From Actinomycetota bacterium (GTDB lineage: Bacteria; Actinomycetota; Thermoleophilia; BMS3ABIN01): a stretch of DNA of 64,000 bases. The notes below the pieces were generated by a model, which had not been told where the DNA came from, did not search any database, and saw nothing but the letters and a program-made list of their open reading frames with translations. Positions 1 through 64,000 of the stretch are shown here, piece by piece. The stretch lies in NCBI GenBank assembly GCA_016235065.1, contig JACRMB010000002.1, positions 1 to 64,000 of the forward strand, in the 5' to 3' direction. The position numbers were made by a program, and so were the translations under genes. How positions within the stretch are numbered: position 1 is the stretch's first letter; each line of letters starts with the position of its first letter.

Positions 1-408
1 CTGGTCCACGGAATATCTGTAGAGGAAGACCACACCGAGGAGCACCAGCACGATGCCGATCAGGTTGAACCAGAACTGGGGGCTGGAGATGAAGCGGGGG
101 GATGAAGGCCGTCCCGCATCCGGCGCCGTTTCAGATGAGGCAGTGGCCGGTTCGGCTGGTATCTCAGGTTGGGCTGGTGTATGAACCGGTGCCGGCGGTT
201 CCTGTGGTTCTACCGGTGTGACGTCTCGTATCAGTCCTGCAGACTCAGGCCGTCTGGTCTCAGACGCTGGTTCTGCCCCGGCCGCCTTCTCCAGGCGCGG
301 CTCCTCGAGTTTCTCGCTGATCATCCAGAGCGCGAGTCTTATGTCATCGAGGTCTTCCTCGATCTTGCCCAGACGCTCATTGATGGAATCTTCGTCTGCA
401 GAGCTCAT
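1..408 (-). CDS. DUF2339-type membrane protein, N-terminal part
   Basis: This frame starts at an ATG at 408 behind a GGGGGAG ribosome site and runs off the left edge, so only the first 136 residues are visible. The N-terminus is an acidic coiled-coil-like stretch (ERLGKIEEDLDDIRLALWM), followed by a Pro/Ala/Glu-rich linker. Near residue 115 a membrane segment begins (FWFNLIGIVLVLLGVVFLYR) and leads into YSVDQ. A leading coiled coil, a Pro-rich linker and then the first of many helices ending in a Y/A-VDQ motif is the usual start of DUF2339 multipass proteins. The function of that family is unknown. The assignment rests on this short fragment, and another polytopic family is possible. Confidence 0.6.
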   Translation of the reverse strand, partial: MSSADEDSINERLGKIEEDLDDIRLALWMISEKLEEPRLEKAAGAEPASETRRPESAGLIRDVTPVEPQEPPAPVHTPAQPEIPAEPATASSETAPDAGRPSSPRFISSPQFWFNLIGIVLVLLGVVFLYRYSVDQ

Positions 409-506
409 TACTCCCCCGATGCAGAGCGGCTTGATATTGCGTCAATTTCGGCTTTGTAGTCAAAAACATTAGCAGCTGGAAGAGGCAGAAACCAGCTCTG
501 AACGCG

Positions 507-540
507 AAAAAAGGAGGGCGGCCCTTCGGGCCGCCCTCCC
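507..540 (-). terminator. Rho-independent terminator of the rubrerythrin-like gene
   Basis: A 12-bp GC-rich stem (GGAGGGCGGCCC with its complement, 513-539) has a 3-nt loop and is followed on the minus strand by six T residues (507-512). It lies about 30 bases past the stop codon of the minus-strand gene ending at 570. It also faces away from the partial gene that starts at 408. Confidence 0.85.
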
Positions 541-569
541 ATACTCCCTGTCTTCTTCAAGGATCTTTC

Positions 570-956
570 CTAGAAGTACCTGTCGAGCAGATTCTGAAGC
601 ATCGCCGCATGGCGCGCCTCATCGTGCGCGGCGGTGTCGAAGAACGATGCTATCTCCTTCTTGCCGTCCGCGTCGGCAACCCTCATGCCATCGTGCTTGC
701 CGTCGACGGCTTCCTTCTCTCCGGCGAGCATCTTCTCGATCTCGCCCTTGAGATCGCCGATGTTCCCCGCCAGGTATTTGAAGCGCGAACCATGGCCTGC
801 CTCGTCCATGGCAATGCTTCTCAAAGTCTGTGCCACCTCGGTCCTGCCTTCGTTGTCAGCCTTGAGGGCCATCGCCAGGTACTGGATCACTTCCCAGGTC
901 TCACCCTTGATCTCGGTCGCCATGCATTCTTCTGTCGTTGCGGTGGTCTCAGCCAT
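570..956 (-). CDS. Rubrerythrin-like ferritin-fold diiron protein
   Basis: This 128-residue protein has the two-half ferritin-like pattern of the rubrerythrin group. The first helix pair carries E residues in EIKGETWEVIQYLAMAL and EAGHGSRF. The second pair carries EIASFFDTAAHDEARHA, giving repeated E...ExxH-type diiron ligands. The C-terminal rubredoxin domain of classical rubrerythrin is absent, so this is the short ferritin-like form. Such proteins usually reduce peroxide or handle iron in the cytoplasm of anaerobes. The start is an ATG with GGGAG upstream. The gene sits next to an Rrf2 regulator read in the same direction, which may sense iron-sulfur or redox state; the regulatory link is inference. 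Confidence 0.75.
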   Translation of the reverse strand: MAETTATTEECMATEIKGETWEVIQYLAMALKADNEGRTEVAQTLRSIAMDEAGHGSRFKYLAGNIGDLKGEIEKMLAGEKEAVDGKHDGMRVADADGKKEIASFFDTAAHDEARHAAMLQNLLDRYF

Positions 957-1094
957 TTGCTTCTCCCTTCACTGGATCTTTTTTGATTTTATTTAAGGCT
1001 CGGCATTCAGCCGTCCGCTATGGGCACGATATTTAATACCCCCTAAAACAAGACTATAAACATCCACTTTAAGGGATTGCCCCGGCTTGCGTGC

Positions 1095-1550
1095 CTACAT
1101 TTTCCCGGCGTGCCGGGAATCGAAACTCGATGCGCTGGTTCTGGCGAACAAGGCTGCTTCATTCTGGGCCAGCTGGGCGAAATTAACACTCGCAAACATA
1201 TTCGCGAGTGTTTTGCCGATATGTTCCAGCTCTTCGTGGACGCCGCAGTATTTTTCCCGAGGGCATTCGCCAGGCCTGATAAAACAGCTGTTCAGGGCGA
1301 CCGGTCCCTCGATCGCCTCGATGACATCAAGAAGGGTTATATCCTCCGGGGCTCTGGAAAGCGTTATCCCGCCGCCGACACCCCTGTGGGTCGTCACGAT
1401 CTCCGCCTGGGCCAGCTTCTGGACGATCTTGGCGAGATACTCTTTTGGCACATACTGAGCCCGGGCGATCTCCTGGATCCTTGCCTGGGGATTGGCGGCA
1501 AGGTAGATGACAGCGCGCATGGCGTAATCGGCTTGTCTGGTCAGCTGCAT
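1095..1550 (-). CDS. Rrf2-family transcriptional regulator
   Basis: The N-terminus (MQLTRQADYAMRAVIYLA) is the standard start of the Rrf2 winged-helix domain. The wing and recognition region follow (VPKEYLAKIVQKLAQAEIV, then THRGVGGG). A cysteine cluster NSCFIRPGECPREKYCGVH matches the three-Cys Fe-S ligand arrangement of IscR/NsrR-like members, so the protein probably senses Fe-S or redox status. I chose the ATG at 1550, preceded by GAGG, because Rrf2 proteins normally begin at this motif; an upstream in-frame GTG at 1574 would add eight residues. It lies 138 bases upstream of the rubrerythrin-like gene on the same strand. Confidence 0.85.
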   Translation of the reverse strand: MQLTRQADYAMRAVIYLAANPQARIQEIARAQYVPKEYLAKIVQKLAQAEIVTTHRGVGGGITLSRAPEDITLLDVIEAIEGPVALNSCFIRPGECPREKYCGVHEELEHIGKTLANMFASVNFAQLAQNEAALFARTSASSFDSRHAGKM

Positions 1551-1586
1551 TCTGCCTCGATTCTTCGGATTCACGAAAGCGGATAA

Positions 1587-1592
1587 ATTATA
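1587..1592 (-). promoter_or_regulatory. Likely -10 box of the Rrf2 gene
   Basis: The minus strand reads a perfect TATAAT about 37 bases upstream of the ATG at 1550. The region around it is AT-rich and contains two ATAATT half-repeats flanking GCGGGT, a possible operator for autoregulation. No convincing -35 box is seen at 17 bp, which would fit an activator-dependent or weak promoter. Confidence 0.4.
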
Positions 1593-1760
1593 CCCGCAAT
1601 TATGACATTGTAATCGCGAAGGCTCATGGCGTGAGATTTATCGGCGCCGGCTGGTTAACGGCGCCAGCTCGCGCAGGTTTTCGCCATGAAGATGTTAGCC
1701 ATATGGAAATTTGAGGGATAAAAAACCGCTGCATTAACAAATCATCTTCCAGGAGGGACG

Positions 1761-3467
1761 ATGTCCGGGACCACGTCTGAACGCAAGCCGTCACTGGCCG
1801 GACTGTCAGTCGTCGTGACGATGTTGGCCGTACTGTGCCTGGCCGCGGGTTGCGGTGACGAAGCCGGCAGGAACGGTACGGTATCCGGGGATGAGACCTC
1901 AGCCGTATCGCCGAGGAAAGCCGACGTCATCGTATTCATCCGCGCCGGCGAGGTCTGGGCGATAAATCCGGAAAACGGAATCGAGCGTCAGGTCACCAGC
2001 GACGGCAGCATCAAGAGCTGGCCGCGCCTGTCGCCGGACGGCGCCCAGATCCTCTACCAGGTGTCGCCGGGTGGCGACGGCCGCTTCAGCGATATCTGGC
2101 GAGTCGGCCTCGCGGAGGGCAGCACGCCCGATTGCATCCGTGAGAGTGGTGGTTTTCCTGCCTGGTCCACCGACGGCAAGTCCATCGCCTTTGTGCGGAA
2201 GAGTCCGGCCCACGATAACCAGCAGACCGACGACATCGCTGTGATCAGTGCGGACGATCCTGGCGGCGCCGAGCAGATCCTTACCGATCATAAGAATGTG
2301 GTCGACAGCGGCGGTCCCCTGGCGGTCCAGAACCTCGAGTACTCGCCCGATGGCGGCAAATATATCTATTTCATGCGGGGCCGGCGCTCGGATTCGCGCT
2401 GGCTGGCGCGGGTGGAAGTGGCGACGAAGCAGGAGGAAGACCTGCTGGCTCCGCCAGGATCTATGCCGGAAGCCCTCGCCGACGGCGGCTTCAGCCTGTT
2501 CAATGTGAGCCAGATGGAAGGGCGCCGGGCGCTCATATCCCGGGGCGGCCTGACCGCCGGCGACTTCCAGCAGAACCAGATGATCTATATCAGGTTCCTG
2601 GAGCCACCGCTCGATGACAGCCTCATCGAGGACTCAGCCGGGAGCATCAATCCCAGCCTCAAACCGGACAACACCCGCTTCGCCTACGAGAACGCCGGTG
2701 TTATCTACAAGCATAACCTCGCCGGCGGCCCTGGCATCGAAAAGATCGCTGATGGCAGCATGCCGGACTGGGGTATGTCGGCAGTCGGCCCCGGATTCGA
2801 CGATGACGGCGATACCCTTACGACCGGGACGACCACATCGACGACCGGTACAGGCACTACCACCAGCGATAATAGCGGCGAAAACGGCTCTGGAGGAACA
2901 CATCCCTGCGCCGACGGGCCACGCAACGACGACTACATCCGCAACGGTGATTTCGAGTTGGGCCTCGCCGACTGGCAGGTCGTCGATATAAAGAAGAAGG
3001 GAGTGAACCGGGTCGAGGTAACGGATGATCCGGATTGCGGCACGGTGCTGACCTTCACCCGCGCGAACTCGGGCAATGACGGCGGCATGTCGGCAGTGGC
3101 CCAGGACCTCGATGTGAAGGTAGATGACCTCAGAAAACTGAGCCTGCGGCTGGTGACTTCCATCGAAAGTCAGGACCTTTCGGGGGATGGCTGGTACGGC
3201 GGCGAGTCTCCGGCATTCGTCACGGTTGAATACACCACAATCGAAGGAGTTGCAAAAACCTGGTCGCATGGCCTTGTGATCAGCGGCCCGGTGAACTATC
3301 CAGACCGCGACCAGATAATTCCCGCCAGGCAGTGGTTAACCTGGGACAGCCCCGACCTTATGGCCGAGCTTCCCGGCGTCGACCGTATCACGAAAATCAC
3401 CATAGGCGGCAGCGGCTGGGATTTCCAGAGTCGGATCGGCCGGGTCTGGCTTCGGGGTAAGCACTAA
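1761..3467 (+). CDS. Secreted lipoprotein with TolB-like beta-propeller and C-terminal binding domain
   Basis: The 568-residue product begins with a signal peptide ending in a lipobox (CLAAGC near residue 31), so it should be lipid-anchored outside the membrane. Residues about 50-340 carry repeated blades of the SPDG type (SPDGAQILYQ, STDGKSIAFV, SPDGGKYIYF), as in the TolB/WD40-like PD40 family. A Thr/Gly-rich linker (TTGTTTSTTGTGTTTSD) separates this from a C-terminal domain. That domain opens with YIRNGDFELGLADWQV, a typical start of jelly-roll carbohydrate-binding modules. The ATG follows AGGAGG. It stands alone and converges on the nuo operon. The ligand is unknown. Confidence 0.75.
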   Translation: MSGTTSERKPSLAGLSVVVTMLAVLCLAAGCGDEAGRNGTVSGDETSAVSPRKADVIVFIRAGEVWAINPENGIERQVTSDGSIKSWPRLSPDGAQILYQVSPGGDGRFSDIWRVGLAEGSTPDCIRESGGFPAWSTDGKSIAFVRKSPAHDNQQTDDIAVISADDPGGAEQILTDHKNVVDSGGPLAVQNLEYSPDGGKYIYFMRGRRSDSRWLARVEVATKQEEDLLAPPGSMPEALADGGFSLFNVSQMEGRRALISRGGLTAGDFQQNQMIYIRFLEPPLDDSLIEDSAGSINPSLKPDNTRFAYENAGVIYKHNLAGGPGIEKIADGSMPDWGMSAVGPGFDDDGDTLTTGTTTSTTGTGTTTSDNSGENGSGGTHPCADGPRNDDYIRNGDFELGLADWQVVDIKKKGVNRVEVTDDPDCGTVLTFTRANSGNDGGMSAVAQDLDVKVDDLRKLSLRLVTSIESQDLSGDGWYGGESPAFVTVEYTTIEGVAKTWSHGLVISGPVNYPDRDQIIPARQWLTWDSPDLMAELPGVDRITKITIGGSGWDFQSRIGRVWLRGKH

Positions 3468-3479
3468 AAATGATTCTGG

Positions 3480-3497
3480 AGGCGGGGACGGCCGCCT
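3480..3497 (-). terminator. Possible terminator of the nuo operon
   Basis: A 6-bp stem (AGGCGG/CCGCCT, loop GGACGG) lies between the convergent beta-propeller gene and nuoN. On the minus strand a T5 run follows after about ten bases, so the spacing to the U-tract is longer than ideal and the call is weak. Confidence 0.4.
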
Positions 3498-3520
3498 GAC
3501 TGAACAGGTTTGCGGCTCTC

Positions 3521-4984
3521 CTAGTTCCCCAGCAGCTTCTGCACAGCGTCCTGGGCGGCGTTCAGTACCGGCGAAGGCAATACTCCAAGTAGCAGCACGC
3601 CGGCTGCCGCCAGCCCGATTCCCAGGCTGAGATCCCACGACCTGCCGTCCACCTTTTCCGACGCAGCCTCTCCAGGTTCACGCATGTACATGTACACGAT
3701 CACCCGCAGGTAGAAGAAGGCCGAGACCAGGCTGAACAGCGCGCCCACTACCGCAAGCCAGGGTAAGCCAGCGTCGACCACGGCCGAGAATAGATAGAAC
3801 TTGGCCAGGAAGCCGGCGGTCGGTGGCACTCCGGTGAGCGACAGCATGAACAGGGCCATCACTCCCGCGGCCCAGGGGAAGCGCTTGCCCATCCCCGCGA
3901 TCTCATCGAGGCTGTCAGTGAAATTCTCGCTGTTGTTGGAGAGGTGCACCAGCACTGCGAAAGCGCCCATATTCATGAAGGCATAGGCCGCCAGGTAGAA
4001 AAGTATCGAAGACATGCCCAGGTTACGGCCGCTGTCTCCCGTAGCGACCACCGCCAGCAGCAGGTAGCCCACGTGGCCGATGCTGGAAAAGGCCAGCATC
4101 CGCTTGAGGTCCTTCTGGACCAGCGCCATGGTGGAACCGACGACCATGGTCGCTATGGACAGCGCCATCATCAGTGGCACCCAGATCTCGCTCTGGCTTC
4201 CCAGGATCATCGTGAAGAATTTTAGTATCGCGGCGAAGCCGGCGATCTTGGGGCCTACCGACAGGAAGGCGGCCGCCGGCGTTGGCGAACCCTGGTAGAC
4301 GTCCGGCGCCCAGTTGTGGAAGGGCGCGGCGCTGACCTTGAAGGCGAAGCCGGCCAGTATCAGCACCACGGCTATCACCAGAGGCGCCTGGGGGACCGGT
4401 CCCAGGTTGATGGCGTCGCTTATCGCCTCATAGTTTGTTGAGCCGGTGAGCCCGTAGAGGATGGCAACTCCGAACAGCAGGAAGTTTGAGGCGAAGGCTC
4501 CCGTCAGGAAATATTTCATCGCCGCCTCTATCGAGCGCTCCTCGTAGCGGAAGAAGCCTGCCAGCAGGTATGAGGACAGAGCCATCAGCTCCAGCCCGAC
4601 GAAGAAGGTGATCAGGTCGATAGCCTCGGCCATGACGATCATGCCGATGGTGGTGAATAGAATCAGCGCGTAATAATCGCCCAGCAGGCGCTGTTTTTTA
4701 TGCAGATGCTTCTCCGAGATGAGCATCGCCAGCGTCGCCACGCCGAGCAGCAGGATCTTGAAGAAGACCGAATATTTGTCGAGGGCGATGCTGTTGTTGA
4801 AAGCGGTGTACTCATCGCCGCTGGCGAGCCAGGTGGAGAGGGCCGCAGTTATGCAGGCGAATATGCCGAGCCAGCTGAGGCCGCGCCGGCCTTCTTCCGG
4901 CAGAAGGGGATCCACCAGCAGGATCACCACTGCCGTGACGATCAGCATCAGTTCAGGCATGATGGAGAGCAGGTCTTCAGTCAT
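3521..4984 (-). CDS. nuoN: NADH-quinone oxidoreductase subunit N
   Basis: The 487-residue polytopic protein matches the length of NuoN (485 in E. coli). It shows the antiporter-like core: an Asp/Glu-containing helix ITFFVGLELMALSSYLLAGF, the broken-helix region VSAAPFHNWAPDVYQGSPTP with its conserved Lys/Pro context, and ALVQKDLKRMLAFSSIGHVG. NuoN is one of three proton-pumping membrane subunits of complex I. It is the last gene of the operon and its ATG lies one base downstream of the nuoM stop codon, indicating translational coupling. Confidence 0.95.
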   Translation of the reverse strand: MTEDLLSIMPELMLIVTAVVILLVDPLLPEEGRRGLSWLGIFACITAALSTWLASGDEYTAFNNSIALDKYSVFFKILLLGVATLAMLISEKHLHKKQRLLGDYYALILFTTIGMIVMAEAIDLITFFVGLELMALSSYLLAGFFRYEERSIEAAMKYFLTGAFASNFLLFGVAILYGLTGSTNYEAISDAINLGPVPQAPLVIAVVLILAGFAFKVSAAPFHNWAPDVYQGSPTPAAAFLSVGPKIAGFAAILKFFTMILGSQSEIWVPLMMALSIATMVVGSTMALVQKDLKRMLAFSSIGHVGYLLLAVVATGDSGRNLGMSSILFYLAAYAFMNMGAFAVLVHLSNNSENFTDSLDEIAGMGKRFPWAAGVMALFMLSLTGVPPTAGFLAKFYLFSAVVDAGLPWLAVVGALFSLVSAFFYLRVIVYMYMREPGEAASEKVDGRSWDLSLGIGLAAAGVLLLGVLPSPVLNAAQDAVQKLLGN

Positions 4985-6547
4985 CTAGAACAGCCCTCCC
5001 AGGGAAGCGAAGATCCTCTCGACGGCATTGCCGCTTTCGGCCATGTAAGGGGCCATCTTCTCAGTCAGCCTCGCGGCCGGTGGCTGGATCAGCTCCAGGA
5101 AAGTGTTGGGATAGACGCCCGCCCAGATCGCCAGGAAGCCCAGCGGCAGCAGGCAGACGATCTCACGCAGGGAGTAGTCGGGCAGCTTGTACCATTTCTC
5201 GTCGCGCAGCTTTGTGAACATCACCCGCTGGAACATCCAGAGCAGGTAGGCTGCCGCCAGGATGATTCCGAGCGATGCGATCGCAGCCAGCACCTTGCTG
5301 TAGGTGAACAGGCCGACCAGGCTGAGGAACTCGCCCACGAATCCCGAGAGGCCGGGGAGTCCCAGCGAGGCCAGGGTGAAGAACAGCAGGAAGCCGGCCA
5401 TGACCGGGAATGGGCCCGCGAGCCCACCCATATCGGCGATCTCCCGTGTATGCAGGCGTTCGTAAAGGAAGCCCACCATAAGGAAGAGGGCGCCGGTGAG
5501 CAGGCCGTGGCTGAACATGACCATGATGCCGCCCTCGATACCGACGAGGTTAAGCGCAAAGATGCCGGCAGTGACGAAGCCCATATGACTGACGCTGGAA
5601 TAGGCGACCAGCTTCTTGAGGTCTTTCTGCGCCAGTGAGACCAGGGCCCCGTAGATGATGGCGATAAGCGACAGCACCAGGATCCAGGGGGCGAAGGTGA
5701 CTACAGCGTCGGGGAACAGCGGGATGCAGAGTCGCAGCATTCCATAGCCGCCCACTTTCAGCAGCACGCCGGCCAGGATGACGCTGCCCGCGGTTGGCGC
5801 TTCCACATGGGCATCCGGGAGCCAGGTATGCAGCGGCCACATGGGCACCTTGACCGCGAAGGCGATAAAGAATGCCAGGAAGGCCCAGAACTGCACCTGG
5901 TACGAGAATACGGCTTTCTCCAGCAGGCCCATGTCGAAGATCGGCGTCGCGTACTGGTTGTCCCGCGCCAGGTAGGCGATTGCGACGATGGCGATCAGCA
6001 TCAGCAGGCTGCCGGCGAAGGTGAACAGGAAGAACTTTACGGCGGCATAGATGCGGCGCGGCCCGCCCCAGACCCCGATGATGAAATACATGGGGATCAG
6101 CATGACTTCCCAGAAGACATAGAAGAGCAGCAGGTCACGGGCGCAGAAGACGCCGATCATGCCGGTCTCGAGGAAGAGGAAGGCGGCGAAGAACTGAAGC
6201 TCCCGTTCCTTGATGTAATTCCATGAGGCCGGGATGATGATCAGCGACAGCAACGTCGTCAGGATGATCATCAGCACGCTGATGCCGTCGACGCCCATCT
6301 GGTAGCTGATGCCCAGGCTGGGTATCCAGGATACCTTCTCGATGAACTGCATGTCGGCGGTATAGCGGTCCAGGTTTGCGACCAGCAGGAGGGACAGCAG
6401 GAAGTTGGCAGCGGTGACCGCGAGCGCCAGGCTCTTGTAGGCCGTGGGCTTGCCGCGCAGGAGCAGCATGACCAGTCCAGCCACAGCGGGCAGGAAGGTC
6501 AGCACCGTCAGTATGGGAAACCCTATCTGTTCCTGAAATCCGTACAT
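4985..6547 (-). CDS. nuoM: NADH-quinone oxidoreductase subunit M
   Basis: This is a 520-residue antiporter-like subunit of complex I. Diagnostic motifs are YVFWEVMLIPMYFIIGVWGG, FAVKVPMWPLHTWLPDAHVE with the pumping Lys and HTWLPDAH signature, and SLAQKDLKKLVAYSSVSHMG. It pumps protons in the membrane arm together with NuoL and NuoN. The gene sits between nuoL (49-base gap) and nuoN (adjacent). The length and motifs agree with the family and nothing is missing. Confidence 0.96.
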   Translation of the reverse strand: MYGFQEQIGFPILTVLTFLPAVAGLVMLLLRGKPTAYKSLALAVTAANFLLSLLLVANLDRYTADMQFIEKVSWIPSLGISYQMGVDGISVLMIILTTLLSLIIIPASWNYIKERELQFFAAFLFLETGMIGVFCARDLLLFYVFWEVMLIPMYFIIGVWGGPRRIYAAVKFFLFTFAGSLLMLIAIVAIAYLARDNQYATPIFDMGLLEKAVFSYQVQFWAFLAFFIAFAVKVPMWPLHTWLPDAHVEAPTAGSVILAGVLLKVGGYGMLRLCIPLFPDAVVTFAPWILVLSLIAIIYGALVSLAQKDLKKLVAYSSVSHMGFVTAGIFALNLVGIEGGIMVMFSHGLLTGALFLMVGFLYERLHTREIADMGGLAGPFPVMAGFLLFFTLASLGLPGLSGFVGEFLSLVGLFTYSKVLAAIASLGIILAAAYLLWMFQRVMFTKLRDEKWYKLPDYSLREIVCLLPLGFLAIWAGVYPNTFLELIQPPAARLTEKMAPYMAESGNAVERIFASLGGLF

Positions 6548-6596
6548 AACCTCAATCGTTTCCTGGATAAAATCTGTTCATTTCCAAAATCTGTTC

Positions 6597-8486
6597 CTAG
6601 ACCGTCAATATCAGGTAGGCGACCAGCAGCGCCAGGAATCCCATGAACATGCTGAACAGGTATGCCTGGATCTTGCCGGACTGCGCCGGTTTAAGCACCA
6701 TGCCGAAGCCGCGGAAGAACCTCGCGGCGCCGTTGACGAAACCGTCGATGACCGCCACGTCCACCCAGCGCCAGAGCCCGCGTCCCAGGGCCATGACCGG
6801 GTTGATGACCGCAGCGAAGTAAAATTCGTCGATCCAGTATTTGTTGAGCGCCGCCTTGTAGAGGAAGCCGGCGCGCGCTCCCGCTTTCGCCGGCAGGTCA
6901 TCCGGCCGCTTGATATAGAACTGCCACGCGAGCAGGATGCCGGCGATGCCGATCAGCGCCGATAGCGCCATCAGGGCGAGGTCCACAGCTCCGAAAGCGT
7001 GGGGGGCGATGCCGGCGGCCTCGAATACCGGTTCCAGGAATCTGTCTATGTGACCGTCTTCTGGCGGCAGGCCCAGAGCCAGCCCGATCAGGGCAGATGG
7101 AATCGCCAGCAGAATCAGTGGCGTGGTCATGCTCCGAGGCGACTCGTGGGCATGGGCGAACGCCTTCTCATCCCGCGGCTTGCCGTGGAAGGTCATGAAG
7201 ATCAGGCGGAACATGTAGAAAGCGGTCATGAAGGCGACGATGAGGCCTACCGCCCAGAAATACCAGTAGCCATGATTGAATGATCCGGCCAGGATACTGT
7301 CCTTGCTCCAGAAGCCGGCCAGGCCCGGGAATCCCGATATTGCCAGGGCGCCGATGACGAAGGTCCAGTAGGTGATCTTCGTCTTGTTCTTCAGGCCGCC
7401 CATCTTGCGCATGTCCTGCTCGCCGCTGAGAGCGTGGATGACCGAGCCCGAGCAGAGGAACAGCAGGCCCTTGAAGAAACCGTGGGCGACCAGATGGAAC
7501 ATGCCGGCAGCCCAGGCTCCCACGCCCAGCGCCATGAACATGTAACCGAGCTGGCTTACCGTGGAATAGGCGAGTACTTTCTTGATGTCGTTCTGCACCA
7601 GGCCGATCGATGCCGCGAAGATGGCGGTGAACGTTCCCACCAGCGCCACGACGAACATGGCAGTATGCGACTCGGCGAAGAGGGGGTTGGCGCGGGCGAC
7701 CATATAGACGCCGGCGTTGACCATGGTGGCGGCGTGGATCAGCGAGCTGACCGGGGTGGGGCCCTCCATGGCGTCCGGCAGCCAGACGTGCAGCGGGAAC
7801 TGGGCGCTCTTGCCCATGGCTCCCATGAACAGCAGCAGGCAGATGGCGGTCATGGTGCCGCTGCCGATGGCTCCAGCCGAGGCGAAGACGCCGCTGTAAC
7901 TCAGGGTGCCCACGGTCACGAAGATCAGCATGATGCCGAGCCCGAAGCCGAAGTCGCCGACCCGGTTCACGAGGAAGGCTTTGGTGCCGGCATTGGCGGC
8001 GCTCTTCTTCGTATACCAGAAGGAGATCAGCAGGTATGAGCAGAGTCCGACAGCTTCCCAGAACACGTAGAGCATCAGGAAGTTGTTGCCCAGGATCAGC
8101 ATGAACATTGAGAACATGAAAAGGTTGAGGTAAGCGAAGAAGCGGTAATAGCCGCCGTCGCCCTTCATGTAGCCGATGGAATAGACGTGCACCATGAAGC
8201 CGACCGTGGATACGACCAGCAGCATGACCGCGGTCAGCTGGTCCACGAGGAAGCCGATGTCCACCTTGAAGCTGCCGGCGGCGATCCACGAGTAGACCTG
8301 CCAGTGCAGCTCCTCACCGCGCTCCACCTGGACTATCAGGTAGACGGAAAGCAGCCAGGAGACCGCCACGGCGGCCACCGAAAGATAGTGGCTCTTCTCC
8401 TTGAAGAAGCGCTTGCCGAACAGCCCCGTGATGATAAACGAGGCCAGCGGTAACAGCGGTATGAGTAGTACTGCCGCTTTCATCAA
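6597..8486 (-). CDS. nuoL: NADH-quinone oxidoreductase subunit L
   Basis: The 629-residue product is the largest antiporter-like subunit. It has the family blocks FWEAVGLCSYLLISFWY, KSAQFPLHVWLPDAMEGPTP and LVQNDIKKVLAYSTVSQLGY. A long C-terminal extension after residue 500 includes an amphipathic region and a final helix, as expected for the lateral helix that braces the membrane arm. It follows nuoK by eight bases. The start is the ATG at 8486. Confidence 0.96.
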   Translation of the reverse strand: MMKAAVLLIPLLPLASFIITGLFGKRFFKEKSHYLSVAAVAVSWLLSVYLIVQVERGEELHWQVYSWIAAGSFKVDIGFLVDQLTAVMLLVVSTVGFMVHVYSIGYMKGDGGYYRFFAYLNLFMFSMFMLILGNNFLMLYVFWEAVGLCSYLLISFWYTKKSAANAGTKAFLVNRVGDFGFGLGIMLIFVTVGTLSYSGVFASAGAIGSGTMTAICLLLFMGAMGKSAQFPLHVWLPDAMEGPTPVSSLIHAATMVNAGVYMVARANPLFAESHTAMFVVALVGTFTAIFAASIGLVQNDIKKVLAYSTVSQLGYMFMALGVGAWAAGMFHLVAHGFFKGLLFLCSGSVIHALSGEQDMRKMGGLKNKTKITYWTFVIGALAISGFPGLAGFWSKDSILAGSFNHGYWYFWAVGLIVAFMTAFYMFRLIFMTFHGKPRDEKAFAHAHESPRSMTTPLILLAIPSALIGLALGLPPEDGHIDRFLEPVFEAAGIAPHAFGAVDLALMALSALIGIAGILLAWQFYIKRPDDLPAKAGARAGFLYKAALNKYWIDEFYFAAVINPVMALGRGLWRWVDVAVIDGFVNGAARFFRGFGMVLKPAQSGKIQAYLFSMFMGFLALLVAYLILTV

Positions 8487-8494
8487 AGCTGCAT

Positions 8495-8803
8495 CTATCC
8501 CTTCATCTCGTCCATGTCGTCAATGGACAGTTTCTCTTTCAGGCGGTACATGGCGATGGCGATAGCCAGGCCGATGGCGGCTTCCGCCGCCGCCAGGGCG
8601 AAGACGAAGAAGACGAACACTTCGCCGCGGCCGCTGCCTGTCGGTGAATAGTTGGAAAAAGCCACCAGGGCGATATTGATCGCGTTCAGCATCAGCTCCA
8701 CGCACATGACCACCATGATCAGGTTGCGCCGCGCCAGCACTCCCCAGGCACCGATGAAGAACAGCGCCATTGAGAGAGCGAGATATTGTTGCAGTGGCGT
8801 CAT
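8495..8803 (-). CDS. nuoK: NADH-quinone oxidoreductase subunit K
   Basis: The 102-residue product has three membrane helices with the buried Glu residues of NuoK ([20 protein letters not shown] and [20 protein letters not shown]). I place the start at the ATG at 8803, which overlaps the TGA of nuoJ in an ATGA junction. A longer frame continues upstream but would run through nuoJ in another frame. The length matches the family (about 100). Confidence 0.95.
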
Positions 8804-9297
8804 CACTTCTCCTTCTTGGCCAGGAGCACGGCGCCGACCATGGCGACAAGCAGCGCCAGGGAGACCAGCTCGAAGGGGAAGGCGTATTCGTTGAACAGCA
8901 ACGAGGCGATCTGTTCGTCGCCCGGGTTCTGGGCCTCGCTGGTGGAGTTGTACTCGGCGGTAGCCATCACCACGACCAGGGCCACGGCGGCGACGGCGCA
9001 GATGGGAGCCGCCACCCAGGCCTGCTTGTGAAAATAAAGTTTGATATCGCCGGTCCGGTGGCTGGTGAGCATGATGGCGAAGATGATCAGCACCGAGATG
9101 GCGCCGACGTAGATGAGCACCTGCGCGGCTGCGACCAGTTCGGCGTGGAGCATGACGAAGAGCCCGGCCACGCCGAGGAAACAGCCGACCATCGAGAGGG
9201 CGCTGTAGATAAGCTCCTTGAACAGCACTACACACATCGCCGAAGCGATGATGATGGTCCCGATGATGAGGAAGGCTATCTGGCTGAACTGTGGCAT
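8803..9297 (-). CDS. nuoJ: NADH-quinone oxidoreductase subunit J
   Basis: The 164-residue membrane protein has five predicted helices and the NuoJ signature [20 protein letters not shown], which holds the pi-bulge helix that changes conformation during turnover. The ATG at 9297 overlaps the stop of the preceding subunit (ATGA). It is slightly shorter than E. coli NuoJ (184). Confidence 0.93.
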
Positions 9298-11621
9298 CAG
9301 CTGACGCCCCCGCTTTCGGGCGCTTTGCCGCGGGCGCGTTCGAGCAGGTTGCAATGGAGGTCGGCGTGCTCGTGGGAGGCCAGCTCGAAGGCCGGCGTCG
9401 TTGCCAGCGCGTCCTGCGGGCAGACCTCGACACAATCGGCGCAGAAGATGCAGCGTGAGGTGTCGAGATGCCAGTTGTCCAGCCGCCGTTCCTTGAGGAA
9501 GAGCGCTCCGGTCGGGCAGATGCTGGCGCAGCGGCCGCAGGAGACGCAGTCGGTGTCGTTCAGCGACTGGTCGAACGCCGGGGTGGCGATGGTGCCGGCG
9601 CCCCGGTTGGCCAGCTCATACACTCCGGAGCCGGTGATATATTTGCAGACCCGCACGCAGCGGCCGCAACTGATGCAGCGGTTGGGGTCGCGCTGGACGA
9701 ACGGATGGGTCGTGTCACGCCCATACACATGCTGCTCGCCCGCGAAGCGGTTCAGCTTGTCCTTTGTGAGTCCGTGGTTGATGCTGTAGCGCCGCAGCTT
9801 GCAGGTCTCGACGCCTTCGCAGATGCACTGGAGGCAGCGGTTGCCCTCGAGGCCGGCAGCCTGCTCGGAGAATCCCTGTTCGACCTCACGGAAGTTGTCC
9901 ATGCGTTCGGCCGCGGAGATGTTGCTAGACAGCTGGCGCTCTACCTTCTCGGGGCGCCAGGCGGGGATGGCCACCATCGGCGGTTTGTCGAATTCGGGCA
10001 GGCCGGCCTCGTATTCGGCCATATCCACGCCCCGCATGTAGGCGTCCATCGCCCAGGCCGCCCGCTTGCCGGCGTTGATCGCCTGGACCACCGTGGCGGC
10101 GCCGGTCACGGCGTCGCCACCGGCGAACACCTCGGGCCGGTGGGTCTGAAAAGTCTTGGGATTGGCCTCGACGGTCTGCCAGCGGCTGCATTTGACGCCG
10201 GTGTCTTCCTCGAGGAAATTGCACTCCTCCTGGGAGGTGATGTCGTTGTAGGTAAGCTTTGGTTTCTGGCCGATGGCCGGGATGATGGTATCCAGCTCCA
10301 TCAGGTATTCCGAGCCCGGCACCGGTTCAGGGCGCCGCCGGCCGCTCTCGTCGGGTTCGCCCAGCTCCATCTTCTGCAGGACGACACCTTTGACGCGGCC
10401 GTTTTCCGCCTCGACCTTGACCGGGGCTGCCAGGAACAGGAAGTTAACGCCTTCCTCGCGGGCGTCGCGCACCTCGATCTCGTGAGCGGGCATCTCCTTC
10501 TCGGTACGGCGATAGATCACCGTCACTTCTTTGGCGCCCTCGCGCACCGATACCCTGGCGGCGTCCATGGCGGAGAAACCGCCGCCGATGACCGCTACCT
10601 TCTCGCCGATATCCGGCGGATTGCCCAGGGCCACCTCGCGCAGGAAATCGACCACGGTGATGACACCGGGCGTATCCTCGCCCTCGACCCGCATCGCCAT
10701 GCTCTCGTGAGCGCCGATGCCGAGGAAGACCGCGTCGTAGCCACTTTCGCCCAGAAGGCTCTCGATGGAACAGTCCGGGCCCAGGCATTGCTGCGTCTTC
10801 AGTTCGACTCCCATGTCCCAGAGCGGCTGCAGCTCGGCGTCCAGCACCCGCTTTGGCAGCCGGTACTCGGGGATGCCGTAGCGCAGCATCCCGCCCGGCT
10901 CGGGCAGGGCTTCGAGGATGGTGACCGCATGCCCTTTCAGGGCGAGATAGTAAGCGTTGGCCAGTCCGGCCGGCCCGGCTCCGATGACGACGACTTTCTT
11001 GCCTGTAGCGGGTTCCGGCTCTTCCGGACGAAATCCCTTCTGGATGGCAACGTCGCCGACGAATCGATGCGAGAGCCTGATGGATATCGGCTCCTCCACC
11101 TCGCGCCGGCGGCACTGGGATTCACAGGGATGCGGGCAGATGCGCCCGACCACCGCCGGGAACGGCAGGTTCTGTTTCAGCACCCGCTGGGCCTCGTCAT
11201 AGTCGCCCTCGGTGATGAGGCCGATGAACGACGGCGCGTCAACGCCCGTGGGGCAGCCGTACTTGCACGGTGGCAGGCAATAGGCGTTGTGATCTGAGAG
11301 CATCAGCTCCAGATATGTGGTGCGCAGCCGGGTAAGCTGTTCCGATTCGGTGTTGACTACCATGCCTTCCCTGACGTAGGTGGCACAGGAAGGAACCGGC
11401 CGGTCTTCTCCCTCAACCTCGACCACGCATACGCGGCAGCCGCCGTGGGGTTCCAGCTCCTTCAGGAAACAGAGGTATGGGATCTTGATCTTCACGGACT
11501 TGGCCGCGTCGAGGATGGTATCTCCCTCGCGGGCGGTCAGCTGACGCCCGTTGATGGTGAGGTTGACCAGGGCGCCCTGCGGGGCTCTGAGCGGCGGTAG
11601 AGTCTCGACGCGTTCCCTCAT
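9297..11621 (-). CDS. NuoG-like complex I subunit with inserted GltD flavoprotein and C-terminal NuoI half
   Basis: The 774-residue protein starts at an ATG overlapping the upstream stop (ATGA). The order of domains is: 2Fe-2S ferredoxin (Cys 51, 62, 65, 79, NuoG/FDH type); a cysteine region ([22 protein letters not shown]); a glutamate-synthase small-subunit (GltD/NfnB-like) FAD/NAD(P) domain with two dinucleotide folds ([18 protein letters not shown] and [16 protein letters not shown]); two 4Fe-4S motifs ([23 protein letters not shown]); and a last one ([16 protein letters not shown], then TPAFELA) that reads like the C-terminal half of NuoI. The molybdopterin-like domain of ordinary NuoG is absent. 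The position between NuoF and NuoJ shows that it replaces NuoG and part of NuoI. The assignment to complex I is firm from context; the electron path is inference. Confidence 0.85.
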
Positions 11622-13441
11622 CGGTTCTGGCACCTCCCCGCGGCGCACGACGGCTTCTCGCCGATGTGGCCGGTGAATTCCTGCTGGAAGAATTTCATGG
11701 CGGTGAGCAGTGGCCTCACTGAGCCGCGGCCGAGGCCGCAGTGTGCGCCGTCGGCGATGTCGGCTGCGAGGTCCGCCGCCAGCTGCAGGTCTTCCTCAGA
11801 GCCGCTGCCGTCGCAGAAACGGTCGACGATATCCAGCAGGCGCCAGGTCCCCAGGCGGCACGGCACACACTTGCCGCATGATTGCGAGGCGGAGAAGGCC
11901 AGGCACTCCCTCGTGACCTGGACGACACAATCCTTGCCGGTCAGCACCGCGATCACGCCGGAGCCGATGTCGCCGCCGGTCTCGGAGATCGAATCAAAAT
12001 CCAGCGGGATGTCAAAAAGTCCCGGCGAGAGGAAACCGCCGCCGGACGAACCCACGAGTGCCGCCTTCGCATCCGCCGTGAAGCCCCCGGCCGCCTCGGC
12101 CAGCTTCTTCAGGGTGATGTCGAGCGGGGCCTCGTAGAGGCCGGGACTGGCGACAGCGCCGCTCATCATGAAAAGCCTTGTGCCAGGCGCATGGGCCGCG
12201 CCGATCTGCTGGAACTCGCGGGCGCCGTTGGCGATGATCCAGGGCACGGTCGCCAGGGTCTCGACGTTCTCGACGACCGTCGGCATGCCGTGCAGGCCAT
12301 GCTCAGCCGGATACGGAGGCCGGACCTTGGGCATCGGCCGCCCGCCCTCGAGGGTAGTGATCAGGGTCGTCTCCTCGCCGCCCGCGAAAGATTCGGGCAC
12401 CGCCCTGACCTTGATCGAAAAGGAAAAATCAGTTCCGGGAAGCTCGCCTCCGAGGAATCCCTTTTCCTCGGCCTGCAGCACCGCTATCTGTATGCGTTCC
12501 AGAGCCAGGCGGTTCCTGATGCTGGCGTAGATGATGCCATTCGTAGCCCCGACCGCGTAACCGGCGATTATCATGCCCTCGATGACGGCATGGGGGTCGT
12601 TCTCAAGCAGCGAGCGGTCCTTCTCTGAACCGAGGTCGCCCTCGCCGGCGTTACAGATGATATATTTCTCCATCGCCTCGGTATCGCGGGCCAGCTGCCA
12701 CTTCCTGCCGGTGGAGAAGCCGGCACCACCCCGGCCGCGCAGGCCGCTGACGGCGATCTCGTCGAGCACCTCGGCGGGGGCCATCTCGGTCAGGGCGCTG
12801 GTCGCTGCTTTATATCCGCCCGCGTCCGCGTAGGCGTCGATGCTTTCCGGGTCGATGGTGCCGTACCTGGATAAAAGGATCGAGGGATTGCCCGGAACCA
12901 CCACCGCCGGGATCAGCGGCTGTTCCGCCTCCTCGAGGGGAGGCTCCGGCGCATCCGGCCGCAGCTGATCATAAAAAGTGGCGACGCCGAAGACCTGGGC
13001 CAGCCAGACTCCGTTGCGGCTGGCGGTCTTCGCCAGTACCATCGCCGAGAGGCCGTTGGTATCCAGCAGCGAACTGGCGATGCAGCCGTCCCGGTCGGGG
13101 GCGGGCAGCGGATCGGCTTTCTCCGGCCAGAGCTCCAGCCCCAGCGGTTTCTCGCCGCGCTGGAAGGTCGACAGCATCGGGCCGGCGCCGGCGTCCAGGC
13201 TCCAGACTTTCTCCGGCTGCTTTTCCTCGTAGATGATCCGGATGGCAACCGACGGGCAGACCTGCTCACAGAATGTGCAGGAGATACAGCGCGGGTCCAT
13301 GGTATCAGGCTTGAGCCTCAACCGGAGCAATCCGCGGCTGCGTTCGGGCAGCTGGCGGCGCTGTTCGGGATACTGGATCGTCACCTTCTTGGTGAAAAGG
13401 TGGCCGATGGTGGCGTGCATGCCTTTTAACAGACCGAGCAT
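11618..13441 (-). CDS. nuoF: NuoF fused behind N-terminal NuoI half and NuoE remnant
   Basis: This is a 607-residue fusion. Residues 1-70 resemble the start of NuoI (GHLFTKKVTIQYPEQRR), with one 4Fe-4S motif at Cys 52, 55, 58 and 62; the second NuoI motif is missing here. Around residues 120-165 a helical piece ends in QVFGVATFYDQL, the hallmark of the N-terminal half of NuoE, but the NuoE 2Fe-2S domain is gone. From about residue 215 a complete NuoF follows: the FMN loop GLRGRGGAGFSTGRKW, an SLBB region, and the N3 cluster motif SCGKCVPCRLG with the distant Cys in HCGLG. The expected CNADEGEPG or CNGDEGDPG loop reads CNAGEGDLG. It should oxidise NAD(P)H or accept electrons in the peripheral arm. 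Confidence 0.88.
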   Translation of the reverse strand: MLGLLKGMHATIGHLFTKKVTIQYPEQRRQLPERSRGLLRLRLKPDTMDPRCISCTFCEQVCPSVAIRIIYEEKQPEKVWSLDAGAGPMLSTFQRGEKPLGLELWPEKADPLPAPDRDGCIASSLLDTNGLSAMVLAKTASRNGVWLAQVFGVATFYDQLRPDAPEPPLEEAEQPLIPAVVVPGNPSILLSRYGTIDPESIDAYADAGGYKAATSALTEMAPAEVLDEIAVSGLRGRGGAGFSTGRKWQLARDTEAMEKYIICNAGEGDLGSEKDRSLLENDPHAVIEGMIIAGYAVGATNGIIYASIRNRLALERIQIAVLQAEEKGFLGGELPGTDFSFSIKVRAVPESFAGGEETTLITTLEGGRPMPKVRPPYPAEHGLHGMPTVVENVETLATVPWIIANGAREFQQIGAAHAPGTRLFMMSGAVASPGLYEAPLDITLKKLAEAAGGFTADAKAALVGSSGGGFLSPGLFDIPLDFDSISETGGDIGSGVIAVLTGKDCVVQVTRECLAFSASQSCGKCVPCRLGTWRLLDIVDRFCDGSGSEEDLQLAADLAADIADGAHCGLGRGSVRPLLTAMKFFQQEFTGHIGEKPSCAAGRCQNR

Positions 13442-13491
13442 CTAGAAGGTTTCCTTCAGGTTCGGACGTCGGGCTTTATTCGAGATCCATA

Positions 13492-14619
13492 TCATGAGCG
13501 GATACCGCCCTTGCCGGTTCCGGATATCATCGTCGTCATCTTGCGGCTGGCCAGCAGCTTGAGCCTCTTGTTCAGCAGGACTTTCCGGATATAACCCGGG
13601 AAGAAGATGATGAACAGGGCCACGCAGGACCAGCTGAGTATCGCTGTAGGCAGCAGGAAATTATCCGGCCAGATGATGATGAACATGCTGGTCGCCGCCA
13701 GATTGAGCAGGCTCAGCGGTATCAGCATCTTCCAGGCGAACGACATAAGCTGGTCGATCTGCAGCCTGGGGAAAGTCACGAAGAACCAGATGATCACCAG
13801 GGCCATGATGCCGACCTTGGCCGCCAGCCAGACGGGGCTGTTGAAGAAAGGCCCGCGCCAGCCGCCCAGAAAGAGGGTCGAGCCCGCCATCGCCCAGACC
13901 GTCACGTTGCCCCACTCGATCAGCGCCGCGAAACAGGCGAAGCGGAAGCCGCCATACTCGGTGTTGTAGCCGCTGACCAGCTCCGACTCCGCCTCGGGCA
14001 GATCGAAGGGGGTACGGTTCAGCTCGGCTACGCCGGCGATCACGTAGATGATGAAGGCCAGAGGCTGGATCGCCCCGAACCAGACGGAATCCTGGGCCTC
14101 TACTACCTTGTTGAGGCTGAGGGAATCGGCCAGCAGGCCCACCAGGATGATTGTCAGGATAAGCGGGATCTCGTAGGAGATCATCTGCGCCGCGGCCCTC
14201 AGGCCGCCGACCAGGGAATACTTGTTGTTGGAAGCCCAGCCGGCGATCAGGATGCCCAGCACACTGAAGGCGCCGACGGCCACTACATAGATGAGGCCGA
14301 TATTGAGGTCGGCGATCGTATAGTCCTCGCTGAAGGGGATGACCACCTGTGTCAGCAGTGGGGTGCCGAGCGCCACAGCCGGCGCGAACAGGAACAGCAG
14401 CTTGTGGGCCTGCGCCGGCGTGATGTCTTCCTTGATGAACAGCTTGAGGCCGTCGGCGAACGGCTGGAACAGTCCCTGGGGACCGACCCGGTTGGGGCCC
14501 AGCCGGTCACAGATGAAGCCCCAGAGGCGGCGCATCAGGAAGGGGAAGACCACGGCGCTGGCGGCGATGACCCCGATGGCGATGAGGAAGCCAGGCGTGA
14601 AATTCCTGAAAAATTCCAT
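13492..14619 (-). CDS. nuoH: NADH-quinone oxidoreductase subunit H
   Basis: The 375-residue membrane protein carries the NuoH quinone-site blocks: DRLGPNRVGPQGLFQPFADG, KEDITPAQAHKLLF, ELNRTPFDLPEAESELVSGY and NTEYGGFRFA. NuoH anchors the peripheral arm and forms the quinone chamber. I start it at the ATG at 14619 behind GGTGAG, eight bases after the nuoD stop; an open frame continues upstream only as antisense of nuoD. It is about 50 residues longer than E. coli NuoH because of a basic C-terminal tail (residues 345-375). Confidence 0.95.
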   Translation of the reverse strand: MEFFRNFTPGFLIAIGVIAASAVVFPFLMRRLWGFICDRLGPNRVGPQGLFQPFADGLKLFIKEDITPAQAHKLLFLFAPAVALGTPLLTQVVIPFSEDYTIADLNIGLIYVVAVGAFSVLGILIAGWASNNKYSLVGGLRAAAQMISYEIPLILTIILVGLLADSLSLNKVVEAQDSVWFGAIQPLAFIIYVIAGVAELNRTPFDLPEAESELVSGYNTEYGGFRFACFAALIEWGNVTVWAMAGSTLFLGGWRGPFFNSPVWLAAKVGIMALVIIWFFVTFPRLQIDQLMSFAWKMLIPLSLLNLAATSMFIIIWPDNFLLPTAILSWSCVALFIIFFPGYIRKVLLNKRLKLLASRKMTTMISGTGKGGIRS

Positions 14620-14627
14620 GAGACCAC

Positions 14628-15797
14628 TCACCGGTCGACGCCTCCCATCAGCAGGTCGAGGCTGCCGACGATCGCTACCAGGTCGGCGATCTTGTTGCCG
14701 GCGGTGAGTTTGGGGATCATCGAGATGGCCGAGAAGGTCGGGTCGCGGAGCTTCAGGCGCCACGGACGCAGACCGCCGTTCGAGACGATATAGACCCCGT
14801 ATTCGCCCCGGGGAGTCTCGACAGCGCGGTATACATCGCCTGCCGGAGGCCGGAGCATCGGCGGCAGCTTGATGTTGACCGGTCCACCGCAGATGGAATC
14901 CAGCGCCTGCTCGATGATCTTCACCGACTGGCGCATCTCCTCGATACGGCACTTGTAACGGTCGAAACAGTCGCCGTGCTGGCCCAGCGGCACGTCGAAA
15001 TCGAACTCCGGGTAGACGGAATAGCCTACTTCGCGCCTGAGGTCCCAATCGACTCCGGACGCCCGGGCGTTGGGGCCGGAGATGCCGTAGTCGAGCGCCT
15101 CATAAGGTTTGATGATGCCCATCCCCAGGGTCCTGGAGATGAAGATCTCGTTGTCGGTGATCAGCGCTTCGTACTCGTCGATCCTGGCCGGGAACTCGCT
15201 GATGAACTTACGGCAGCCGGCCTCGAATTCGTCGGGAAGGTCCCAGCGGACTCCACCGACGCGCAGGTAGTTGTACATCATCCTCTGCCCGGTGGCCATC
15301 TCCATCAGGTCCATCGCATCCTCGCGGTCGCGGAAGACCCAGAAGAAGGGGGTCACGGCTCCCAGGTTGAGCATGAAGTCGCCGATGGCTACCTGATGGC
15401 TCATGATGCGGTTCAGTTCTCCCAGGATGACGCGGATATATTCCGCCCGCTTGGGGGCCCGGATGCCCATCAGCGCTTCGACGCTACGGACGTAACCCCA
15501 TTCCATGAAGAAACCGGAAAGATAATCGAGGCGGCTGATCATCGCCATGTACTGCAGGTAGGTACGGCTCTCGGCAAGTTTCTCGAAGCCGCGGTGAAGG
15601 TAACCGAGCACCGGCTCGACGCTCACCACGAGTTCGCCATCCAGGTGCAGTACCAGCCGCAGCACCCCGTGGGTCGACGGATGCTGCGGACCCATGTTGA
15701 GGACCATCTCCTCCAGGTGGAAGCTCGGCGGAGCCTGCTGGCTGTTCTGTTCTTCAGGCGGCGATTTCGGGCCGTTCTTTTCTTCGATGACGCTCAT
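14628..15797 (-). CDS. nuoD: NADH-quinone oxidoreductase subunit D
   Basis: The 389-residue subunit is homologous to the hydrogenase large subunit and forms the quinone site with NuoB. Visible family motifs are [20 protein letters not shown] (quinone His), [25 protein letters not shown] and the C-terminus [11 protein letters not shown]. The start is the ATG at 15797, which overlaps the nuoC stop (ATGA). A 35-residue charged and Pro-rich N-terminal tail precedes the conserved core. Confidence 0.95.
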
Positions 15798-16342
15798 GAC
15801 CTGTCCCTGCGGTCGGTCTCTCCGGGAAGCCGCTTGGGCCTCTCGATCCCTTCCCAGCGCCATTCGGTGCGCCTGACGCGATGGGGCCAGGCATCCTTCT
15901 TCATGGGATGGGTGTCATAGTCTTCACGGGTGAGGATGCGCCTCAGGTCGGGATGGCCGATGAATTTTATCCCGAAGAAATCGTAGGCCTCCCGCTCGTG
16001 CCAGTTGGCGCCGCTCCAGATATAAGTCACGGAAGGAAGTTCTGGTTTCTCGCGGTCGAGCCGGATCCGCAGCCGCACAGGTATCGAATGTTCCTGTGAC
16101 CGCAGCAGATAGATCGCCTCCATCCAGTCGACGTAGTCGACGCCGATGATGCAGCTGATGTATTTGCATGAGAGCGTCTCGTCGTCGCGCAGGCGCAGGG
16201 CGGCTTCAGGCAGGTCGCCGGGCCTGACCTCGATCACCAGGTGCCAGTCCGAGACGCTTACGTCGCGGGCCAGTTTGCCCATCAGCTCCCTGGTATGGTC
16301 GAGGGCATCCGGCGCCCTGTATTTCTGATGCTCCCGGCTCAA
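15794..16342 (-). CDS. nuoC: NADH-quinone oxidoreductase subunit C
   Basis: The 182-residue protein contains the 30-kDa-subunit signature [19 protein letters not shown] followed by [21 protein letters not shown]. It joins NuoD to form the connecting module. The start is a TTG overlapping the nuoB stop (TTGA), with a GGCGAGAG stretch upstream. No ATG is available before the conserved part, so the TTG is the only sensible start. Confidence 0.93.
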
Positions 16343-16887
16343 CTCTCGCCGCCTTCGGGTTTCATCTTGACGTGGTCGCTCATGGGGCCGCCGGTAAGCC
16401 GCTTGGCCGCGCCTACCTGGGTGTCCTGCTTCACTTTCAGCTGCAGCTGCTGCATCCCGTAGATAAGGGCTTCGGGCCGCGGCGGGCAGCCTGGTATATA
16501 TACATCAACCGGGATCAGCAGGTCGATGCCCTGCACTACATTGTAGGAATCCCAGAACATGCCGCCGCTGCAGGCGCAGGCACCCATGGCGATCACCCAG
16601 CGCGGCTCGGACATCTGATGGTGGAGGTGGCGGATGATCGGCGCCATCTTGTCGGTGATGGTGCCGGAAACGATCATGACGTCAGCCTGGCGCGGTGAGG
16701 CGCGGAAGACTTCCATGCCGAAACGCGCCATATCGTGGCGGGGCATGGTCGAAGCCATCATCTCGATGGCGCAGCAGGCGAGACCGTAGGTGAAAGGCCA
16801 GAGCGAGTTGGCCCGCGCCCAGTTGAACAGCCTGTCAGTGGTCGTCGTGAGGATGTTCGGATGTTCGAATTTTTCCAGCAGCGACAT
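16339..16887 (-). CDS. nuoB: NADH-quinone oxidoreductase subunit B
   Basis: The 182-residue subunit carries cluster N2, the last Fe-S centre before quinone. The ligand motifs are present: [10 protein letters not shown] (Cys 38 and 39), [11 protein letters not shown] and [11 protein letters not shown]. The start is the ATG at 16887, one base after the nuoA stop codon. Its length matches the family. Confidence 0.96.
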
Positions 16888-16888
16888 G

Positions 16889-17257
16889 TCAGACCCACTC
16901 CAGGGCGCCCTTGCCCCAGGCATAGATGAGGCCGAACAGGAGCACGGCGAAGAAGATCATCATCTCCACAAAACCGGTCATACCCAGGGTCCTGAAGACC
17001 ATGGCCCATGGGAACAGGAACACTGCTTCCACATCGAAGATTACGAACAGCAGGGCGAAGATGTAATACCTGACGGCGAAGGGGGTGCGGCTGTCGCCGA
17101 CGGGAGGGATGCCGCATTCGTAAGGCGTGAGTTTTTCGGGATAGGTGTGGCGCCTCTGGATGAGTCGGGAGATGCCGAGAAGTCCCAGGACAAACACGAC
17201 ATCCAGCAGGCCCATGACGGCCACGGTGAGGTAACTATAAGTATAATCAGGAGTCAA
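16889..17257 (-). CDS. nuoA: NADH-quinone oxidoreductase subunit A
   Basis: The 122-residue, three-helix subunit shows the NuoA signature [20 protein letters not shown] followed by [20 protein letters not shown]. It is the first gene of the operon. The start is a TTG at 17257 with GGAG about six bases upstream. The 180-base leader in front of it contains a promoter and a terminator-like hairpin. Confidence 0.94.
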
Positions 17258-17344
17258 GTCCGGCTCCGGTCGTTAGAGCGGTTCCTGATCCTGCCGTGCG
17301 CAGGCCCAATCTTCCCCCTCGAAAACACTTCTTGACATGATAAC

Positions 17345-17409
17345 GGGAGCCTGAAAAAACCCGTGACTGCCACGGGCACACTCGCTGTGAATGACGTGAG
17401 TAGGCTCCC
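17345..17409 (-). promoter_or_regulatory. Structured nuo leader with terminator-like hairpin
   Basis: Between the nuo promoter and nuoA the minus strand contains a hairpin CCCGTG/CACGGG (17360-17376) directly followed by six T residues (17354-17359), which has the form of an intrinsic terminator. It is nested in a longer inverted repeat, GGGAGCCT with AGGCTCCC (17345-17352 and 17402-17409). Upstream segments (ACTC/GAGT, CACG/CGTG) could form competing stems. The arrangement suggests attenuation of the nuo operon. I do not recognise it as a known riboswitch class. Confidence 0.5.
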
Positions 17410-17444
17410 AATTGATGCAAGCTGTGGACCTTTAATTCGCGCAT

Positions 17445-17473
17445 ACTATATTGGAACGACGCCTGAATTACAA
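17445..17473 (-). promoter_or_regulatory. nuoAp: Sigma70-type promoter of the nuo operon
   Basis: The minus strand reads TTGTAA (17468-17473), a 17-bp spacer, and TATAGT (17445-17450, five of six matches to TATAAT). The predicted start is near 17438, giving a leader of about 180 bases before nuoA that includes the hairpins at 17345-17409. Confidence 0.6.
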
Positions 17474-17550
17474 ACGCTTTTTCTCGCGGTTAAAGGCCTT
17501 GTAGATAATGCTTTTTGTAGGGTTTCGATCACCTGGTTTTATTCGTGCGT

Positions 17551-17574
17551 GCGGGGGGCACTGGCGCCCCCCGC
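17551..17574. other. Strong GC hairpin between the Usp gene and the nuo promoter
   Basis: GCGGGGGGC and GCCCCCCGC form a perfect 9-bp stem with the loop ACTGGC. It lies 60-85 bases past the stop of the minus-strand Usp gene and before the nuo promoter. There is no T-run on either side, so it could be a U-less terminator for the Usp operon or an insulator. The rest of 17474-17634 shows nothing else I can name. Confidence 0.4.
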
Positions 17575-17634
17575 GAACTATCAGTCCAGGCCTCAAGCTA
17601 ATCAGAGGAGCCCTGGTAAATCCATTTCCTGATA

Positions 17635-18486
17635 TCAGTCCGGTTTGGTGACGAATACCGCGCACGGAGACATGCCTATGATCTTTTCAGCGACGCTGCC
17701 GAGGAATATCTTCTTCAAACCCGAAAGTCCGCGGCTGCCGACGAATATTATCCCGGCGTTGTTTTCCCTGGCATACGCTGTTATCTCAGCGGCTGGATTG
17801 CCGTGCAGTAACTGCGAGTACAGCTCTATCCCAGACGTGCTTGCCCGGGAAACGGCATCTTTCAGGACCATGTTCGCCTTCTCATCGAGCTTTTCCACGA
17901 CTCCCCCTGCATCCGCATAGTGTTCGGGATGCATGTCGACCACGGTCACTCCCGTGATCAGGCTTTTGTAGCGTCTGCTGAAATCGATAGCCTTGGCAAG
18001 GGCCTTTTCACCATTGGCAGACCCATCAGTCGCGACAAGAATATTGTCCCAGCCGATCTCAGCCTCGCGCGGGATGACCAGGATATCTGTCGAAGAGTGG
18101 ACGATGACTTTAGCGGTCACGCTTCCCATCAGCATGCGTTCTACCCGGTGCAGGCCGCGGCGTCCCATTACGATCAGGGTGCAGTTCTCATCCTTTGCCA
18201 CTTCGATGATGCGCTCGAATGCCTCTCCCTTGACGACATCGATGTTCACCCGGGCTGATTCCGTACCGATGATTTCTTTCGCAGCCTGCTTCAGTTCCTC
18301 GGTCGGCCCGCTTAGCAGACTATGGATATCGTGAATGCCGACGAGCTCCAGATCTCCCTCATAGGCAGGGGTCACGATCAGGACCTTGATCCAGCTGTCC
18401 TCGAACTTGTCCAGGGCCTGGCGCAGTGCATTCCGACTCGATTCAGATCCGTCGAAAGCTACGAGTATCTTGCTGTAGTTTCCCAT
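17635..18486 (-). CDS. Tandem-domain universal stress protein
   Basis: The 283-residue protein consists of two UspA domains (residues about 3-145 and 148-283). Both keep the ATP-binding G-2X-G-9X-G(S/T) pattern: GRRGLHRVERMLMGS in the first and GSRGLSGLKKIFLGS in the second. Such proteins bind ATP or AMP in the cytoplasm and modulate stress responses. It is the last gene of an apparent sigma54-driven operon and starts one base after the TSUP stop. Its partner there is a permease, so it may regulate transport; that is inference. Confidence 0.9.
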   Translation of the reverse strand: MGNYSKILVAFDGSESSRNALRQALDKFEDSWIKVLIVTPAYEGDLELVGIHDIHSLLSGPTEELKQAAKEIIGTESARVNIDVVKGEAFERIIEVAKDENCTLIVMGRRGLHRVERMLMGSVTAKVIVHSSTDILVIPREAEIGWDNILVATDGSANGEKALAKAIDFSRRYKSLITGVTVVDMHPEHYADAGGVVEKLDEKANMVLKDAVSRASTSGIELYSQLLHGNPAAEITAYARENNAGIIFVGSRGLSGLKKIFLGSVAEKIIGMSPCAVFVTKPD

Positions 18487-18487
18487 G

Positions 18488-19816
18488 TCAGACCCTCCCG
18501 GCGATTGCAGCTCTTTCTTCCAGTCTCGACCTGATGATGCCCTTGACCATGGCGGCAGTGATGATTCCTCCCGCGACCAGCAGGGCGGCTATCAGAGCCC
18601 AGAAGCTGACCGTGTCGAGCACGCTTGCCAGGCTTTTGTCCAGTGACAGGATTCCCAGATGATCGAGATAAACAGGAATCTTCACGCCCCTGCTGACGGC
18701 GACGATCACCATCACGGTGCCCATCACCAGCTTGATCGTGTAATCCTTAACGTAAGTAGTGCCGAGGGCGCCCAGCTGAACGCCGAAGAGCGAAGTCGCC
18801 AGGATGATCAGGACCAGCCTTATATCAACCAGGCCGGCCATTGCCCACTGTACCGAACCCCACATGCCCATGACGAAGGCGATGAGCAGCTCGGTGGCGC
18901 TGGCTACCATGGCGGTTGCGCCGATGACATAGACCATGCCGGGCACGCCCACGAAACCACCGACGGCGATCGTCGCGGCCAGAAGGCCGGTGAAAAAACC
19001 AACCGGTAGTGTCACCCACGCCGAGATAACGACGTCCGCTTTTTTGAAATGGATCATTGGCGGCAGCTTGATCTTCTGCAGCCTCGATGCCAGCTTCGGA
19101 GTCTTGGCATCCGCATCGCCCTTGGCCATGGTCATGGCGTCTCTGAAAACGAAGAGGCCGACGACAAGCAGGATGATCACGAAGACGAAACTCACATAGA
19201 GATCCGACCCGGCGCTGCCCCAGGAATCAAGGATCCATTTCTGGATCTGAAAACCGACCTGGACGCCAGCTATCGAGGATGCCGCGATCACGAGCCCCAG
19301 CTTCACATCGACCTGGCCGTAGCGGAACCGCTTGTAGGAGCCAACCATGGCCTTGGGGAACTTGTGGCACATGTTGCTGGCTACCGCAACAGCTCCCGGG
19401 GCGCCCAGCGACATCATGGCGGGTGTCAGCACAAAGGCGCCGCCAGAGCCGATGAAACCGCTCAGAAGGCCGCCTACCAGGCCCACTATCAGCAGGGCGA
19501 TCAGTTTATCCCTGGTGAGTCCCAGGAACATCGGGGTTATCTCCGTCACAGTCTCCGAGCCTTCGGTCTCGCTGAAAGACACCATTGCCTTGTCGTCCAG
19601 CTTGACGTCCTCCGGTTTGATTGACTCTTCTATATTGACTGTTGCGGGTTCGCCAGTCTCGGAAGGCACGAACGTCGCCGTGTGCGATGCCGCGTCAACC
19701 TCGGTGAACGAGCCGATCTTGAAATTAGCCGGCGGGGCGCTCTCCGCAAATGCGGCGGGCGCGAAGGTCAGCGTTATAAACAATGCCGCCAGAAGTACAA
19801 CGATCCATTTCTTCAT
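18488..19816 (-). CDS. TSUP (TauE/SafE-like) permease with N-terminal extracytoplasmic domain
   Basis: A cleavable signal peptide (residues 1-25, ending AFA-ES) is followed by a beta-rich domain of about 70 residues. A sulfite-exporter TauE/SafE-type membrane domain follows, with the two family repeats GLVGGLLSGFIGSGGAFVLT and FFTGLLAATIAVGGFVGVPG. These permeases move sulfite, sulfonates or related small anions. I use the ATG at 19816 (MKKW, a usual signal-peptide start); an ATG at 19828 is also in frame, and AAGGGAG lies immediately before that one. The exact substrate cannot be read from the sequence. The gene sits between two Usp-related genes in one operon. Confidence 0.85.
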   Translation of the reverse strand: MKKWIVVLLAALFITLTFAPAAFAESAPPANFKIGSFTEVDAASHTATFVPSETGEPATVNIEESIKPEDVKLDDKAMVSFSETEGSETVTEITPMFLGLTRDKLIALLIVGLVGGLLSGFIGSGGAFVLTPAMMSLGAPGAVAVASNMCHKFPKAMVGSYKRFRYGQVDVKLGLVIAASSIAGVQVGFQIQKWILDSWGSAGSDLYVSFVFVIILLVVGLFVFRDAMTMAKGDADAKTPKLASRLQKIKLPPMIHFKKADVVISAWVTLPVGFFTGLLAATIAVGGFVGVPGMVYVIGATAMVASATELLIAFVMGMWGSVQWAMAGLVDIRLVLIILATSLFGVQLGALGTTYVKDYTIKLVMGTVMVIVAVSRGVKIPVYLDHLGILSLDKSLASVLDTVSFWALIAALLVAGGIITAAMVKGIIRSRLEERAAIAGRV

Positions 19817-19866
19817 TATTCTTTCCATCTCCCTTGTTGCGATTGATAACTATTAATAGTGCTCGT

Positions 19867-20109
19867 TTAGTGTCCGGTACCTTTGGCCGCCTGCAGGCCG
19901 ACTATCGATAAGACGGTACTTGCGAAGGAGCCATACACAATGGAGAAATACAGGGCGGTCACAATCGGCAGGACTGTGTATACTCCGCCCCTGACGAAAT
20001 ACTCCATGACCTGGTTCACGTTTGTGAACAGGAAGTAATATGAAGCCAGCGATAATAATCCCAGTGCCAGCGCCTGGGGATAGGGTTTCTTCTTTGCGGT
20101 TTTACTCAC
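19867..20109 (-). CDS. Small two-helix membrane protein
   Basis: The 80-residue protein has a basic N-terminus (MSKTAKKK) and two hydrophobic segments (about residues 13-30 and 42-72). I do not recognise a named family. Its ATG overlaps the stop of the preceding Usp-like gene (ATGA) and it precedes the TSUP permease, so it may be an accessory subunit of the transporter. The second TSUP locus (36036-38405) also carries a small membrane protein next to the permease. Confidence 0.7.
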   Translation of the reverse strand: MSKTAKKKPYPQALALGLLSLASYYFLFTNVNQVMEYFVRGGVYTVLPIVTALYFSIVYGSFASTVLSIVGLQAAKGTGH

Positions 20110-20600
20110 GATAGTGCTCCTTCTTGTTCGTTGATCGATTTTTCCGAGACGAGCGCCAGCGGGCAGCCGAGCTTTTCCCAGATACCGGAAAGGCGCTTCT
20201 GCTCACTCGAGCAGTCGCTGTTGAGGGCGTCAGTGGATTCGATGACTACACAGACGAGGTCACGCCGGCCACGGGCGTACTTGATGACCGCCTCTTTGAT
20301 GCAGCCGCTCTTTTTAGTGACCTTTAGGGGCACTCCATGCTGGCGCGCTTTTTCCTCGCCAAGCCGCAGCATCTCGGCAGTGCTACTTCCTTCAGCGGCC
20401 AGGACTTCAAGGCCCGCCCCGGTTCTTTCAGCGATGCTGAACGCATATTTGAGGGACTTGACGTCGGTTTCCCGGCCGGTGAGGACCAGCAGTACCTTCC
20501 GGTTACCGTCGAGCATTTCGCGGGCGGTTTCGAACTCCCCAGCCTCAGCGAAGGATGCGGCTGAGATCATTCCCTCCAGTCTTTTACTGATACGGCTCAA
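20106..20600 (-). CDS. Usp-like protein lacking the ATP-binding loop
   Basis: The 164-residue protein has an N-terminal helix motif (SKRLEGMISAASFAEAGEFE, then TAREML) and then a Usp-like alpha/beta domain (KVLLVLTGRETDVKSLKYAF, then LAAEGSSTAEMLRLGEE). It has no G-2X-G-9X-G signature, so it is probably a non-ATP-binding Usp relative. The start is a TTG at 20600. The N-terminal motif is shared with the 61-residue protein encoded just upstream, which points to a common docking element. The function is unknown. Confidence 0.7.
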   Translation of the reverse strand: MSRISKRLEGMISAASFAEAGEFETAREMLDGNRKVLLVLTGRETDVKSLKYAFSIAERTGAGLEVLAAEGSSTAEMLRLGEEKARQHGVPLKVTKKSGCIKEAVIKYARGRRDLVCVVIESTDALNSDCSSEQKRLSGIWEKLGCPLALVSEKSINEQEGALS

Positions 20601-20611
20601 AACAGGTGGCC

Positions 20612-20797
20612 TCAGGCCTTCGGGGCGAGATGGCCGTGTTTGATACGCGGCGCTGCCGGCTTGAGGTCGTCGGCGGCACGTGCCCGGCGTGGCTCACTGG
20701 CGTCTTCCCCGGCCATCTGTCTGGCCGCTTCGAACTCGCCCTCTTCCGCAAATGCCGCTGCGGAAAACAGGTTTTCCAGCTTTTTTGACAGTTTCAT
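20612..20797 (-). CDS. Small conserved-motif protein, first gene of the sigma54 operon
   Basis: The 61-residue protein is MKLSKKLENLFSAAAFAEEG followed by EFEAARQM and a basic, Pro-containing tail. The first 30 residues align with the N-terminus of the next gene product (SKRLEGMISAASFAEAGEFE), differing mainly by conservative changes. An AAGGAGGA ribosome site lies nine bases before the ATG. It is the first gene downstream of a clear sigma54 promoter. I recall similar short proteins near permeases in sulfate-reducing bacteria, but cannot name a family. The function is unknown. Confidence 0.75.
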   Translation of the reverse strand: MKLSKKLENLFSAAAFAEEGEFEAARQMAGEDASEPRRARAADDLKPAAPRIKHGHLAPKA

Positions 20798-20840
20798 ACG
20801 TGCGATCCTCCTTGGAATTGGTCTTTGCCACCATTACATG

Positions 20841-20857
20841 TAGCAACAACCGTGCCA
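20841..20857 (-). promoter_or_regulatory. Sigma54 (-24/-12) promoter
   Basis: The minus strand reads TGGCAC, five bases, TTGCT, which gives the required GG-N10-GC spacing and matches the RpoN consensus at every key base. The predicted start near 20831 leaves about 33 bases to the ATG at 20797. Transcription needs an AAA+ activator, and an NtrC-family activator gene lies divergently at 22497. Confidence 0.85.
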
Positions 20858-20975
20858 ACTTAAAAAAATATTCGTGAAAAATTAGAAAATATTTGTAAAT
20901 ATCCTGCAAAAATAGACATTATACGGATGGGTATTCAATACCATAGGGGAATTACGCGAAGGATAAAAAGCCAAA

Positions 20976-20997
20976 TATGTAACAGATATGTTACATA
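20976..20997. promoter_or_regulatory. Perfect 8-bp inverted repeat, likely enhancer/operator
   Basis: TATGTAAC and GTTACATA are separated by six bases (AGATAT). The site lies about 145-165 bp upstream of the predicted sigma54 start point and about 100 bp upstream of the divergent kinase gene. This is the usual position for an NtrC-type enhancer and could also mediate autoregulation of the two-component pair. The remainder of 20858-21093 is AT-rich and shows nothing else I can assign. Confidence 0.6.
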
Positions 20998-21093
20998 AAG
21001 CAACGCTTTTACTTTTGTGCTTTAAGGAAGAGCTATACCGCTGTTGCACCGATGAAGTAGAAGGTTGCATCTTGCAATGCATGGCGATATATT

Positions 21094-22494
21094 ATGGGCA
21101 TGAGGTTCTATCCGGACAGTCTGAGGCAGAAGATCCTGATCGGCTATATCGCGGGCGCGATGCTCGTTTTTGCCTTCGCCCTGCTCAGCTGGAGCAATCT
21201 GAATACCCAGCAGGAGATTGTCTCGTCGGGCGAGACCGTATCGAGCCTTTTTGACACGACTTTGGAGATAAGGCGTTTTGAGAAGAATTATTTTCTGTAC
21301 CGGACAGCAGAGGACTACGCTGAGCTGCGCTCATACATAGCACAGGCCGAGGAGCTCCTGAGCAGGGAGGAACTCAACCTGTTCACGACGCCCGAGGTGA
21401 TAGCAGGCCTCGAGGAAGACTTGCGGATCTATGGTGATCTGCTGGGCGAGGATGTCTCCGCCCCCGGCAGCGCCGGCGATCCCGCACTCGAGGCTCTGAT
21501 CAGGGAGAAGGGCAAGGAGATCGTCACCACAGGCGAGCAGATATCCGCCAGCCGGGTCGAGATCAACAGGGAGTCCCTTGAATCGGCCAAACGTAATCTG
21601 CTCATCGGGATCGGCCTGTTGCTGGTCGCCGTATTTGCCGGTGGTCTGATCTTCTCCCGCAAGGCGGTGCGGCCGCTTTCAGTCCTTGAAAAGCACATGG
21701 TCCGGATAACCGCGGGCGAGTTCTCACTTATCCCAGTGAAGTTCAAAGACCGCGAATTCGTCTCGCTCAAGGCCGCCTTCAACAAGATGCTGCTCGAATT
21801 GCGGGAGCGGCAGGACTACCTGGTCGAATCTGAGAAATACGCTGCCCTGGGCACCCTGGTGTTCGGTGTCGCCCACGAGCTGAACAACCCCCTTGCCAAC
21901 ATCTCCACCTCGACCCAGATCCTGAGGGAAGAGATCGACGAAGGGGATATCGAATACCAGAAGGAGCTGCTGGAGCAGATCACCGAGGAAACCGGCCGAG
22001 CCCGTCATATAGTCGGCTCGGTCCTCAATTATTCCCGCTCCAAGGAAAGGCAGACTTTTCAACTCAGGGACGCGGTCGAGGAGACCGTCCGCTTGATCAA
22101 GGCTGAAGTGCCGGCAAGCGTGGTCCTGCAGGTCGACATCCCGGAAGACCTGACCGTCTACGCCGACAGGCAGAAGATCCAGCAGGTGATCATCAACTTG
22201 GTCAAGAACGCCATCGACGCCATCGACCGCGTTGATGGCAAAGTCAGGATAATGGCAGTCAGGCTGGATGAAAAGAATGTGGAGATAGTGGTTATCGACA
22301 ACGGCGCCGGCATGGAGCAGGAAAAACTTGCGAAGATCTTCGATCCCTTCTTCACCAGCAAGAAAGAGGGATACGGCCTGGGCCTGTTCATCGTTCACAA
22401 CATAATCACGGAATATGGTGGCAGCATCAGCGTCGACAGTTACCCCGGCAAAGGTACGACATTCACTATTGTACTTCCCATGAAGGAGTCTTGA
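21094..22494 (+). CDS. Membrane sensor histidine kinase (NtrB-like partner)
   Basis: The 466-residue kinase has a first membrane helix at about residues 14-34, an extracytoplasmic helical sensor region to about 165, and a second helix at about 168-190. A HAMP-like segment and a HisKA box with the phosphorylated His (GVAHELNNPLANISTSTQIL) follow. The HATPase domain shows NLVKNAIDAID, DNGAGM and GYGLGLFIVHNI. The AHELNNPL type is typical of kinases that pair with NtrC-family regulators, and such a regulator follows with a short overlap. No strong ribosome site is seen, so the ATG at 21100 is equally possible. The signal it senses is unknown. Confidence 0.9.
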   Translation: MGMRFYPDSLRQKILIGYIAGAMLVFAFALLSWSNLNTQQEIVSSGETVSSLFDTTLEIRRFEKNYFLYRTAEDYAELRSYIAQAEELLSREELNLFTTPEVIAGLEEDLRIYGDLLGEDVSAPGSAGDPALEALIREKGKEIVTTGEQISASRVEINRESLESAKRNLLIGIGLLLVAVFAGGLIFSRKAVRPLSVLEKHMVRITAGEFSLIPVKFKDREFVSLKAAFNKMLLELRERQDYLVESEKYAALGTLVFGVAHELNNPLANISTSTQILREEIDEGDIEYQKELLEQITEETGRARHIVGSVLNYSRSKERQTFQLRDAVEETVRLIKAEVPASVVLQVDIPEDLTVYADRQKIQQVIINLVKNAIDAIDRVDGKVRIMAVRLDEKNVEIVVIDNGAGMEQEKLAKIFDPFFTSKKEGYGLGLFIVHNIITEYGGSISVDSYPGKGTTFTIVLPMKES

Positions 22495-22496
22495 AG

Positions 22497-23927
22497 ATGG
22501 AACGGACAGGACGGCTGCTGATCGTCGAGGATGAGAAGACGGCGCTCAAGAACCTGCAGCACGTGATGAAGAAAGAGGGCTACGAGGTGACAGGCACACT
22601 CAGCGGCCCTAACGCCCTGCAGCTTCTGGAGAAGGAAGAATTCGACGTGGTGCTGACCGACCTGAAGATGGAGAAGGTCGACGGAGTCGAGGTCCTGGAA
22701 CGGAGCCGGCAGCTCTATCCCGATTCCGAGGTCATCATGATCACGGCTTACGCATCGATCCCTTCGGCCGTCGAGACGATGAAGAAGGGCGCCTACGATT
22801 ACATCGCCAAACCCTTCAACCTCGACGATGTCCGCAAAGCCGTCAAGGCTGCGCTGGAAAAGGTAGCGCTGAAAAAAGAGAATACCCAGCTTCGCGAGCA
22901 GCTCGAACGCTTCGAGGGCAAGGTCAGGATAGTCACCCAGAATTCGATGATGCAGAAACTGCTTGAAACCGCCAGGCAGATCGCGCCCACCGATTGTAAT
23001 GTTCTCATCTCCGGCGAGTCCGGGACCGGCAAGGAGCTGCTGGCGCGGTACATCCATCATGTGAGCAACCGCAGCGAGGGACCGTTCTTCGCCATCAACT
23101 GCGGCGCTCTCACCGACGAGCTGCTGACCAACGAATTGTTCGGGCATGAGAAGGGCGCTTTCACCGGCGCCTCCAGCCAGAAGAAGGGCATAATCGAGAC
23201 AGCTTCAGGCGGCACCCTGTTCCTTGATGAGATAACGGAGATGTCACCAGCCATGCAGGTCAAGCTGCTCAGGGTGCTGCAGGAAAAAGAGCTGCTGAGA
23301 GTCGGAGGCACGGAGTCGATCGAGGTGGACGTCAGGATTCTGGCGGCTTCTAACCGCAACATCCACGAGGCAACCAAAGAAAAAGAATTCCGGCAGGACC
23401 TCTATTACAGGCTGAACGTCGTATCGCTACAGATTCCGCCGCTGTCCGAGCGGCGCGATGACGTACCGCTCCTCTGCCAGTTTTTCCTGAAGAAGCACTC
23501 GGCGCTGATGAAGAAGGACGTGAGGGAGATATCGCCTTCAGTCCTGGGCCTCCTCGCCGACTACGACTTCCCCGGCAACGTGAGAGAGCTCGAGAATATC
23601 ATCGAGCGGGGCGTGGCCCTGGCGCATGGACATACCATCGAACTGGCCCATCTTCCCGACGACCTCAAGGACCTGGAGATCAAGACTTTCAGGAAAAGGG
23701 AGGGAAGGTTCCCGTCGTTAGAGGAACAGGAGATATCCTACATACTCTGGGTGCTGAAGGAGACAGGGGGCAACAGGACGCTGGCTGCGAATATCCTGGG
23801 CATCGACAGGGTCTCGCTGTGGAGGAAGATCAAGAAGCACGGCCTGGAAGATTCCTGGCAGGCGGCGAGCCCGAAGGAAGATAGAGCCGGGGAGTCCGCG
23901 AGCCCGAAGGGCGACAATGCCGGGTAG
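22497..23927 (+). CDS. NtrC-family sigma54-activating response regulator
   Basis: The 476-residue regulator has a receiver domain (residues 5-120, LTDLKM with the phospho-Asp), an AAA+ domain (GESGTGKELLARYIHH Walker A, GAFTGA sigma54-contact loop, GGTLFLDEI Walker B) and a C-terminal Fis-type HTH (GGNRTLAANILGIDRVSLWR). I choose the ATG at 22497 because AAGGAG lies eight bases upstream, whereas an in-frame TTG at 22491 is too close. It overlaps the kinase operon and very probably activates the divergent sigma54 promoter at 20841-20857. The last 20 residues come from a 33-bp tandem repeat. Confidence 0.95.
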   Translation: MERTGRLLIVEDEKTALKNLQHVMKKEGYEVTGTLSGPNALQLLEKEEFDVVLTDLKMEKVDGVEVLERSRQLYPDSEVIMITAYASIPSAVETMKKGAYDYIAKPFNLDDVRKAVKAALEKVALKKENTQLREQLERFEGKVRIVTQNSMMQKLLETARQIAPTDCNVLISGESGTGKELLARYIHHVSNRSEGPFFAINCGALTDELLTNELFGHEKGAFTGASSQKKGIIETASGGTLFLDEITEMSPAMQVKLLRVLQEKELLRVGGTESIEVDVRILAASNRNIHEATKEKEFRQDLYYRLNVVSLQIPPLSERRDDVPLLCQFFLKKHSALMKKDVREISPSVLGLLADYDFPGNVRELENIIERGVALAHGHTIELAHLPDDLKDLEIKTFRKREGRFPSLEEQEISYILWVLKETGGNRTLAANILGIDRVSLWRKIKKHGLEDSWQAASPKEDRAGESASPKGDNAG

Positions 23928-23963
23928 ACCGCGAGCCCCAAGGAATAAAGCGCAGGGACAGCC
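23865..23963 (+). repeat. 33-bp tandem repeat at the end of the response-regulator gene
   Basis: Units starting GCGAGCCCGAAGG occur at 23865, 23898 and, diverged, at 23931. The regulator's TAG stop falls inside the second unit, so the repeat encodes a repetitive ASPKxDxAGE-like tail and continues past the gene. Confidence 0.75.
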
Positions 23964-23990
23964 GGCAAGCCAGGCTACAGCGCAGGGCTG

Positions 23991-24830
23991 CTACTGATCC
24001 CCGTTAGCCAGCCCCGCGAACTGGGCGATCACTCCCAGCGAGTTGATGATGAAATGGCCCCCGATCGACGGCCAGATGGAACCGGTTTTGTGAACCAGGA
24101 ACGCCAGACCGAAGCCCAGGCCGAAGATCGGTACGAAGAGCCGGTAGTCGATGTGAGCAAGCGCGAAGATAAAAGCTGAGAGGGCGCCACCGGAAAGCAA
24201 TCCGAACTGCTGCTCAAGGCCCCGGTGGATTATTCCACGGAAGAACAGTTCCTCAACGACCGGCGTGATCAGGGCGACGGCGGCGAAGGTGAGGATGAAC
24301 GCGCCCACCGAAGATCCATACAGGGTCGTCACATCCTGGGACGGCACTTCCGAGGGCAGCTGACTCTCGCCGGCAAGGGTCTCGATCAGCCAGCCATATC
24401 CCACCTGCAGAAAACTGGTGGCGAAGAGCACCACGAAAAGCCAGCCCGCGGCTGGCCAGAAGCGGGTCCGCCGGAATCCCAGGATGGCTGCACTCAATCC
24501 GTAGCCACGGATCTTGAGATAAGTGACCGGCACAGCCAGGGTCACCACCCACTGCATGATCATCAGCAGTGTGACAGCCAGCCCGGATTCGGTGATCGAG
24601 CCAGGATCGAATTCAGGATCAGTGGCAAAGGCGGCCAGCAGGATGGCCTCAATCACGAATAAAGCGAAGAAGAAGCTCAGGATCACCAGGCCGACGACGA
24701 TGAAGACGTCGCGGCCAGACCAGGGGACCCGGTCGGACGATTGCGCTGTCTGGTCGCCCGGCTGCGGCACACCGGGACCCTGGATGCCGTTCAGCCACTC
24801 ATTGTTTTCCTGCCCTCCGGTTTTTCCCAA
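23991..24830 (-). CDS. CPBP-family intramembrane metalloprotease
   Basis: The 279-residue multipass protein carries the CPBP (Abi) motifs: EELFFRGIIHRGL (EExxxR), FALAHIDYR (FxxxH) and HFIINSLG (HxxxN/B). These residues form the putative metal site of CAAX-type intramembrane proteases. An N-terminal polar tail of about 35 residues precedes the first helix. The start is a TTG at 24830; it is not well supported by a ribosome site and an internal start is possible. It lies ten bases downstream of the slipin gene. Confidence 0.85.
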   Translation of the reverse strand: MGKTGGQENNEWLNGIQGPGVPQPGDQTAQSSDRVPWSGRDVFIVVGLVILSFFFALFVIEAILLAAFATDPEFDPGSITESGLAVTLLMIMQWVVTLAVPVTYLKIRGYGLSAAILGFRRTRFWPAAGWLFVVLFATSFLQVGYGWLIETLAGESQLPSEVPSQDVTTLYGSSVGAFILTFAAVALITPVVEELFFRGIIHRGLEQQFGLLSGGALSAFIFALAHIDYRLFVPIFGLGFGLAFLVHKTGSIWPSIGGHFIINSLGVIAQFAGLANGDQ

Positions 24831-24839
24831 ATCCGTCAG

Positions 24840-25595
24840 CTAGGCTCCTTTGCCCATGAACGCCTTGATCAGGTCGATCGGTACCGGGAATATCGTAGTG
24901 GAATTGTGCTCCGATGCCACTTCCACCAGGGTCTGCAGGTAGCGCAGCTGCAGGGAAACGGGTTCGGCGGCGATGACATTGGCGGCCAGGGCCAGCTTCT
25001 CAGAAGCCTGGAACTCGCCCTCGGCGGCGATGATCTTGGCGCGGCGTTCGCGCTCAGCCTCGGCCTGGCGGGCCATTGCCCTCTGCATGGTCTGGGGGAT
25101 CTCCACATCCTTCACTTCCACGGTCACGACCTTGATACCCCAGGGGGCCGTCTGCTCGTCGATTATCTGCTGCAGCTGCTGGTTGATCTTGTCGCGTTCC
25201 GCCAGCAGGTGGTCGAGGTCGGCCTGGCCCAGCGTGCTTCGCAGGGTCGTCTGGGCGATCTGGGAAGTGGCGACTATGTAGTCCTCGACCTCGACGATAG
25301 CTTTGCTCGGATCCATCACCCGGAAGTAGACGACGGCATTCACCTTGGCTGGAACATTGTCGCGGGTGATGATCTCCTGGGGCGGCACGCTCATGGTGAC
25401 GATGCGCTGGTCCACTTTGACCATACGGTCTACAAATGGTATTAACAGAAACAGTCCAGGCCCCTTGGTGGCGATCAACCGGCCCAGGCGGAAGATCACG
25501 CCGCGCTCATACTCCCGGGCGATGCGGATCGAAGAAAGCAGCACCAGGATCAGGAAAAAGAAAATTATCGCCAGGATGATCGTCACGACAGCCAT
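24840..25595 (-). CDS. Slipin/stomatin-like SPFH protein
   Basis: The 251-residue protein has one N-terminal membrane helix and then an SPFH domain with the bacterial slipin blocks [40 protein letters not shown] and [18 protein letters not shown], followed by a helical tail ([16 protein letters not shown]). Slipins form membrane-associated rings and are often encoded with NfeD-type proteases, as here; the NfeD gene lies directly upstream, 15 bases away. The ATG follows GGAGG. Confidence 0.93.
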
Positions 25596-25610
25596 TAGAA
25601 CCTCCAGTGT

Positions 25611-26993
25611 CTATTTATTGGACCGGATGACCTTCAGCATGAGCCCCCGCACGTCGACCACCTCTACTTCTACCCCTTTTTCTATCGTCTGTCCCTCGGG
25701 CGCCTCGGCGCTCCAGATCTCGCCGCGCACGAATATCTGTCCGAGCGGATCAAGCTGGCTGCGGGTATAGCCGATCTCGCCGACCATCGCCTTCTGACCG
25801 GTGCGGGCCGGCATGCGCCGCGCTTTCATCACCTTGCTGGCCACCAGCACAAAGAAGGCCACGGCCATCAACGCCAGGGCGATGTTGACCGGCCAGGCGA
25901 CCCGCAAAAACGGCGCCGAGGAATCGAAGAGGAAGAACGAGCCGAGGATCAGGCAGGCGACGCCGCCGATAGTGAGCGCGCCGTGGCTGGTTATATACAG
26001 CTCCATCACCAGCATGACCACCCCGGCCAGGACCAGCGCCAACCCCGTATAGCTGACCGGCAGCATATACAGGGAATACAGGGATAGCAGCAGGGCGATG
26101 GTGCCGCTGACGCCGCCGAAACCTATGCCCGGATGGACGAACTCGTAGATTATGGCGATCAGGCCATAGATGAAGAGCAGGTAGGCGACGTTCGGGTTGA
26201 ACAGCAGGCTCATCAGCTCTTCCTTGAGGTCCTTGCCCGCCTCGCTCACAGGAACGTCGGTGGTCTCGATGGTGATGCCTTTGGCTTTCGTGGTGTACCC
26301 GTCCAGCTGGGAGAGTAGCGAGTCCATGGTGTCGGCCCTGAACTCGACGACCTGTTTTTCCAGGGCTTCGTCCGCCGTCAGGGAGACTGACTGGCGCACG
26401 GCCAGCTCCGCCCAGTTGGCGTTCCTGCCGTTGGCCTCCGCCAGCGAGCGGATATAAGCCGCCGAGTCGTTGGTGATCTTGATGCCCTCGTCAGATGAGA
26501 GGTCGGCGCCGATCGCCACGGGGTGGGCCGCCCCCAGGTTCGTGCCCGAAGCCATCGCCGCCACGTCGGATGCCGTGACCATGAAGGTTCCGGCCGAAGC
26601 AGCCCGCGCTCCGGATGGAGCCACCCAGGCAACCACCGGTAGCGGCGAACCGTTCATCTCCTTGATGATGTCCCGCATGGACTGGTCCAGCCCGCCGGGC
26701 GTATCGATGCTGAGAACCACGATGCTGTTGCCGTTCTGCGAGGCCTCACTGATGTTGCGGGTGATGTAATCTGACATCGCCGGGTCGATGACGCCTTCCA
26801 CCGGGATGACCAGCACCCCGCCCTGGCTGTCGGCTGCCTGTCCCGAATCTCCCGGGAAGGACCCCGCCAGGATCAGGGCCAGGATGATTGCGAGGATGCC
26901 GGAGGCCAGCAGTACTGCGCGGCGCGCCGGCTGGCCCGATGGCGACCGCAAGTCCTTGCGTTTACGCCTGTTTCTATCGCTGCGCCGAGCCAT
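25611..26993 (-). CDS. Long-form NfeD (membrane ClpP-class serine protease)
   Basis: The 460-residue protein has an N-terminal membrane anchor (residues 25-45), a ClpP-like domain with the nucleophile region APSGARAASAGTFM and GTNLGAAHPV, several membrane helices (about 280-400), and a C-terminal OB-fold domain (GEIGYTRSQLDPLGQIFVRG). This is the 1510-N/NfeD1b architecture, which cleaves hydrophobic parts of slipin partners. The ATG overlaps the stop of the upstream ABC permease gene (ATGA). Confidence 0.93.
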   Translation of the reverse strand: MARRSDRNRRKRKDLRSPSGQPARRAVLLASGILAIILALILAGSFPGDSGQAADSQGGVLVIPVEGVIDPAMSDYITRNISEASQNGNSIVVLSIDTPGGLDQSMRDIIKEMNGSPLPVVAWVAPSGARAASAGTFMVTASDVAAMASGTNLGAAHPVAIGADLSSDEGIKITNDSAAYIRSLAEANGRNANWAELAVRQSVSLTADEALEKQVVEFRADTMDSLLSQLDGYTTKAKGITIETTDVPVSEAGKDLKEELMSLLFNPNVAYLLFIYGLIAIIYEFVHPGIGFGGVSGTIALLLSLYSLYMLPVSYTGLALVLAGVVMLVMELYITSHGALTIGGVACLILGSFFLFDSSAPFLRVAWPVNIALALMAVAFFVLVASKVMKARRMPARTGQKAMVGEIGYTRSQLDPLGQIFVRGEIWSAEAPEGQTIEKGVEVEVVDVRGLMLKVIRSNK

Positions 26994-28201
26994 CAGGCGT
27001 TCCTGAACCTGAACATCCTGATTCCGACGAGGAAGCAGGCACAGCCGATGACGAAAAGGGCGAAGGCGTCCACAAGGATCTCCTGCATATTCGCGCCCTC
27101 CAGAATAAGGGCGTTCATGCCGTCGAGCGCCCAGGCGTTTATGGTCAGGTGGCCGATCTTCTGCATGAACTCAGGTTCGATCGAAAGCGGCCACCAGCTG
27201 CCGCCGAGCGCCGACATCAGGATGATGACCAGCGTGCCCACCGAAGTGGCCTGCCTGCGGGTCTTGACCAGGCTTGCCAGCATGAGTCCGAAAGCCGTGG
27301 CCGCGAAAGCAGTCATGACGATCATCAGGACCAGGCCGGGGATAGAATCGCCGAGATGCATGCCGAAGACGAAATGGCCGACGCCGAAAAGGATGGTCAT
27401 CTGAACCATCGCGATCATGAACTGCGCCGCCAGCTTGCCACCCAGGATCGAAGTCTTGGCGACCGGCGCCACCAGCAGCCGCCCCAGGGTACCCTTGTCC
27501 CGTTCCTCAAGCAGCCCTTCAGCTCCCAGCATCACGCCGAAGAGCAGGAACATCACCGAGTAGCCCGGAGCCTGGGTATCGAACATGTTGACGTCGGCCG
27601 CGGCGCCGGCGTTGGTTATCTCCACAGCCACCGGCGGGTCCTGGTTCATCTGTTCGACGGCCGTCTGGGCGGCGTCGCTGGCGACCACCGGCATCTCGGC
27701 CTCGGGTGCGAACTTCATGACCTCCACGATCGAGACTTTGACCGAATTGACCATGCCGGACAGCCGGCTGGCGGCGCCGTCGATCATGCCGACCATGAAC
27801 GGGCGGCTGGAGTTATCGCTGGGGTCCACATAGACCTGCAATCCTGTATTCGAACCGGTGAGGATCTTCGCGGAGAAGCCCGCGGGTATCAGCATGCAGG
27901 TCTTGTACTTTTCCTCACCCACGGCCAGGGCCGCGCATTCAGCCTCGGTCCCTTCCACCAGCTCGAGGCCTTCGACCTCACCGAGGCCGTCGACGAGCTG
28001 GGCGCCGATGGCTCCCGAATCGAGATTGGCGTAGAGCAGCTTCGACTTGAGTTCGCCGCTGAACGCCGGGCCGAGGGCGAAGGACGCCACCATGATTATC
28101 AGCAGGGGTGTCAGCAGCAGCACGATCCACGAACCCCGGTCCTTGCCCATAACCAGCAGGTCCTTGCACGTTATCTGCCACATTTTTCCGAGCTGCCTCA
28201 T
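26993..28201 (-). CDS. ABC-2 type transporter permease
   Basis: The 402-residue protein has one N-terminal helix, a large extracytoplasmic domain (about residues 45-215), and a block of five to six helices. Within that block PGYSVMFLLFGVMLGAEGLL and ERDKGTLGRLLVAP are diagnostic of ABC-2/DrrB-YhgE-like exporters. It pairs with the ATPase encoded 61 bases upstream. The substrate is unknown; related systems export drugs, lipids or polymers. Confidence 0.9.
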   Translation of the reverse strand: MRQLGKMWQITCKDLLVMGKDRGSWIVLLLTPLLIIMVASFALGPAFSGELKSKLLYANLDSGAIGAQLVDGLGEVEGLELVEGTEAECAALAVGEEKYKTCMLIPAGFSAKILTGSNTGLQVYVDPSDNSSRPFMVGMIDGAASRLSGMVNSVKVSIVEVMKFAPEAEMPVVASDAAQTAVEQMNQDPPVAVEITNAGAAADVNMFDTQAPGYSVMFLLFGVMLGAEGLLEERDKGTLGRLLVAPVAKTSILGGKLAAQFMIAMVQMTILFGVGHFVFGMHLGDSIPGLVLMIVMTAFAATAFGLMLASLVKTRRQATSVGTLVIILMSALGGSWWPLSIEPEFMQKIGHLTINAWALDGMNALILEGANMQEILVDAFALFVIGCACFLVGIRMFRFRNA

Positions 28202-28262
28202 CCGGAAAGCACCCCGTGCTGGAAAGATATGGCAGAGTGTATTTTTTTCCCTGCCGGCTGCC

Positions 28263-29204
28263 TCATTCGCGCAGCTCCTTGCCGGTCAGATGGATGAAGA
28301 GCTTCTCCAGATTTGGCGTAAAGATCTCGAGATGGACGACGGTGCAGTCAGTCTCCTCGAGAACCTTGAGCACGGGTGGCAGAGAGCGGGCGCTGTTATC
28401 CGAGAAGATGACCAGCTTGCCGTCCTGGTGCTTGACCGAGGTGACGCCGTGCTGGCTGACGATCTCGGCTTCCAGCTTCTCCGAGCATCCCTGCGGAGTC
28501 ACCTCGAGTTCGATCACCCCGCCTTCACCGAGTACGCTGAGCAGTTCCTTTAGGGTGCCGCTGGCAACCAGCTTCCCCCGGTCCATGATGGCGATGTAGT
28601 CGCAGAGCAGCTCCACTTCCTCCATGTAATGAGAGGTGTAGAGGATAGTCGTGCCTGAGTCGCGGATCTTGAAGATGGTCTCGAAGATGTGTTCCCGCGA
28701 CTGCGGATCGACGCCCACGGTGGGCTCGTCCAGCAGCAGGAAACGCGGGTGATGCAGCAGGCCGGCCGCCATGTTGATACGCCGCTTCATGCCACCGGAG
28801 AACTGGTCGATGCGGCTGTCGCGCCGGTCCCAGAGCCCCACCAGCTCCAGCAGCTCCTGGCAGCGCCGGTCCAGCGCTTCGCCGCTCATGTCGTACATCT
28901 TTCCGTAGAACCTGAGGTTCTGGATGGCGGTGAGAGTAGGGTAGAGGGCGATGTCCTGGGGAACCACGCCGATGATGTTCCTTACCCGGTTCGCCTCGCG
29001 GATGACGCTAAGGCCGTCGATCACAGCGTCGCCGGAAGTGGGCGGCAGGTAGGTGGAGAGCATTGAGATCGTCGTCGATTTGCCGGCGCCGTTCGGTCCC
29101 AGGAAGCCGAAGATCTGCCCTTCGTCGATGGTGAAACTGACGCCGTCTACGGCGGTGAGTTCGTCATACTTCTTGACCAGGTTCTCAGCGGCGACCAGCG
29201 GCAA
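28263..29204 (-). CDS. ABC transporter ATP-binding protein (DrrA/CcmA-like)
   Basis: The nucleotide-binding domain has Walker A GPNGAGKST, Q-loop VVPQDIALYPTL, signature FSGGMKRRINMA, Walker B FLLLDEPTVGVD and the switch His (YTSHYMEE). An 80-residue C-terminal domain follows, as in multidrug/Na-export type ATPases. I take the TTG at 29204 behind GGGAGGGTGG as start; an ATG at 29231 would add nine residues from a repeat-rich region. It forms an exporter with the ABC-2 permease downstream. Confidence 0.9.
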   Translation of the reverse strand: MPLVAAENLVKKYDELTAVDGVSFTIDEGQIFGFLGPNGAGKSTTISMLSTYLPPTSGDAVIDGLSVIREANRVRNIIGVVPQDIALYPTLTAIQNLRFYGKMYDMSGEALDRRCQELLELVGLWDRRDSRIDQFSGGMKRRINMAAGLLHHPRFLLLDEPTVGVDPQSREHIFETIFKIRDSGTTILYTSHYMEEVELLCDYIAIMDRGKLVASGTLKELLSVLGEGGVIELEVTPQGCSEKLEAEIVSQHGVTSVKHQDGKLVIFSDNSARSLPPVLKVLEETDCTVVHLEIFTPNLEKLFIHLTGKELRE

Positions 29205-29219
29205 ACCACCCTCCCAACC

Positions 29220-29311
29220 AGGGGGACACATTACTTAATTGGCAGTTAAGTGGACACATTACTTAATTCAGTTCTGTGCCATTTGAACCATGGGGAAACA
29301 ATACTTAATTC
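29220..29311 (+). repeat. Three direct copies of a GGGGACACATTACTTAATT-like repeat
   Basis: Near-identical 17-20 bp units start at about 29220, 29250 and 29291; the third is diverged (GGGGAAACAATACTTAATT). They lie in a 200-bp gene-free stretch between the ABC ATPase and nitroreductase genes. Similar sequences are known around REP-associated transposons, but no transposase is present here. Confidence 0.6.
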
Positions 29312-29406
29312 AGCCTCATGCCACAACATCAGGAGTAGCCGCTTAATCCTGCGGCGCGCGAGCCAGTGGGATTTGAGAAACGTCCACTCCTGGACGCCGC
29401 GAACCG

Positions 29407-30195
29407 TCAGGCGAGGGTGAATCGCGCCACGTCCGGCGCCTTCAGATACTCCCAGCTGCCCTTCACTCCCGCGTGCCTGGCGCCCAGTTCGACGTGCATC
29501 ATCGCCACGCCGCAATCGAGCCGTTTGGAGATGCCATGGGTGTCCCGGTAGCGGTCGACCGAGATGGTGATGCTGTCGTCCGTCAGCTGAAAGCGCCAGG
29601 GCTGGCGGTTTGCTGCTGACGGAGCGAGCTGGGCGGCCTCCAGGGCGTCCTTTGCCCAGAGGGGGCATGCCTTCTCTTTCAGGTCGCTGCACAGCTTTTC
29701 AAGAGGCTCGCGTTTGTGACGTCTGACGAGAGATCGCATAATCTTGTCGTCGAGCGTTGGTGTGTCGGTACGGTAGCCGAGAGGGCTTATCGCGAGGACT
29801 CTCTCATGGTCGGCGATCTTCATATTCTCGGCGACGCCGCCCGCATGGAAGGTCATGCCGACCCAGCAGGTCGACAGGCCCAGGGCAACCGCTTCGAGGA
29901 TGACGCCCTCGCCGACATAGCCGACCTTCTCATAGACGTTCGGATCGTTCATTTCACCGATGAAGGCGACATAGGCGGTTGCGCCGGTGACCTGGCCATA
30001 CGAGGCGATGAAGCCGTGGAAGACTCCCTCGATGTTCTCATGGGCTATATTAGCCCGTGCGCCCGGCCTCGAAAGTCCGGCGCAGACTTCCTTGAGGCGG
30101 TATAGCTTTTCCGGCTCGACCGGTATCTCCTGGTAACTTCTCCAGGCATGGCGTTGATGCAGGGCCTCGTACCATCTTTCAACCGGCAGTTCCAT
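29407..30195 (-). CDS. Nitroreductase-family flavoprotein (TM1586-like)
   Basis: The 262-residue protein has two half-size nitroreductase repeats. The N-terminal part has ALHQRHAWRSYQEIPVEPEK. The middle has GYVGEGVILEAVALGLSTCW, the FMN-domain signature, and PLGYRTDT. The C-terminal part has APSAANRQPWRF. This tandem arrangement is typical of TM1586-type putative nitroreductases, which bind FMN. The physiological substrate is unknown. It is the last gene of a minus-strand group with a small hypothetical protein and a PfkB kinase. Confidence 0.85.
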   Translation of the reverse strand: MELPVERWYEALHQRHAWRSYQEIPVEPEKLYRLKEVCAGLSRPGARANIAHENIEGVFHGFIASYGQVTGATAYVAFIGEMNDPNVYEKVGYVGEGVILEAVALGLSTCWVGMTFHAGGVAENMKIADHERVLAISPLGYRTDTPTLDDKIMRSLVRRHKREPLEKLCSDLKEKACPLWAKDALEAAQLAPSAANRQPWRFQLTDDSITISVDRYRDTHGISKRLDCGVAMMHVELGARHAGVKGSWEYLKAPDVARFTLA

Positions 30196-30196
30196 C

Positions 30197-30556
30197 TCAG
30201 GTGATCTCTATCCGCCAGTCATGAACGGTCTGACCGGGGCGGAGCTCCATGAAGAATTCCCCGGACTTGGTCTCGCCGGCGTTGACGCCGATCGTCCTGT
30301 AATCGTCCTCGGAGTCACCGCCGCGCTCGTACAGGTATGCATGGAAGTTGACGAACACATCGCCACCGCTCTTGCCGTCGTTGCTGACGGTGTATTTGAA
30401 GAGGGCTCCGTGTTTCGGCGTTTCGACGATCTCCATGCTCGAATCCTCGAGCACGAAATCGGGTCCCGTCTTAAGCAGCGGGAAAGCCAGCGCCAGCACT
30501 GCGATGAAAAGCGCCAGGGCCGCGAGTCGCCAGAAGTTGATGTTCTTCCAGAGCAA
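30197..30556 (-). CDS. Membrane-anchored hypothetical protein
   Basis: The 119-residue protein has one hydrophobic anchor (residues 9-27) and a beta-rich extracytoplasmic domain (SMEIVETPKHGALFKYTVSN, ending WRIEIT). It resembles single Ig-like folds but I recognise no family. The start is a TTG at 30556; only one base separates it from the downstream nitroreductase gene, and it follows the PfkB stop by six bases, so co-transcription is likely. Confidence 0.65.
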   Translation of the reverse strand: MLWKNINFWRLAALALFIAVLALAFPLLKTGPDFVLEDSSMEIVETPKHGALFKYTVSNDGKSGGDVFVNFHAYLYERGGDSEDDYRTIGVNAGETKSGEFFMELRPGQTVHDWRIEIT

Positions 30557-30562
30557 GAGCCT

Positions 30563-31477
30563 TTAAGCCTCGATCTCCTCGACGTGCGAAAGCAGCCGGA
30601 ACTCGGCGAAGCGGTCGAGGATCTCCTGCATGTCCAGGGTCTTCATCCGGTTGAGGCTGAAATCCTCCACGTTGAAGCTCGCCAGGGTCGAGCCGAAGAT
30701 GATCGCCTGGCGGATGGCCGCCTCGCTGATATCCTCCTGAGTCGAGAGATAGCCCATGAAACCGCCCGCGAAAGTGTCGCCGGCGCCGGTGGGATCGAAG
30801 ACCTCTTCCAGCGGATAAGCCGGTGCCGAGAATACGGAGTGGCCATGGAACATCAGCACCCCGTATTCACCGCGCTTGACCACCAGGGTCGACGGCCCCC
30901 ATTCGAGTATCTGCCGGGCCGCTTTCACCAGGCTGGGCTCGCGGGCCAGCTCGCGGGTCTCGGCGTCGTTGATGATGAGGATGTCCACCGATTTCAGCGT
31001 CTCGCGCAGCTGGTCGTAGGCGCCTTCGATCCAGAAGTTCATGGTGTCGCAGGCGACGATCCGCGGCGAGGTGGCCTGCTCGGCCACCTGCAGCTGCAGG
31101 CCTGGCTGGATGTTGGCCAGGAAGACGAAGTCGCTGTCTTTGAACGAGTCAGGTATCTTGGGGGCGAAAGTCTCGAAGACATTCAGCTGCGTATCGAGCG
31201 TGTGCGCCTCGTTGAGGTCGTAATCGTAACGGCCCTTCCAGCGGAAGGTCGAGCCCTCGGCTCGCTCCAGACCCGCCAGGTCGATGTTGCGTCCGGCGAG
31301 CAGCTCAAGGTGCTCTTCGGGGAAATCCTCGCCGATGACGCCGACCAGCCTTACCCGGTTGAAAAAACTTGCTGCATAGGAAAAATATACCGCCGCGCCG
31401 CCGAGGGCCTCTTCGGCCACGCCGAACGGGGTCTCGACGGAGTCGAGGGCGATGGAACCGACTACAAGAATCGACAC
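30563..31477 (-). CDS. PfkB-family sugar/nucleoside kinase
   Basis: The 304-residue kinase has the ribokinase-fold motifs: ALGGAAVYFSYAASFF in the substrate-binding N-terminus and DPTGAGDTFAGGFMGYL with the catalytic Asp and anion hole near residue 230. It starts nine bases after the MTA phosphorylase stop. PfkB kinases next to this phosphorylase may phosphorylate a nucleoside or sugar released in methylthioadenosine or purine salvage; the substrate cannot be read from the sequence. Confidence 0.88.
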   Translation of the reverse strand: MSILVVGSIALDSVETPFGVAEEALGGAAVYFSYAASFFNRVRLVGVIGEDFPEEHLELLAGRNIDLAGLERAEGSTFRWKGRYDYDLNEAHTLDTQLNVFETFAPKIPDSFKDSDFVFLANIQPGLQLQVAEQATSPRIVACDTMNFWIEGAYDQLRETLKSVDILIINDAETRELAREPSLVKAARQILEWGPSTLVVKRGEYGVLMFHGHSVFSAPAYPLEEVFDPTGAGDTFAGGFMGYLSTQEDISEAAIRQAIIFGSTLASFNVEDFSLNRMKTLDMQEILDRFAEFRLLSHVEEIEA

Positions 31478-31486
31478 GCTGCCTCC

Positions 31487-32344
31487 TTATTTGACGTACT
31501 TGCCGATGATGTCCTTCAGGTTTTCTTTCGTCTCCGGCGGGATCAACTCAGGCGCGGTGACGATGCCATACTCCATGGCGCTGGCGCAGATGCAGCCACG
31601 CTCCTCGGGGATGCGCGGCACAGCCGCTTCCACGATCCTGATGGCCGTGGCCACATTGTTATCCATGGTCTCGATCACCATCATCATGGTCACCTCTTCC
31701 TCGCCCTCGTACCAGCAGTCATAATCCGTGGAAAGCGCCAGCGTGGAATAACAGATCTCAGCTTCCCTGGCCAGTTTGGCTTCCTGCAGGTTGGTCATGC
31801 CGATCACCTCGACTCCCCAGCTGCGGTACAGGTTGGATTCGGCGCGGGTGGAGAACTGTGGCCCTTCCATACAAAGATAAGTGCCGCCCTCGTGGATGTT
31901 GGCGCCGACGTCACGGCCGACCTCTGACAGCAGCTTCGACAGATCCGGACAGACCGGGTCGGCGAAGGAGACATGGGCCACGCAACCCTCTCCAAAAAAA
32001 GTGGAGCGGCGCTGCCGGGTGCGGTCGATGAACTGATCCGGGATAACGATATGGCCGGGCTCGATGTGCTTCTGCATGCTGCCCACGGCGCTGGCCGAGA
32101 TGATCCACTCGACCCCGAGCTGTTTCATGGCCATGATATTGGCCCGGAAGGGCAGATCGGTGGGCATGATACGGTGGCCCTTTCCGTGCCGGGGTAAAAA
32201 GCAGACCTCACGGCCGGCGATCTCACCGATAGTGATGGCATCGCTGGGCTCACCGAACGGAGTGCTGACTCGCTCTATCCGTGGATTTTCAAGCAGTTCG
32301 TAAAAGCCTGAGCCGCCGATGACTCCGATTCTTCCTCCAGCCAT
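31487..32344 (-). CDS. mtnP: S-methyl-5'-thioadenosine phosphorylase
   Basis: The 285-residue protein matches the PNP/MTAP family 2 fold: GVIGGSGFYELL, LPRHGKGHRIMPTDLPFRAN (phosphate site), ISASAVGSMQKHIEPGHIVI and EGPQFSTRAESNLYRSWGVE. The base-site segment STLALSTDYDCWYEGEE fits the 6-aminopurine (MTA) type rather than guanosine-specific PNP. It converts MTA and phosphate to adenine and methylthioribose-1-phosphate in the cytoplasm. It is the first gene of the mtnP-pfkB group, with an AAGGAG site before the ATG. The stretch 32345-32486 shows no feature. Confidence 0.92.
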   Translation of the reverse strand: MAGGRIGVIGGSGFYELLENPRIERVSTPFGEPSDAITIGEIAGREVCFLPRHGKGHRIMPTDLPFRANIMAMKQLGVEWIISASAVGSMQKHIEPGHIVIPDQFIDRTRQRRSTFFGEGCVAHVSFADPVCPDLSKLLSEVGRDVGANIHEGGTYLCMEGPQFSTRAESNLYRSWGVEVIGMTNLQEAKLAREAEICYSTLALSTDYDCWYEGEEEVTMMMVIETMDNNVATAIRIVEAAVPRIPEERGCICASAMEYGIVTAPELIPPETKENLKDIIGKYVK

Positions 32345-32486
32345 GGGTTCTCCTTAAAAACGGGTTGGCGTAACAGTCATGGATTATATAACAGCTGATG
32401 ATTCTGGACACTCAAAAGCGGCGCGGACAGGCAGGATGCCGCAGCCGGGCTGCCAGCAGGAGCCCTTCGCCTGCTCGATCCAGGAG

Positions 32487-32948
32487 CTAGCTGATCTTCT
32501 TCAGCTCAACCTCAAACACGAGCGTGGCATTTGGCGGGATGACCCCGCCGGCTCCCCGCGAGCCGTAACCCAGCTCGGGCGGGATCGTCAGCCTGCGGGT
32601 GCCGCCGACCATCATCCCGGCGACCCCCTGGTCCCAGCCGGGGATGACCTCGCCCGCGCCGAGGGTGAACTCGAACGGCTTCCTGCCCTTGGACGAGTCG
32701 AATTGCGTCCCGTCTGTCAGCCAGCCCGTGTAATCCACGGTGACGAGATCACCGTTCTTGGCTGCCGGGCCAGTGCCCGCGGCGATGTCCTCGATCTTCA
32801 ATTGTGCAGCCTCCTTCGTGGTGCCTTGCGTACCGGACGCATCGGTTTTCTGGGATGAAGTCGTCGCGGTGTCACCGCAACCGACTGAATGAAGCGTGGC
32901 CAGGAGCACTATCGCCAATATCATTAACCGGGAGATTCTTTTCGTCAT
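32487..32948 (-). CDS. FKBP-type peptidyl-prolyl isomerase lipoprotein
   Basis: The 153-residue product starts at an ATG behind AGGAGG, has a signal peptide with lipobox ([10 protein letters not shown]), a Thr/Ser-rich linker, and one FKBP domain. Active-site residues are visible: [35 protein letters not shown], and [20 protein letters not shown]. It should assist folding of exported proteins at the outer face of the membrane. A longer open frame upstream is not needed. Confidence 0.93.
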
Positions 32949-33019
32949 GCCATCCTCCTGAAAGTTGATCAGACAGTGAAAAGGTAGCAAAAAAACACTT
33001 TGCCGGGATACTACCATTG

Positions 33020-33772
33020 TCAGTCTGCGGGTGAACCCGAAAGCCACGCCATGCCGACGCCGCCGGATTGGGCGTTCTGGGCGAAGCTCTGGGGATCGGA
33101 ATCAACGATAGTGTATCGTCCAGCGGGCAGGACCACGTCATCTGGCTTGATGATCCAGTAGGCGTTGTCGTCACCACCCTGGCCCTTGCTGCCGGTGGAC
33201 TGGAACGGCCCGTAAGTCTTGCCGTCCTCGCCGCGGAGCGTGATGATTCCCGCCTGAAGACCTGGTGTTGATTCAGTGTCGTGATAAGTTGTCAGCTCAG
33301 TGATCTTTGTCGCATCTGCGATCTGGAAGACAGGTGGAGTGCCGCCACCGTCGATAGCCAAGCCGTTCCCGTTGTTGAAGATCTCTGCCGCCGCGCCGGC
33401 GACGGCTACCGTGGTAGCGCACCCGTCCATACCGATCTTTGCCCTGACGCTGTAACTACCGGGCTGGGTCGCCTTGAAGTATCCGGCTTCGTTGATCGAG
33501 GCGCCCTCACCTGGATCTACGCTCCAGGAGCTGACTTCCAGCGTGGCGTCGCTTGATTCCCGGTTATCCGGATATTTATCAACGCGCAGCTGGATCCCGG
33601 CTCCGACGGTCGCCGCGTATTCCTTCTGCGAGAACCTGTACTCGGTTTGCGATTGACAGCCGCACGAGGACTGGGCAAGGATCAGCAGGCCCACAACGAG
33701 CATGGCTGTGAACAGGCTTATTCGACTACGCATGATCTTCAATGACGTTGATCCGTTTCCTGAATTTTTCAT
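33020..33772 (-). CDS. Putative secreted lipoprotein, unknown function
   Basis: The product has a signal segment followed by a Cys ([15 protein letters not shown]), so it is probably a lipoprotein. The next domain is beta-rich and Ig-like ([34 protein letters not shown]). The C-terminal part (residues about 150-245) ends [20 protein letters not shown], a motif seen in uncharacterised extracellular proteins. Either the ATG at 33772 or that at 33733 may be used; neither has a strong ribosome site. No function can be assigned. Confidence 0.65.
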
Positions 33773-33876
33773 CCCTGCGGGACGGGCCTGAGTTGCATGT
33801 AATTTCCTTCGTTTAGCGAAACCATAATAAGGAAAGCCTAAGAAAGATCTTATCCCGGCGATCCTGAAGGGATTAT

Positions 33877-35133
33877 ATGCCTGCAAATATTTGGAATCCA
33901 GGAACAATCCGCAGGAAAGCCGGTTATGTCTCGGCAGCATTTTTAGTTGCCATCTTCCTGTTGTTCCCGCTGCTATCATGTGGCGGCGATGATACGGAGC
34001 CGACTGTATCAGTAGGGCCGGCAGTTTCAACAGATGTATCGCAACCGGCCACAACTTCGACCGACCACTCCGGATTCCACGCAGTCCCCTTAGACAACCA
34101 CTCCCTGACCCTTCCCGACAGCCTGACCGTCAGCCGCTGGGTCACAGACCGCGACGGCCTGCGGATGATGGCGGCCACCGGCGACGGCTACCTTCTGGTG
34201 ACCGAGAAGGAGAAGGGCAATGTCCTGGCGTTCAGGCTCGCGGATGAGAATCCCGAGGCGATCACACTCATCAGTGGCCTTAGGCGCCCATCGGGCATAG
34301 CTTTCCATGATGGCGCCGTCTGGGTCGCGGAAGAAACTAAGGTCTCAAGGTATCCATATACCGGAGGCGGCAGTGTCGGCGATGACGAGACGGTGATCTC
34401 AGCAATACCATCCGGCGGCCACAGCACCAGGACGATCGGCTTTGGGCCAGACGGCAAGCTATACCTGGCGATCGGCAGCAGCTGCAATGTCTGCGAGGAA
34501 GCTGACGAGCGCCGCGCCGCCATACTCCGTTTCAACGCCGACGGCAGTGGCGAGGAGCTGTTCGCCAGCGGCCTGCGAAACACCGTCGGCTTCACCTGGG
34601 ATCCCTCGACCGGCGAGATGTGGGGCGTCGACAACGGCCGGGACGGACTCGGCGACGACTTGCCCCCGGAGGAAGTCAACATCATCCTGCAGGGGAAGAA
34701 CTATGGCTGGCCGTATTGCTACGGCTCCTGGCAGGTGAATCCTGAATTCGAAGACGACCCTCAGAAGGCCCGTTTCTGTGAGGCGACCGAGCCGCCGGCG
34801 GTGGAGATGCAGGCTCACTCGGCGCCGCTGGGTCTGCGTTTTCTCAGCGACCCCGCCTGGCCAGCCGTCTGGCAGGGGAACCTGTTCATCGCCTTCCATG
34901 GCTCCTGGAACCGTTCGGAGCCTACCGGCTATAAGGTGGTCCGAGTCGACGGTGAAGGCCGTGTGAGCGATTTCATCACCGGCTGGCTGGACGAAGAAAC
35001 CGGCGAGGCCTGGGGCCGCCCAGTTGATATCCTGTTCGCGAACAATAGAATGTACATCAGCGACGATTCCAGCGGCTCGATCTACGTGGTCCAGCCAGTG
35101 GCAACCAGTTATTCAGGAGGGGAAAATGACTGA
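33877..35133 (+). CDS. PQQ-type sugar/sorbosone dehydrogenase-like lipoprotein
   Basis: The 418-residue protein has a signal peptide with lipobox (FPLLSCG near residue 35) and a six-bladed propeller of the soluble glucose dehydrogenase/L-sorbosone dehydrogenase family. Recognisable parts are GLRRPSGIAFHDGAVWVAEE, SGGHSTRTIGFGPDGKLYLA, GLRNTVGFTWDPSTGEMWGV and NGRDGLGDDLPPEEVN followed by NYGWPYCYG. This family oxidises sugars with PQQ outside the membrane, but many members have no shown activity. No PQQ synthesis genes are in the window. The ATG overlaps no neighbour; the stop overlaps the DUF1844 gene by eight bases. Confidence 0.85.
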   Translation: MPANIWNPGTIRRKAGYVSAAFLVAIFLLFPLLSCGGDDTEPTVSVGPAVSTDVSQPATTSTDHSGFHAVPLDNHSLTLPDSLTVSRWVTDRDGLRMMAATGDGYLLVTEKEKGNVLAFRLADENPEAITLISGLRRPSGIAFHDGAVWVAEETKVSRYPYTGGGSVGDDETVISAIPSGGHSTRTIGFGPDGKLYLAIGSSCNVCEEADERRAAILRFNADGSGEELFASGLRNTVGFTWDPSTGEMWGVDNGRDGLGDDLPPEEVNIILQGKNYGWPYCYGSWQVNPEFEDDPQKARFCEATEPPAVEMQAHSAPLGLRFLSDPAWPAVWQGNLFIAFHGSWNRSEPTGYKVVRVDGEGRVSDFITGWLDEETGEAWGRPVDILFANNRMYISDDSSGSIYVVQPVATSYSGGEND

Positions 35134-35626
35134 GGAAGAAAGAGAAGAAAAAGATCCTGACCAGATGTCTGAGGAGGAGCTGCGCGCCCGGCTCGAGAAG
35201 CATTTCCGGGAACAGAAGGTAGACGAGATGCTGGTCCAGTTCCTGGTATCGCTGAGCAACCTCGCTTACATCAAGATGGGGCTGACTGAGGAGACCGGAG
35301 AGGTCAAGGACCTGGATCAGGCCAGCCTCGCCATCGATGCTTTCAAGGGGCTGCTGGATGCAGCCGGCAAGCGGCTGCCGGAGCAGGAAGCCAGCGCTTT
35401 GGCCGGCGCCCTGTCGAGCATGCAGATCACTTTTGTGAAAGTCAGCGCGCCCGAAGCTGCCGAGCCTGCGCCGTCAGAACCCGAGTCATCAGAGCCCGCG
35501 GCGTCCGAGCCCGACGAGCCCGCAGCGTCCGAGCCCGACGAGCCCGCACCTGCAGAACCCGCGCCGGAATCCGGCAAACCTGATGACGACCCTTCAAGCC
35601 GCCTGTGGGTTCCCGGCAAGGAATGA
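35126..35626 (+). CDS. DUF1844 protein with Pro/Glu/Ala-rich tail
   Basis: The 166-residue protein has an acidic start and a DUF1844 core (VDEMLVQFLVSLSNLAYIKM, then DLDQASLAIDAFKGLLDAAG). A low-complexity tail of SEPxEPA repeats (residues 115-155) includes a near-exact duplication of SEPDEPAA. DUF1844 has no established function. The ATG at 35126 has AGGAGGGG directly upstream and overlaps the end of the dehydrogenase gene, so the two are probably co-translated. Confidence 0.85.
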   Translation: MTEEEREEKDPDQMSEEELRARLEKHFREQKVDEMLVQFLVSLSNLAYIKMGLTEETGEVKDLDQASLAIDAFKGLLDAAGKRLPEQEASALAGALSSMQITFVKVSAPEAAEPAPSEPESSEPAASEPDEPAASEPDEPAPAEPAPESGKPDDDPSSRLWVPGKE

Positions 35627-35630
35627 CCGC

Positions 35631-35816
35631 TTGACCGCCAAGATCGACAGGGAGCTTCCAACAAAGCCGGAAACGGCATGTAAATACCTGTACAAAGACA
35701 CGGCTAAATACCGTACGGCCCGGGAGATATGGCTCTGCACCAAGGACGACCGCTTCTCCGAGGTCTCGCGCAAGAAAGCGGAGAAATGCCTAGTCTGTAA
35801 GTGGTGCGACCGCTAG
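35631..35816 (+). CDS. Small cysteine-containing protein, unknown
   Basis: A frame beginning at TTG 35631, four bases after the DUF1844 stop and with AAGGA upstream, encodes 61 residues. It contains a Cys near the start (ETACKYLYKD), another in WLCTKDDRF and a CLVCKWC cluster at the C-terminus, a possible metal-binding set. The spacing and the terminator that follows support a real gene. I recognise no family. Confidence 0.5.
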   Translation: MTAKIDRELPTKPETACKYLYKDTAKYRTAREIWLCTKDDRFSEVSRKKAEKCLVCKWCDR

Positions 35817-35863
35817 ATTTCCCCGTTTTAATACATTTCACCACAGGAAAGCGGTGATTAAGT

Positions 35864-35906
35864 GTTTCAAATTGAATCATATAGATACAGTTTGAAACGG
35901 TTTTTT
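35864..35906 (+). terminator. Rho-independent terminator
   Basis: An 11-bp stem with one G.U pair (GTTTCAAATTG with CAGTTTGAAAC, 35864-35898) is followed by GG and six T residues. It ends the plus-strand group 33877-35816. Confidence 0.8.
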
Positions 35907-35974
35907 CCTTGTGCTATATTCACAAAGTTTGGGGCGAAGGTTAGAATTCCAAGAACTCCACACCAATCACGTAA

Positions 35975-36001
35975 TGGTAACCCGATGGCCGGGCTCTACC
36001 A
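35975..36001 (+). promoter_or_regulatory. Hairpin in the leader of the second TSUP operon
   Basis: TGGTA and TACCA enclose an inner stem CCCG/CGGG with the loop ATGGC, 35 bases before the TSUP start. A near-palindrome TTGTG-N7-CACAA lies at about 35909-35925 just after the terminator and could be an operator. I cannot match the hairpin to a known riboswitch. The interval 35907-36035 holds nothing else recognisable. Confidence 0.35.
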
Positions 36002-36035
36002 AAAATATTATTCCTAGCAAGTGAAAAGGAGGAGC

Positions 36036-37010
36036 ATGTCCAAGAAAAGCACGCTATTTTTTACAATCGCCCTTCTGGTCCTGATGGCGATTTTCGTCGT
36101 GGGGATGGTGCAGGCCGCGACCGGTTCGGACACCCCGACCAATCCCGGCGGCGCTGATTCATCCCTGCCCTGGTGGGCATGGCCGTTGATGCTGCTGGTG
36201 GTGACCTTCGTCATGGGCATCCTGGCAGTGCTCGGCGGCGTCGGCGGCGCGGTCCTTTATACGCCGATCATCGGCGGTTTCTTCCCCTTCGGGATGGACT
36301 TTGTCAGGGGCGCTGGACTGCTGGTGGCTCTCGCCGGTTCGCTGGCCGCCGGACCCGGACTTCTCAAGAAGGGCCTTGCCGACCTGAGGCTGGCTATCCC
36401 GGTGGCGCTGATCGCTTCGACAACCGCGGTGATGGGCGCCATGGTCGGCCTCGCGCTTTCCGACGCGATCATCTCGACAGCGATGGGTCTGGCGATCCTC
36501 GCCATCGTCGTCATCATGCTGCTGGCCAAGAAGTCCGAGTACCCCGATGTCCAGAAGGCTGACAAGCTCTCCACTGTCCTCAGGATCAGCGGCATCTATC
36601 ACGAGCCCTCATCCGGCAAGGACATCGACTGGAAGATCCATCGTACGCTCCCGGGCCTTATCCTCTTCGTGGGCATCGGTTTCATGGCCGGCATGTTCGG
36701 CCTTGGCGCCGGCTGGGCGAACGTACCTGTTCTCAACCTTGTCATGGGCGCGCCGCTGAAGGTCTCGGTGGCGACCAGCAAGTTCCTGCTGGCGACAACA
36801 GACACATCGGCGGCCTGGATGTACCTCAACGCCGGCGCCATCATCCCCATGATCGTGGTGCCGTCGATCATCGGTATCATGCTGGGCTCACTGGTGGGCG
36901 TGAAGATCCTCACCAGGACCAAGCCCTCGGCCGTTCGCATCATCGTCCTGGTAATGCTCGTCTTCGCCGGGCTGCGCGCTCTGCTTAAAGGTACGGGAAT
37001 CTGGAAATAA
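36036..37010 (+). CDS. TSUP (TauE/SafE-like) permease
   Basis: The 324-residue membrane protein starts at the ATG at 36036 behind AAAGGAGGAG; an in-frame GTG at 36021 overlaps this ribosome site and is rejected. A signal-like first helix is followed by the two TSUP repeats (MGILAVLGGVGGAVLYTPII and FMAGMFGLGAGWANVPVLNL). It is related to the permease at 18488-19816 but lacks that protein's extracytoplasmic domain. It is encoded with a small membrane protein and a tandem Usp, so both loci follow one plan. A sulfur-anion or related substrate is likely from the family; the exact one is unknown. Confidence 0.87.
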   Translation: MSKKSTLFFTIALLVLMAIFVVGMVQAATGSDTPTNPGGADSSLPWWAWPLMLLVVTFVMGILAVLGGVGGAVLYTPIIGGFFPFGMDFVRGAGLLVALAGSLAAGPGLLKKGLADLRLAIPVALIASTTAVMGAMVGLALSDAIISTAMGLAILAIVVIMLLAKKSEYPDVQKADKLSTVLRISGIYHEPSSGKDIDWKIHRTLPGLILFVGIGFMAGMFGLGAGWANVPVLNLVMGAPLKVSVATSKFLLATTDTSAAWMYLNAGAIIPMIVVPSIIGIMLGSLVGVKILTRTKPSAVRIIVLVMLVFAGLRALLKGTGIWK

Positions 37011-37020
37011 GAACTCCGGC

Positions 37021-37102
37021 GCCGGAACCGTTTTCCGGCCTGGGGTAAATCACACGTAAATCACACCCGAGCCGGGGAGCCGTTTCCGGCCTGAGGTTTT
37101 AG
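37021..37102 (+). repeat. Two tandem GC-rich hairpins between TSUP and the next gene
   Basis: GCCGGAA/TTCCGGC at 37021-37039 and a related GCCGG...CCGGC element at about 37071-37090 repeat the same layout about 50 bp apart, each followed by CCTG(G/A)GGT. A short GTAAATCACAC duplication lies between them. They may be processing or stabilising elements in the operon mRNA; no T-run supports termination. Confidence 0.4.
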
Positions 37103-37117
37103 CGAAAAGGAGGAGCT

Positions 37118-37567
37118 GTGGCAGATAAAGCTGGTGCAACCCAGGGTTCGATCCCGGGCGCAAGCGTCGAGCAGAAACGATATGGCGCGATTCTGGATAT
37201 CTGCATGAAAGTGGGACTGCTGGTGCTTGTGATCTCATTCATTCTATATCTCGTCGGTTTTCCCGAGCCGAAGATCCCGGTCGGTGAAGTGTCCGAAAAC
37301 TGGGGGCTGAAAGTGGCCGGCGACGAGGGCTATCTTGCCAAGACCGGCATCCAGAAAGGCTGGTCCTGGGCGACGCATCTGAACCAGAGCGACTTCCTCA
37401 CTTTCGCTCCCATCGCTTTCCTGGCGTCAGTCACGGTGATCTGTTATCTGGCTATCCTGCCGATCTTCCTCAAGCGCAAAGATTATATCTTCGCCGCGCT
37501 GGCAATCGCCGAAGTGCTGGTCCTGGTGCTGGCCGCCTCCGGTGTACTACCTTCGGGAGGTCACTGA
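37118..37567 (+). CDS. Membrane protein associated with TSUP permease
   Basis: The 149-residue protein starts at a GTG with AAGGAGGAG immediately upstream. It has three hydrophobic segments (about residues 29-47, 95-115 and 123-142). The first extracytoplasmic loop contains EVSENWGLKVAGDEGYLAKT and WSWATHLNQSDFLTFAPIAF. It may belong to the DUF1634-like group that accompanies TSUP permeases, but I am not certain. It is translated just before a tandem Usp (two-base gap). Confidence 0.7.
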   Translation: MADKAGATQGSIPGASVEQKRYGAILDICMKVGLLVLVISFILYLVGFPEPKIPVGEVSENWGLKVAGDEGYLAKTGIQKGWSWATHLNQSDFLTFAPIAFLASVTVICYLAILPIFLKRKDYIFAALAIAEVLVLVLAASGVLPSGGH

Positions 37568-37568
37568 T

Positions 37569-38405
37569 ATGGCTAACGTATGCCCCATAAACAAACTGGA
37601 AAAGATCCTGCTGAGTACTGACGGCTCTGAATTCAGCGAAGGTGCGGTAAAAGAAGCCATCAAGCTCGCCGGCCAGTGTTCGAGTACCCTTTATGTCATG
37701 ACCGTTGTCGAGGCCAACGAGGAATATGCTTCGGAAGCCCCCAAGATGGTGGAGAAGGCGGAGGTCGAAGCCGGCGAGATCCTGCAGGCGGTCAAAGCCC
37801 GCGCCGACGAGGCCGGTGTCACCTGCGAGGTCGAATCGCACACTGGCATCAGTGCCTATGACACCATCGTCAATGTGGCAAAGGACAAAGGCTGTGAGCT
37901 GATCATCATGGGCCGCCGCGGCCGGACTGGTCTCGCAAGGGTAGCCATGGGCAGCGTCACTGCCAGGGTCATCGGCCACGCGCCTTGTGATGTGCTTGTA
38001 GTGCCGCGGGATGGAGCAGTTGACTACAAGAAGATACTTGTTGCCACCGATGGATCGTCCCATGGTGAGGCAGCCGGTGCCGAAGCTATCAAGATGGCCT
38101 TGCAGACCGGCGGCTCCCTGGTTGCTCTTTCGGTCGCCTCGTCTGATTCGAAGACCGAGGCGGCTGAGATGAACGTGATGAAGATCAAGCAGATGGCTGA
38201 TGCAGAAGGAATCACCTGCGACACCCTCGTCGCGACTGGCAAACGTTATGTGCAGATCGTGGAGTCGGCGAAGGATGTAAAAGCCGACCTGATCGCTATT
38301 GGCACGCATGGTGACGGCGTATTGAGCAAACTGCTCATGGGAAGTGTGACCGAGCGCGTTATCGGGCATGCTACCTGTGCGGTGCTGGTGGCTGGCACTT
38401 CCTGA
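37569..38405 (+). CDS. Tandem-domain universal stress protein
   Basis: The 278-residue protein has two Usp domains, each with a complete ATP loop: GRRGRTGLARVAMGS and GTHGDGVLSKLLMGS. I start it at the ATG at 37569, directly after the preceding stop; an earlier in-frame start would overlap the membrane protein gene. It is a counterpart of the Usp at 17635-18486 in the other TSUP operon. Confidence 0.9.
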   Translation: MANVCPINKLEKILLSTDGSEFSEGAVKEAIKLAGQCSSTLYVMTVVEANEEYASEAPKMVEKAEVEAGEILQAVKARADEAGVTCEVESHTGISAYDTIVNVAKDKGCELIIMGRRGRTGLARVAMGSVTARVIGHAPCDVLVVPRDGAVDYKKILVATDGSSHGEAAGAEAIKMALQTGGSLVALSVASSDSKTEAAEMNVMKIKQMADAEGITCDTLVATGKRYVQIVESAKDVKADLIAIGTHGDGVLSKLLMGSVTERVIGHATCAVLVAGTS

Positions 38406-38505
38406 TATTCGCCGTCTATCCAGGCCGCGCAGTCTGGGGGGCTACGCGGATCATGGTTTGTCACCCGCGCCTACTGGTGAAAAACAGAGCACAGGAGCGT
38501 GAAAC

Positions 38506-38982
38506 ATGGCCGGCAAGATACTGGTAGCTACGGACGGTTCAGACCAGGCCGCGGACGCCATAAGGCTGGCTCTGCAACTGGCTGACAAACAGGGGCTGGG
38601 ACTCGTGGCCCTGCGGGTCGTCGATGTCGACCGCTATGCTTCGGAATTCGAGGCCGTGCGAGATGTGGTCATGAAGGAGCTGGAAGACCAGGCAGCCCGG
38701 ATCCTTGAAGACGCCCGTAATCTGGCTGACGCTGCAAACCTTTCCATGGACACCCAGGTGCGCCATGGCGACTCATCCCGTGAGATCATCCGGTTTGCCC
38801 AGGAGGATCCCGAAGTCGTCATGATCATCATGGGAGCTTCAGGGCGCCGCCGCCTCGGCCGCCAGCTCATCGGCAGCACCGCCGAGCGGGTCGTCCGCCA
38901 GGTGGGCAGGGACCTTCCCTGTGCTGTCCTGGTCGCGCCCAGCGCCGTGACGACTCCAGGGGCCAGGCTGGATCTCAAATAA
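38506..38982 (+). CDS. Single-domain universal stress protein
   Basis: The 158-residue Usp has the nucleotide-binding loop GASGRRRLGRQLIGS. Its ending (STAERVVRQVGRDLPCAVLV) is very like that of the Usp at 40311, so the two are recent paralogues. The ATG follows CAGGAG. It lies 100 bases after the tandem Usp and may be in the same transcript. It converges on nhaA; AAACGCAC at 38982-38989 and GTGCGTTT at 39011-39018 form a possible shared terminator stem. Confidence 0.88.
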   Translation: MAGKILVATDGSDQAADAIRLALQLADKQGLGLVALRVVDVDRYASEFEAVRDVVMKELEDQAARILEDARNLADAANLSMDTQVRHGDSSREIIRFAQEDPEVVMIIMGASGRRRLGRQLIGSTAERVVRQVGRDLPCAVLVAPSAVTTPGARLDLK

Positions 38983-39006
38983 AACGCACTCGAAGTCCGG
39001 CCCGCT

Positions 39007-40197
39007 TTACGTGCGTTTCGCCGTGTACAGCAGCACCCCTCCCAGGACACCCGCGATCAGCGACGCTACCAGGATCGCCGTCTTCGCCTGTACCAGCTGG
39101 GAAGCATCCTCGAATGCCAGCAGGGTGATGAAGAGCGACATGGTAAAGCCTATTCCCGCCAGGCAGGCGGCGCCGTGCAGATGCCGCCAGGTGACCTTGC
39201 GGGGCAGCGAACCGATCCGCAGCCTGATGGCGATCCATGAAAACAGCACGATGCCAGCCTGTTTGCCTATCACCAGGCCCAGGATTATACCGAGTCCGAC
39301 CGGTTCGCCCAGAGAGCCAAGCGGACTCCCCTCAAAAACGACCCCTGAGTTGGCGAAAGCAAAGACCGGCACGATCAGGAAGGCGGCCCACGGCTCCAGT
39401 ATCCGTTCCAGCCGCTGCAGTGGCGCCTCGGGCTCCTCAGCCTTCGAGCCCTTTCTTCCTGGACCCCGGGCCGGGATGGTCAGCGCCAGCAGCACGCCGG
39501 CGATCGTCGCGTGGACTCCGGATTCCAGCAGGGCGAGCCAGAGCCCGAAACCCAGAACAAGGTAGACGGAGATCAACCTTACGCCCAGCCTGTTCATCAA
39601 CAGGAGCAGGATGAAGAGTCCCAGTCCGGCTGCCAGAGCAGCCCAGGAGATCGATCCCGTATAGAAGAACGCGATGACGATCACGGCGCCGATGTCATCG
39701 ATGATCGCCAGGGCTGTCAGGAAGACCTTGAGGGCGAAGGGGATCCGCTTCTTCAACAGGGCGAGTACCCCGACGGCGAAGGCGATATCGGTGGCCATAG
39801 GGATGCCCCAACCGCTGAGCCCATCTCCCGAAGCATTGAGCGCCAGGTAGATGCCGGCAGGCACGATCATGCCGCCTGCAGCGGCGATAACCGGCAGCAT
39901 GGCGTTCTTCCTGGTGGCAAGCTCGCCGACCAATAGCTCCCGCTTGATCTCCAGGCCCACTACCAGGAAGAAGATCGTCATCAGTCCCTCGTTGATCCAG
40001 GCGATCATCGGCTTATCGAGAGAGTAGTCCCCGAAGCCGGGCGAAAACTCGCGGTCGAGCAACGCATTGTAGGAGTCAGGCCAAAGATTCGCGAATATTA
40101 GCGCCAGGATGACGCTGGCCAGCAGGTAGACGCCGCTGTTGGCTTCAGCCTGGAAGAACTTGAGGAATGGACGCAGTATTTTTTTAAATGCAGCTAT
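39007..40197 (-). CDS. nhaA: Na+/H+ antiporter NhaA
   Basis: The membrane protein has the NhaA landmarks: WINEGLMTIFFLVVGLEIKR, the double-Asp helix LTALAIIDDIGAVIVIAFFY and GIPMATDIAFAVGVLALL. It exchanges sodium for protons. The first usable common start codon is a TTG at 40062, but coding similarity continues upstream for 45 codons without a stop: KKILRPFLKFFQAEANSGVY and LLASVILALIFANLWPDSYN are the normal NhaA N-terminus. That stretch has no ATG, GTG or TTG before an in-frame TGA at 40201-40203, so initiation would be at ATA 40197 or CTG 40176, or there is a sequence error. The 5' boundary is therefore uncertain. Confidence 0.85.
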   Translation of the reverse strand: MAAFKKILRPFLKFFQAEANSGVYLLASVILALIFANLWPDSYNALLDREFSPGFGDYSLDKPMIAWINEGLMTIFFLVVGLEIKRELLVGELATRKNAMLPVIAAAGGMIVPAGIYLALNASGDGLSGWGIPMATDIAFAVGVLALLKKRIPFALKVFLTALAIIDDIGAVIVIAFFYTGSISWAALAAGLGLFILLLLMNRLGVRLISVYLVLGFGLWLALLESGVHATIAGVLLALTIPARGPGRKGSKAEEPEAPLQRLERILEPWAAFLIVPVFAFANSGVVFEGSPLGSLGEPVGLGIILGLVIGKQAGIVLFSWIAIRLRIGSLPRKVTWRHLHGAACLAGIGFTMSLFITLLAFEDASQLVQAKTAILVASLIAGVLGGVLLYTAKRT

Positions 40198-40310
40198 CGT
40201 TCACCGCTTTTCCGGGAAGCTCGCCCTGGGACATGCCAAATCATATACCCATCGATGATTAGTTAGACCATAAATGAGGAAAATAGACCTTATCCCTCAA
40301 TTCCGAAGGA

Positions 40311-40757
40311 GTGAAGATGAAAAAGATCCTTGTACCGGTCGACGGCAGCCCCTCTTCGAAGAAGGCCGCCGAACTGGCGATCGATATGGCGAAAATCACG
40401 GGGGATTCGATAGTAGCGCTGCGCGTCATCGATGTGGAAAGCTACGCCGGCCAGTGGGAGTTCATGCGCGATAAGGTGGAGGATGAGCTCACCCGTGATG
40501 CCAATGCCATCCTGGACGATGTGGAGAAGCAGGCTTCAGGCCGTAGCGTGGTGGTGGAAAAAGTAATCCGTTACGGCGACTCGTCTCACGAGATCATCGC
40601 CTACGCCCGCGAGAATCAGGACAGCATCAGTTCGATAATGATGGGTTCGGCAGGAAGGCGTGGGATAGCCAGGGCTTTTGTCGGCAGCACCGCTTCGAGG
40701 GTAGTCCGCCAGGTCGGAGCCGAAGTGCCCTGCCCGGTGACAGTGGTCCCTGCCTGA
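40311..40757 (+). CDS. Single-domain universal stress protein
   Basis: The 148-residue Usp has the ATP loop GSAGRRGIARAFVGS and closely resembles the product of 38506-38982. The ATG at 40317 or the in-frame one at 40311 could serve; CCGAAGGAG lies upstream. It stands alone between nhaA (divergent) and the response-regulator cluster (convergent). Confidence 0.87.
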   Translation: MKMKKILVPVDGSPSSKKAAELAIDMAKITGDSIVALRVIDVESYAGQWEFMRDKVEDELTRDANAILDDVEKQASGRSVVVEKVIRYGDSSHEIIAYARENQDSISSIMMGSAGRRGIARAFVGSTASRVVRQVGAEVPCPVTVVPA

Positions 40758-40814
40758 GCCGCATCAGATCAAGCGGCTGGGCTTACCTGCTCGCCCGAGT
40801 CGCCGTTGGGTCTC

Positions 40815-41819
40815 CTACTCGTCAGAGCCCTCCGCGGCATAGCGGGTCAGGTCTCGCTCCTCTGCGATCAGATCGAGGAACACCTCTACCACATGCGGGT
40901 CCCACTGCTTGCCGGCCTCGCGCCGGAGTGTTCCCAGGACCTGCCGTTGCGACATCGGGGGTCTGTATGGCCGGGGTGAAGTCATGGCGTCATAGGCATC
41001 GGCGACAGAGATGACGCGCGCTTCGATCGGGATTTCATCTCCAGCCAGATGGTCCGGATAGCCGTCACCATCATATCGCTCCTGGTGATGCCGGATGACC
41101 GTCAGGAGCAGGTTGGCCGAACGCAGAGGCTTGCAGATCTTCTCGCCGATGGCGGGATGGTCCTGGACCGCGATCAGTTCAGATTCAGTCAGTGGCCCCG
41201 GTTTTTGCAGGATGGTCTCGCTGATGCCGATCTTGCCCACGTCGTGAAGGATCCCGGCGTTGCGGATCGTATCGATCTGCTCCTCCGAGAGTTCCATCCG
41301 CTGGGCGATCATGATCCCGTACTGCGCGACTCTTTCCGAGTGGCCACGGGTATATGGGTCGTTGGCTTCGATCGCCAGCGCCAGGGTGTAGATGACATCC
41401 CGGGCGCTTTCCAGGTCTTCGTTAAGGTGCTTGGTCCTTAGGAGCGCCTTCACGCGCAGCAGAAGCTCCAGTTTGTCCACCGGCTTGGAGAGGAACTCGT
41501 CGGCGCCGGCCTCGAAACCTTTCACCTTGTCGTCGATCTCGGTCAGCGCCGTAAGCATCATCACTGGTATGCGATGCCATTCCTGGCTGTCCTTGATCAT
41601 CTCGCAGACCTGGTATCCGTTGAGGCCGGGCATCATGACATCGAGGATTATCAGGTCGGGATCATCGTTGCAGTCAAGCTGCTCCAGGGCTTCCTTGCCG
41701 TCATAGGCGGGGGTAACATCATAACCGGCGGCCGTGAGGTAAGCCTCCAGCAGCTGCACGTTCTGTGGACTGTCGTCCACGATTAGGATCCGGTCTTTTT
41801 GCTGATTTCCGTTCGACAT
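40815..41819 (-). CDS. Response regulator with HD-GYP output domain
   Basis: The 334-residue protein has a receiver domain (residues 10-128, phospho-Asp in IILDVMMPGLNG) and an HD-GYP domain (GHSERVAQYGIMIA, ILHDVGKIGI, DHPAIGEKI, HHQERYDGDGYPDHL). HD-GYP domains hydrolyse cyclic di-GMP, so it probably lowers this messenger in response to phosphorylation. The GYP motif is intact. It is the last gene of a four-gene minus-strand signalling cluster. Confidence 0.93.
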   Translation of the reverse strand: MSNGNQQKDRILIVDDSPQNVQLLEAYLTAAGYDVTPAYDGKEALEQLDCNDDPDLIILDVMMPGLNGYQVCEMIKDSQEWHRIPVMMLTALTEIDDKVKGFEAGADEFLSKPVDKLELLLRVKALLRTKHLNEDLESARDVIYTLALAIEANDPYTRGHSERVAQYGIMIAQRMELSEEQIDTIRNAGILHDVGKIGISETILQKPGPLTESELIAVQDHPAIGEKICKPLRSANLLLTVIRHHQERYDGDGYPDHLAGDEIPIEARVISVADAYDAMTSPRPYRPPMSQRQVLGTLRREAGKQWDPHVVEVFLDLIAEERDLTRYAAEGSDE

Positions 41820-41824
41820 TATTT

Positions 41825-42223
41825 CTACACCTTCCCCCCCAGGTCACCCTGGGGCTCACCCAGGTAACCTGCTATGACTGATGCGAACTCACGCGTGTTT
41901 ATCGGCTTGGCGATGTAGCCGCTGCAGCCGGCCTCGCGGGCCCTCTCCTCGTCTCCCCGCATCGCATGGGCTGTCAGGGCAATGACCCTGATCTGGCTGG
42001 TCCGCTCGTTCTTCTTCAGCAGCCGGGTGACTTCGAGACCATCCATCTCCGGCAGCTGGATGTCCATCAACACCAGATCCGGCTGTTCCCGCTCGGCGAT
42101 CTCGAGCGCCTTCTGGCCCGTGTCGGCCTGAAGCACCTCGTAGCCGTGGGCTTCGAGGACGTCACTCACCAGCTCCAGGTTCATTGCGTTATCTTCAACA
42201 ACCAGTATTTTTGGTTTACTCAT
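41825..42223 (-). CDS. Single-domain response regulator
   Basis: The 132-residue protein is a stand-alone receiver: acidic pocket in VVEDNAMN, phospho-Asp in LVLMDIQLPEMDG, Thr in VIALTAHAM and Lys in IAKPINTREFAS. It probably relays phosphate from the neighbouring kinases (DivK/CheY-like). It ends five bases before the HD-GYP regulator gene. Confidence 0.93.
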   Translation of the reverse strand: MSKPKILVVEDNAMNLELVSDVLEAHGYEVLQADTGQKALEIAEREQPDLVLMDIQLPEMDGLEVTRLLKKNERTSQIRVIALTAHAMRGDEERAREAGCSGYIAKPINTREFASVIAGYLGEPQGDLGGKV

Positions 42224-42282
42224 CTTGATGAAGCCTATTCGGTGGATCGGGATGAAATCATTATCCGGGGAATCCCCCGTTT

Positions 42283-44232
42283 CTACTCCTGGTCTTTATT
42301 CTCTTTCACATCGAGGCTCGATGTAAACAGCGAACGGCTTTCGAGCCGGCAGAGCAGCTCCTTCTTCTCTATCGGTTTGACGAAACAATCGAACGCACCG
42401 AGCTCCATGGCGCGACGGCTGCGTTCGAGAATGGAGATCACGATAACCGGGATATCCCTTGTCTCCGGGTCTGCCTTGAGCTCCTGGAGGACCTGCCAGC
42501 CATCGATCTTCGGCAGGAGGATGTCCAGGGTGATGACATAGGGCTTGAGCTCTTTGGCGAGTCTCAACGCCTGCTCGCCGTTATAGGCGTGTGCTACCCG
42601 GTAACTCGCCTCGTTAAGCCAGAGTCCGATTAGTTCGCTCGTCTGCTGGTCGTCCTCGACAACGAGCACGAGCGGCTGGCCCTGCACGGTCTCCGGCTCG
42701 ATCAGGGGCTGCGGTTCCGCACCCTGGTTCCAGTCAGACTGGCGCCGGCGTCCGGGGGTCATCGGCAGGGAGAAGGTGAACTTGCTGCCCTTGCCCAGCT
42801 CGCTTTCCACCCAGATCTGACCGCCGTGCATCTCCACCAGCTTCCTGCTCAGGGCCAGGCCGACACCGGTGCCCTCATATTTGCGCGTATGGGCTTTTTC
42901 CAGCTGCTGGAATTCAGTGAAGATCTTTTTCTGGTCTTCGGCGCTGATGCCGATGCCCGTATCGGTAACGGATATCTCTACCATCCCGTCTACAACATGG
43001 GCTTCGAGGATCACCCGGCCGCCCTCGTGGGTGAACTTGATGGCGTTACTGACGAGGTTGTACAGGATGCGTTTCACCTTTCCCGCGTCAGCCAGTATCA
43101 GGGGCAGCTGCTCCGAAGGCTTGACCTCAAGCCAGACGCGCCGCTGCGCGGCGAAGGGGTGGCCGAGTTTGCGTATGTCCTCCATCACCTGGGGTATGGA
43201 GATGTCCTCATTGACCAGTTCTTCATCCTCGGCTCCGATCTTGGCCAGATCGAGGATATCGTTGATCAGCTGCAGCAGATGGCGCCCGCTCGTCTCGATA
43301 TTGAGAAGGTATTTTTCCTCACGATCGCTGATCTTGCCCTCACCCATGTCCTTGAGGACTTCTGAGAAACCGATGATGGCGTTCAACGGCGTTCGCAGCT
43401 CATGGCTCATCACCGAGAGGAATTCTGATTTGAGCCGGTTGGCTTCCAGGAGGTTGAGGTTGACGCGGCGGAGGTTGTCCCGGGAATCCCTGAGGCTGTC
43501 GGCCATCTTGTTGAAGCTGTCGGCCATGTCGCCGACTTCATCCTTCGACTTGACGTGGATGCGCTCTTCCAGGTCGCCCTCGGCGATCCCGTGGATGACG
43601 CCGACCACCTGCCTGAGGGGCTTGAGGACCGTAGCTCGCAGGGCGAACCAGAGAACGACCATCAGAATCATCACCCCGGATACAAAAACAAAGCCCATGC
43701 GGGTTATGTCGTCGCGCACTGCCTGCTCGACGCTGCTCATGGAGGTGGATACCAGAACGGCGCCACGCAGGGCCTGGTCGGTCCCGTGGCAATGCTGGCA
43801 TGATTCTTCATTGGGAAGCGGCCTCACCTGCACCAGATAGGAGCCATCATCACGGCTCTCGTAGTACTGAAGTGAGTCACCAGTGCTCAGGACTTCCTGG
43901 ACCGGCTCGTCGGCCGCTTTCTGCGAGCCGGCTGTACCAAAGACCTCCTGGCCTCTGGTGGAAAAGACTTCGATGCGGTCGACCTCGGGCGAGCTGCGCA
44001 ATTTCTCCAGGGCGCTGGTGGCGATCATGCCCTTGCCGGCAAGCATCGTATTGGCGATGCTGTTTCCCACATTGCTGCTCAACTGCAGGGTGCTCAGTTC
44101 TTTCTGGTTACGAAGCTCCTCGGAGTCCCGGTTCACGTCGAACCAGGCGAAGATGCCGAGGCCGATGACGATGACCAGCATCACCAGGCTGAGGATCTTT
44201 GCTTCAAGGCTTTTTTGCAGTGGGTTATTCAA
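42283..44232 (-). CDS. Hybrid histidine kinase with periplasmic c-type haem motif
   Basis: Residues 12-33 form a membrane helix. The extracytoplasmic sensor (about 34-190) ends with ESCQHCHG, so a CxxCH haem-binding site lies at residues 145-149, as in haem-binding Tll0287/DUF3365-like sensors. A second helix, HAMP ([20 protein letters not shown]), HisKA ([20 protein letters not shown]), HATPase ([33 protein letters not shown]) and a C-terminal receiver ([15 protein letters not shown]) follow. The start is taken as the TTG at 44232, just after the upstream kinase stop; a longer frame would overlap that gene. It is likely a redox or gas sensor. Confidence 0.9.
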
Positions 44233-44245
44233 AAGGTCGCGCCTG

Positions 44246-45826
44246 TCAGACGCCGGCGCCGTTCCTGTGGCCCTGGCTGGGGATGGTGAACGTGAAGCAG
44301 CTGCCCTTGCCAGGAGAACTCTCGACCCAGATCCGTCCGCCGTGTAGTTCCACAAGTTTTTTGGTCAGCGCCAGCCCCAGTCCGGTACCTTCATACTTAC
44401 GAGCATATGAGCCTTCGACCTGGAGGAATTCCGAGAAGATGCGCTGCTGGTCTTTTTCGCCGATGCCGATGCCGGTATCCGTCACCGAGATCTCCACGTT
44501 GCCGTCGCTTGCCATGGCGGCGATGGACACTTTGCCACCGGTAGGTGTGAATTTGATGGCGTTGCTGAGCAGGTTGTAAAGGATCTGCTTGAGGCGGGCC
44601 GGGTCCGCTGTGATCGTGTCGACGCCTTCTTCGAGGGCTATCGTGAGACCGATATCCTTCTTTGTGGCGAGCGGTTCGACGACGCTCTTGACCACTGACA
44701 TCGCATCTGAGAGGGACAACCGTTCCGGATGTATGCCAACGGTGCCGGATTCCACCTTGGCCAGGTCGAGGATATCGTTGATCAGCTGCAGCAGATGCTT
44801 GCTCGAGACGACTATGTTGCCAACATATTTCATCTGTCTGCCGTTCAGGGCGCCGTAGGTCTCATCCTCCAGCAGTTCTGAAAAGCCGATTATCGAGTTG
44901 AGCGGTGTGCGCAGCTCATGGCTCATGGTCGCCAGGAACTGGGACTTCAGCCGGTTCGCTTTCTCCAGCTGACGGTTAGTAGCCTGCAGTTCCTGCTCGC
45001 GTGCCTGGATGTCCTTGTTGACCATCTCCAGCTCTCCGACCTTGCCCTTCAGGTCCTCACTCTGGATCTCAAGAGACTCGGTCATGCGATTGACGGAGCG
45101 GCCGAGTTCGCCGAGCTCGTCTTTCGACCTGATCCTGACTCTCTGGCTGAAGTCGCCTTTCGCGACTGCCTGGGTCAGCCGTGCCAGCTTCGCGACCGGT
45201 TTGACCATGTACAGGTTGAGGCTTAGATACAGGAGCACCAGCAGCGCGACTATACCCAACCCGCCTATCAGCATGAATTTGATCTGCTGCTGATAGATGA
45301 GGTTGTCGCGGGGCTCCAGGTACATATAGATGCCGATGGTCGCAGCGGGGACGCCGTCAACCGTAAGTGGAGCAACCGCCTCGATGACCTTGCGGCCGTC
45401 CTTTTCACTTTCGGCGTGGGTTGCCTGGTTGGTCTCCAGCGGCGCGTAATCCTCGGGATCGGCGACTTCGCCGATCTGGTCACGGTTGGTGCTGGCGATG
45501 CGGATGACCTGGTCACCCTCGCGGGCATAGACAGAGATCTTGTTGATATCGGGATTGATCTCGTCCAGCTTCTCGATCTCGCTCTGGAAGTGCTCGTAGC
45601 TGATCTCGTCCAGGGAGTTGGTGTCGGCGCTGAAGAACTGGGCAACCAGGGTGGCGCGTTCCTCGAAATCCTCATTGATGGTGGCGGAGAGGGTATCGAT
45701 GGATATGTAAACCAGTCCACCGATTATGGGGATGCACATGGCCGCCAGCAGCAGGAGGATCTTGGCCCTCAGGCCGAACCTCTTGTTGGCGAAAACTTCT
45801 TCGGTCTCTTCTGGGGGAACTGTCAT
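44246..45826 (-). CDS. Sensor histidine kinase
   Basis: The 526-residue kinase has helix 1 (residues 20-42), an extracytoplasmic dCache-like sensor (to about 182), helix 2 (about 185-205), HAMP, a short coiled coil, HisKA ([20 protein letters not shown]) and HATPase ([33 protein letters not shown]). It resembles the next kinase in its catalytic half but lacks both the haem motif and the receiver. It is the first gene of the signalling cluster. The 45827-46065 stretch upstream shows AT-rich sequence but no convincing promoter. Confidence 0.92.
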
Positions 45827-46065
45827 TTGATTTTAACCTTTTCCCGCTACGGCTGCCCTTTAATACGGGATTGCGCAGGTAAAACCTTTTCGGAAGCGGG
45901 GGGTTATTTCTGAATGAGCAGGATTCTGGGGAGTGTTGTGATAAAATTCCGCTTCATACCATGTTTTCGACATTTCAAAGTATAACATAGCAACTTTGTT
46001 TGCCATGTAGTCTGCGAATGCCGGAATGGTGCGGGAACGGCGGCTAAAGCCGCTCCTGAACATAA

Positions 46066-46193
46066 TCTCCGAGCGCCTGCTTCTAAGGTCACGCGGCCCG
46101 GCCGCTGATTAGGAAGAGGTAGCCGACGGCTGTCAGCTGGCAGCCAAAGGGTCTGTCCGGAAACAGCCAGGCCTCCCGTGTTTGGAAAGGAGA
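46066..46193 (+). promoter_or_regulatory. Moco-type riboswitch ahead of the molybdopterin genes
   Basis: A structured leader begins with TCTCCGAGCGCC and ends with GGCCTCCCGTG then TTTGGAAAGGAGA, the conserved 5' and 3' blocks I recall for the Moco RNA motif. TCTCC (46066-46070) pairs with GGAGA (46189-46193), closing a 128-base multi-stem structure. The closing strand includes the ribosome site of the first gene, so folding would block translation. The downstream operon makes molybdopterin cofactor, which is the expected regulon. The ligand class (Mo- or W-cofactor) cannot be told from sequence alone. Confidence 0.75.
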
Positions 46194-46200
46194 GAAGTCC

Positions 46201-47370
46201 ATGAGTCGCGCAAGCGGCTGGCAGCCCCCTTTTTCCATAGCCATCCTCGCCGGCGGCGAAAGTTCCCGCATGGGCAGCAACAAGGCTCTGAAGATCCTCA
46301 GCGGCAAGCCGGTGATCTCCCATCTTCTGGACTCCCTCAAGCCGCTAACCGGTGACATCTTCATCGCTGCCGGTGACGTGGCGGCTTATGAGGATCTCGG
46401 TTTCCCCATCCGTGGCGACCAGTATGCACAGAAGGCTTCGCTTGTGGGCATATACTCAGCCCTGGCAGCCTCAGGCAATGAATTATGCTTTACGGTCGCC
46501 TGCGACATGCCGTTCACAGAACCCTCCCTGGTGATGCACCTCGCAGGACTGGCTTCAGGTCATGATGCAGTCGTACCGGTCAGCCAGCGGGGAAGGGAGC
46601 CACTGCACGCATTTTATTCACGGGCCTGCCTGGGACGCATGCGCAACCGCATCGAAAGCGGCGAGCTGGCGCTGCACGACCTGCTGGATTCACTGGATGT
46701 CAGGTACGTGGACATGGTCGAGCTGGCTCCTCTATGCGATCCCGGTATGGTCTTCCTGAATGTGAACACCGTGGTCGACCTGGAGGAAGCCTCACGGTTG
46801 CTGCCGCGCATGCAGAAGCGCCGCGAGCAGGCCTGGTTCGCCGACGCCGGACCCGAACGGCCGCCGGTCGTCTGTTTTGTCGGCGCCAAGGATTCAGGCA
46901 AGACCACATTTCTGGAGAAACTGATCCCCATACTGTGCAGACGCGGGGTCGAGGTCGCCTGCATCAAGCACGATGCCCATGGATTCACCATGGATCAGGA
47001 GGGTACCGACACCTGGAGGTTCGCCAGGGCAGGAGCAAGAAAAGTGACTATCTCATCGCCGGCCGCGGTGGCTTCACTGGAGGAGGTCGGCAGGGAACGC
47101 GACCTGGCTGACCTGTATGAAGCAGTCGCCGACGATGTCGATCTGGTGATTGCAGAGGGATTCAAAACATCGGGCGCCGACCGTATAGAGGTCAACCGGG
47201 GCAAGTGCCGCCTGGTCTGTCCGGAGCAGGAGCTGGTGGCAGTGATCTCGGACCGGCCGGACGCAGCCCGGACAATCCCTGTTTTCGATCTGGAGGATGT
47301 GGAGGCAGTCGCCAACCTGATCATGATCCGCTATGGATTAGGGGATGGAACCGGGAGGGCCGGCACATGA
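46201..47370 (+). CDS. mobA: MobA-MobB fusion (molybdopterin guanylyltransferase)
   Basis: The 389-residue protein joins two activities. Residues 1-210 are MobA: AILAGGESSRMGSNKALKIL (GTP-binding signature), ACDMPFTEPSL and FLNVNT. Residues 222-375 are MobB, a P-loop GTPase (FVGAKDSGKTTFLEKLIPIL, IKHDAHGF, IAEGFK). Together they attach GMP to molybdopterin to make the bis-MGD cofactor used by formate dehydrogenase. Its ribosome site lies inside the predicted riboswitch closing stem. The stop overlaps the moaA start (ATGA). Confidence 0.93.
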   Translation: MSRASGWQPPFSIAILAGGESSRMGSNKALKILSGKPVISHLLDSLKPLTGDIFIAAGDVAAYEDLGFPIRGDQYAQKASLVGIYSALAASGNELCFTVACDMPFTEPSLVMHLAGLASGHDAVVPVSQRGREPLHAFYSRACLGRMRNRIESGELALHDLLDSLDVRYVDMVELAPLCDPGMVFLNVNTVVDLEEASRLLPRMQKRREQAWFADAGPERPPVVCFVGAKDSGKTTFLEKLIPILCRRGVEVACIKHDAHGFTMDQEGTDTWRFARAGARKVTISSPAAVASLEEVGRERDLADLYEAVADDVDLVIAEGFKTSGADRIEVNRGKCRLVCPEQELVAVISDRPDAARTIPVFDLEDVEAVANLIMIRYGLGDGTGRAGT

Positions 47371-48371
47371 TCGATAAGACTTCGAGCCCACACGCGCATA
47401 GCAGAACCGGCAACCAGGGCTGCGCAGGCAGGCGTATGATCGACTACCTGCGCATCTCCATCACTGACCGTTGCAATTATCGCTGCCGGTACTGCATGCC
47501 GCCTGAAGGGGTGAATCCCATGGGCCATGATGAGATCCTCAGTTTCGAGGAGATCGTCAGGTTTGCCGAGGCGGCGGTCGAGGCGGGTGTATCACGGGTC
47601 CGGATCACCGGCGGTGAACCCCTCGTGCGCCGCGGCAATGTAGATCTCGTCCAGAGGCTGGCAGCCGTGCCCGGCATCGTCGACCTTTCACTGACCACTA
47701 ACGGCTCCATGCTTGAGGGCCAGGCGGCAGAGCTTCACGCAGCCGGACTTTCACGGCTCAATATCAGCATCGACAGCCTCGACCCGGAGCGCTTTTCGCG
47801 GATAACCGGTGGCGGCCGTCTGGCGCCGGTGCTGTCGGGGCTCGACAGCGCCCTCGAAGCCGGGTTCGCGCCGGTGAAAGTAAACGCGGTGGCGCTGGAA
47901 GGCATCGAGGACGATCTCGAGGATTTTGTGGCGCTGACCAGGGAGCGGCCGGTGCATGTGCGATTTATCGAATATATGCCCATCGGCCTGAGGATGGGTG
48001 GCTTGTGGAAATTCGTCCCTCGCGAACAGCTGCTGTCGGGGCTTGAGGCATTCGGCGACCTGCGGCCGGTGGCATCTCCGGGCGGCGGCGGACCCGCCCG
48101 TTACTTCAAGTTCGCCGGGGCTGAGGGCACCATCGGTTTCATCAGCTCCATGAGCGACCATTTCTGTTCCCGCTGCAACCGGCTACGTCTTACAGCTGAT
48201 GGCAGGCTGCGCAACTGCCTGTTCTCAGATGAAGAAGTCGATATAAGGCCTCACATCGGCGGCGGCCGGAGCGGACTGACCAGGCTTATCCTCGATTCAA
48301 TGAACAGCAAGAAGTTTGACCGGGCCGGCGCGCAGCCCGGATGCCGGACGATGTCACAGATCGGAGGCTGA
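47367..48371 (+). CDS. moaA: GTP 3',8-cyclase MoaA
   Basis: The 334-residue radical-SAM enzyme carries the N-terminal cluster [11 protein letters not shown]-binding [11 protein letters not shown], the second cluster [20 protein letters not shown] and the C-terminal Gly-Gly tail (SQIGG) needed for activity. It makes the first intermediate of molybdopterin synthesis together with MoaC. The start is the ATG at 47367, overlapping the mobA stop; the first 22 residues are poorly conserved. Confidence 0.96.
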
Positions 48372-48373
48372 AT

Positions 48374-48865
48374 ATGGCCGACCGGAAGATGAAGATTCCA
48401 GGCGGCGGCGATTTTTCGCACTTGGATTCCACCGGCCGGGCGCGGATGGTCGATGTGGGTGGCAAGCCCGATACGGCCCGCCTGGCCCGCGCCAGCGCCC
48501 GGGTGACCATGGCGCCGGAGACCCTGCGGCTGCTGGTGGAGCAGGCGCTGCCGAAGGGCGATGTGCTGGCGGTGGCGCGGGTAGCCGGCATCATGGCCGC
48601 AAAGGAGACCGCGAGGCTGATCCCCATGTGCCATCCACTCAACCTGACCAATGTTGCAGTGGACTTCGAGATAGACGGCGAAGCTTCGGCCGTATTCGTC
48701 GAAGCTTCTGCCAGCCTGACCGGCAAGACCGGCGTCGAGATGGAAGCGTTGACGGCGGCCTCGGTGGCGGCGCTTACTATATATGACATGTGCAAGGCCG
48801 TGGATCCGGGGATGGTCATCGGGGATATCCGGGTGCTGGAGAAATCCGGGGGGAAGTCAGACTGA
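48374..48865 (+). CDS. moaC: Cyclic pyranopterin monophosphate synthase MoaC
   Basis: The 163-residue enzyme shows [39 protein letters not shown] and [20 protein letters not shown], the three conserved blocks of MoaC. It completes formation of cyclic pyranopterin monophosphate after MoaA. The ATG lies two bases after the moaA stop. Confidence 0.96.
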
Positions 48866-48866
48866 C

Positions 48867-49841
48867 ATGGGCCAGATCGTATCCATCAACATCTCAGCTC
48901 AAAAGGGCGAGCGCAAGAAGCCGGCCGGGTCGGCCCAGCTTGTTGCCGGGCATGGCATCGAGGGCGACGGGCATGCAGGGGAATGGCATCGCCAGGTGAG
49001 CCTGCTTGCCATCGAGAGCATCGAGATCATGCGGGCGAAGGGGCTGGATGTCGGCCCGGGTGATTTTGCCGAGAACATCACCACCGAAGGCATCGACCTG
49101 GTATCGCTGCCGGTCGGGACACGGCTGCATCTGGGCTCAGTCCTGCTGGAGGTGACCCAGATCGGCAAGGAATGCCACGACCGCTGCGAGATCTATCGCC
49201 AGGCCGGTGACTGCGTGATGCCGCGGGAGGGAATCTTCGCAATGGTACTTACAAGCGGTGTCATCAAAGAGGGGGAGACTATAGAAGCCCGTGAGGATGA
49301 TGGGAATATCCTGTTCGACGATGCCGATTCGGGTCGCTCAGATATATTGCGGGATGTCACAGCGGCTGTCGTCACCGTGAGCGACAAGGGGTTCAGCGGC
49401 GAGCGTGAGGATGGCAGCGGCGATATGCTGGAAAAGCTGCTCCGGGATGCCGGCGCCACCAGCGTCGTCAGGGTCATCGTGCCGGACGAGCGGCAGCAGA
49501 TCGCTGAGGCATTGACGCGGCTCTGCCGGAAGGAAGCCACCAGCCTCGTCATCACCACTGGCGGCACCGGGCTGGTTGCCCGTGATGTGACTCCCGAAGC
49601 GACGCTCGATGTCCTCGATCGCGAGGCACCCGGTTTTTCCGAGGCGATCCGTCGCGAGTCGACGAAGATCACGCCGCGGGCGATGCTATCCCGGTCTGTC
49701 AGCGGCATCTGCGGAGATTCCCTGGTGATCAACTTCCCTGGCAGCCCCAAGGCCTGCGCCGAGTCTTTCGCCATAATCAGGCCGGTCCTCGGCCATGCCC
49801 TGGCCCTGCTGGCCGGCCGCGGCAGCGAGTGTGCCCGCTAA
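48867..49841 (+). CDS. MOSC domain-MogA/MoaB fusion
   Basis: The 324-residue protein has an N-terminal MOSC domain (residues 1-140; VAGHGIEGDGHAGEWHRQVS, the conserved Cys in IGKECHDRCEI) and a C-terminal MogA/MoaB molybdopterin-binding domain (residues 155-320; TVSDKGFSGEREDGSGDMLE, TTGGTGLVARDVTPEA, FPGSPKACAE). The Mog part adenylylates molybdopterin before metal insertion. MOSC domains handle Mo-cofactor sulfur. The ATG at 48867 follows the moaC stop by one base. It ends the first Moco transcription unit. Confidence 0.92.
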   Translation: MGQIVSINISAQKGERKKPAGSAQLVAGHGIEGDGHAGEWHRQVSLLAIESIEIMRAKGLDVGPGDFAENITTEGIDLVSLPVGTRLHLGSVLLEVTQIGKECHDRCEIYRQAGDCVMPREGIFAMVLTSGVIKEGETIEAREDDGNILFDDADSGRSDILRDVTAAVVTVSDKGFSGEREDGSGDMLEKLLRDAGATSVVRVIVPDERQQIAEALTRLCRKEATSLVITTGGTGLVARDVTPEATLDVLDREAPGFSEAIRRESTKITPRAMLSRSVSGICGDSLVINFPGSPKACAESFAIIRPVLGHALALLAGRGSECAR

Positions 49842-49878
49842 GCGGCGCATATTCTTCCCGGAAAAGCACCTTATTTAC

Positions 49879-49908
49879 TTGCAATTGAAAAAACAATTCT
49901 GATATCCT
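49879..49908 (+). promoter_or_regulatory. Possible promoter of the riboswitch-fdh unit
   Basis: TTGCAA (49879-49884) and TATCCT (49903-49908) are 18 bp apart and would start transcription just in front of the ZTP aptamer. Both boxes match only four of six consensus bases, so the call rests mainly on position. Confidence 0.4.
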
Positions 49909-49911
49909 TGC

Positions 49912-50034
49912 GCCCAAGAGGTGTGACTGGCGTAAGGTGGGGAACCACTCGGAAGCACCTCCGCTGGCAGAAAAGCCAGCCGATTGGCCGGACGCCTGGG
50001 CCCTCCAGAACTTTGGATGGCTTGGGTGTTTTTT
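49912..50034 (+). promoter_or_regulatory. ZTP (pfl-motif) riboswitch with intrinsic terminator
   Basis: The sequence contains the conserved pfl-motif blocks: GTGACTGGCG, the GGTGG/CCAC hairpin, CGGAAGCACC and the 3' block ACGCCTGGGCC. GCCCA (49912-49916) can pair with TGGGC (49997-50001) in the bound form. The same 3' segment can instead pair as GCCTGGGCC with GGCTTGGGT (49994-50027), followed by six T residues (50029-50034), which makes a terminator. The two folds exclude each other, so ligand binding should allow read-through. ZTP and ZMP signal shortage of 10-formyl-tetrahydrofolate. The downstream gene is a formate dehydrogenase. Confidence 0.8.
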
Positions 50035-50084
50035 AATCCCCGGAGCCCTTCCACCGGACCTTTGCCGACGTCAGAAAGGGAATA

Positions 50085-53000
50085 ATGGCCGATCTACCAC
50101 ATCACGAGATAATCTCCGAAGGCGGCCCGCTTGTCAGGTTCTTTATCGATGGCCGCTATCTGCAGGTAAATCCCCGGATGACTATTCTCGAGGCCGCGCA
50201 GGCTAACGGCATCGAGATCCCTACCCTCTGCAGCGATCCAAGGCTGGCGCCTTCTGGCCGCTGTGGCCTCTGTCTTGTGGAAGTGGTAGGCGATGGCATC
50301 GTCAATTCCTGCCAGACTCCTGTGGCCGACGGCATGGAGGTCGTCAGCGAGAGCCCGGAGATCGCCGAAGCCCGGCGCAAGAAGCTCAACGAGTACCTGA
50401 CCAGGCATAACGCCTATTGCGAACCACCCTGCCACAACGCCTGCCCGGCGCGGATCGACATCCCTGCTTACCTGGCGGCGATAGCCCGTGGCGATGATGC
50501 CGAGGCTATCAGGATCGTCAAGAAGAGGCTCCCTCTGCCACGGATAATCGGCCGGGTCTGCCCCCGCCCCTGCGAGAGCGCCTGCCGCCGCACCCAGGTC
50601 GACGAGGAACCGGTGGCTATTTGCCAGCTCAAGCGTTTCGCCGGCGACAAGTCGCTGGCAGACGGCACCCGCATCCCGGAAGAGACCGCGCCGGCTACCG
50701 GCAGGAAGGTCGCCGTAATCGGCGCCGGGCCCTCGGGTCTATCCGCCGCTTATTTTATGGCCCTCGACGGGCACCAGGTGACTATTTTCGAAGCAAACTC
50801 CCAGGCCGGAGGCATGACCCTTACCGGCATTCCGCCTTTCCGGCTTCCCCGCAAGGTGATCCAGGAAGAGGTGGATGACATCCTGGCGCTCGGTGTCGAG
50901 CTGAGACTCAACCAGCGCCTGGGCAGGGATCTCACTCTGGAGAGCCTGAAGTCAGATGGTTACGACGCCGTCTACCTGGCTATCGGAGCCCAGCACGGTT
51001 CAACCGGCAGGATTGAGAACGCCGAAGTCCCGGGAGTCATCTCGGCTGTCGATTTTCTGGAGAGCAGCAACAGGGGCGGCTGGGAGACGGCTCTTGGCAG
51101 GACCCTGATCATCGGCGGCGGCTTCACCGCCATGGATGCCGCCCGGTCCGCGCTACGACTCGGCGCTGATGAGGTCACCGTTGTCTACCGCCGCTCTCGC
51201 GAGGAGATGCCGGCGACGAAGGAAGAGGTCAACGAGACCGAAGCTGAAGGCGCCAGTCTTTCACTGCTGACGGCGCCGCTTTCGGTAGTCAGTGACAGCG
51301 GCCGCGTCTCCGGCGTCCTCTGCCAGAAGATGGAGCTGGGCGAGCCCGATGAGAGCGGCAGGCGCAGTCCCGAACCGGTCGCCGGCTCCGATTTCACCAT
51401 CGATGCGGATACGATAATCCTCGCCATCGGCCAGAAGGTCGATCCTGAAGGCCTGGAACCTGCCCTGACGCTGACCCGATGGGGCACGGTCGAAGCCGAT
51501 CAGCGCACTCTTGGGACCAGTATGGAAGGAATCTTCGCCGGAGGCGACTGCGAGACCGGTCCCGCCACGGTAGTCGAGGGCATCGCCGCCGGCCGCAGGG
51601 CCGCGGTGGCTATAGGCGCCTACCTGGCTGGCGAGGACCCGGATGAAGTCTGCGCGTCACCTGCGGCCGGCCTCAAGCGCCGCAAGCCCAAGACTTTCGA
51701 CATCGGCGCCAAGCCGCTGTCCGACGAAAAACGCCACCACATGCCTGAGCTGGCTGTGGAAGAACGAAAGAATTTTAAGGAAATCGAACTGGGCTATGAA
51801 GAAGCTTCCGCCAGGGCCGAGGCGGCCCGCTGCATGCAGTGCAGCTGCCACGCGGTCTCTGACTGTGAGCTCAGGCGTCTTTCCATCAGATATGGCGCCG
51901 GCACGACCGAGTTCAGGGGAGAAGGACAGTTCCCGCTCTTCGACGGTTCGCCCATCCTGCAGCTCGACCGCAAGCGCTGCATCAAGTGCCACAGCTGCGT
52001 CCAGATCTGCCGCGAGCTCGAGCAATATGGTGTATACGAGGTGGATGATGACGAGTATCCGGCACTCAAGGGTGAGACCTACCGGGATTCCGGTTGCGTC
52101 TCCTGCGGCCAGTGTATCGATGTCTGTCCGACCGGCGCCCTGGTCAACGTCCAGCTGAAGGACCACCGCGAGTGGGAGATCAAGCGGGTACGCACCACAT
52201 GTCCTCTATGTGGTACTGGTTGCAACTTCGACCTCAACGTCAAGGACGGCAGGGTCGTCGGTGTCACCTCAAATGCCGATTCGCCGGTGAACAACCGCGC
52301 GCTCTGCGTCAAGGGAAGGTTCCATTCAGACATGATCCACAGCCCGGAGCGGCTGACTGCGCCACTGATCAAAAAAGATGGCGCCTTCGAAGAGGCGACC
52401 TGGGATGAGGCTCTCGACCTGGTGGCCGCCAGCCTCACGAAGATAAAGGAGCGGGATGGCTCCGACGCACTGGCGGCCCTCAGCTCGGCGCGGTGCACCA
52501 ACGAGGAAAACTGGCTGATGCAGAAGTTCATGAGGGTGGTGATGGGCACCAATAACGTTGATCATTGTGCCCGCACTTGACACGCTCCCACTGTGGCCGG
52601 TCTGGCCATATCGTTTGGAAGCGGCGCCATGACGAACTCCATCAACGAGGTGGGTTTCTACGACGCGATGTTCATCATCGGGTCCAATGCCACCGAGGCA
52701 CACCCCATAATCGGCAACAAGATGAAACGCGCCGCTCGCCGTGGCGCCAGGCTGATAGTGGCCGATCCACGCCATATCGAGCTGGTTGATTTCGCCGAAC
52801 TCTGGCTGCAGATCAGGCCCGGCACCGACGCCGCGCTGGTCAATGGCATGATCAACATCATCATCAGCGAAGGCTGGTCCGACCAGGCTTTCATCGAAGA
52901 GCGCTGCGAGAATTACGACGAGTTGTGGCGCGTCGTCCAGAAATATACTCCGGAGATGGTAAGCGGGATCACCGGCGTCCCGGAGGAGAAGCTCTTCCAG

Positions 53001-54200
53001 GCGGCGGAGATCTATGCGAACACCCGCAAGGCCGGCATCTTCTACACCCTCGGCATCACCGAGCATACGACCGGCACGGCCAACGTCATGAACCTGGCCA
53101 ACCTGGCGATGGTAACCGGCCATGTGGGCGTCGAGCACGCCGGCGTCAATCCCCTCCGCGGACAGAACAACGTCCAGGGAGCCTGCGACATGGGCGCGCT
53201 GCCTAATCTGCTGCCGGGTTACAGGTCTGTCGTTGTCGAGGAGAACCGCGATTATTTCGAGAAGGAATGGGGCGGCGCGATCAACAATCTGTCCGGCCTG
53301 CGCATCCCGGAGATGTTCGACGAGATGCTGGAAGGCAAACTGAAGGGCATGTATATCATGGGCGAGGATCCGGTTCTTACCGATGCCGACGCCAACCACG
53401 TCCGCAAGGCCATGGCCGAACTCGAGTTCCTGGTCGTCCAGGATATCTTCCTGACCGAGACCGCCAAACTGGCGGATGTCGTCCTTCCGGCTGCCTGTTA
53501 CGCGGAAAAGGACGGCACCTTCACCAATACCGAGCGACGGGTGCAGAGGGTCACCAAGGCCGTCGAGGCTCCTGGCGACGCCCGCCCTGACTGGGAGATC
53601 ATCTGCGACCTCTCCGGACGTCTTGGCTACGAGATGAGCTACGACACGCCGGAGGCGATATTCGATGAAGTCAGGGAGATGACGCCATCCTATGGTGGCA
53701 TAACCTATGACCGCCTGGCCGTAGCCGGCCTGCAATGGCCCTGCCCGGACATCAACCATCCCGGCACGCCCTACCTTCACGAGTGTACCTTCCCCAGGGG
53801 CAAAGGACTCCTTCAGGGAATCGAGTACGAAGCGCCGGCGGAACTCACCAGCGAGGAATACCCGATCCTGCTGACTACCGGACGCATGCTCTACCATTAC
53901 AACGTCTCCACCCGCAATTCCGGCACCCTTGAATCGCTGCGGCCCCACGAGCTGGCCGAGATCAATCCGGTCGATGCTGAACAGATCGGCGTAGCCGACG
54001 GCGAAGAGATGAGAGTCTCTTCCCGGCGCGGTTCCGTGGTGACCCGTGTGATCGTCACCGACCGGGTTCCGCCGGGGATAGTTTTCATGACCTTCCACTA
54101 CTGGGAGACAGCGGTCAATGAGCTGACCAATTCCGCTTTCGACCCGGTCACGAAGACCGCCGAGTACAAGGTCTGCGCTGTGAAGATCGAAAAAGCCTGA
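50085..54200 (+). CDS. fdhA: Selenocysteine formate dehydrogenase alpha with fused GltD-type flavoprotein
   Basis: This is one 1371-residue protein read through an in-frame TGA at 52578-52580 (Sec 832, in CARTUHAPTVAGLA, the formate dehydrogenase active-site motif). The domain order is: 2Fe-2S ferredoxin (Cys 49, 60, 63, 76); a Cys-rich link (CEPPCHNACP); a GltD/NfnB-like FAD/NAD(P) domain with two Rossmann motifs (about residues 206 and 340); two 4Fe-4S motifs (CIKCHSCVQIC near 632, CVSCGQCIDVCP near 671); and a bis-MGD catalytic domain with its own cluster (CPLCGTGCNFD near 706) and a C-terminal MGD-binding domain. A hairpin after the TGA fits a SECIS. It oxidises formate or reduces CO2. 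No separate beta or gamma subunit lies nearby. The start is the ATG behind AAAGGG. Confidence 0.93.
52578..52610 (+). promoter_or_regulatory. UGA selenocysteine codon and bacterial SECIS hairpin
   Basis: TGA at 52578-52580 is followed after 11 bases by a 7-bp stem (52592-52598 with 52604-52610, including one G.T pair). The loop GGTCT equals the apical loop of the E. coli fdhF SECIS, where SelB binds. Coding sequence continues in the same frame on both sides. Confidence 0.9.
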
Positions 54201-54221
54201 GCAAATCGAAGGAAGCCTCGA

Positions 54222-55337
54222 ATGTGTGAACCCGACCAGATAACCGTCCCCGTGCACGAGGCAGTCGGCATGATTCTCGGGCACGACATCACTGAGATCA
54301 ACGCCACGGCCCACACCAAGAGCAGCGCCTTCCGCCGCGGCCATGTCATCACCGAAGCAGACGTTCCACGGCTGCGCGATCTGGGCAAGGAGAACATCTA
54401 CGTCCTCGATATCTCCGAGGACCAGCTGCACGAGGACGACGCCGTGCTGCTGATGGTAGAGGCGCTGGCGGGGAAGAACACAGAGTACCTGCCGGAACCG
54501 CGCGAGGGCAGGATCAATATAATCGCCGGTGTCACTGGGCTGCTGAAAGTGGATGTGGAAGCGCTGGAACGTTTCAATCTGGTGGAAGAAGTCATGTGCG
54601 CCACCCGCCACAACAATACCGTCGTTCAAGCGGGCGACATCGTTGCCGGTACCCGTGCCATCCCGCTGGTGGTCGAGAAAGAATTTGTGGAACAGGCGGT
54701 GGCTATCGCTACAGGCAGTGATACCGAGGGCCTGGCGACAGGCAGTGGAGCTCCGGACCTTGTGCCTGGCGAACCTGCCGGCCGTAAAAGCGGCATTATC
54801 TCGGTACTGCCGCTCAAGCCGGCGAAGGCCGCCATCATCATCACCGGCAACGAGGTATATACCGGCCGCATCGACGACGCCTTCGAACCGATCATCCGGG
54901 AAAAAGTGGAAGCGCTGGGCTCTTCCATCGTCAGCGTGGCCAAATGCCCGGATAACATGCAGGCCATCCGGCAGGCGGTCCTGGCGGCGCATGAAGAGGC
55001 CGAACTTATCATCATGACCGGCGGTATGTCCGTCGACCCGGACGACATCACTCCACTGGCGGCGCGAGAAGCGGGCGCTGAGATCGCCGCCTATGGCTCC
55101 GCGGTGCTGCCGGGCGCCATGTTCATGGTCTCTTATTTTGAGGATGGAACCCCGGTGCTCGGCGTTCCGGCTTGTGGCATCCATCACCCGCGCACCATAT
55201 TCGACCTTATCCTGCCGAGGGTGCTTGCAGGCGAGAAGATCACCAGCCGGGATATCGCCAGGCTGGGCCACGGCGGCCTCTGCCTGGATTGCCCGGAGTG
55301 TGAATTCCCGGTCTGCCCTTTCGGCAAATCCGCCTGA
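54222..55337 (+). CDS. MoeA-like molybdopterin-binding protein with cysteine-rich tail
   Basis: The 371-residue protein has an N-terminal part of MoeA type (HEAVGMILGHDITEINATAH, GHVITEADVPRLRDLGKENI) and a MoCF/MPT-binding domain (IIITGNEVYTGRIDDAFEPI, IIMTGGMSVDPDDITPLAAR, VLGVPACGIHHPRTIFDLIL). The central MoeA barrel is shortened. The last 20 residues form a Cys cluster (CLDCPECEFPVCPFG) that ordinary MoeA lacks. It follows fdhA by 21 bases and probably helps insert or deliver the metal cofactor to the dehydrogenase; the role of the Cys tail is unknown. Confidence 0.82.
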   Translation: MCEPDQITVPVHEAVGMILGHDITEINATAHTKSSAFRRGHVITEADVPRLRDLGKENIYVLDISEDQLHEDDAVLLMVEALAGKNTEYLPEPREGRINIIAGVTGLLKVDVEALERFNLVEEVMCATRHNNTVVQAGDIVAGTRAIPLVVEKEFVEQAVAIATGSDTEGLATGSGAPDLVPGEPAGRKSGIISVLPLKPAKAAIIITGNEVYTGRIDDAFEPIIREKVEALGSSIVSVAKCPDNMQAIRQAVLAAHEEAELIIMTGGMSVDPDDITPLAAREAGAEIAAYGSAVLPGAMFMVSYFEDGTPVLGVPACGIHHPRTIFDLILPRVLAGEKITSRDIARLGHGGLCLDCPECEFPVCPFGKSA

Positions 55338-55434
55338 GGCAGCCCCATAAGCCCTAAAACCGAAAGCCATTTGTCCAACTCCCAAGCAGCCCGGAAAGTG
55401 ACCCACCGGGCGATCAAATATTGGAACGATTGTC

Positions 55435-56034
55435 ATGACCGCACTCACTAAATCACTTCAGGAACATCTGGACGAGGCGGCTGCCTTCCACGGCGGCGAT
55501 TGCCCCGGGCAGACGCTGGGCGTGCGCCTGGGACGCGCGGGTCTCGAATGCCTCGGTGTCGACGATCCGCTTTCCGACGCCTGGCGCAAGAATCTGATGG
55601 TCTATGTGGAGATCGACCGTTGCGCCGCCGACGCTCTGATGATCGTCACCGGCTGCCGGGTCGGCAAACGGACGCTGAAGATAGTCGATCACGGAATCAT
55701 GGCCGCCACCTTCGTGGACCTGAAGACCAGCCGGGCGGTTCGCGTCGTCGCCCGCGAGGAAGCAAGAGAGCTGGCGCCCCGCTACGCGCCGGAAGAGAAG
55801 AACAAATATGAGCAGCAGCGTCTGGCCTACCGGGTGATGCCTGATGAGGAACTGCTCAGTTTCGAGGAAGTAAAAGTCTCGATCCCTCCAGAAGACATGC
55901 CCGGCAGCCCGATCTCACGGGTGGCCTGCGAGCAGTGCGGCGACGCCGTCGTCGATATGCGCGAGATCCGGCGCGATGGCAGAATCCTTTGCCGCCCCTG
56001 CGCCGACGGTGCTTACTTCAGCCGCGGGGAGTAA
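55435..56034 (+). CDS. FmdE-family protein with C-terminal zinc ribbon
   Basis: The 199-residue protein has the FmdE domain: AAFHGGDCPGQTLGVRLGRA, CAADALMIVTGCRVGKRTLK, DHGIMAATFVDLKT. Its C-terminal zinc ribbon has Cys pairs CEQCGD and CRPC. FmdE proteins are encoded beside formylmethanofuran and formate dehydrogenases and are thought to bind metal or assist cofactor insertion. It lies 97 bases after the MoeA-like gene in the same direction and is the last gene of the fdh unit. Confidence 0.9.
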   Translation: MTALTKSLQEHLDEAAAFHGGDCPGQTLGVRLGRAGLECLGVDDPLSDAWRKNLMVYVEIDRCAADALMIVTGCRVGKRTLKIVDHGIMAATFVDLKTSRAVRVVAREEARELAPRYAPEEKNKYEQQRLAYRVMPDEELLSFEEVKVSIPPEDMPGSPISRVACEQCGDAVVDMREIRRDGRILCRPCADGAYFSRGE

Positions 56035-56096
56035 CTAGTTGACATATTCCTATTAAGTAGTATTATAAACAGGCTTATATGCAAAAAATAATCAAG

Positions 56097-56138
56097 CTTG
56101 ATTATCATAAATATCCGGGATATTTATGATAATTCAAG
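56097..56138. repeat. Long near-perfect palindrome upstream of a secreted-protein gene
   Basis: A 15-bp perfect arm (TTATCATAAATATCC, 56102-56116, with 56118-56132) is extended outward by CTTGA/TCAAG with one bulged base. It is AT-rich and lies between fmdE and the secreted protein. It may end fmdE transcription, be an operator, or fold in the leader of the next gene. No T-run follows on the plus strand. Confidence 0.7.
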
Positions 56139-56175
56139 TGTGAGGGGATGTGGGAACTTGAATAACTTTCGAATG

Positions 56176-56943
56176 CAGGGCATCAGAACCAGAATTCCAA
56201 AGAAGCGATATCATAAGATCTCACTGACGATACCTATTATGGTCGCCATATTTACGATGGCAATTTTCCTTGCTAGCTTGACCACCGCACAGGCTACAGT
56301 ACCCACTGGCACCATTAGCGGCAGGGTCACTTATGGTACCTCGACAGCACCGGTAGTTGAAGCAATCGTGGAGATATATACAATTTCCGGTTCGCGTGTT
56401 GCCGTTGCATATACGGACGATGACGGTTACTACTTGACAGGCGGTCTTGCCGAGGGTAGTTACAAAGTCAAATTTTTTACCACGTCAAAATGGTGGCCCA
56501 TCCCCCAGTACTACAATGACAAACCTGACTGGGCGTCGGCCGACATCGTGACAGTAACGGGGGGTAGCGTCACAGCAGGCATCAACGGACATATGTATCG
56601 TGAAATTGAGTGTGGCAGGCCGGCTCTCAGCCTGGGCATGTGGAGTCCACCTTACTGGAGTTCTTACGCCAATTACGAAGCCAGGAAGCTCTCAGTGGTT
56701 TACGTTATCTCGAATAACACCGCCCCCTATGCCCCAGTTGTAAAAATCACTGGGACGGAGAATACGAACGGCGTCAATCTGGCGACTTCCATTCCTCTGG
56801 TAATACCGGGAACAGATGAAATTCATACGCTCACGGGTGCGAACCTGCTCTATGATATTCCGGCCGGAGTCACATCGTTTCACAGCACAATCCGCGTCAC
56901 GGCCCAGGACAGGTGCGCCGCCACCTATACGTATCCGTCTTGA
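56176..56943 (+). CDS. Secreted protein with carboxypeptidase-regulatory-like domain
   Basis: A signal peptide (SLTIPIMVAIFTMAIFLASL, ending AQA) is followed by a beta-sandwich domain typical of the CarboxypepD_reg/SdrD-B group (TISGRVTYGTSTAPVVEAIV, DDDGYYLTGGLAEGSYKVKF). The second half (about residues 150-255) is beta-rich with no motif I recognise. Possible starts are ATG 56176, TTG 56158 and GTG 56140; none has a good ribosome site. Base composition is less GC-rich than in the preceding operon, consistent with acquired DNA. A surface or extracellular role is likely. Confidence 0.7.
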   Translation, partial: QGIRTRIPKKRYHKISLTIPIMVAIFTMAIFLASLTTAQATVPTGTISGRVTYGTSTAPVVEAIVEIYTISGSRVAVAYTDDDGYYLTGGLAEGSYKVKFFTTSKWWPIPQYYNDKPDWASADIVTVTGGSVTAGINGHMYREIECGRPALSLGMWSPPYWSSYANYEARKLSVVYVISNNTAPYAPVVKITGTENTNGVNLATSIPLVIPGTDEIHTLTGANLLYDIPAGVTSFHSTIRVTAQDRCAATYTYPS

Positions 56944-56968
56944 GGAAATTGTCTGCAGCCTGAGCTGG

Positions 56969-57045
56969 ATCCTGGTACCCAAGCTGGGAATCGAACCCAT
57001 TGATAGTGAAACTCCGGAGCGGGGGACCCCGACCGGATTTTGAGT
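56969..57045 (-). pseudogene. Degenerate tRNA-Leu 3' half, left repeat of an island
   Basis: The minus strand ends in GGTTCGATTCCCAGC and TTGGGTACCA, a T-arm and CCA end, preceded by a disturbed variable arm and an anticodon-stem remnant. It shares a 21-bp identical core (57025-57045) with the copy at 61292-61312, in the same orientation. No 5' half is present, so it cannot be a working tRNA. It looks like an attachment-site remnant. Confidence 0.65.
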
Positions 57046-57162
57046 TTGGTGCCTTGCGTACCGTCTGGTCCCCGATAGTGTCTTATAGCCCTTTGTAGTG
57101 CGGTTCTCGGCCGCATCATTACCTCTAATACCTTCTTATACCCGATAGTCCCAGGAATTTGG

Positions 57163-57180
57163 TTGGCAAAAAGTTGGCAA
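57163..57180 (+). repeat. Phased TTGGCAA pair next to the left tRNA remnant
   Basis: TTGGCAA occurs at 57163-57169 and 57174-57180, exactly 11 bp apart. The same pair with the same spacing and orientation occurs at the other end (61168 and 61179). Such helically phased short repeats resemble arm-type sites of tyrosine recombinases. The rest of 56944-57274 contains the tRNA remnant and no other recognisable element. Confidence 0.6.
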
Positions 57181-57274
57181 ATATAGGGCAATAAGTGATA
57201 GACAAAACACTCTATTCGATGTACTATAAATTCCCATTTGATCGAATCAGGCGGCAATGAAGGGGAGGTATGTG

Positions 57275-60200
57275 ATGACAGTGCATCATGTAACATTCTC
57301 TTTTGTGCCGGTTCTCTGGCGGGGAATAAAGAATAGCTATTCTTTACTGCTTATCGTTATATTTTTCAGCTTACCTGCATTCGCTTTGGGCGGATACGTG
57401 CAGAATTTTGACAGTTGGGAAACTATGTCCGGTGCCATGTCCAGCCGTACTATTTTTGAATCAAACCAGTTTTATGGGACGGTTGGGAGTACCAGAAACA
57501 TATTCTTATTCCCAGACCAGAATTTTAACTGGACTGTCACCGGTATGGGCACTGAAACCTGGTATACATATCCGAACCAGACTTTTGGTTGGAATGTCGG
57601 AAGCACGGGTACTGAGAACTGGTCTGTTGCGATGCCAGGTGAGACCGATCCGGCGGCATCGGGTTTTTATGAGTCGGGTGGTGCATGGTACAGGGACGGA
57701 AAACGGGTAACTTATGTAGGCGACGTGACCGAATTCCGGATCATCAACGGCAAGGCCTTCTGGAAGGGCGGCGGAGGCTATTATCAAAACAATCTATCCA
57801 CGTACAATATTGCCTGCGCCTGTTACGGCAACATGGGACCCATTACTCAGTCGACTGGTGTCTCGGAATTTGCTGTCATCAACGGCAAGGCCTTTTGGAA
57901 GTATGGCGGAGGCTACTACCAAAACAATCTCTCCACGTACAACATCGCCAGCGCCAGTTTCGGCAACATGGGACCAGTCACCCAGCCTGCTGGTGTCTCG
58001 GAATTCGCGGTCATCGATCGTTTGGCCTTCTGGAAGTACGGCGGCGACTATTATTGCAATGATCTATCTAGATACATTTACGCAAGCGCCAGCTTCGGCA
58101 ATATAGGACGCGTCACCCAGGGTGACGTCACAGAGTTCCGAGTTCATGGCGGTAAACCCTACTGGCAGAGCAACGGATCCTACTATTACAACGATCTCAG
58201 CATGTACACGCTTGCAACCAGCATCTGGGGAACTGTATATCGCACAACACCGCCTTTGCCAGCATCAGACACAGCGGACGCCTCCCTCGTTCCTTCCGCC
58301 TTCGGCCCACATTCTGCCACTGTGAACGGCTCTGCTTCCGGCTCAGGGATTGTCAGCGCTCAAGAAGGCAACAAGTTCATCGCCAACTATTCCGCTTATC
58401 CCATACCACAGAATGGCGGAAGCGTTAGCGGCATCTCCTACTCAGTTACGGATGACAACCCGAGCGTTTCAACTTGGATTTCTGGCGGCGGCGTCTATGC
58501 CAGCACCTCGGTCTCTCAACCAAACAGTGCTGTCAGAACAGCGACAGACTCGGGTAGCGGTATTGTGAATGCCACCGAAGGCAGCAAGCTCATCGCCACA
58601 TTCAGCGCCTCCCCGCAATCAATCAGCGGGGGGAACATAACCGGAGTTAACTACACCATCACAGACGACAATCCATGGGTTACCACTTGGGTGAACGGCA
58701 ACCAAGTGTATGCTAGCATAGCGGACTCCGTGGTCCCGGTCATCACCAATATCCAGCCCAACGACACAATTTCTACTACCACCTCAATTATCAGCGCCGA
58801 CTACTTTGATACTCAATCAGGTATCGACCCTGCCTCTGCCACGATCCATGTGGATGGCAACACAATTATGTCCGGATGCTTGGCAACTGCTACCAACATC
58901 AGCTGTCCCATGGCTGGCCTGTCCGAGGGTGCTCATACAATTGAAGTAATAGTCAAGGACAACGTGGGCAACCAGGGGACTGGGACTGGTGCTTTCACCG
59001 TTAGTCTCTCACCTGTTGTTCGCGACTATTACTGGACTTGGTACGACAATGTGAGTATGAGCAACTGGGTACTGATGGCCAACCCAGCCGCATCCGGGAG
59101 GACGCTCGACTTCTCTTTAATCGTCGAAGGCGTCCCCCAGAACCTGGCCCCCTTCGCCATATCCGGCCAGCCGGCCGGCAAGGTGCCCGAGGGCATGGCG
59201 ATCACGCCCAAGTTTGACGGCCTGATGGGCGGCCCGGTAAGGGTTATCTCCAATACCGGCGAGAGGGCGATCGTCTCCCAGCGCAGCCTGATGGGCAACT
59301 CCATCGAGGAGGTCCAGGGAACGGACGCGGAGAAACTCTCTGACCACTTCTGGTGGACTTGGTATGACCAGAAGAGCCCAGGGTTCACGAACTGGATCCT
59401 CGTTGCCAATCCCGGTGATGCAGATGTTTACTACGAGATAACCATAGATGGCGACGACCCGGGAGCAGGTAGTAAGGGAATCATCAATCCAGGAAAGAAT
59501 GTGACGCCGACGTTCCCCGACAAGAGAGGTGGGGCTGTTGAGGTTAGGGCTTGGACGGATGATACAAAAATAACCCCAGCTAAGATAATCGCATCCCAGC
59601 GAGTGCTATCAGATTACGGCAAGGCTTTCAATGAAGTACCTGGTATCCCGGCTGAAGAGTTGTCCGACGACTACCTCTGGACCTGGTACGACAATGTGGG
59701 CTCTAGCGGCAAGGACTGGGTCTTGATCGCCAATCCCAATGATACTCAGATCTACTTTGAGATTACTGTGGCAGGCACGGACCCGGGACCAGGCAGTAAG
59801 GGATTCATCGACCCGGGTAAGAATGTGGCTCCGACCTTCCCTGGAGCAGTTGGCGGGCCGCTGGAGGTCAGAACGTGGACTGATGACACCAAGTCCACGC
59901 CTGCAAAATCGATTGCCTCGCAGCGTGTTATCTGGGGTCCCTCATTTGAGGAGGTTCCGGGATTTCCCGTCGGGACACTCACCTCGAACTACCACTGGAC
60001 CTGGTATGACCAGCAGAGCGTCGGCTCTACTAACTGGGTGCTGGTGGCGAATCATAACGACGCATCTATCTACTACGAGATTATCATCGGTGGCGAGCCC
60101 GCCGGTACCGGCGCGAGCGGGACCATCTTAGCTGGCGAAAACGCTACTCCGATCTTCCCTACAAGAATGGGCGGACCCGTCGAGGTTAGGGCTTGGACGG

Positions 60201-60295
60201 ACGACACTAAGGTCACCCCAGCCAAAGTCATGGCTTCGCAACGGGTGCTTTGGAACGGGTATTTCAACGAAGTTTTGGGGACGGTTCTAGATTAG
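57275..60295 (+). CDS. Large repeat-containing surface protein
   Basis: The 1006-residue protein starts at the ATG at 57275, seven bases after GGGGAGG. A signal peptide comes first (LLIVIFFSLPAFALGG). Four DKNYY-like repeats of about 45 residues follow (VTEFRIINGKAFWKGGGGYY, NNLSTYNIA), encoded by a 135-bp period. Two related Ig-like segments and a further Ig-like domain (ISADYFDTQSGIDPASATIH) come next, and then four repeats of about 105 residues, each with WTWYD, NWVLVANP, GxVEVRAWTDD, IASQRVL and FNEVPG. No membrane anchor is seen at the end. It is probably an extracellular adhesin-like or structural protein. It lies inside the tRNA-flanked island. Confidence 0.8.
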   Translation: MTVHHVTFSFVPVLWRGIKNSYSLLLIVIFFSLPAFALGGYVQNFDSWETMSGAMSSRTIFESNQFYGTVGSTRNIFLFPDQNFNWTVTGMGTETWYTYPNQTFGWNVGSTGTENWSVAMPGETDPAASGFYESGGAWYRDGKRVTYVGDVTEFRIINGKAFWKGGGGYYQNNLSTYNIACACYGNMGPITQSTGVSEFAVINGKAFWKYGGGYYQNNLSTYNIASASFGNMGPVTQPAGVSEFAVIDRLAFWKYGGDYYCNDLSRYIYASASFGNIGRVTQGDVTEFRVHGGKPYWQSNGSYYYNDLSMYTLATSIWGTVYRTTPPLPASDTADASLVPSAFGPHSATVNGSASGSGIVSAQEGNKFIANYSAYPIPQNGGSVSGISYSVTDDNPSVSTWISGGGVYASTSVSQPNSAVRTATDSGSGIVNATEGSKLIATFSASPQSISGGNITGVNYTITDDNPWVTTWVNGNQVYASIADSVVPVITNIQPNDTISTTTSIISADYFDTQSGIDPASATIHVDGNTIMSGCLATATNISCPMAGLSEGAHTIEVIVKDNVGNQGTGTGAFTVSLSPVVRDYYWTWYDNVSMSNWVLMANPAASGRTLDFSLIVEGVPQNLAPFAISGQPAGKVPEGMAITPKFDGLMGGPVRVISNTGERAIVSQRSLMGNSIEEVQGTDAEKLSDHFWWTWYDQKSPGFTNWILVANPGDADVYYEITIDGDDPGAGSKGIINPGKNVTPTFPDKRGGAVEVRAWTDDTKITPAKIIASQRVLSDYGKAFNEVPGIPAEELSDDYLWTWYDNVGSSGKDWVLIANPNDTQIYFEITVAGTDPGPGSKGFIDPGKNVAPTFPGAVGGPLEVRTWTDDTKSTPAKSIASQRVIWGPSFEEVPGFPVGTLTSNYHWTWYDQQSVGSTNWVLVANHNDASIYYEIIIGGEPAGTGASGTILAGENATPIFPTRMGGPVEVRAWTDDTKVTPAKVMASQRVLWNGYFNEVLGTVLD
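59028..60285 (+). repeat. Four tandem coding repeats of about 315 bp
   Basis: The C-terminal third of the large surface protein is made of four units whose WTWYD codons fall near 59034, 59354, 59681 and 59998. Units two to four are more alike (VxAWTDDTKxTPAKxxASQRV) than unit one, which has a longer insertion. They are coding repeats, not CRISPR or IS structures. Confidence 0.75.
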
Positions 60296-60440
60296 GATTC
60301 TAAATTTTACATGTTAACCCTAATATGTTGACTCCTCAGTTATTTTTAAGGCTAAGACCAAAGAATTAAATCATTCCAGATAGGCGGTAAAGTCTTCAAA
60401 ATGGTACTTCAGCAATCCAAACAATCCATATGGAATAGAA

Positions 60441-61145
60441 ATGGCAAAAAGACAGCTCTCAGATAAAGAACTCCAGGATCATCTAGTCGAGCAAATTCAG
60501 CTCACTGAGGCGTCAGCCTCATCATATGATGACGGGGTTGAAGCGCAAGCCAAACAATTGGCAGTAAGAATCAGAGTTCTTGTGCATGATACAAAGTCGT
60601 CAAAATCACTGCTTGGCCAGCTTGGATTAAAGGATTGCTTGCTTTTCTATGATACCGATCCTGGTCTTATCCCTGGGAATACCGCCTCTCATGCAGGGCT
60701 GGTCGCACAAAGCATTCGTATTGGGCCCGACGGAGACGAAATCAAATACGTACCGATTCTTGATGATTCAGAATTCTCTGATGAATATCTACTTGGTTTT
60801 GAAAAATGGTGGAATAAGGTTGTTATCAAGGATAAAAATGAGATTAGTTTCACCCGTCGGGAGCTTGTACTGGACATTGCTAATACTGATGGCGGCGCGC
60901 ATGTTGACGGGGCATTGAGGAAAGAATATGACGATCTTTCAAGGGGGAATTCCACAGGTTGGGTAGCATTTGATTCAAATAATGAACGACCGCTACTTGG
61001 CGTTGAATTGGCCTCAATAAGAAAAATAGCTGAGGAACTGTTGCAGTCACTGAGGTCCAGAAAGTTCAACCCTGCAAAGGTCGGTCGCAATGATCCTTGC
61101 CCATGTGGCAGTGGTGCGAAATTTAAGAGGTGCTGTTCTGGTTAG
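60441..61145 (+). CDS. Protein with C-terminal SEC-C metal-binding motif
   Basis: The 234-residue protein ends in [18 protein letters not shown], the SEC-C zinc motif known from SecA C-termini and many stand-alone proteins. The first 200 residues are mixed alpha/beta with no family I recognise ([40 protein letters not shown]). Codon use is clearly more AT-rich than the neighbouring housekeeping genes, which suggests horizontal transfer. It is the last gene before the right tRNA repeat. The 60296-60440 gap shows nothing recognisable. Confidence 0.75.
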
Positions 61146-61156
61146 AGTGTGCGCTG

Positions 61157-61185
61157 TTGGGCAAATGTTGGCAAATGGTTGGCAA
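61157..61185 (+). repeat. Phased TTGGCAA repeats next to the right tRNA remnant
   Basis: TTGGGCAA at 61157 and TTGGCAA at 61168 and 61179 lie in one direction with an 11-bp period. The last two match the pair at the left end (57163 and 57174). They lie 70-90 bases from the right tRNA-Leu fragment, on the inner side of the island. Confidence 0.6.
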
Positions 61186-61250
61186 GAGGGACTTAGCGGT
61201 CAAAATGGGAACGCGGCTGGCACAAAACGAATGTACTGAATTACAAGCAA

Positions 61251-61317
61251 ATCCTGGTGCCGAAGGTGGGAATCGAACCCACACCGGGGGTGACCCCGAC
61301 CGGATTTTGAGTCCGGC
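61251..61317 (-). pseudogene. tRNA-Leu(CAA) 3' half, right repeat of an island
   Basis: The minus strand gives a good anticodon stem-loop (CCGGA-CTCAAAA-TCCGG, anticodon CAA), a long class-II variable arm (GGGG/CCCC), a perfect T-arm (GTGGG TTCGATT CCCAC) and an end CTTCGGCACCA. The required 5' acceptor GCCGAAG and a D-arm are absent upstream, so only the 3' half is present. This is the expected leftover at one side of an element integrated in a tRNA-Leu gene. Confidence 0.75.
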
Positions 61318-61343
61318 TTAGGCGAACTACACAGGGATTGCCT

Positions 61344-61375
61344 TAATATATATATGGATATAATATATATATATT
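61344..61375 (+). promoter_or_regulatory. AT-rich promoter/operator of the toxin-antitoxin pair
   Basis: A run of alternating A and T with a TATAAT box at 61359-61364 lies directly before the antitoxin ATG at 61376. The predicted start point is within a few bases of the ATG, and there is no ribosome site, so the message is probably leaderless. The AT repeats could bind the antitoxin for autoregulation. Confidence 0.5.
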
Positions 61376-61684
61376 ATGAAGGCTTCCCAGACATCGAAAA
61401 AAATCCTCTTCTCTCTGCCCGAAGCGCTGCTGGCTGAAATCGATAGTGTGGCTGCTGAGGAGCATCGTTCCCGCAGTGAGCTTATCAGGGAGGCAACCCG
61501 CCGTTACATCACCGACAGGCCTGGCCGACAGCGTCCCATCGACGATCAGGGAGTCCGCGAAGCGATACGCTCAATGGACCGGATCGCTGAAAAGATGCAT
61601 TGTGATTCCAGCGCCGCGCAGACGATCCGCGATATGAGAGACTCGCGCTACGGGCCATCCGAAGAAGAGAATGACGAGGATTGA
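61376..61684 (+). CDS. Ribbon-helix-helix antitoxin (VapB-like)
   Basis: The 102-residue protein has an N-terminal RHH/CopG domain (KKILFSLPEALLAEIDSVAA, RSRSELIREATRRYI) and an acidic, flexible C-terminus that would bind and block the toxin. It overlaps the toxin start (TTGA). The RHH part should bind DNA and repress the operon promoter. Confidence 0.85.
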   Translation: MKASQTSKKILFSLPEALLAEIDSVAAEEHRSRSELIREATRRYITDRPGRQRPIDDQGVREAIRSMDRIAEKMHCDSSAAQTIRDMRDSRYGPSEEENDED

Positions 61685-62112
61685 AATCGGCTATCCTTGA
61701 TACCTCGGTGGTCATCAAATGGTTCCACCGGGAAAACGAGGAAGACGTAGACAAGGCGCTTCTGTTGCGCCAGGCATATCTTGAGGGTGCTCTTAACGTG
61801 ATCGTTCCCGATCTGCTCATCTACGAATTCGGGAACTTCCTGAGGTGCGGATCCGGTCTCAAGCCAGATGACATGCTGGCCGCGATCGGTGCCCTGTGGT
61901 CTCTGGGAATTGACATCCAGCCGATTGATGCGACCTTAAGCGAACAAATGGTCCAGCTCGCATCCCGGCATGGGATAACTGCTTACGACGCAGCGTTCGT
62001 TGCGCTTTCGCAATCACTTTCCGCTCCGCTGGTCACAGCCGACCTGATGCTCCATGAAAAGTGCGGCAAGGATCACGCGGTCATGTTGCTGTCCCGGCTG
62101 GAGGGAGTATAG
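61681..62112 (+). CDS. PIN-domain toxin (VapC-like RNase)
   Basis: The 143-residue protein has the PIN-domain acidic residues: Asp in AILDTSVVIKW, Glu in LLIYEFGNFL, Asp in ITAYDAAFVALS and Asp in LVTADLMLHEK. PIN toxins cleave RNA (often tRNA or rRNA) with Mg2+. The start is a TTG overlapping the antitoxin stop. It forms a TA pair adjoining the tRNA-flanked island. Confidence 0.88.
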   Translation: MKSAILDTSVVIKWFHRENEEDVDKALLLRQAYLEGALNVIVPDLLIYEFGNFLRCGSGLKPDDMLAAIGALWSLGIDIQPIDATLSEQMVQLASRHGITAYDAAFVALSQSLSAPLVTADLMLHEKCGKDHAVMLLSRLEGV

Positions 62113-62173
62113 GGAAGAAGCGCTGCCATCGTTCAGGTGAGCGACGAATCAAGACCGTGATGGGGTAGAATAA

Positions 62174-64000
<1,827 letters not shown>

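Follow-up and report, generated by a model that had tools for sequence, protein, structure and literature searches.

A complex I operon of uncultured Thermoleophilia in which two NuoI-like halves are fused to different electron-input proteins

The operon and its two fusion proteins

The window, which is the whole stretch of 64,000 nucleotides that was analysed, contains a complete 12-gene complex I operon on the minus strand (3521-17257) with the order nuoABCDH-P1-P2-JKLMN. All of the membrane arm is encoded in this single operon, namely nuoA (16889..17257), nuoH (13492..14619), nuoJ (8803..9297), nuoK (8495..8803), nuoL (6597..8486), nuoM (4985..6547) and nuoN (3521..4984). The Q-module is represented by nuoB, which encodes the N2 cluster subunit (16339..16923), nuoC (15794..16342) and nuoD (14628..15797), and NuoI is present solely as two halves, each fused to another protein. 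Few core subunits of complex I are as conserved as NuoI, whose two clusters are the fixed wire that leads from the flavin module to quinone. The NADH module differs from the canonical one in that only the core of NuoF is found, NuoG is replaced by a GltD-type protein and the 2Fe-2S domain of NuoE is absent genome-wide. These changes are concentrated in two adjacent genes, P1 (11618..13441, 607 aa) and P2 (9297..11621, 774 aa), which overlap by ATGA. The best start of P2 is the ATG at 11621, which overlaps the P1 stop, with an alternative GTG at 11648 that would give 783 aa, and the ATG of nuoJ in turn overlaps the P2 stop (TGATG).

P1 begins with the N-terminal half of NuoI (residues 1-80, 13202..13441), which includes a NuoI-type N-terminal helix, the motif VTIQYPE...RSRG and the first 4Fe-4S motif, CISCTFCEQVCP (CxxCxxCxxxCP, Cys 52/55/58/62, 13253..13288), with all four cysteines invariant in 22 of 22 aligned homologues. 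This is followed by a NuoE-like helical piece, QVFGVATFYDQL (12947..13090), that aligns with the full NuoE of a second, sister family (f3, below). The thioredoxin/2Fe-2S domain of NuoE is absent from P1, and PF01257 has no match in the entire genome. The remainder of P1 is a NuoF/BfuB core with FMN domain, SLBB and N3 4Fe-4S site (11654..12859); the thioredoxin region at the N-terminus and the 2x4Fe-4S region at the C-terminus of bifurcating homologues are both missing. The first-pass annotation, made from the sequence alone, had described P1 in these terms, as a NuoI-like start with one 4Fe-4S motif, a NuoE-like piece lacking its 2Fe-2S domain and then NuoF, and this description was confirmed.

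P2 opens with a NuoG/HydA-type [2Fe-2S] domain (11343..11570; Fer2_4, E 7.6e-21), of which the cysteines (60/71/74/88 in 783-aa numbering) are invariant. A complete GltD/NfnB-like domain follows (residues 124-540, 10029..11279), comprising Fer4_20 and the FAD and NAD(P)H Rossmann folds; it was missed in the first reading, and its fold was confirmed by AlphaFold2 structure prediction. Next come an N5-like CxxCxC...C site and a pair of 4Fe-4S motifs, M1/M2 (9513..9836), arranged as in StnC/NfnA by alignment to 9bov_A and 8oh5_C. This 2x[4Fe-4S] pair, also overlooked at first, is self-contained and separate from the NuoI C-terminal half, which lies at the end of the protein (residues 721-770 in 783-aa numbering, 9339..9488) and carries the TPAFELA sequence from which its likeness to the second half of NuoI had been proposed; Cys 733/736/739/743 are invariant in 20 of 20 aligned homologues, and the conservation of the two motifs exceeds what chance would give. 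P2 had been called NuoG-like, which holds for its NuoG-type 4Fe-4S sites, but it is an StnC/NfnA-type protein (2Fe-2S, GltD and 4Fe-4S) without the molybdopterin-like domain of NuoG.

Two complementary halves of NuoI

The NuoI profile TIGR01971, with its curated cut-off of 113.05 bits, was used to examine both ends. P1 residues 7-75 match profile positions 1-67 (63.7 bits, E 1.1e-17) and the P2 tail matches positions 70-116 (48.3 bits), so that the halves cover complementary stretches of the profile. Neither passes alone, and the best single protein in the genome reaches 61.6 bits, whereas the joined halves score 114.4 bits, a narrow margin above the cut-off. A control join of the N-terminal half to a different Cys motif of P2 scores 88.8 bits and the internal M1/M2 pair 29.2 bits. 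As M1/M2 is explained by homology to StnC/NfnA, the last motif of P2 is left without a partner within P2. Canonical NuoI has its two Cys motifs on one chain; here both motifs, and the matching profile positions, are divided between two chains, the first half ahead of NuoE/NuoF and the second behind the GltD protein. The earlier proposal that NuoI is divided between two electron-input proteins is supported. A family-by-family search of the genome (98.9% complete) found neither a NuoE nor a second NuoF, and no protein that passes the NuoI cut-off, in agreement with the absence of canonical nuoE, nuoG and nuoI genes outside the operon, and a canonical NuoI elsewhere in the genome was rejected as an explanation. 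A PorD-type ferredoxin was likewise rejected for the halves, the joined construct from f3 scoring 33.7 bits against TIGR02179 and 95.0 bits against the NuoI profile, the latter itself under the cut-off. No split NuoI was found in a literature search of open-licence papers.

Part of the profile score of a short, Cys-rich piece is generic, and the two motifs could be independent single ferredoxin motifs that resemble NuoI by convergence, each with its own cluster or none, and form no reassembled NuoI. Short Cys motifs resemble many ferredoxins and many families match them weakly; P2 residues 698-766 align unaided to NuoI positions 41-116 with 63.5 bits. Structure prediction did not place the halves, with AlphaFold2 models of P1 and P2 run separately giving pLDDT below 50 over both of them and over the C-terminal Fe-S region. 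However, the well-known M1/M2 domain is modelled equally poorly, so the low values are uninformative rather than contrary. Independent motifs are considered improbable, given that the N-terminal half has NuoI-specific sequence beyond the motif, matching the profile from position 1, that only the true pair and not the control join exceeds the cut-off, that both motifs are invariant over two families, and that the operon would otherwise lack NuoI, leaving N2 hardly reachable.

In 2[4Fe-4S] ferredoxins, each cluster takes one ligand from the other motif, namely its fourth cysteine. By this rule, N6a and N6b are each predicted to be ligated by both polypeptides. The suggestion that the two clusters sit on separate polypeptides is therefore too simple.

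Distribution and relation to bifurcating modules

The window belongs to a family of uncultured Thermoleophilia (f1, 18 genomes), and the P1/P2 architecture was observed in 17 of the 18 at 53-86% identity. The genome is a draft of 10 contigs, in which an assembly or frameshift artefact might be suspected; with the architecture conserved across 17 genomes and a related form in a second family, this is next to impossible and was rejected. Among approximately 350 Thermoleophilia and 396 Actinomycetota genomes, the composite was matched over its full length only in f1 and f3. A contig scan with two motif patterns returned 28 loci, all with Thermoleophilia or Actinomycetota-type titles or without a taxon.

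In f3, the order is nuoH-[I1-NuoE]-[BfuB-like NuoF]-[P2]-nuoJ, with the NuoI N-terminal half fused to an intact NuoE, a separate bifurcation-type NuoF and P2 as in f1. The f3 proteins keep the NuoE [2Fe-2S] motif, the NuoF N-terminal thioredoxin region and the C-terminal 2x4Fe-4S region. Judged by its sequences, this arrangement is an intermediate state between a bifurcating module and the f1 fusion, and the f1 operon shares a common origin with this bifurcating-type relative. The Q/membrane-arm tree unites f1 with f3 (support 100/99), and in the class sample the nearest neighbour by these subunits is an 11-subunit complex I (nuoABCDHIJKLMN without NuoEFG), which differs in that its NuoI is whole and its operon includes no dedicated flavin module. 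In the NuoF tree, f1 forms a long branch that falls outside both Stn and f3, and the P2 tree gives no firm order among f1, f3 and Stn. The case for a single origin therefore comes from the Q/membrane-arm tree together with the shared composite.

Among the closest known systems are the bifurcating Stn/NfnABC enzymes (8oh5, 9bov, 9n5u; PMC10482914). In a fold search, P2 resembles StnC/NfnA over the 2Fe-2S, GltD, N5-like and M1/M2 regions at approximately 41% identity, and the P1 core resembles StnB/NfnB; the GltD-type NAD(P)H-FAD domain that marks BfuA/StnC is found in P2. In contrast to these enzymes, P2 ends in the NuoI half and has no FdhF-like C-terminal domain, the accessory domains of bifurcation are missing from P1, and the module sits in a membrane complex I operon. 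The idea that domain shuffling gave rise to the present NADH module is supported, with an Nfn/Stn-type electron-bifurcating module, intact in f3, as the route. A second comparison is Nuo-Bfu, described from Geobacter, Deferribacteres, Nitrospirae and Planctomycetes, in which a BfuABC module takes the place of NuoEFG (PMC9304861). Both have genes for a hydrogenase/Nfn-type input module set amid those of a nuo operon and are predicted quinone-linked proton pumps. Nuo-Bfu is published with 14 subunits, A-N, so that an undivided NuoI is implied, whereas in the window NuoI is split and f1 lacks the bifurcation clusters.

An active bifurcating or confurcating complex I of this kind, using NADH, ferredoxin and quinone at once, is quite improbable for the window. 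Its nearest structured NuoF and P2 homologues are the bifurcating NfnABC/StnABC, and the domains corresponding to the BfuB B2-B5 clusters and the BfuC 2Fe-2S are present in f3 sequences, where a bifurcating reading is likely. In the window protein, however, the BfuB thioredoxin region, the C-terminal 2x4Fe-4S and the NuoE [2Fe-2S] are all missing, each of them belonging to the Bfu core (PMC9304861), and in Stn deletion of the StnA [2Fe-2S] abolished bifurcation (PMC10482914).

Electron entry and the proposed route

The reading that is preferred, at a probability of roughly two in three, is a proton-pumping complex I in which the NuoEFGI part has been replaced by an Stn/Nfn-type module that docks through the split NuoI. 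The N-terminal half, with the membrane-side helix and first Cys motif, would be borne by the NuoE/NuoF protein and the C-terminal half, with the second Cys motif, by the GltD-type protein. The halves would reassemble as a single NuoI-like 2[4Fe-4S] domain, both chains ligating each cluster, from which electrons would pass to N2 in NuoB and on to quinone.

From comparison of its residues, the FMN site of NuoF is eroding in f1: an Asp found in each of the 13 sequences used for comparison has disappeared from all 17 members, every one of the 17 has Glu or Asp in place of the first Asn of NNVET, and 3 of them lack one N3 Cys. The motifs of the GltD site, in contrast, are all conserved and its residues invariant. 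An alternative is that NADH still enters normally at NuoF and that the GltD domain provides an additional port for NADP(H), combining complex I and transhydrogenase in one enzyme. In its favour, AlphaFold2 predicts the NuoF fold of P1 with high confidence, the glycine-rich loop and most loop acids are retained, 14 of the 17 members, including the window, have all four N3 Cys, and the GltD site is conserved. Because most of the FMN-loop acids corresponding to E95/E97 are still present, NuoF may continue to oxidise NADH. Set against the substitutions in NuoF, this arrangement is rather unlikely. Under the preferred module-replacement reading, the loss of the bifurcating clusters and the NuoE [2Fe-2S] from f1, and the erosion of its FMN site, make entry of NAD(P)H at the GltD-type FAD likely; by homology the donor would be NADPH, and NADPH entry at this flavin is plausible. 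NuoF would perhaps remain as a residual or mainly structural subunit. P2 His194 stands where StnC/NfnB has a Lys170/Glu ligand.

A NuoI shared between two chains would indicate that the flavin-to-quinone wire can be cut and then rebuilt across subunits, and that a respiratory proton pump has taken over a bifurcating transhydrogenase module, with a living intermediate extant. It also suggests that NADPH may come to replace NADH as the electron donor of a complex I.

A fuller version is somewhat less likely than not. In it, N6a and N6b are each ligated by cysteines of two polypeptides and fed mainly by NADPH at the GltD-type FAD, NuoF is losing its NADH site, the split has a single origin in a bifurcating Nuo/Nfn hybrid ancestral to these Thermoleophilia, and the split ferredoxin was later reused as a pyruvate:ferredoxin oxidoreductase connector. 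Por-Bfu, a predicted bifurcating pyruvate:ferredoxin oxidoreductase mainly of Chloroflexi and Proteobacteria, is comparable, although the passages that describe it mention no split ferredoxin (PMC9304861). The likeness is to a soluble Por-linked paralogue with both split halves, which was found in f3 and in a further family, f5. Its N-terminal half lacks the NuoI N-terminal helix, no membrane arm accompanies it, and its C-terminal half is followed by a PorB-like (TPP-type) domain. The NuoF of this paralogue is nested inside the f3 Nuo sequences (99/99).

A divided NuoI in the complex I operon

Complex I is encoded on the minus strand by an operon that begins with nuoA (17257) and ends with nuoN (3521), in the order nuoA, B, C, D, H, P1, P2, J, K, L, M, N, where P1 (607 aa, 11618-13441) and P2 (9297-11621, numbered on a 783-aa version) are fusion proteins. 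An ATGA overlap joins P1 to P2 and a TGATG overlap joins P2 to nuoJ, as would be expected with translational coupling. In P1, residues 1-80 match positions 1-67 of the NuoI model TIGR01971 (63.7 bits as a fragment), followed by the helical part of NuoE (about 118-165) and by NuoF (195-605). P2 starts with a [2Fe-2S] domain. Next comes a GltD/NfnB-like domain for FAD and NAD(P)H that includes a Fer4_20 region, and then follow a CxxCxC...C site, M1 and M2 (a 2x[4Fe-4S] pair) and a last Cys motif flanked by NuoI-type sequence. AlphaFold-type single-chain predictions of each protein alone confirmed the NuoF and GltD folds; the NuoI halves came out without a resolved fold.

The first-pass annotation had placed the halves of NuoI on two proteins, and this was borne out. 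The halves match complementary positions of TIGR01971, and P1 1-82 joined to P2 720-783 as a bookkeeping test scored 114.4 bits, narrowly above the curated cut-off of 113.05 bits. The P2 half alone scored 48.3 bits, M1-M2 alone 29.2 bits and a control join of the P1 half to the M2 motif 88.8 bits; for comparison, a canonical NuoI of the same family scored 165.8 bits, and joined halves from a second family, f3, scored 95.0 bits, under the cut-off. M1 and M2 are accounted for by homology to StnC/NfnA, and the last motif of P2 is therefore partnerless inside P2; the first Cys motif of P1 has no partner inside P1. A genome-wide profile search of the window's genome (G000, 98.9% complete) found no NuoI above the cut-off and no NuoE thioredoxin domain, and NuoF is single-copy. 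The NuoI split is well supported. Some relatives (G013, G002 and G008; loci L067, L068 and L069) have, besides, a second and canonical complex I in which nuoC and nuoD are fused and NuoI is whole (171 aa); G000 has none.

Conservation and the f3 form

Of 18 other genomes in the window's family (f1), 17 have P1, at 53-86% identity across its first 220 residues, and operon order is the same in those relatives whose loci were fetched. All 22 composites share Cys 52/55/58/62 of P1, and all 20 aligned P2 sequences keep Cys 733/736/739/743. This recurrence, kept order and invariance rule out an assembly or frameshift artefact; the variant is real, conserved and unusual. The composite profile, run against some 350 genomes of Thermoleophilia and 396 of Actinomycetota, matched over its full length only in f1 and f3; the remaining matches were NuoI alone or NuoE-type proteins.

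The f3 form (INTERMEDIATE) reads nuoABCDH - [NuoI N-half + complete NuoE] - [NuoF] - [P2] - nuoJKLMN. Its N-half/NuoE protein is about 253 aa, and its NuoF (about 634 aa) has N-terminal thioredoxin-like and C-terminal 2x4Fe-4S regions, as in HydB/StnB. By its domain make-up, f3 has a complex I that contains a bifurcating module of the Nfn/Stn type, and one NuoI half sits on the NuoE-type protein, the other on the StnC-type protein. In f1 the N-half/NuoE protein was then fused to NuoF, and the NuoE [2Fe-2S] and the extra BfuB clusters were lost. In a NuoB+D+H+L tree f1 groups with f3 (100/99), apart from other sampled complex I operons, and 11-subunit complex I is the next branch. The nearest Q/membrane-arm neighbour, L074 from family f5, is an 11-subunit complex I with intact NuoI and NuoEFG absent from the operon. 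Nuo-Bfu, Stn/NfnABC and Por-Bfu are already published (PMC9304861, PMC10482914); searches of the open-licence literature turned up neither a split NuoI nor such a hybrid in Actinomycetota.

Predicted electron path

The fourth Cys of each motif in 2[4Fe-4S] ferredoxins, NuoI included, is a ligand of the other cluster, so that if the halves of P1 and P2 reassemble into a joint domain, as predicted, the NuoI clusters N6a and N6b would each need both chains. Electrons may pass from the P2 clusters through this domain to N2 of NuoB and on to quinone. All 17 f1 NuoF sequences have lost the Asp of NADEG and carry Glu or Asp for the first Asn of NNVET, and 3 of 17 lack a Cys of cluster N3, changes that point away from NADH entry at FMN; the FMN-loop acids are mostly kept. 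The GltD motifs of P2 are invariant. Because StnC uses NADPH at its corresponding FAD (PMC10482914), NADPH entry at the GltD-type FAD of f1 P2 is, by homology, the leading but unproven reading, and a donor switch from NADH to NADPH is predicted. His194 of P2 (about 11067-11069), invariant in f1 and f3, aligns with StnC Lys170 and an NfnB Glu, the ligand position of the cluster next to FAD. Electron bifurcation seems unlikely in f1, since the bifurcation clusters are lost, and plausible in f3 (PMC9304861, PMC10482914).

A Por-linked paralogue and variant loci

A second locus with split NuoI-like halves, a soluble paralogue with PorG-like and PorA-like neighbours, was found in f3 and f5 genomes (L107-L110, L115-L123). 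It encodes a short N-half with NuoE, BfuB, and a 2Fe-2S-GltD-like-M1-M2-C-half-PorB-like protein. The N-half, shorter in the Por-linked NuoE-type proteins fetched, still matches NuoI models best (TIGR01971 positions 19-63), yet the helix at positions 1-18 is missing; together with the C-half it scored 72.7 bits. Nesting of the Por-linked group among f3 Nuo sequences in the NuoF tree (99/99) favours its derivation from the complex I form, and the P2 tree gives no clear branching order. The PorB-like domain carries CxGCGxP, and the GltD-like domain shows GDG/ARH-type changes at its NAD(P) motifs.

Among relatives, NuoF and P2 form one 1750-codon frame at L095 9928-15180 (same locus as L058), by further fusion or sequencing error, and P2 and NuoJ share a single frame (1093 aa) at L094 6834-10115 (same locus as L071). 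At L079 6702-9377 (L113) P2 stops early with the NuoI C-half in another frame, probably through an indel in that MAG. Elsewhere in the window, a large plus-strand ORF (50085-52580, 831 aa) has a 2Fe-2S-like start and looks formate-dehydrogenase-like by eye; its end is overlapped by a 1040-codon antisense frame.

Follow-up and report, generated by a model that had tools for sequence, protein, structure and literature searches.

A divergent pair of transcription units in an Actinomycetota MAG lineage very likely forms a self-contained two-component sigma-54 switch, with its own regulator, operators, promoter and operon, a probable limit on the expression of its histidine kinase (HK) and response regulator (RR) genes, and a presumed anion cargo. 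The chances are somewhat better than even that the actinobacterial family concerned has a minimal working sigma-54 regulon (one rpoN, three enhancer-binding proteins (EBPs) and around six strong promoters), with one of the three circuits imported intact from Nitrospirota, operator included, and working with a distantly related resident sigma-54. Positions below refer to the window, the whole 64,000-nucleotide stretch of DNA that was analysed.

17635–18486, minus strand: tandem Usp (PF00582 in two stretches; ATP motif G-x2-G-x9-G-S in both halves)
18488–19816, minus strand: TSUP (TauE/SafE) permease (PF01925, 4e-35; 121.9 bits against a gathering score of 32.6)
19867–20109, minus strand: small membrane protein of 80 aa, encoded upstream of the TSUP permease in an order conserved in relatives
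20106–20600, minus strand: degenerate single-domain Usp with the AFAEEGEFEAAR motif at its N-terminus (alignment; AlphaFold/Foldseek matches to Usp structures)
20612–20797, minus strand: 61-aa protein with the AFAEEGEFEAAR helix motif (translation, motif scan)
20842–20857, minus strand: sigma-54 −24/−12 promoter TGGCACGGTTGTTGCT, an exact match; predicted transcription start at about 20831
20976–20997, no strand assigned: palindrome TATGTAACAGATATGTTACATA of the original prediction; right arm part of operator A, left arm unconserved
20990–21004, plus strand: predicted operator A, GTTACATAAAGCAAC, a positionally conserved GTTGCANNNTGCAAC-type site centred at about −166 from the predicted sigma-54 start
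21043–21048, plus strand: invariant half-site GTTGCA between A and B (TGTTGCA in 10 of 10 aligned family intergenic regions)
21064–21078, plus strand: predicted operator B, GTTGCATCTTGCAAT, overlapping the HK promoter −35 region; present in 10 of 10 family members
21065–21093, plus strand: probable sigma-70-type HK promoter, as read from the sequence (TTGCAT 21065–21070, 17 bp, TATATT 21088–21093)
21100–22494, plus strand: sensor HK (Pfam HisKA, HATPase and HAMP) with a periplasmic all-helical sensor; probably leaderless
22491–23927, plus strand: NtrC-type RR (Pfam Response_reg, Sigma54_activat and HTH_8, all over cut-off)

A sigma-54 promoter facing the operon

The sequence TGGCAC-N5-TTGC, with the conserved GG and GC of a sigma-54 promoter, occurs exactly only once in the window, as TGGCACGGTTGTTGCT at 20857–20842 on the minus strand, bearing out the consensus-perfect −24/−12 element that had been proposed to face the minus-strand operon. 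The direction is kept in relatives: of 40 homologous intergenic regions, 32 have an operon-facing −24/−12 core and none an HK-facing one (shuffle mean 0.045); the other eight showed no clear sigma-54 core. Across the 2.37-Mb genome, loose −24/−12 matches number 13, about six of them with the strong TGGCAC/T...TTGC form. A weak operator-like match, GTTGCTACATGTAAT (20833–20847, minus strand), overlaps the −12 element and is stronger in several Desulfobulbales; it may represent a feedback site, or a mere by-product of the TTGC of the −12 box.

Two in-phase predicted operators

When all 5-mer dyads were counted without bias across 35 non-redundant regions, drawn from Actinomycetota, Nitrospirota and Desulfobacterota, GTTGC-N5-GCAAC came out on top, present in 24 regions, where the best of any dyad in 100 shuffles reached four. 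A weight matrix places two such sites in the window, operator A (20990–21004), with two mismatches against the consensus, and operator B (21064–21078), separated in 10 of 10 family members by 72–75 bp, equivalent to 6.9–7.1 turns of the helix. Most loci of the Desulfobulbales-type set have their main site some 163 bp upstream of the −24 element. The window's own genome has no exact match to GTTGCANNNTGCAAC and three one-mismatch matches, operator B among them; the other two (C3:407514 and C6:12416) are not near strong sigma-54 sites, so a single regulator target is likely, and a wider regulon in this genome was rejected on the same grounds.

The kinase and its response regulator

Pfam assignments and translation agree on the histidine kinase and NtrC-type activator originally described, the RR having both features sought in a bacterial EBP, the GAFTGA loop and the Walker A sequence GESGTGKE. 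Its scores against the NCBIfam equivalog models for AtoC, ZraR and NtrC (455, 398 and 394 bits) are well below the respective cut-offs (714, 760 and 559), and it is therefore none of the three. The recognition helix, IDRVSLWRK, hardly varies among 43 orthologues, whose overall identity is mostly 59–92%; neighbouring paralogues and the two remaining EBPs of the genome have different helices. On sequence grounds, this near-invariance is taken to tie the regulator to the operator. The helix alone is no proof of specificity, since a similar one occurs in some EBPs encoded near TSUP genes with no more than ∼50% identity (L075, L084). Several family members also have a second, paralogous HK–RR pair with TSUP and Usp genes adjoining the locus (L035, L037, L038), in which the regulator shows 45–48% identity and the recognition helix is another one.

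Position 21100 suits the HK start better than 21094 does, and TATATT or a near match precedes the conserved ATG (21100) by about 6–8 bp in the family; the HK transcript is probably leaderless, starting at that ATG. Operator B covers the −35 region of this promoter, which suggests autorepression of the HK–RR genes. The periplasmic part of the kinase is conserved across phyla, with an alignment motif LExRRFEKNYFLY; the sensor matches no Pfam family, even at a loose threshold, and its AlphaFold model is all helical, with the anion sensor NarQ as best match at low identity.

Alternative readings of the operator sites

The original prediction placed the binding site in a perfect 8–8 palindrome at 20976–20997, TATGTAAC-N6-GTTACATA, which is exact in the sequence and, in the genome search proposed with it, unique at up to two mismatches. 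The closest sister genomes keep 13 of its 16 positions and differ at three; all others differ at five or more, where about six would be expected by chance, and the exact palindrome is confined to the window. Perfect palindromes of such size arise by chance: the window contains perfect inverted repeats with 8-bp arms and loops of ≤10 in 18 clusters, and 5.7% of shuffled copies of the HK/operon intergenic region contain one, so that the palindrome alone is weak evidence. Its half-sites lie in opposite orientation, and its left arm is lost in all other relatives, whereas the overlapping GTTGCANNNTGCAAC is kept; an alignment of 10 family members shows conservation of GTTGCAT-N-ATGCAAC, which overlaps the right arm. 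Conservation and geometry were thus taken to rule the palindrome out as the operator, and use of it by the regulator as an enhancer is very unlikely. The prediction had the wrong register, the conserved GTTGCANNNTGCAAC at 20990–21004 sharing only the palindrome's right arm, and it overlooked the second copy at 21064–21078.

The GTTGCANNNTGCAAC element was itself identified from conservation only, and another factor, for example a repressor or nucleoid protein, might occupy it while the NtrC-type regulator binds elsewhere; that arrangement is given little credence, as the element accompanies the orthologous regulator, recognition helix included, in three phyla, and one of the best-class matches in the genome sits next to the gene for the regulator itself. 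Alternatively, the sites could mainly repress the HK–RR promoter, as the position of operator B on the HK −35 region would allow, leaving the sigma-54 operon to be activated by one of the two further EBPs in the genome. Gene order is conserved with this EBP, however, the RR keeps its GAFTGA, and operator A lies off the HK promoter core, which together make such a division of labour highly improbable. Activation by the adjoining regulator from both GTTGCANNNTGCAAC copies remains the preferred reading.

The divergent operon

Pfam supports the TauE permease and the tandem Usp of the operon as originally listed, and the 'Usp-like' protein holds up by predicted fold but not by family score. The 20106–20600 product scores 15.2 bits against PF00582, below the gathering score of 24, and on inspection the ATP motif is missing; its model matches Usp structures, TeaD first, with TM-scores only near 0.5. 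The 80-aa membrane protein belongs to no Pfam or NCBIfam family. A helix motif, AxAFAEAGExxTAR, for which there is likewise no Pfam or NCBIfam model, occurs in the stand-alone small protein (20612–20797) and at the N-terminus of the degenerate Usp (20106–20600); it is also N-terminal in apparent Desulfobulbales relatives of the small membrane protein (L086, near 9644) and near the C-terminus of a receiver-domain protein (L173, 4953–5501), and may be a shared docking tag. No Rfam match to a structured RNA was found within 15000–26000.

Sigma-54 in the host genome

Absence of rpoN from the genome had been named as a finding that would count against the prediction; a single full-length rpoN is present, with AID, CBD and DBD regions and the RRTVAKYRE box, alongside three EBPs. 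Within the phylum, rpoN was found in 15 of 396 genomes, six of the 15 in the window's family, where one listed member (G008) is without it; as six family genomes have the gene, contamination is an unlikely source. A 2025 survey describes Actinomycetota as effectively without functional RpoN (PMC12316311), and an earlier survey likewise reports RpoN as lacking in the phylum (PMC3162934); a literature search for rpoN in Thermoleophilia found nothing relevant. Since one actinobacterial family has rpoN, activators, promoters and operators, all of them conserved, the statement that the phylum has no functional RpoN becomes directly testable.

The host belongs to an Actinomycetota MAG lineage, with sister genomes labelled Thermoleophilia, Gaiellales or Actinomycetes. 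WhiB, found in 95 of 198 genomes of a phylum sample, which fits Actinomycetota, is absent from this genome and from the same-class genomes listed, and the 23S insertion near position 1550 that is typical of many Actinomycetota has no counterpart of ≥12 nt in this genome. Neither absence excludes the phylum, because deep-branching classes may lack both. The 23S rRNA gene (G000:C5:412827–416337) has two insertions: one of ∼75 nt near position 290, and one of ∼511 nt at E. coli position 1931 that is probably an intron. The genome also encodes dsrA, above the curated cut-off, and the lineage is sulfite-reducing.

Other strong sigma-54 sites (G000:C3:506000–525900 and G000:C3:66000–85900) have genes for exported or membrane proteins and the rpoN-linked EBP in their vicinity, hinting at a small surface-protein sigma-54 regulon. 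The third EBP of the genome (L173, 8989–10359), encoded beside receiver and kinase genes, has GAFPGA in place of GAFTGA, a change reported as inactivating NifA in Bradyrhizobium (PMC4641369).

Distribution and origin of the module

The divergent layout of HK–RR genes and operon is kept in the genome's family, and a search of GTDB genomes with a TSUP alignment located the same module in Desulfobulbales, other deltaproteobacteria and Nitrospirota, with many loci in Nitrospirota and Desulfobacterota. A tree of 43 regulators unites the actinobacterial sequences in a single clade, placed inside Nitrospirota with strong support, and that phylum is the apparent source of the activator. A tree of 15 RpoN sequences groups the family with other actinobacterial RpoNs, apart from Nitrospirota and Desulfobacterota; the grouping is provisional, because the tree covers these phyla only. 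The simplest reading of the two trees would be a Nitrospirota-type imported circuit plugged into a resident sigma-54.

Proposed mechanism

Control of the divergent sigma-54 operon by the HK and NtrC-type RR, the core of the original prediction, is well supported by comparison of promoter, direction, gene pairing and rpoN. Sequence comparison is likewise the footing for gene order and operator; binding, activation, autorepression, signal and cargo are inferred. The membrane kinase, through its periplasmic all-helical sensor, would phosphorylate the co-encoded NtrC-type regulator; the phosphorylated regulator would bind the two in-phase GTTGCANNNTGCAAC copies, and its GAFTGA loop would contact sigma-54 RNA polymerase at the −24/−12 element, turning on the divergent operon of small protein, Usp-like protein, small membrane protein, TSUP permease and tandem Usp. 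The same binding, at site B, probably limits HK–RR expression, given the overlap of this site with the −35 of the kinase's own promoter.

The operon would most likely handle an anion such as sulfite. For the TSUP substrate and the kinase ligand, gene neighbours and weak fold matches allow no more than a guess. Given the NarQ match of the sensor model and the presence of dsrA, a reasonable one would be sulfite or a related anion; dsrA together with the recurrence of the module in sulfate-reducing and related lineages is in keeping with such a cargo.

Comparison with known systems

The locus offers a compact candidate case in which an entire regulatory circuit has passed from one phylum to another, and its operator motif allows the regulator's target to be predicted across many sulfur-metabolising lineages. 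Circuits of this kind are already known, since Desulfovibrio vulgaris places TSUP operons under sigma-54 two-component control and has, separately, a UspA stress operon; a literature search did not find the operator, the multi-phylum module, the actinobacterial setting or the gene set described.

Nine sigma-54 operons with TSUP/PSE transporters have been reported in D. vulgaris (PMC4641369, PMC3333781), and in DVU0110/DVUA0057 with DVU0132–0133, as proposed here, NtrC-type RRs and sigma-54 promoters control TSUP operons, in a comparison that leaves the operators aside (PMC4641369, PMC3333781). The host phylum differs, and a gene set in which a tagged small protein, a degenerate Usp and a small membrane protein occur together was not found described there. 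The three-component general stress system DVU3303–3305 is similar in layout, its regulator adjoining and controlling a membrane/UspA-domain operon (PMC3333781); it is upregulated in several stresses, and orthologues are reported in Thermodesulfovibrio (PMC3333781). Unlike the locus described here, it has GAFSGA for GAFTGA, an extra Lon-type response regulator and an autoregulated operon. At the level of domains the window's RR resembles the AtoC/ZraR/NtrC-type regulators, combining a receiver, a sigma-54 AAA+ domain and a Fis-type HTH, with AtoC and ZraR as the nearest NCBIfam models. TeaD, the Usp of the TRAP transporter TeaABC of Halomonas elongata and the best structural match of the degenerate Usp, shares with it the encoding of a Usp alongside a transporter, although the transporter is TRAP there and TSUP here, and the protein here bears the N-terminal helix motif.
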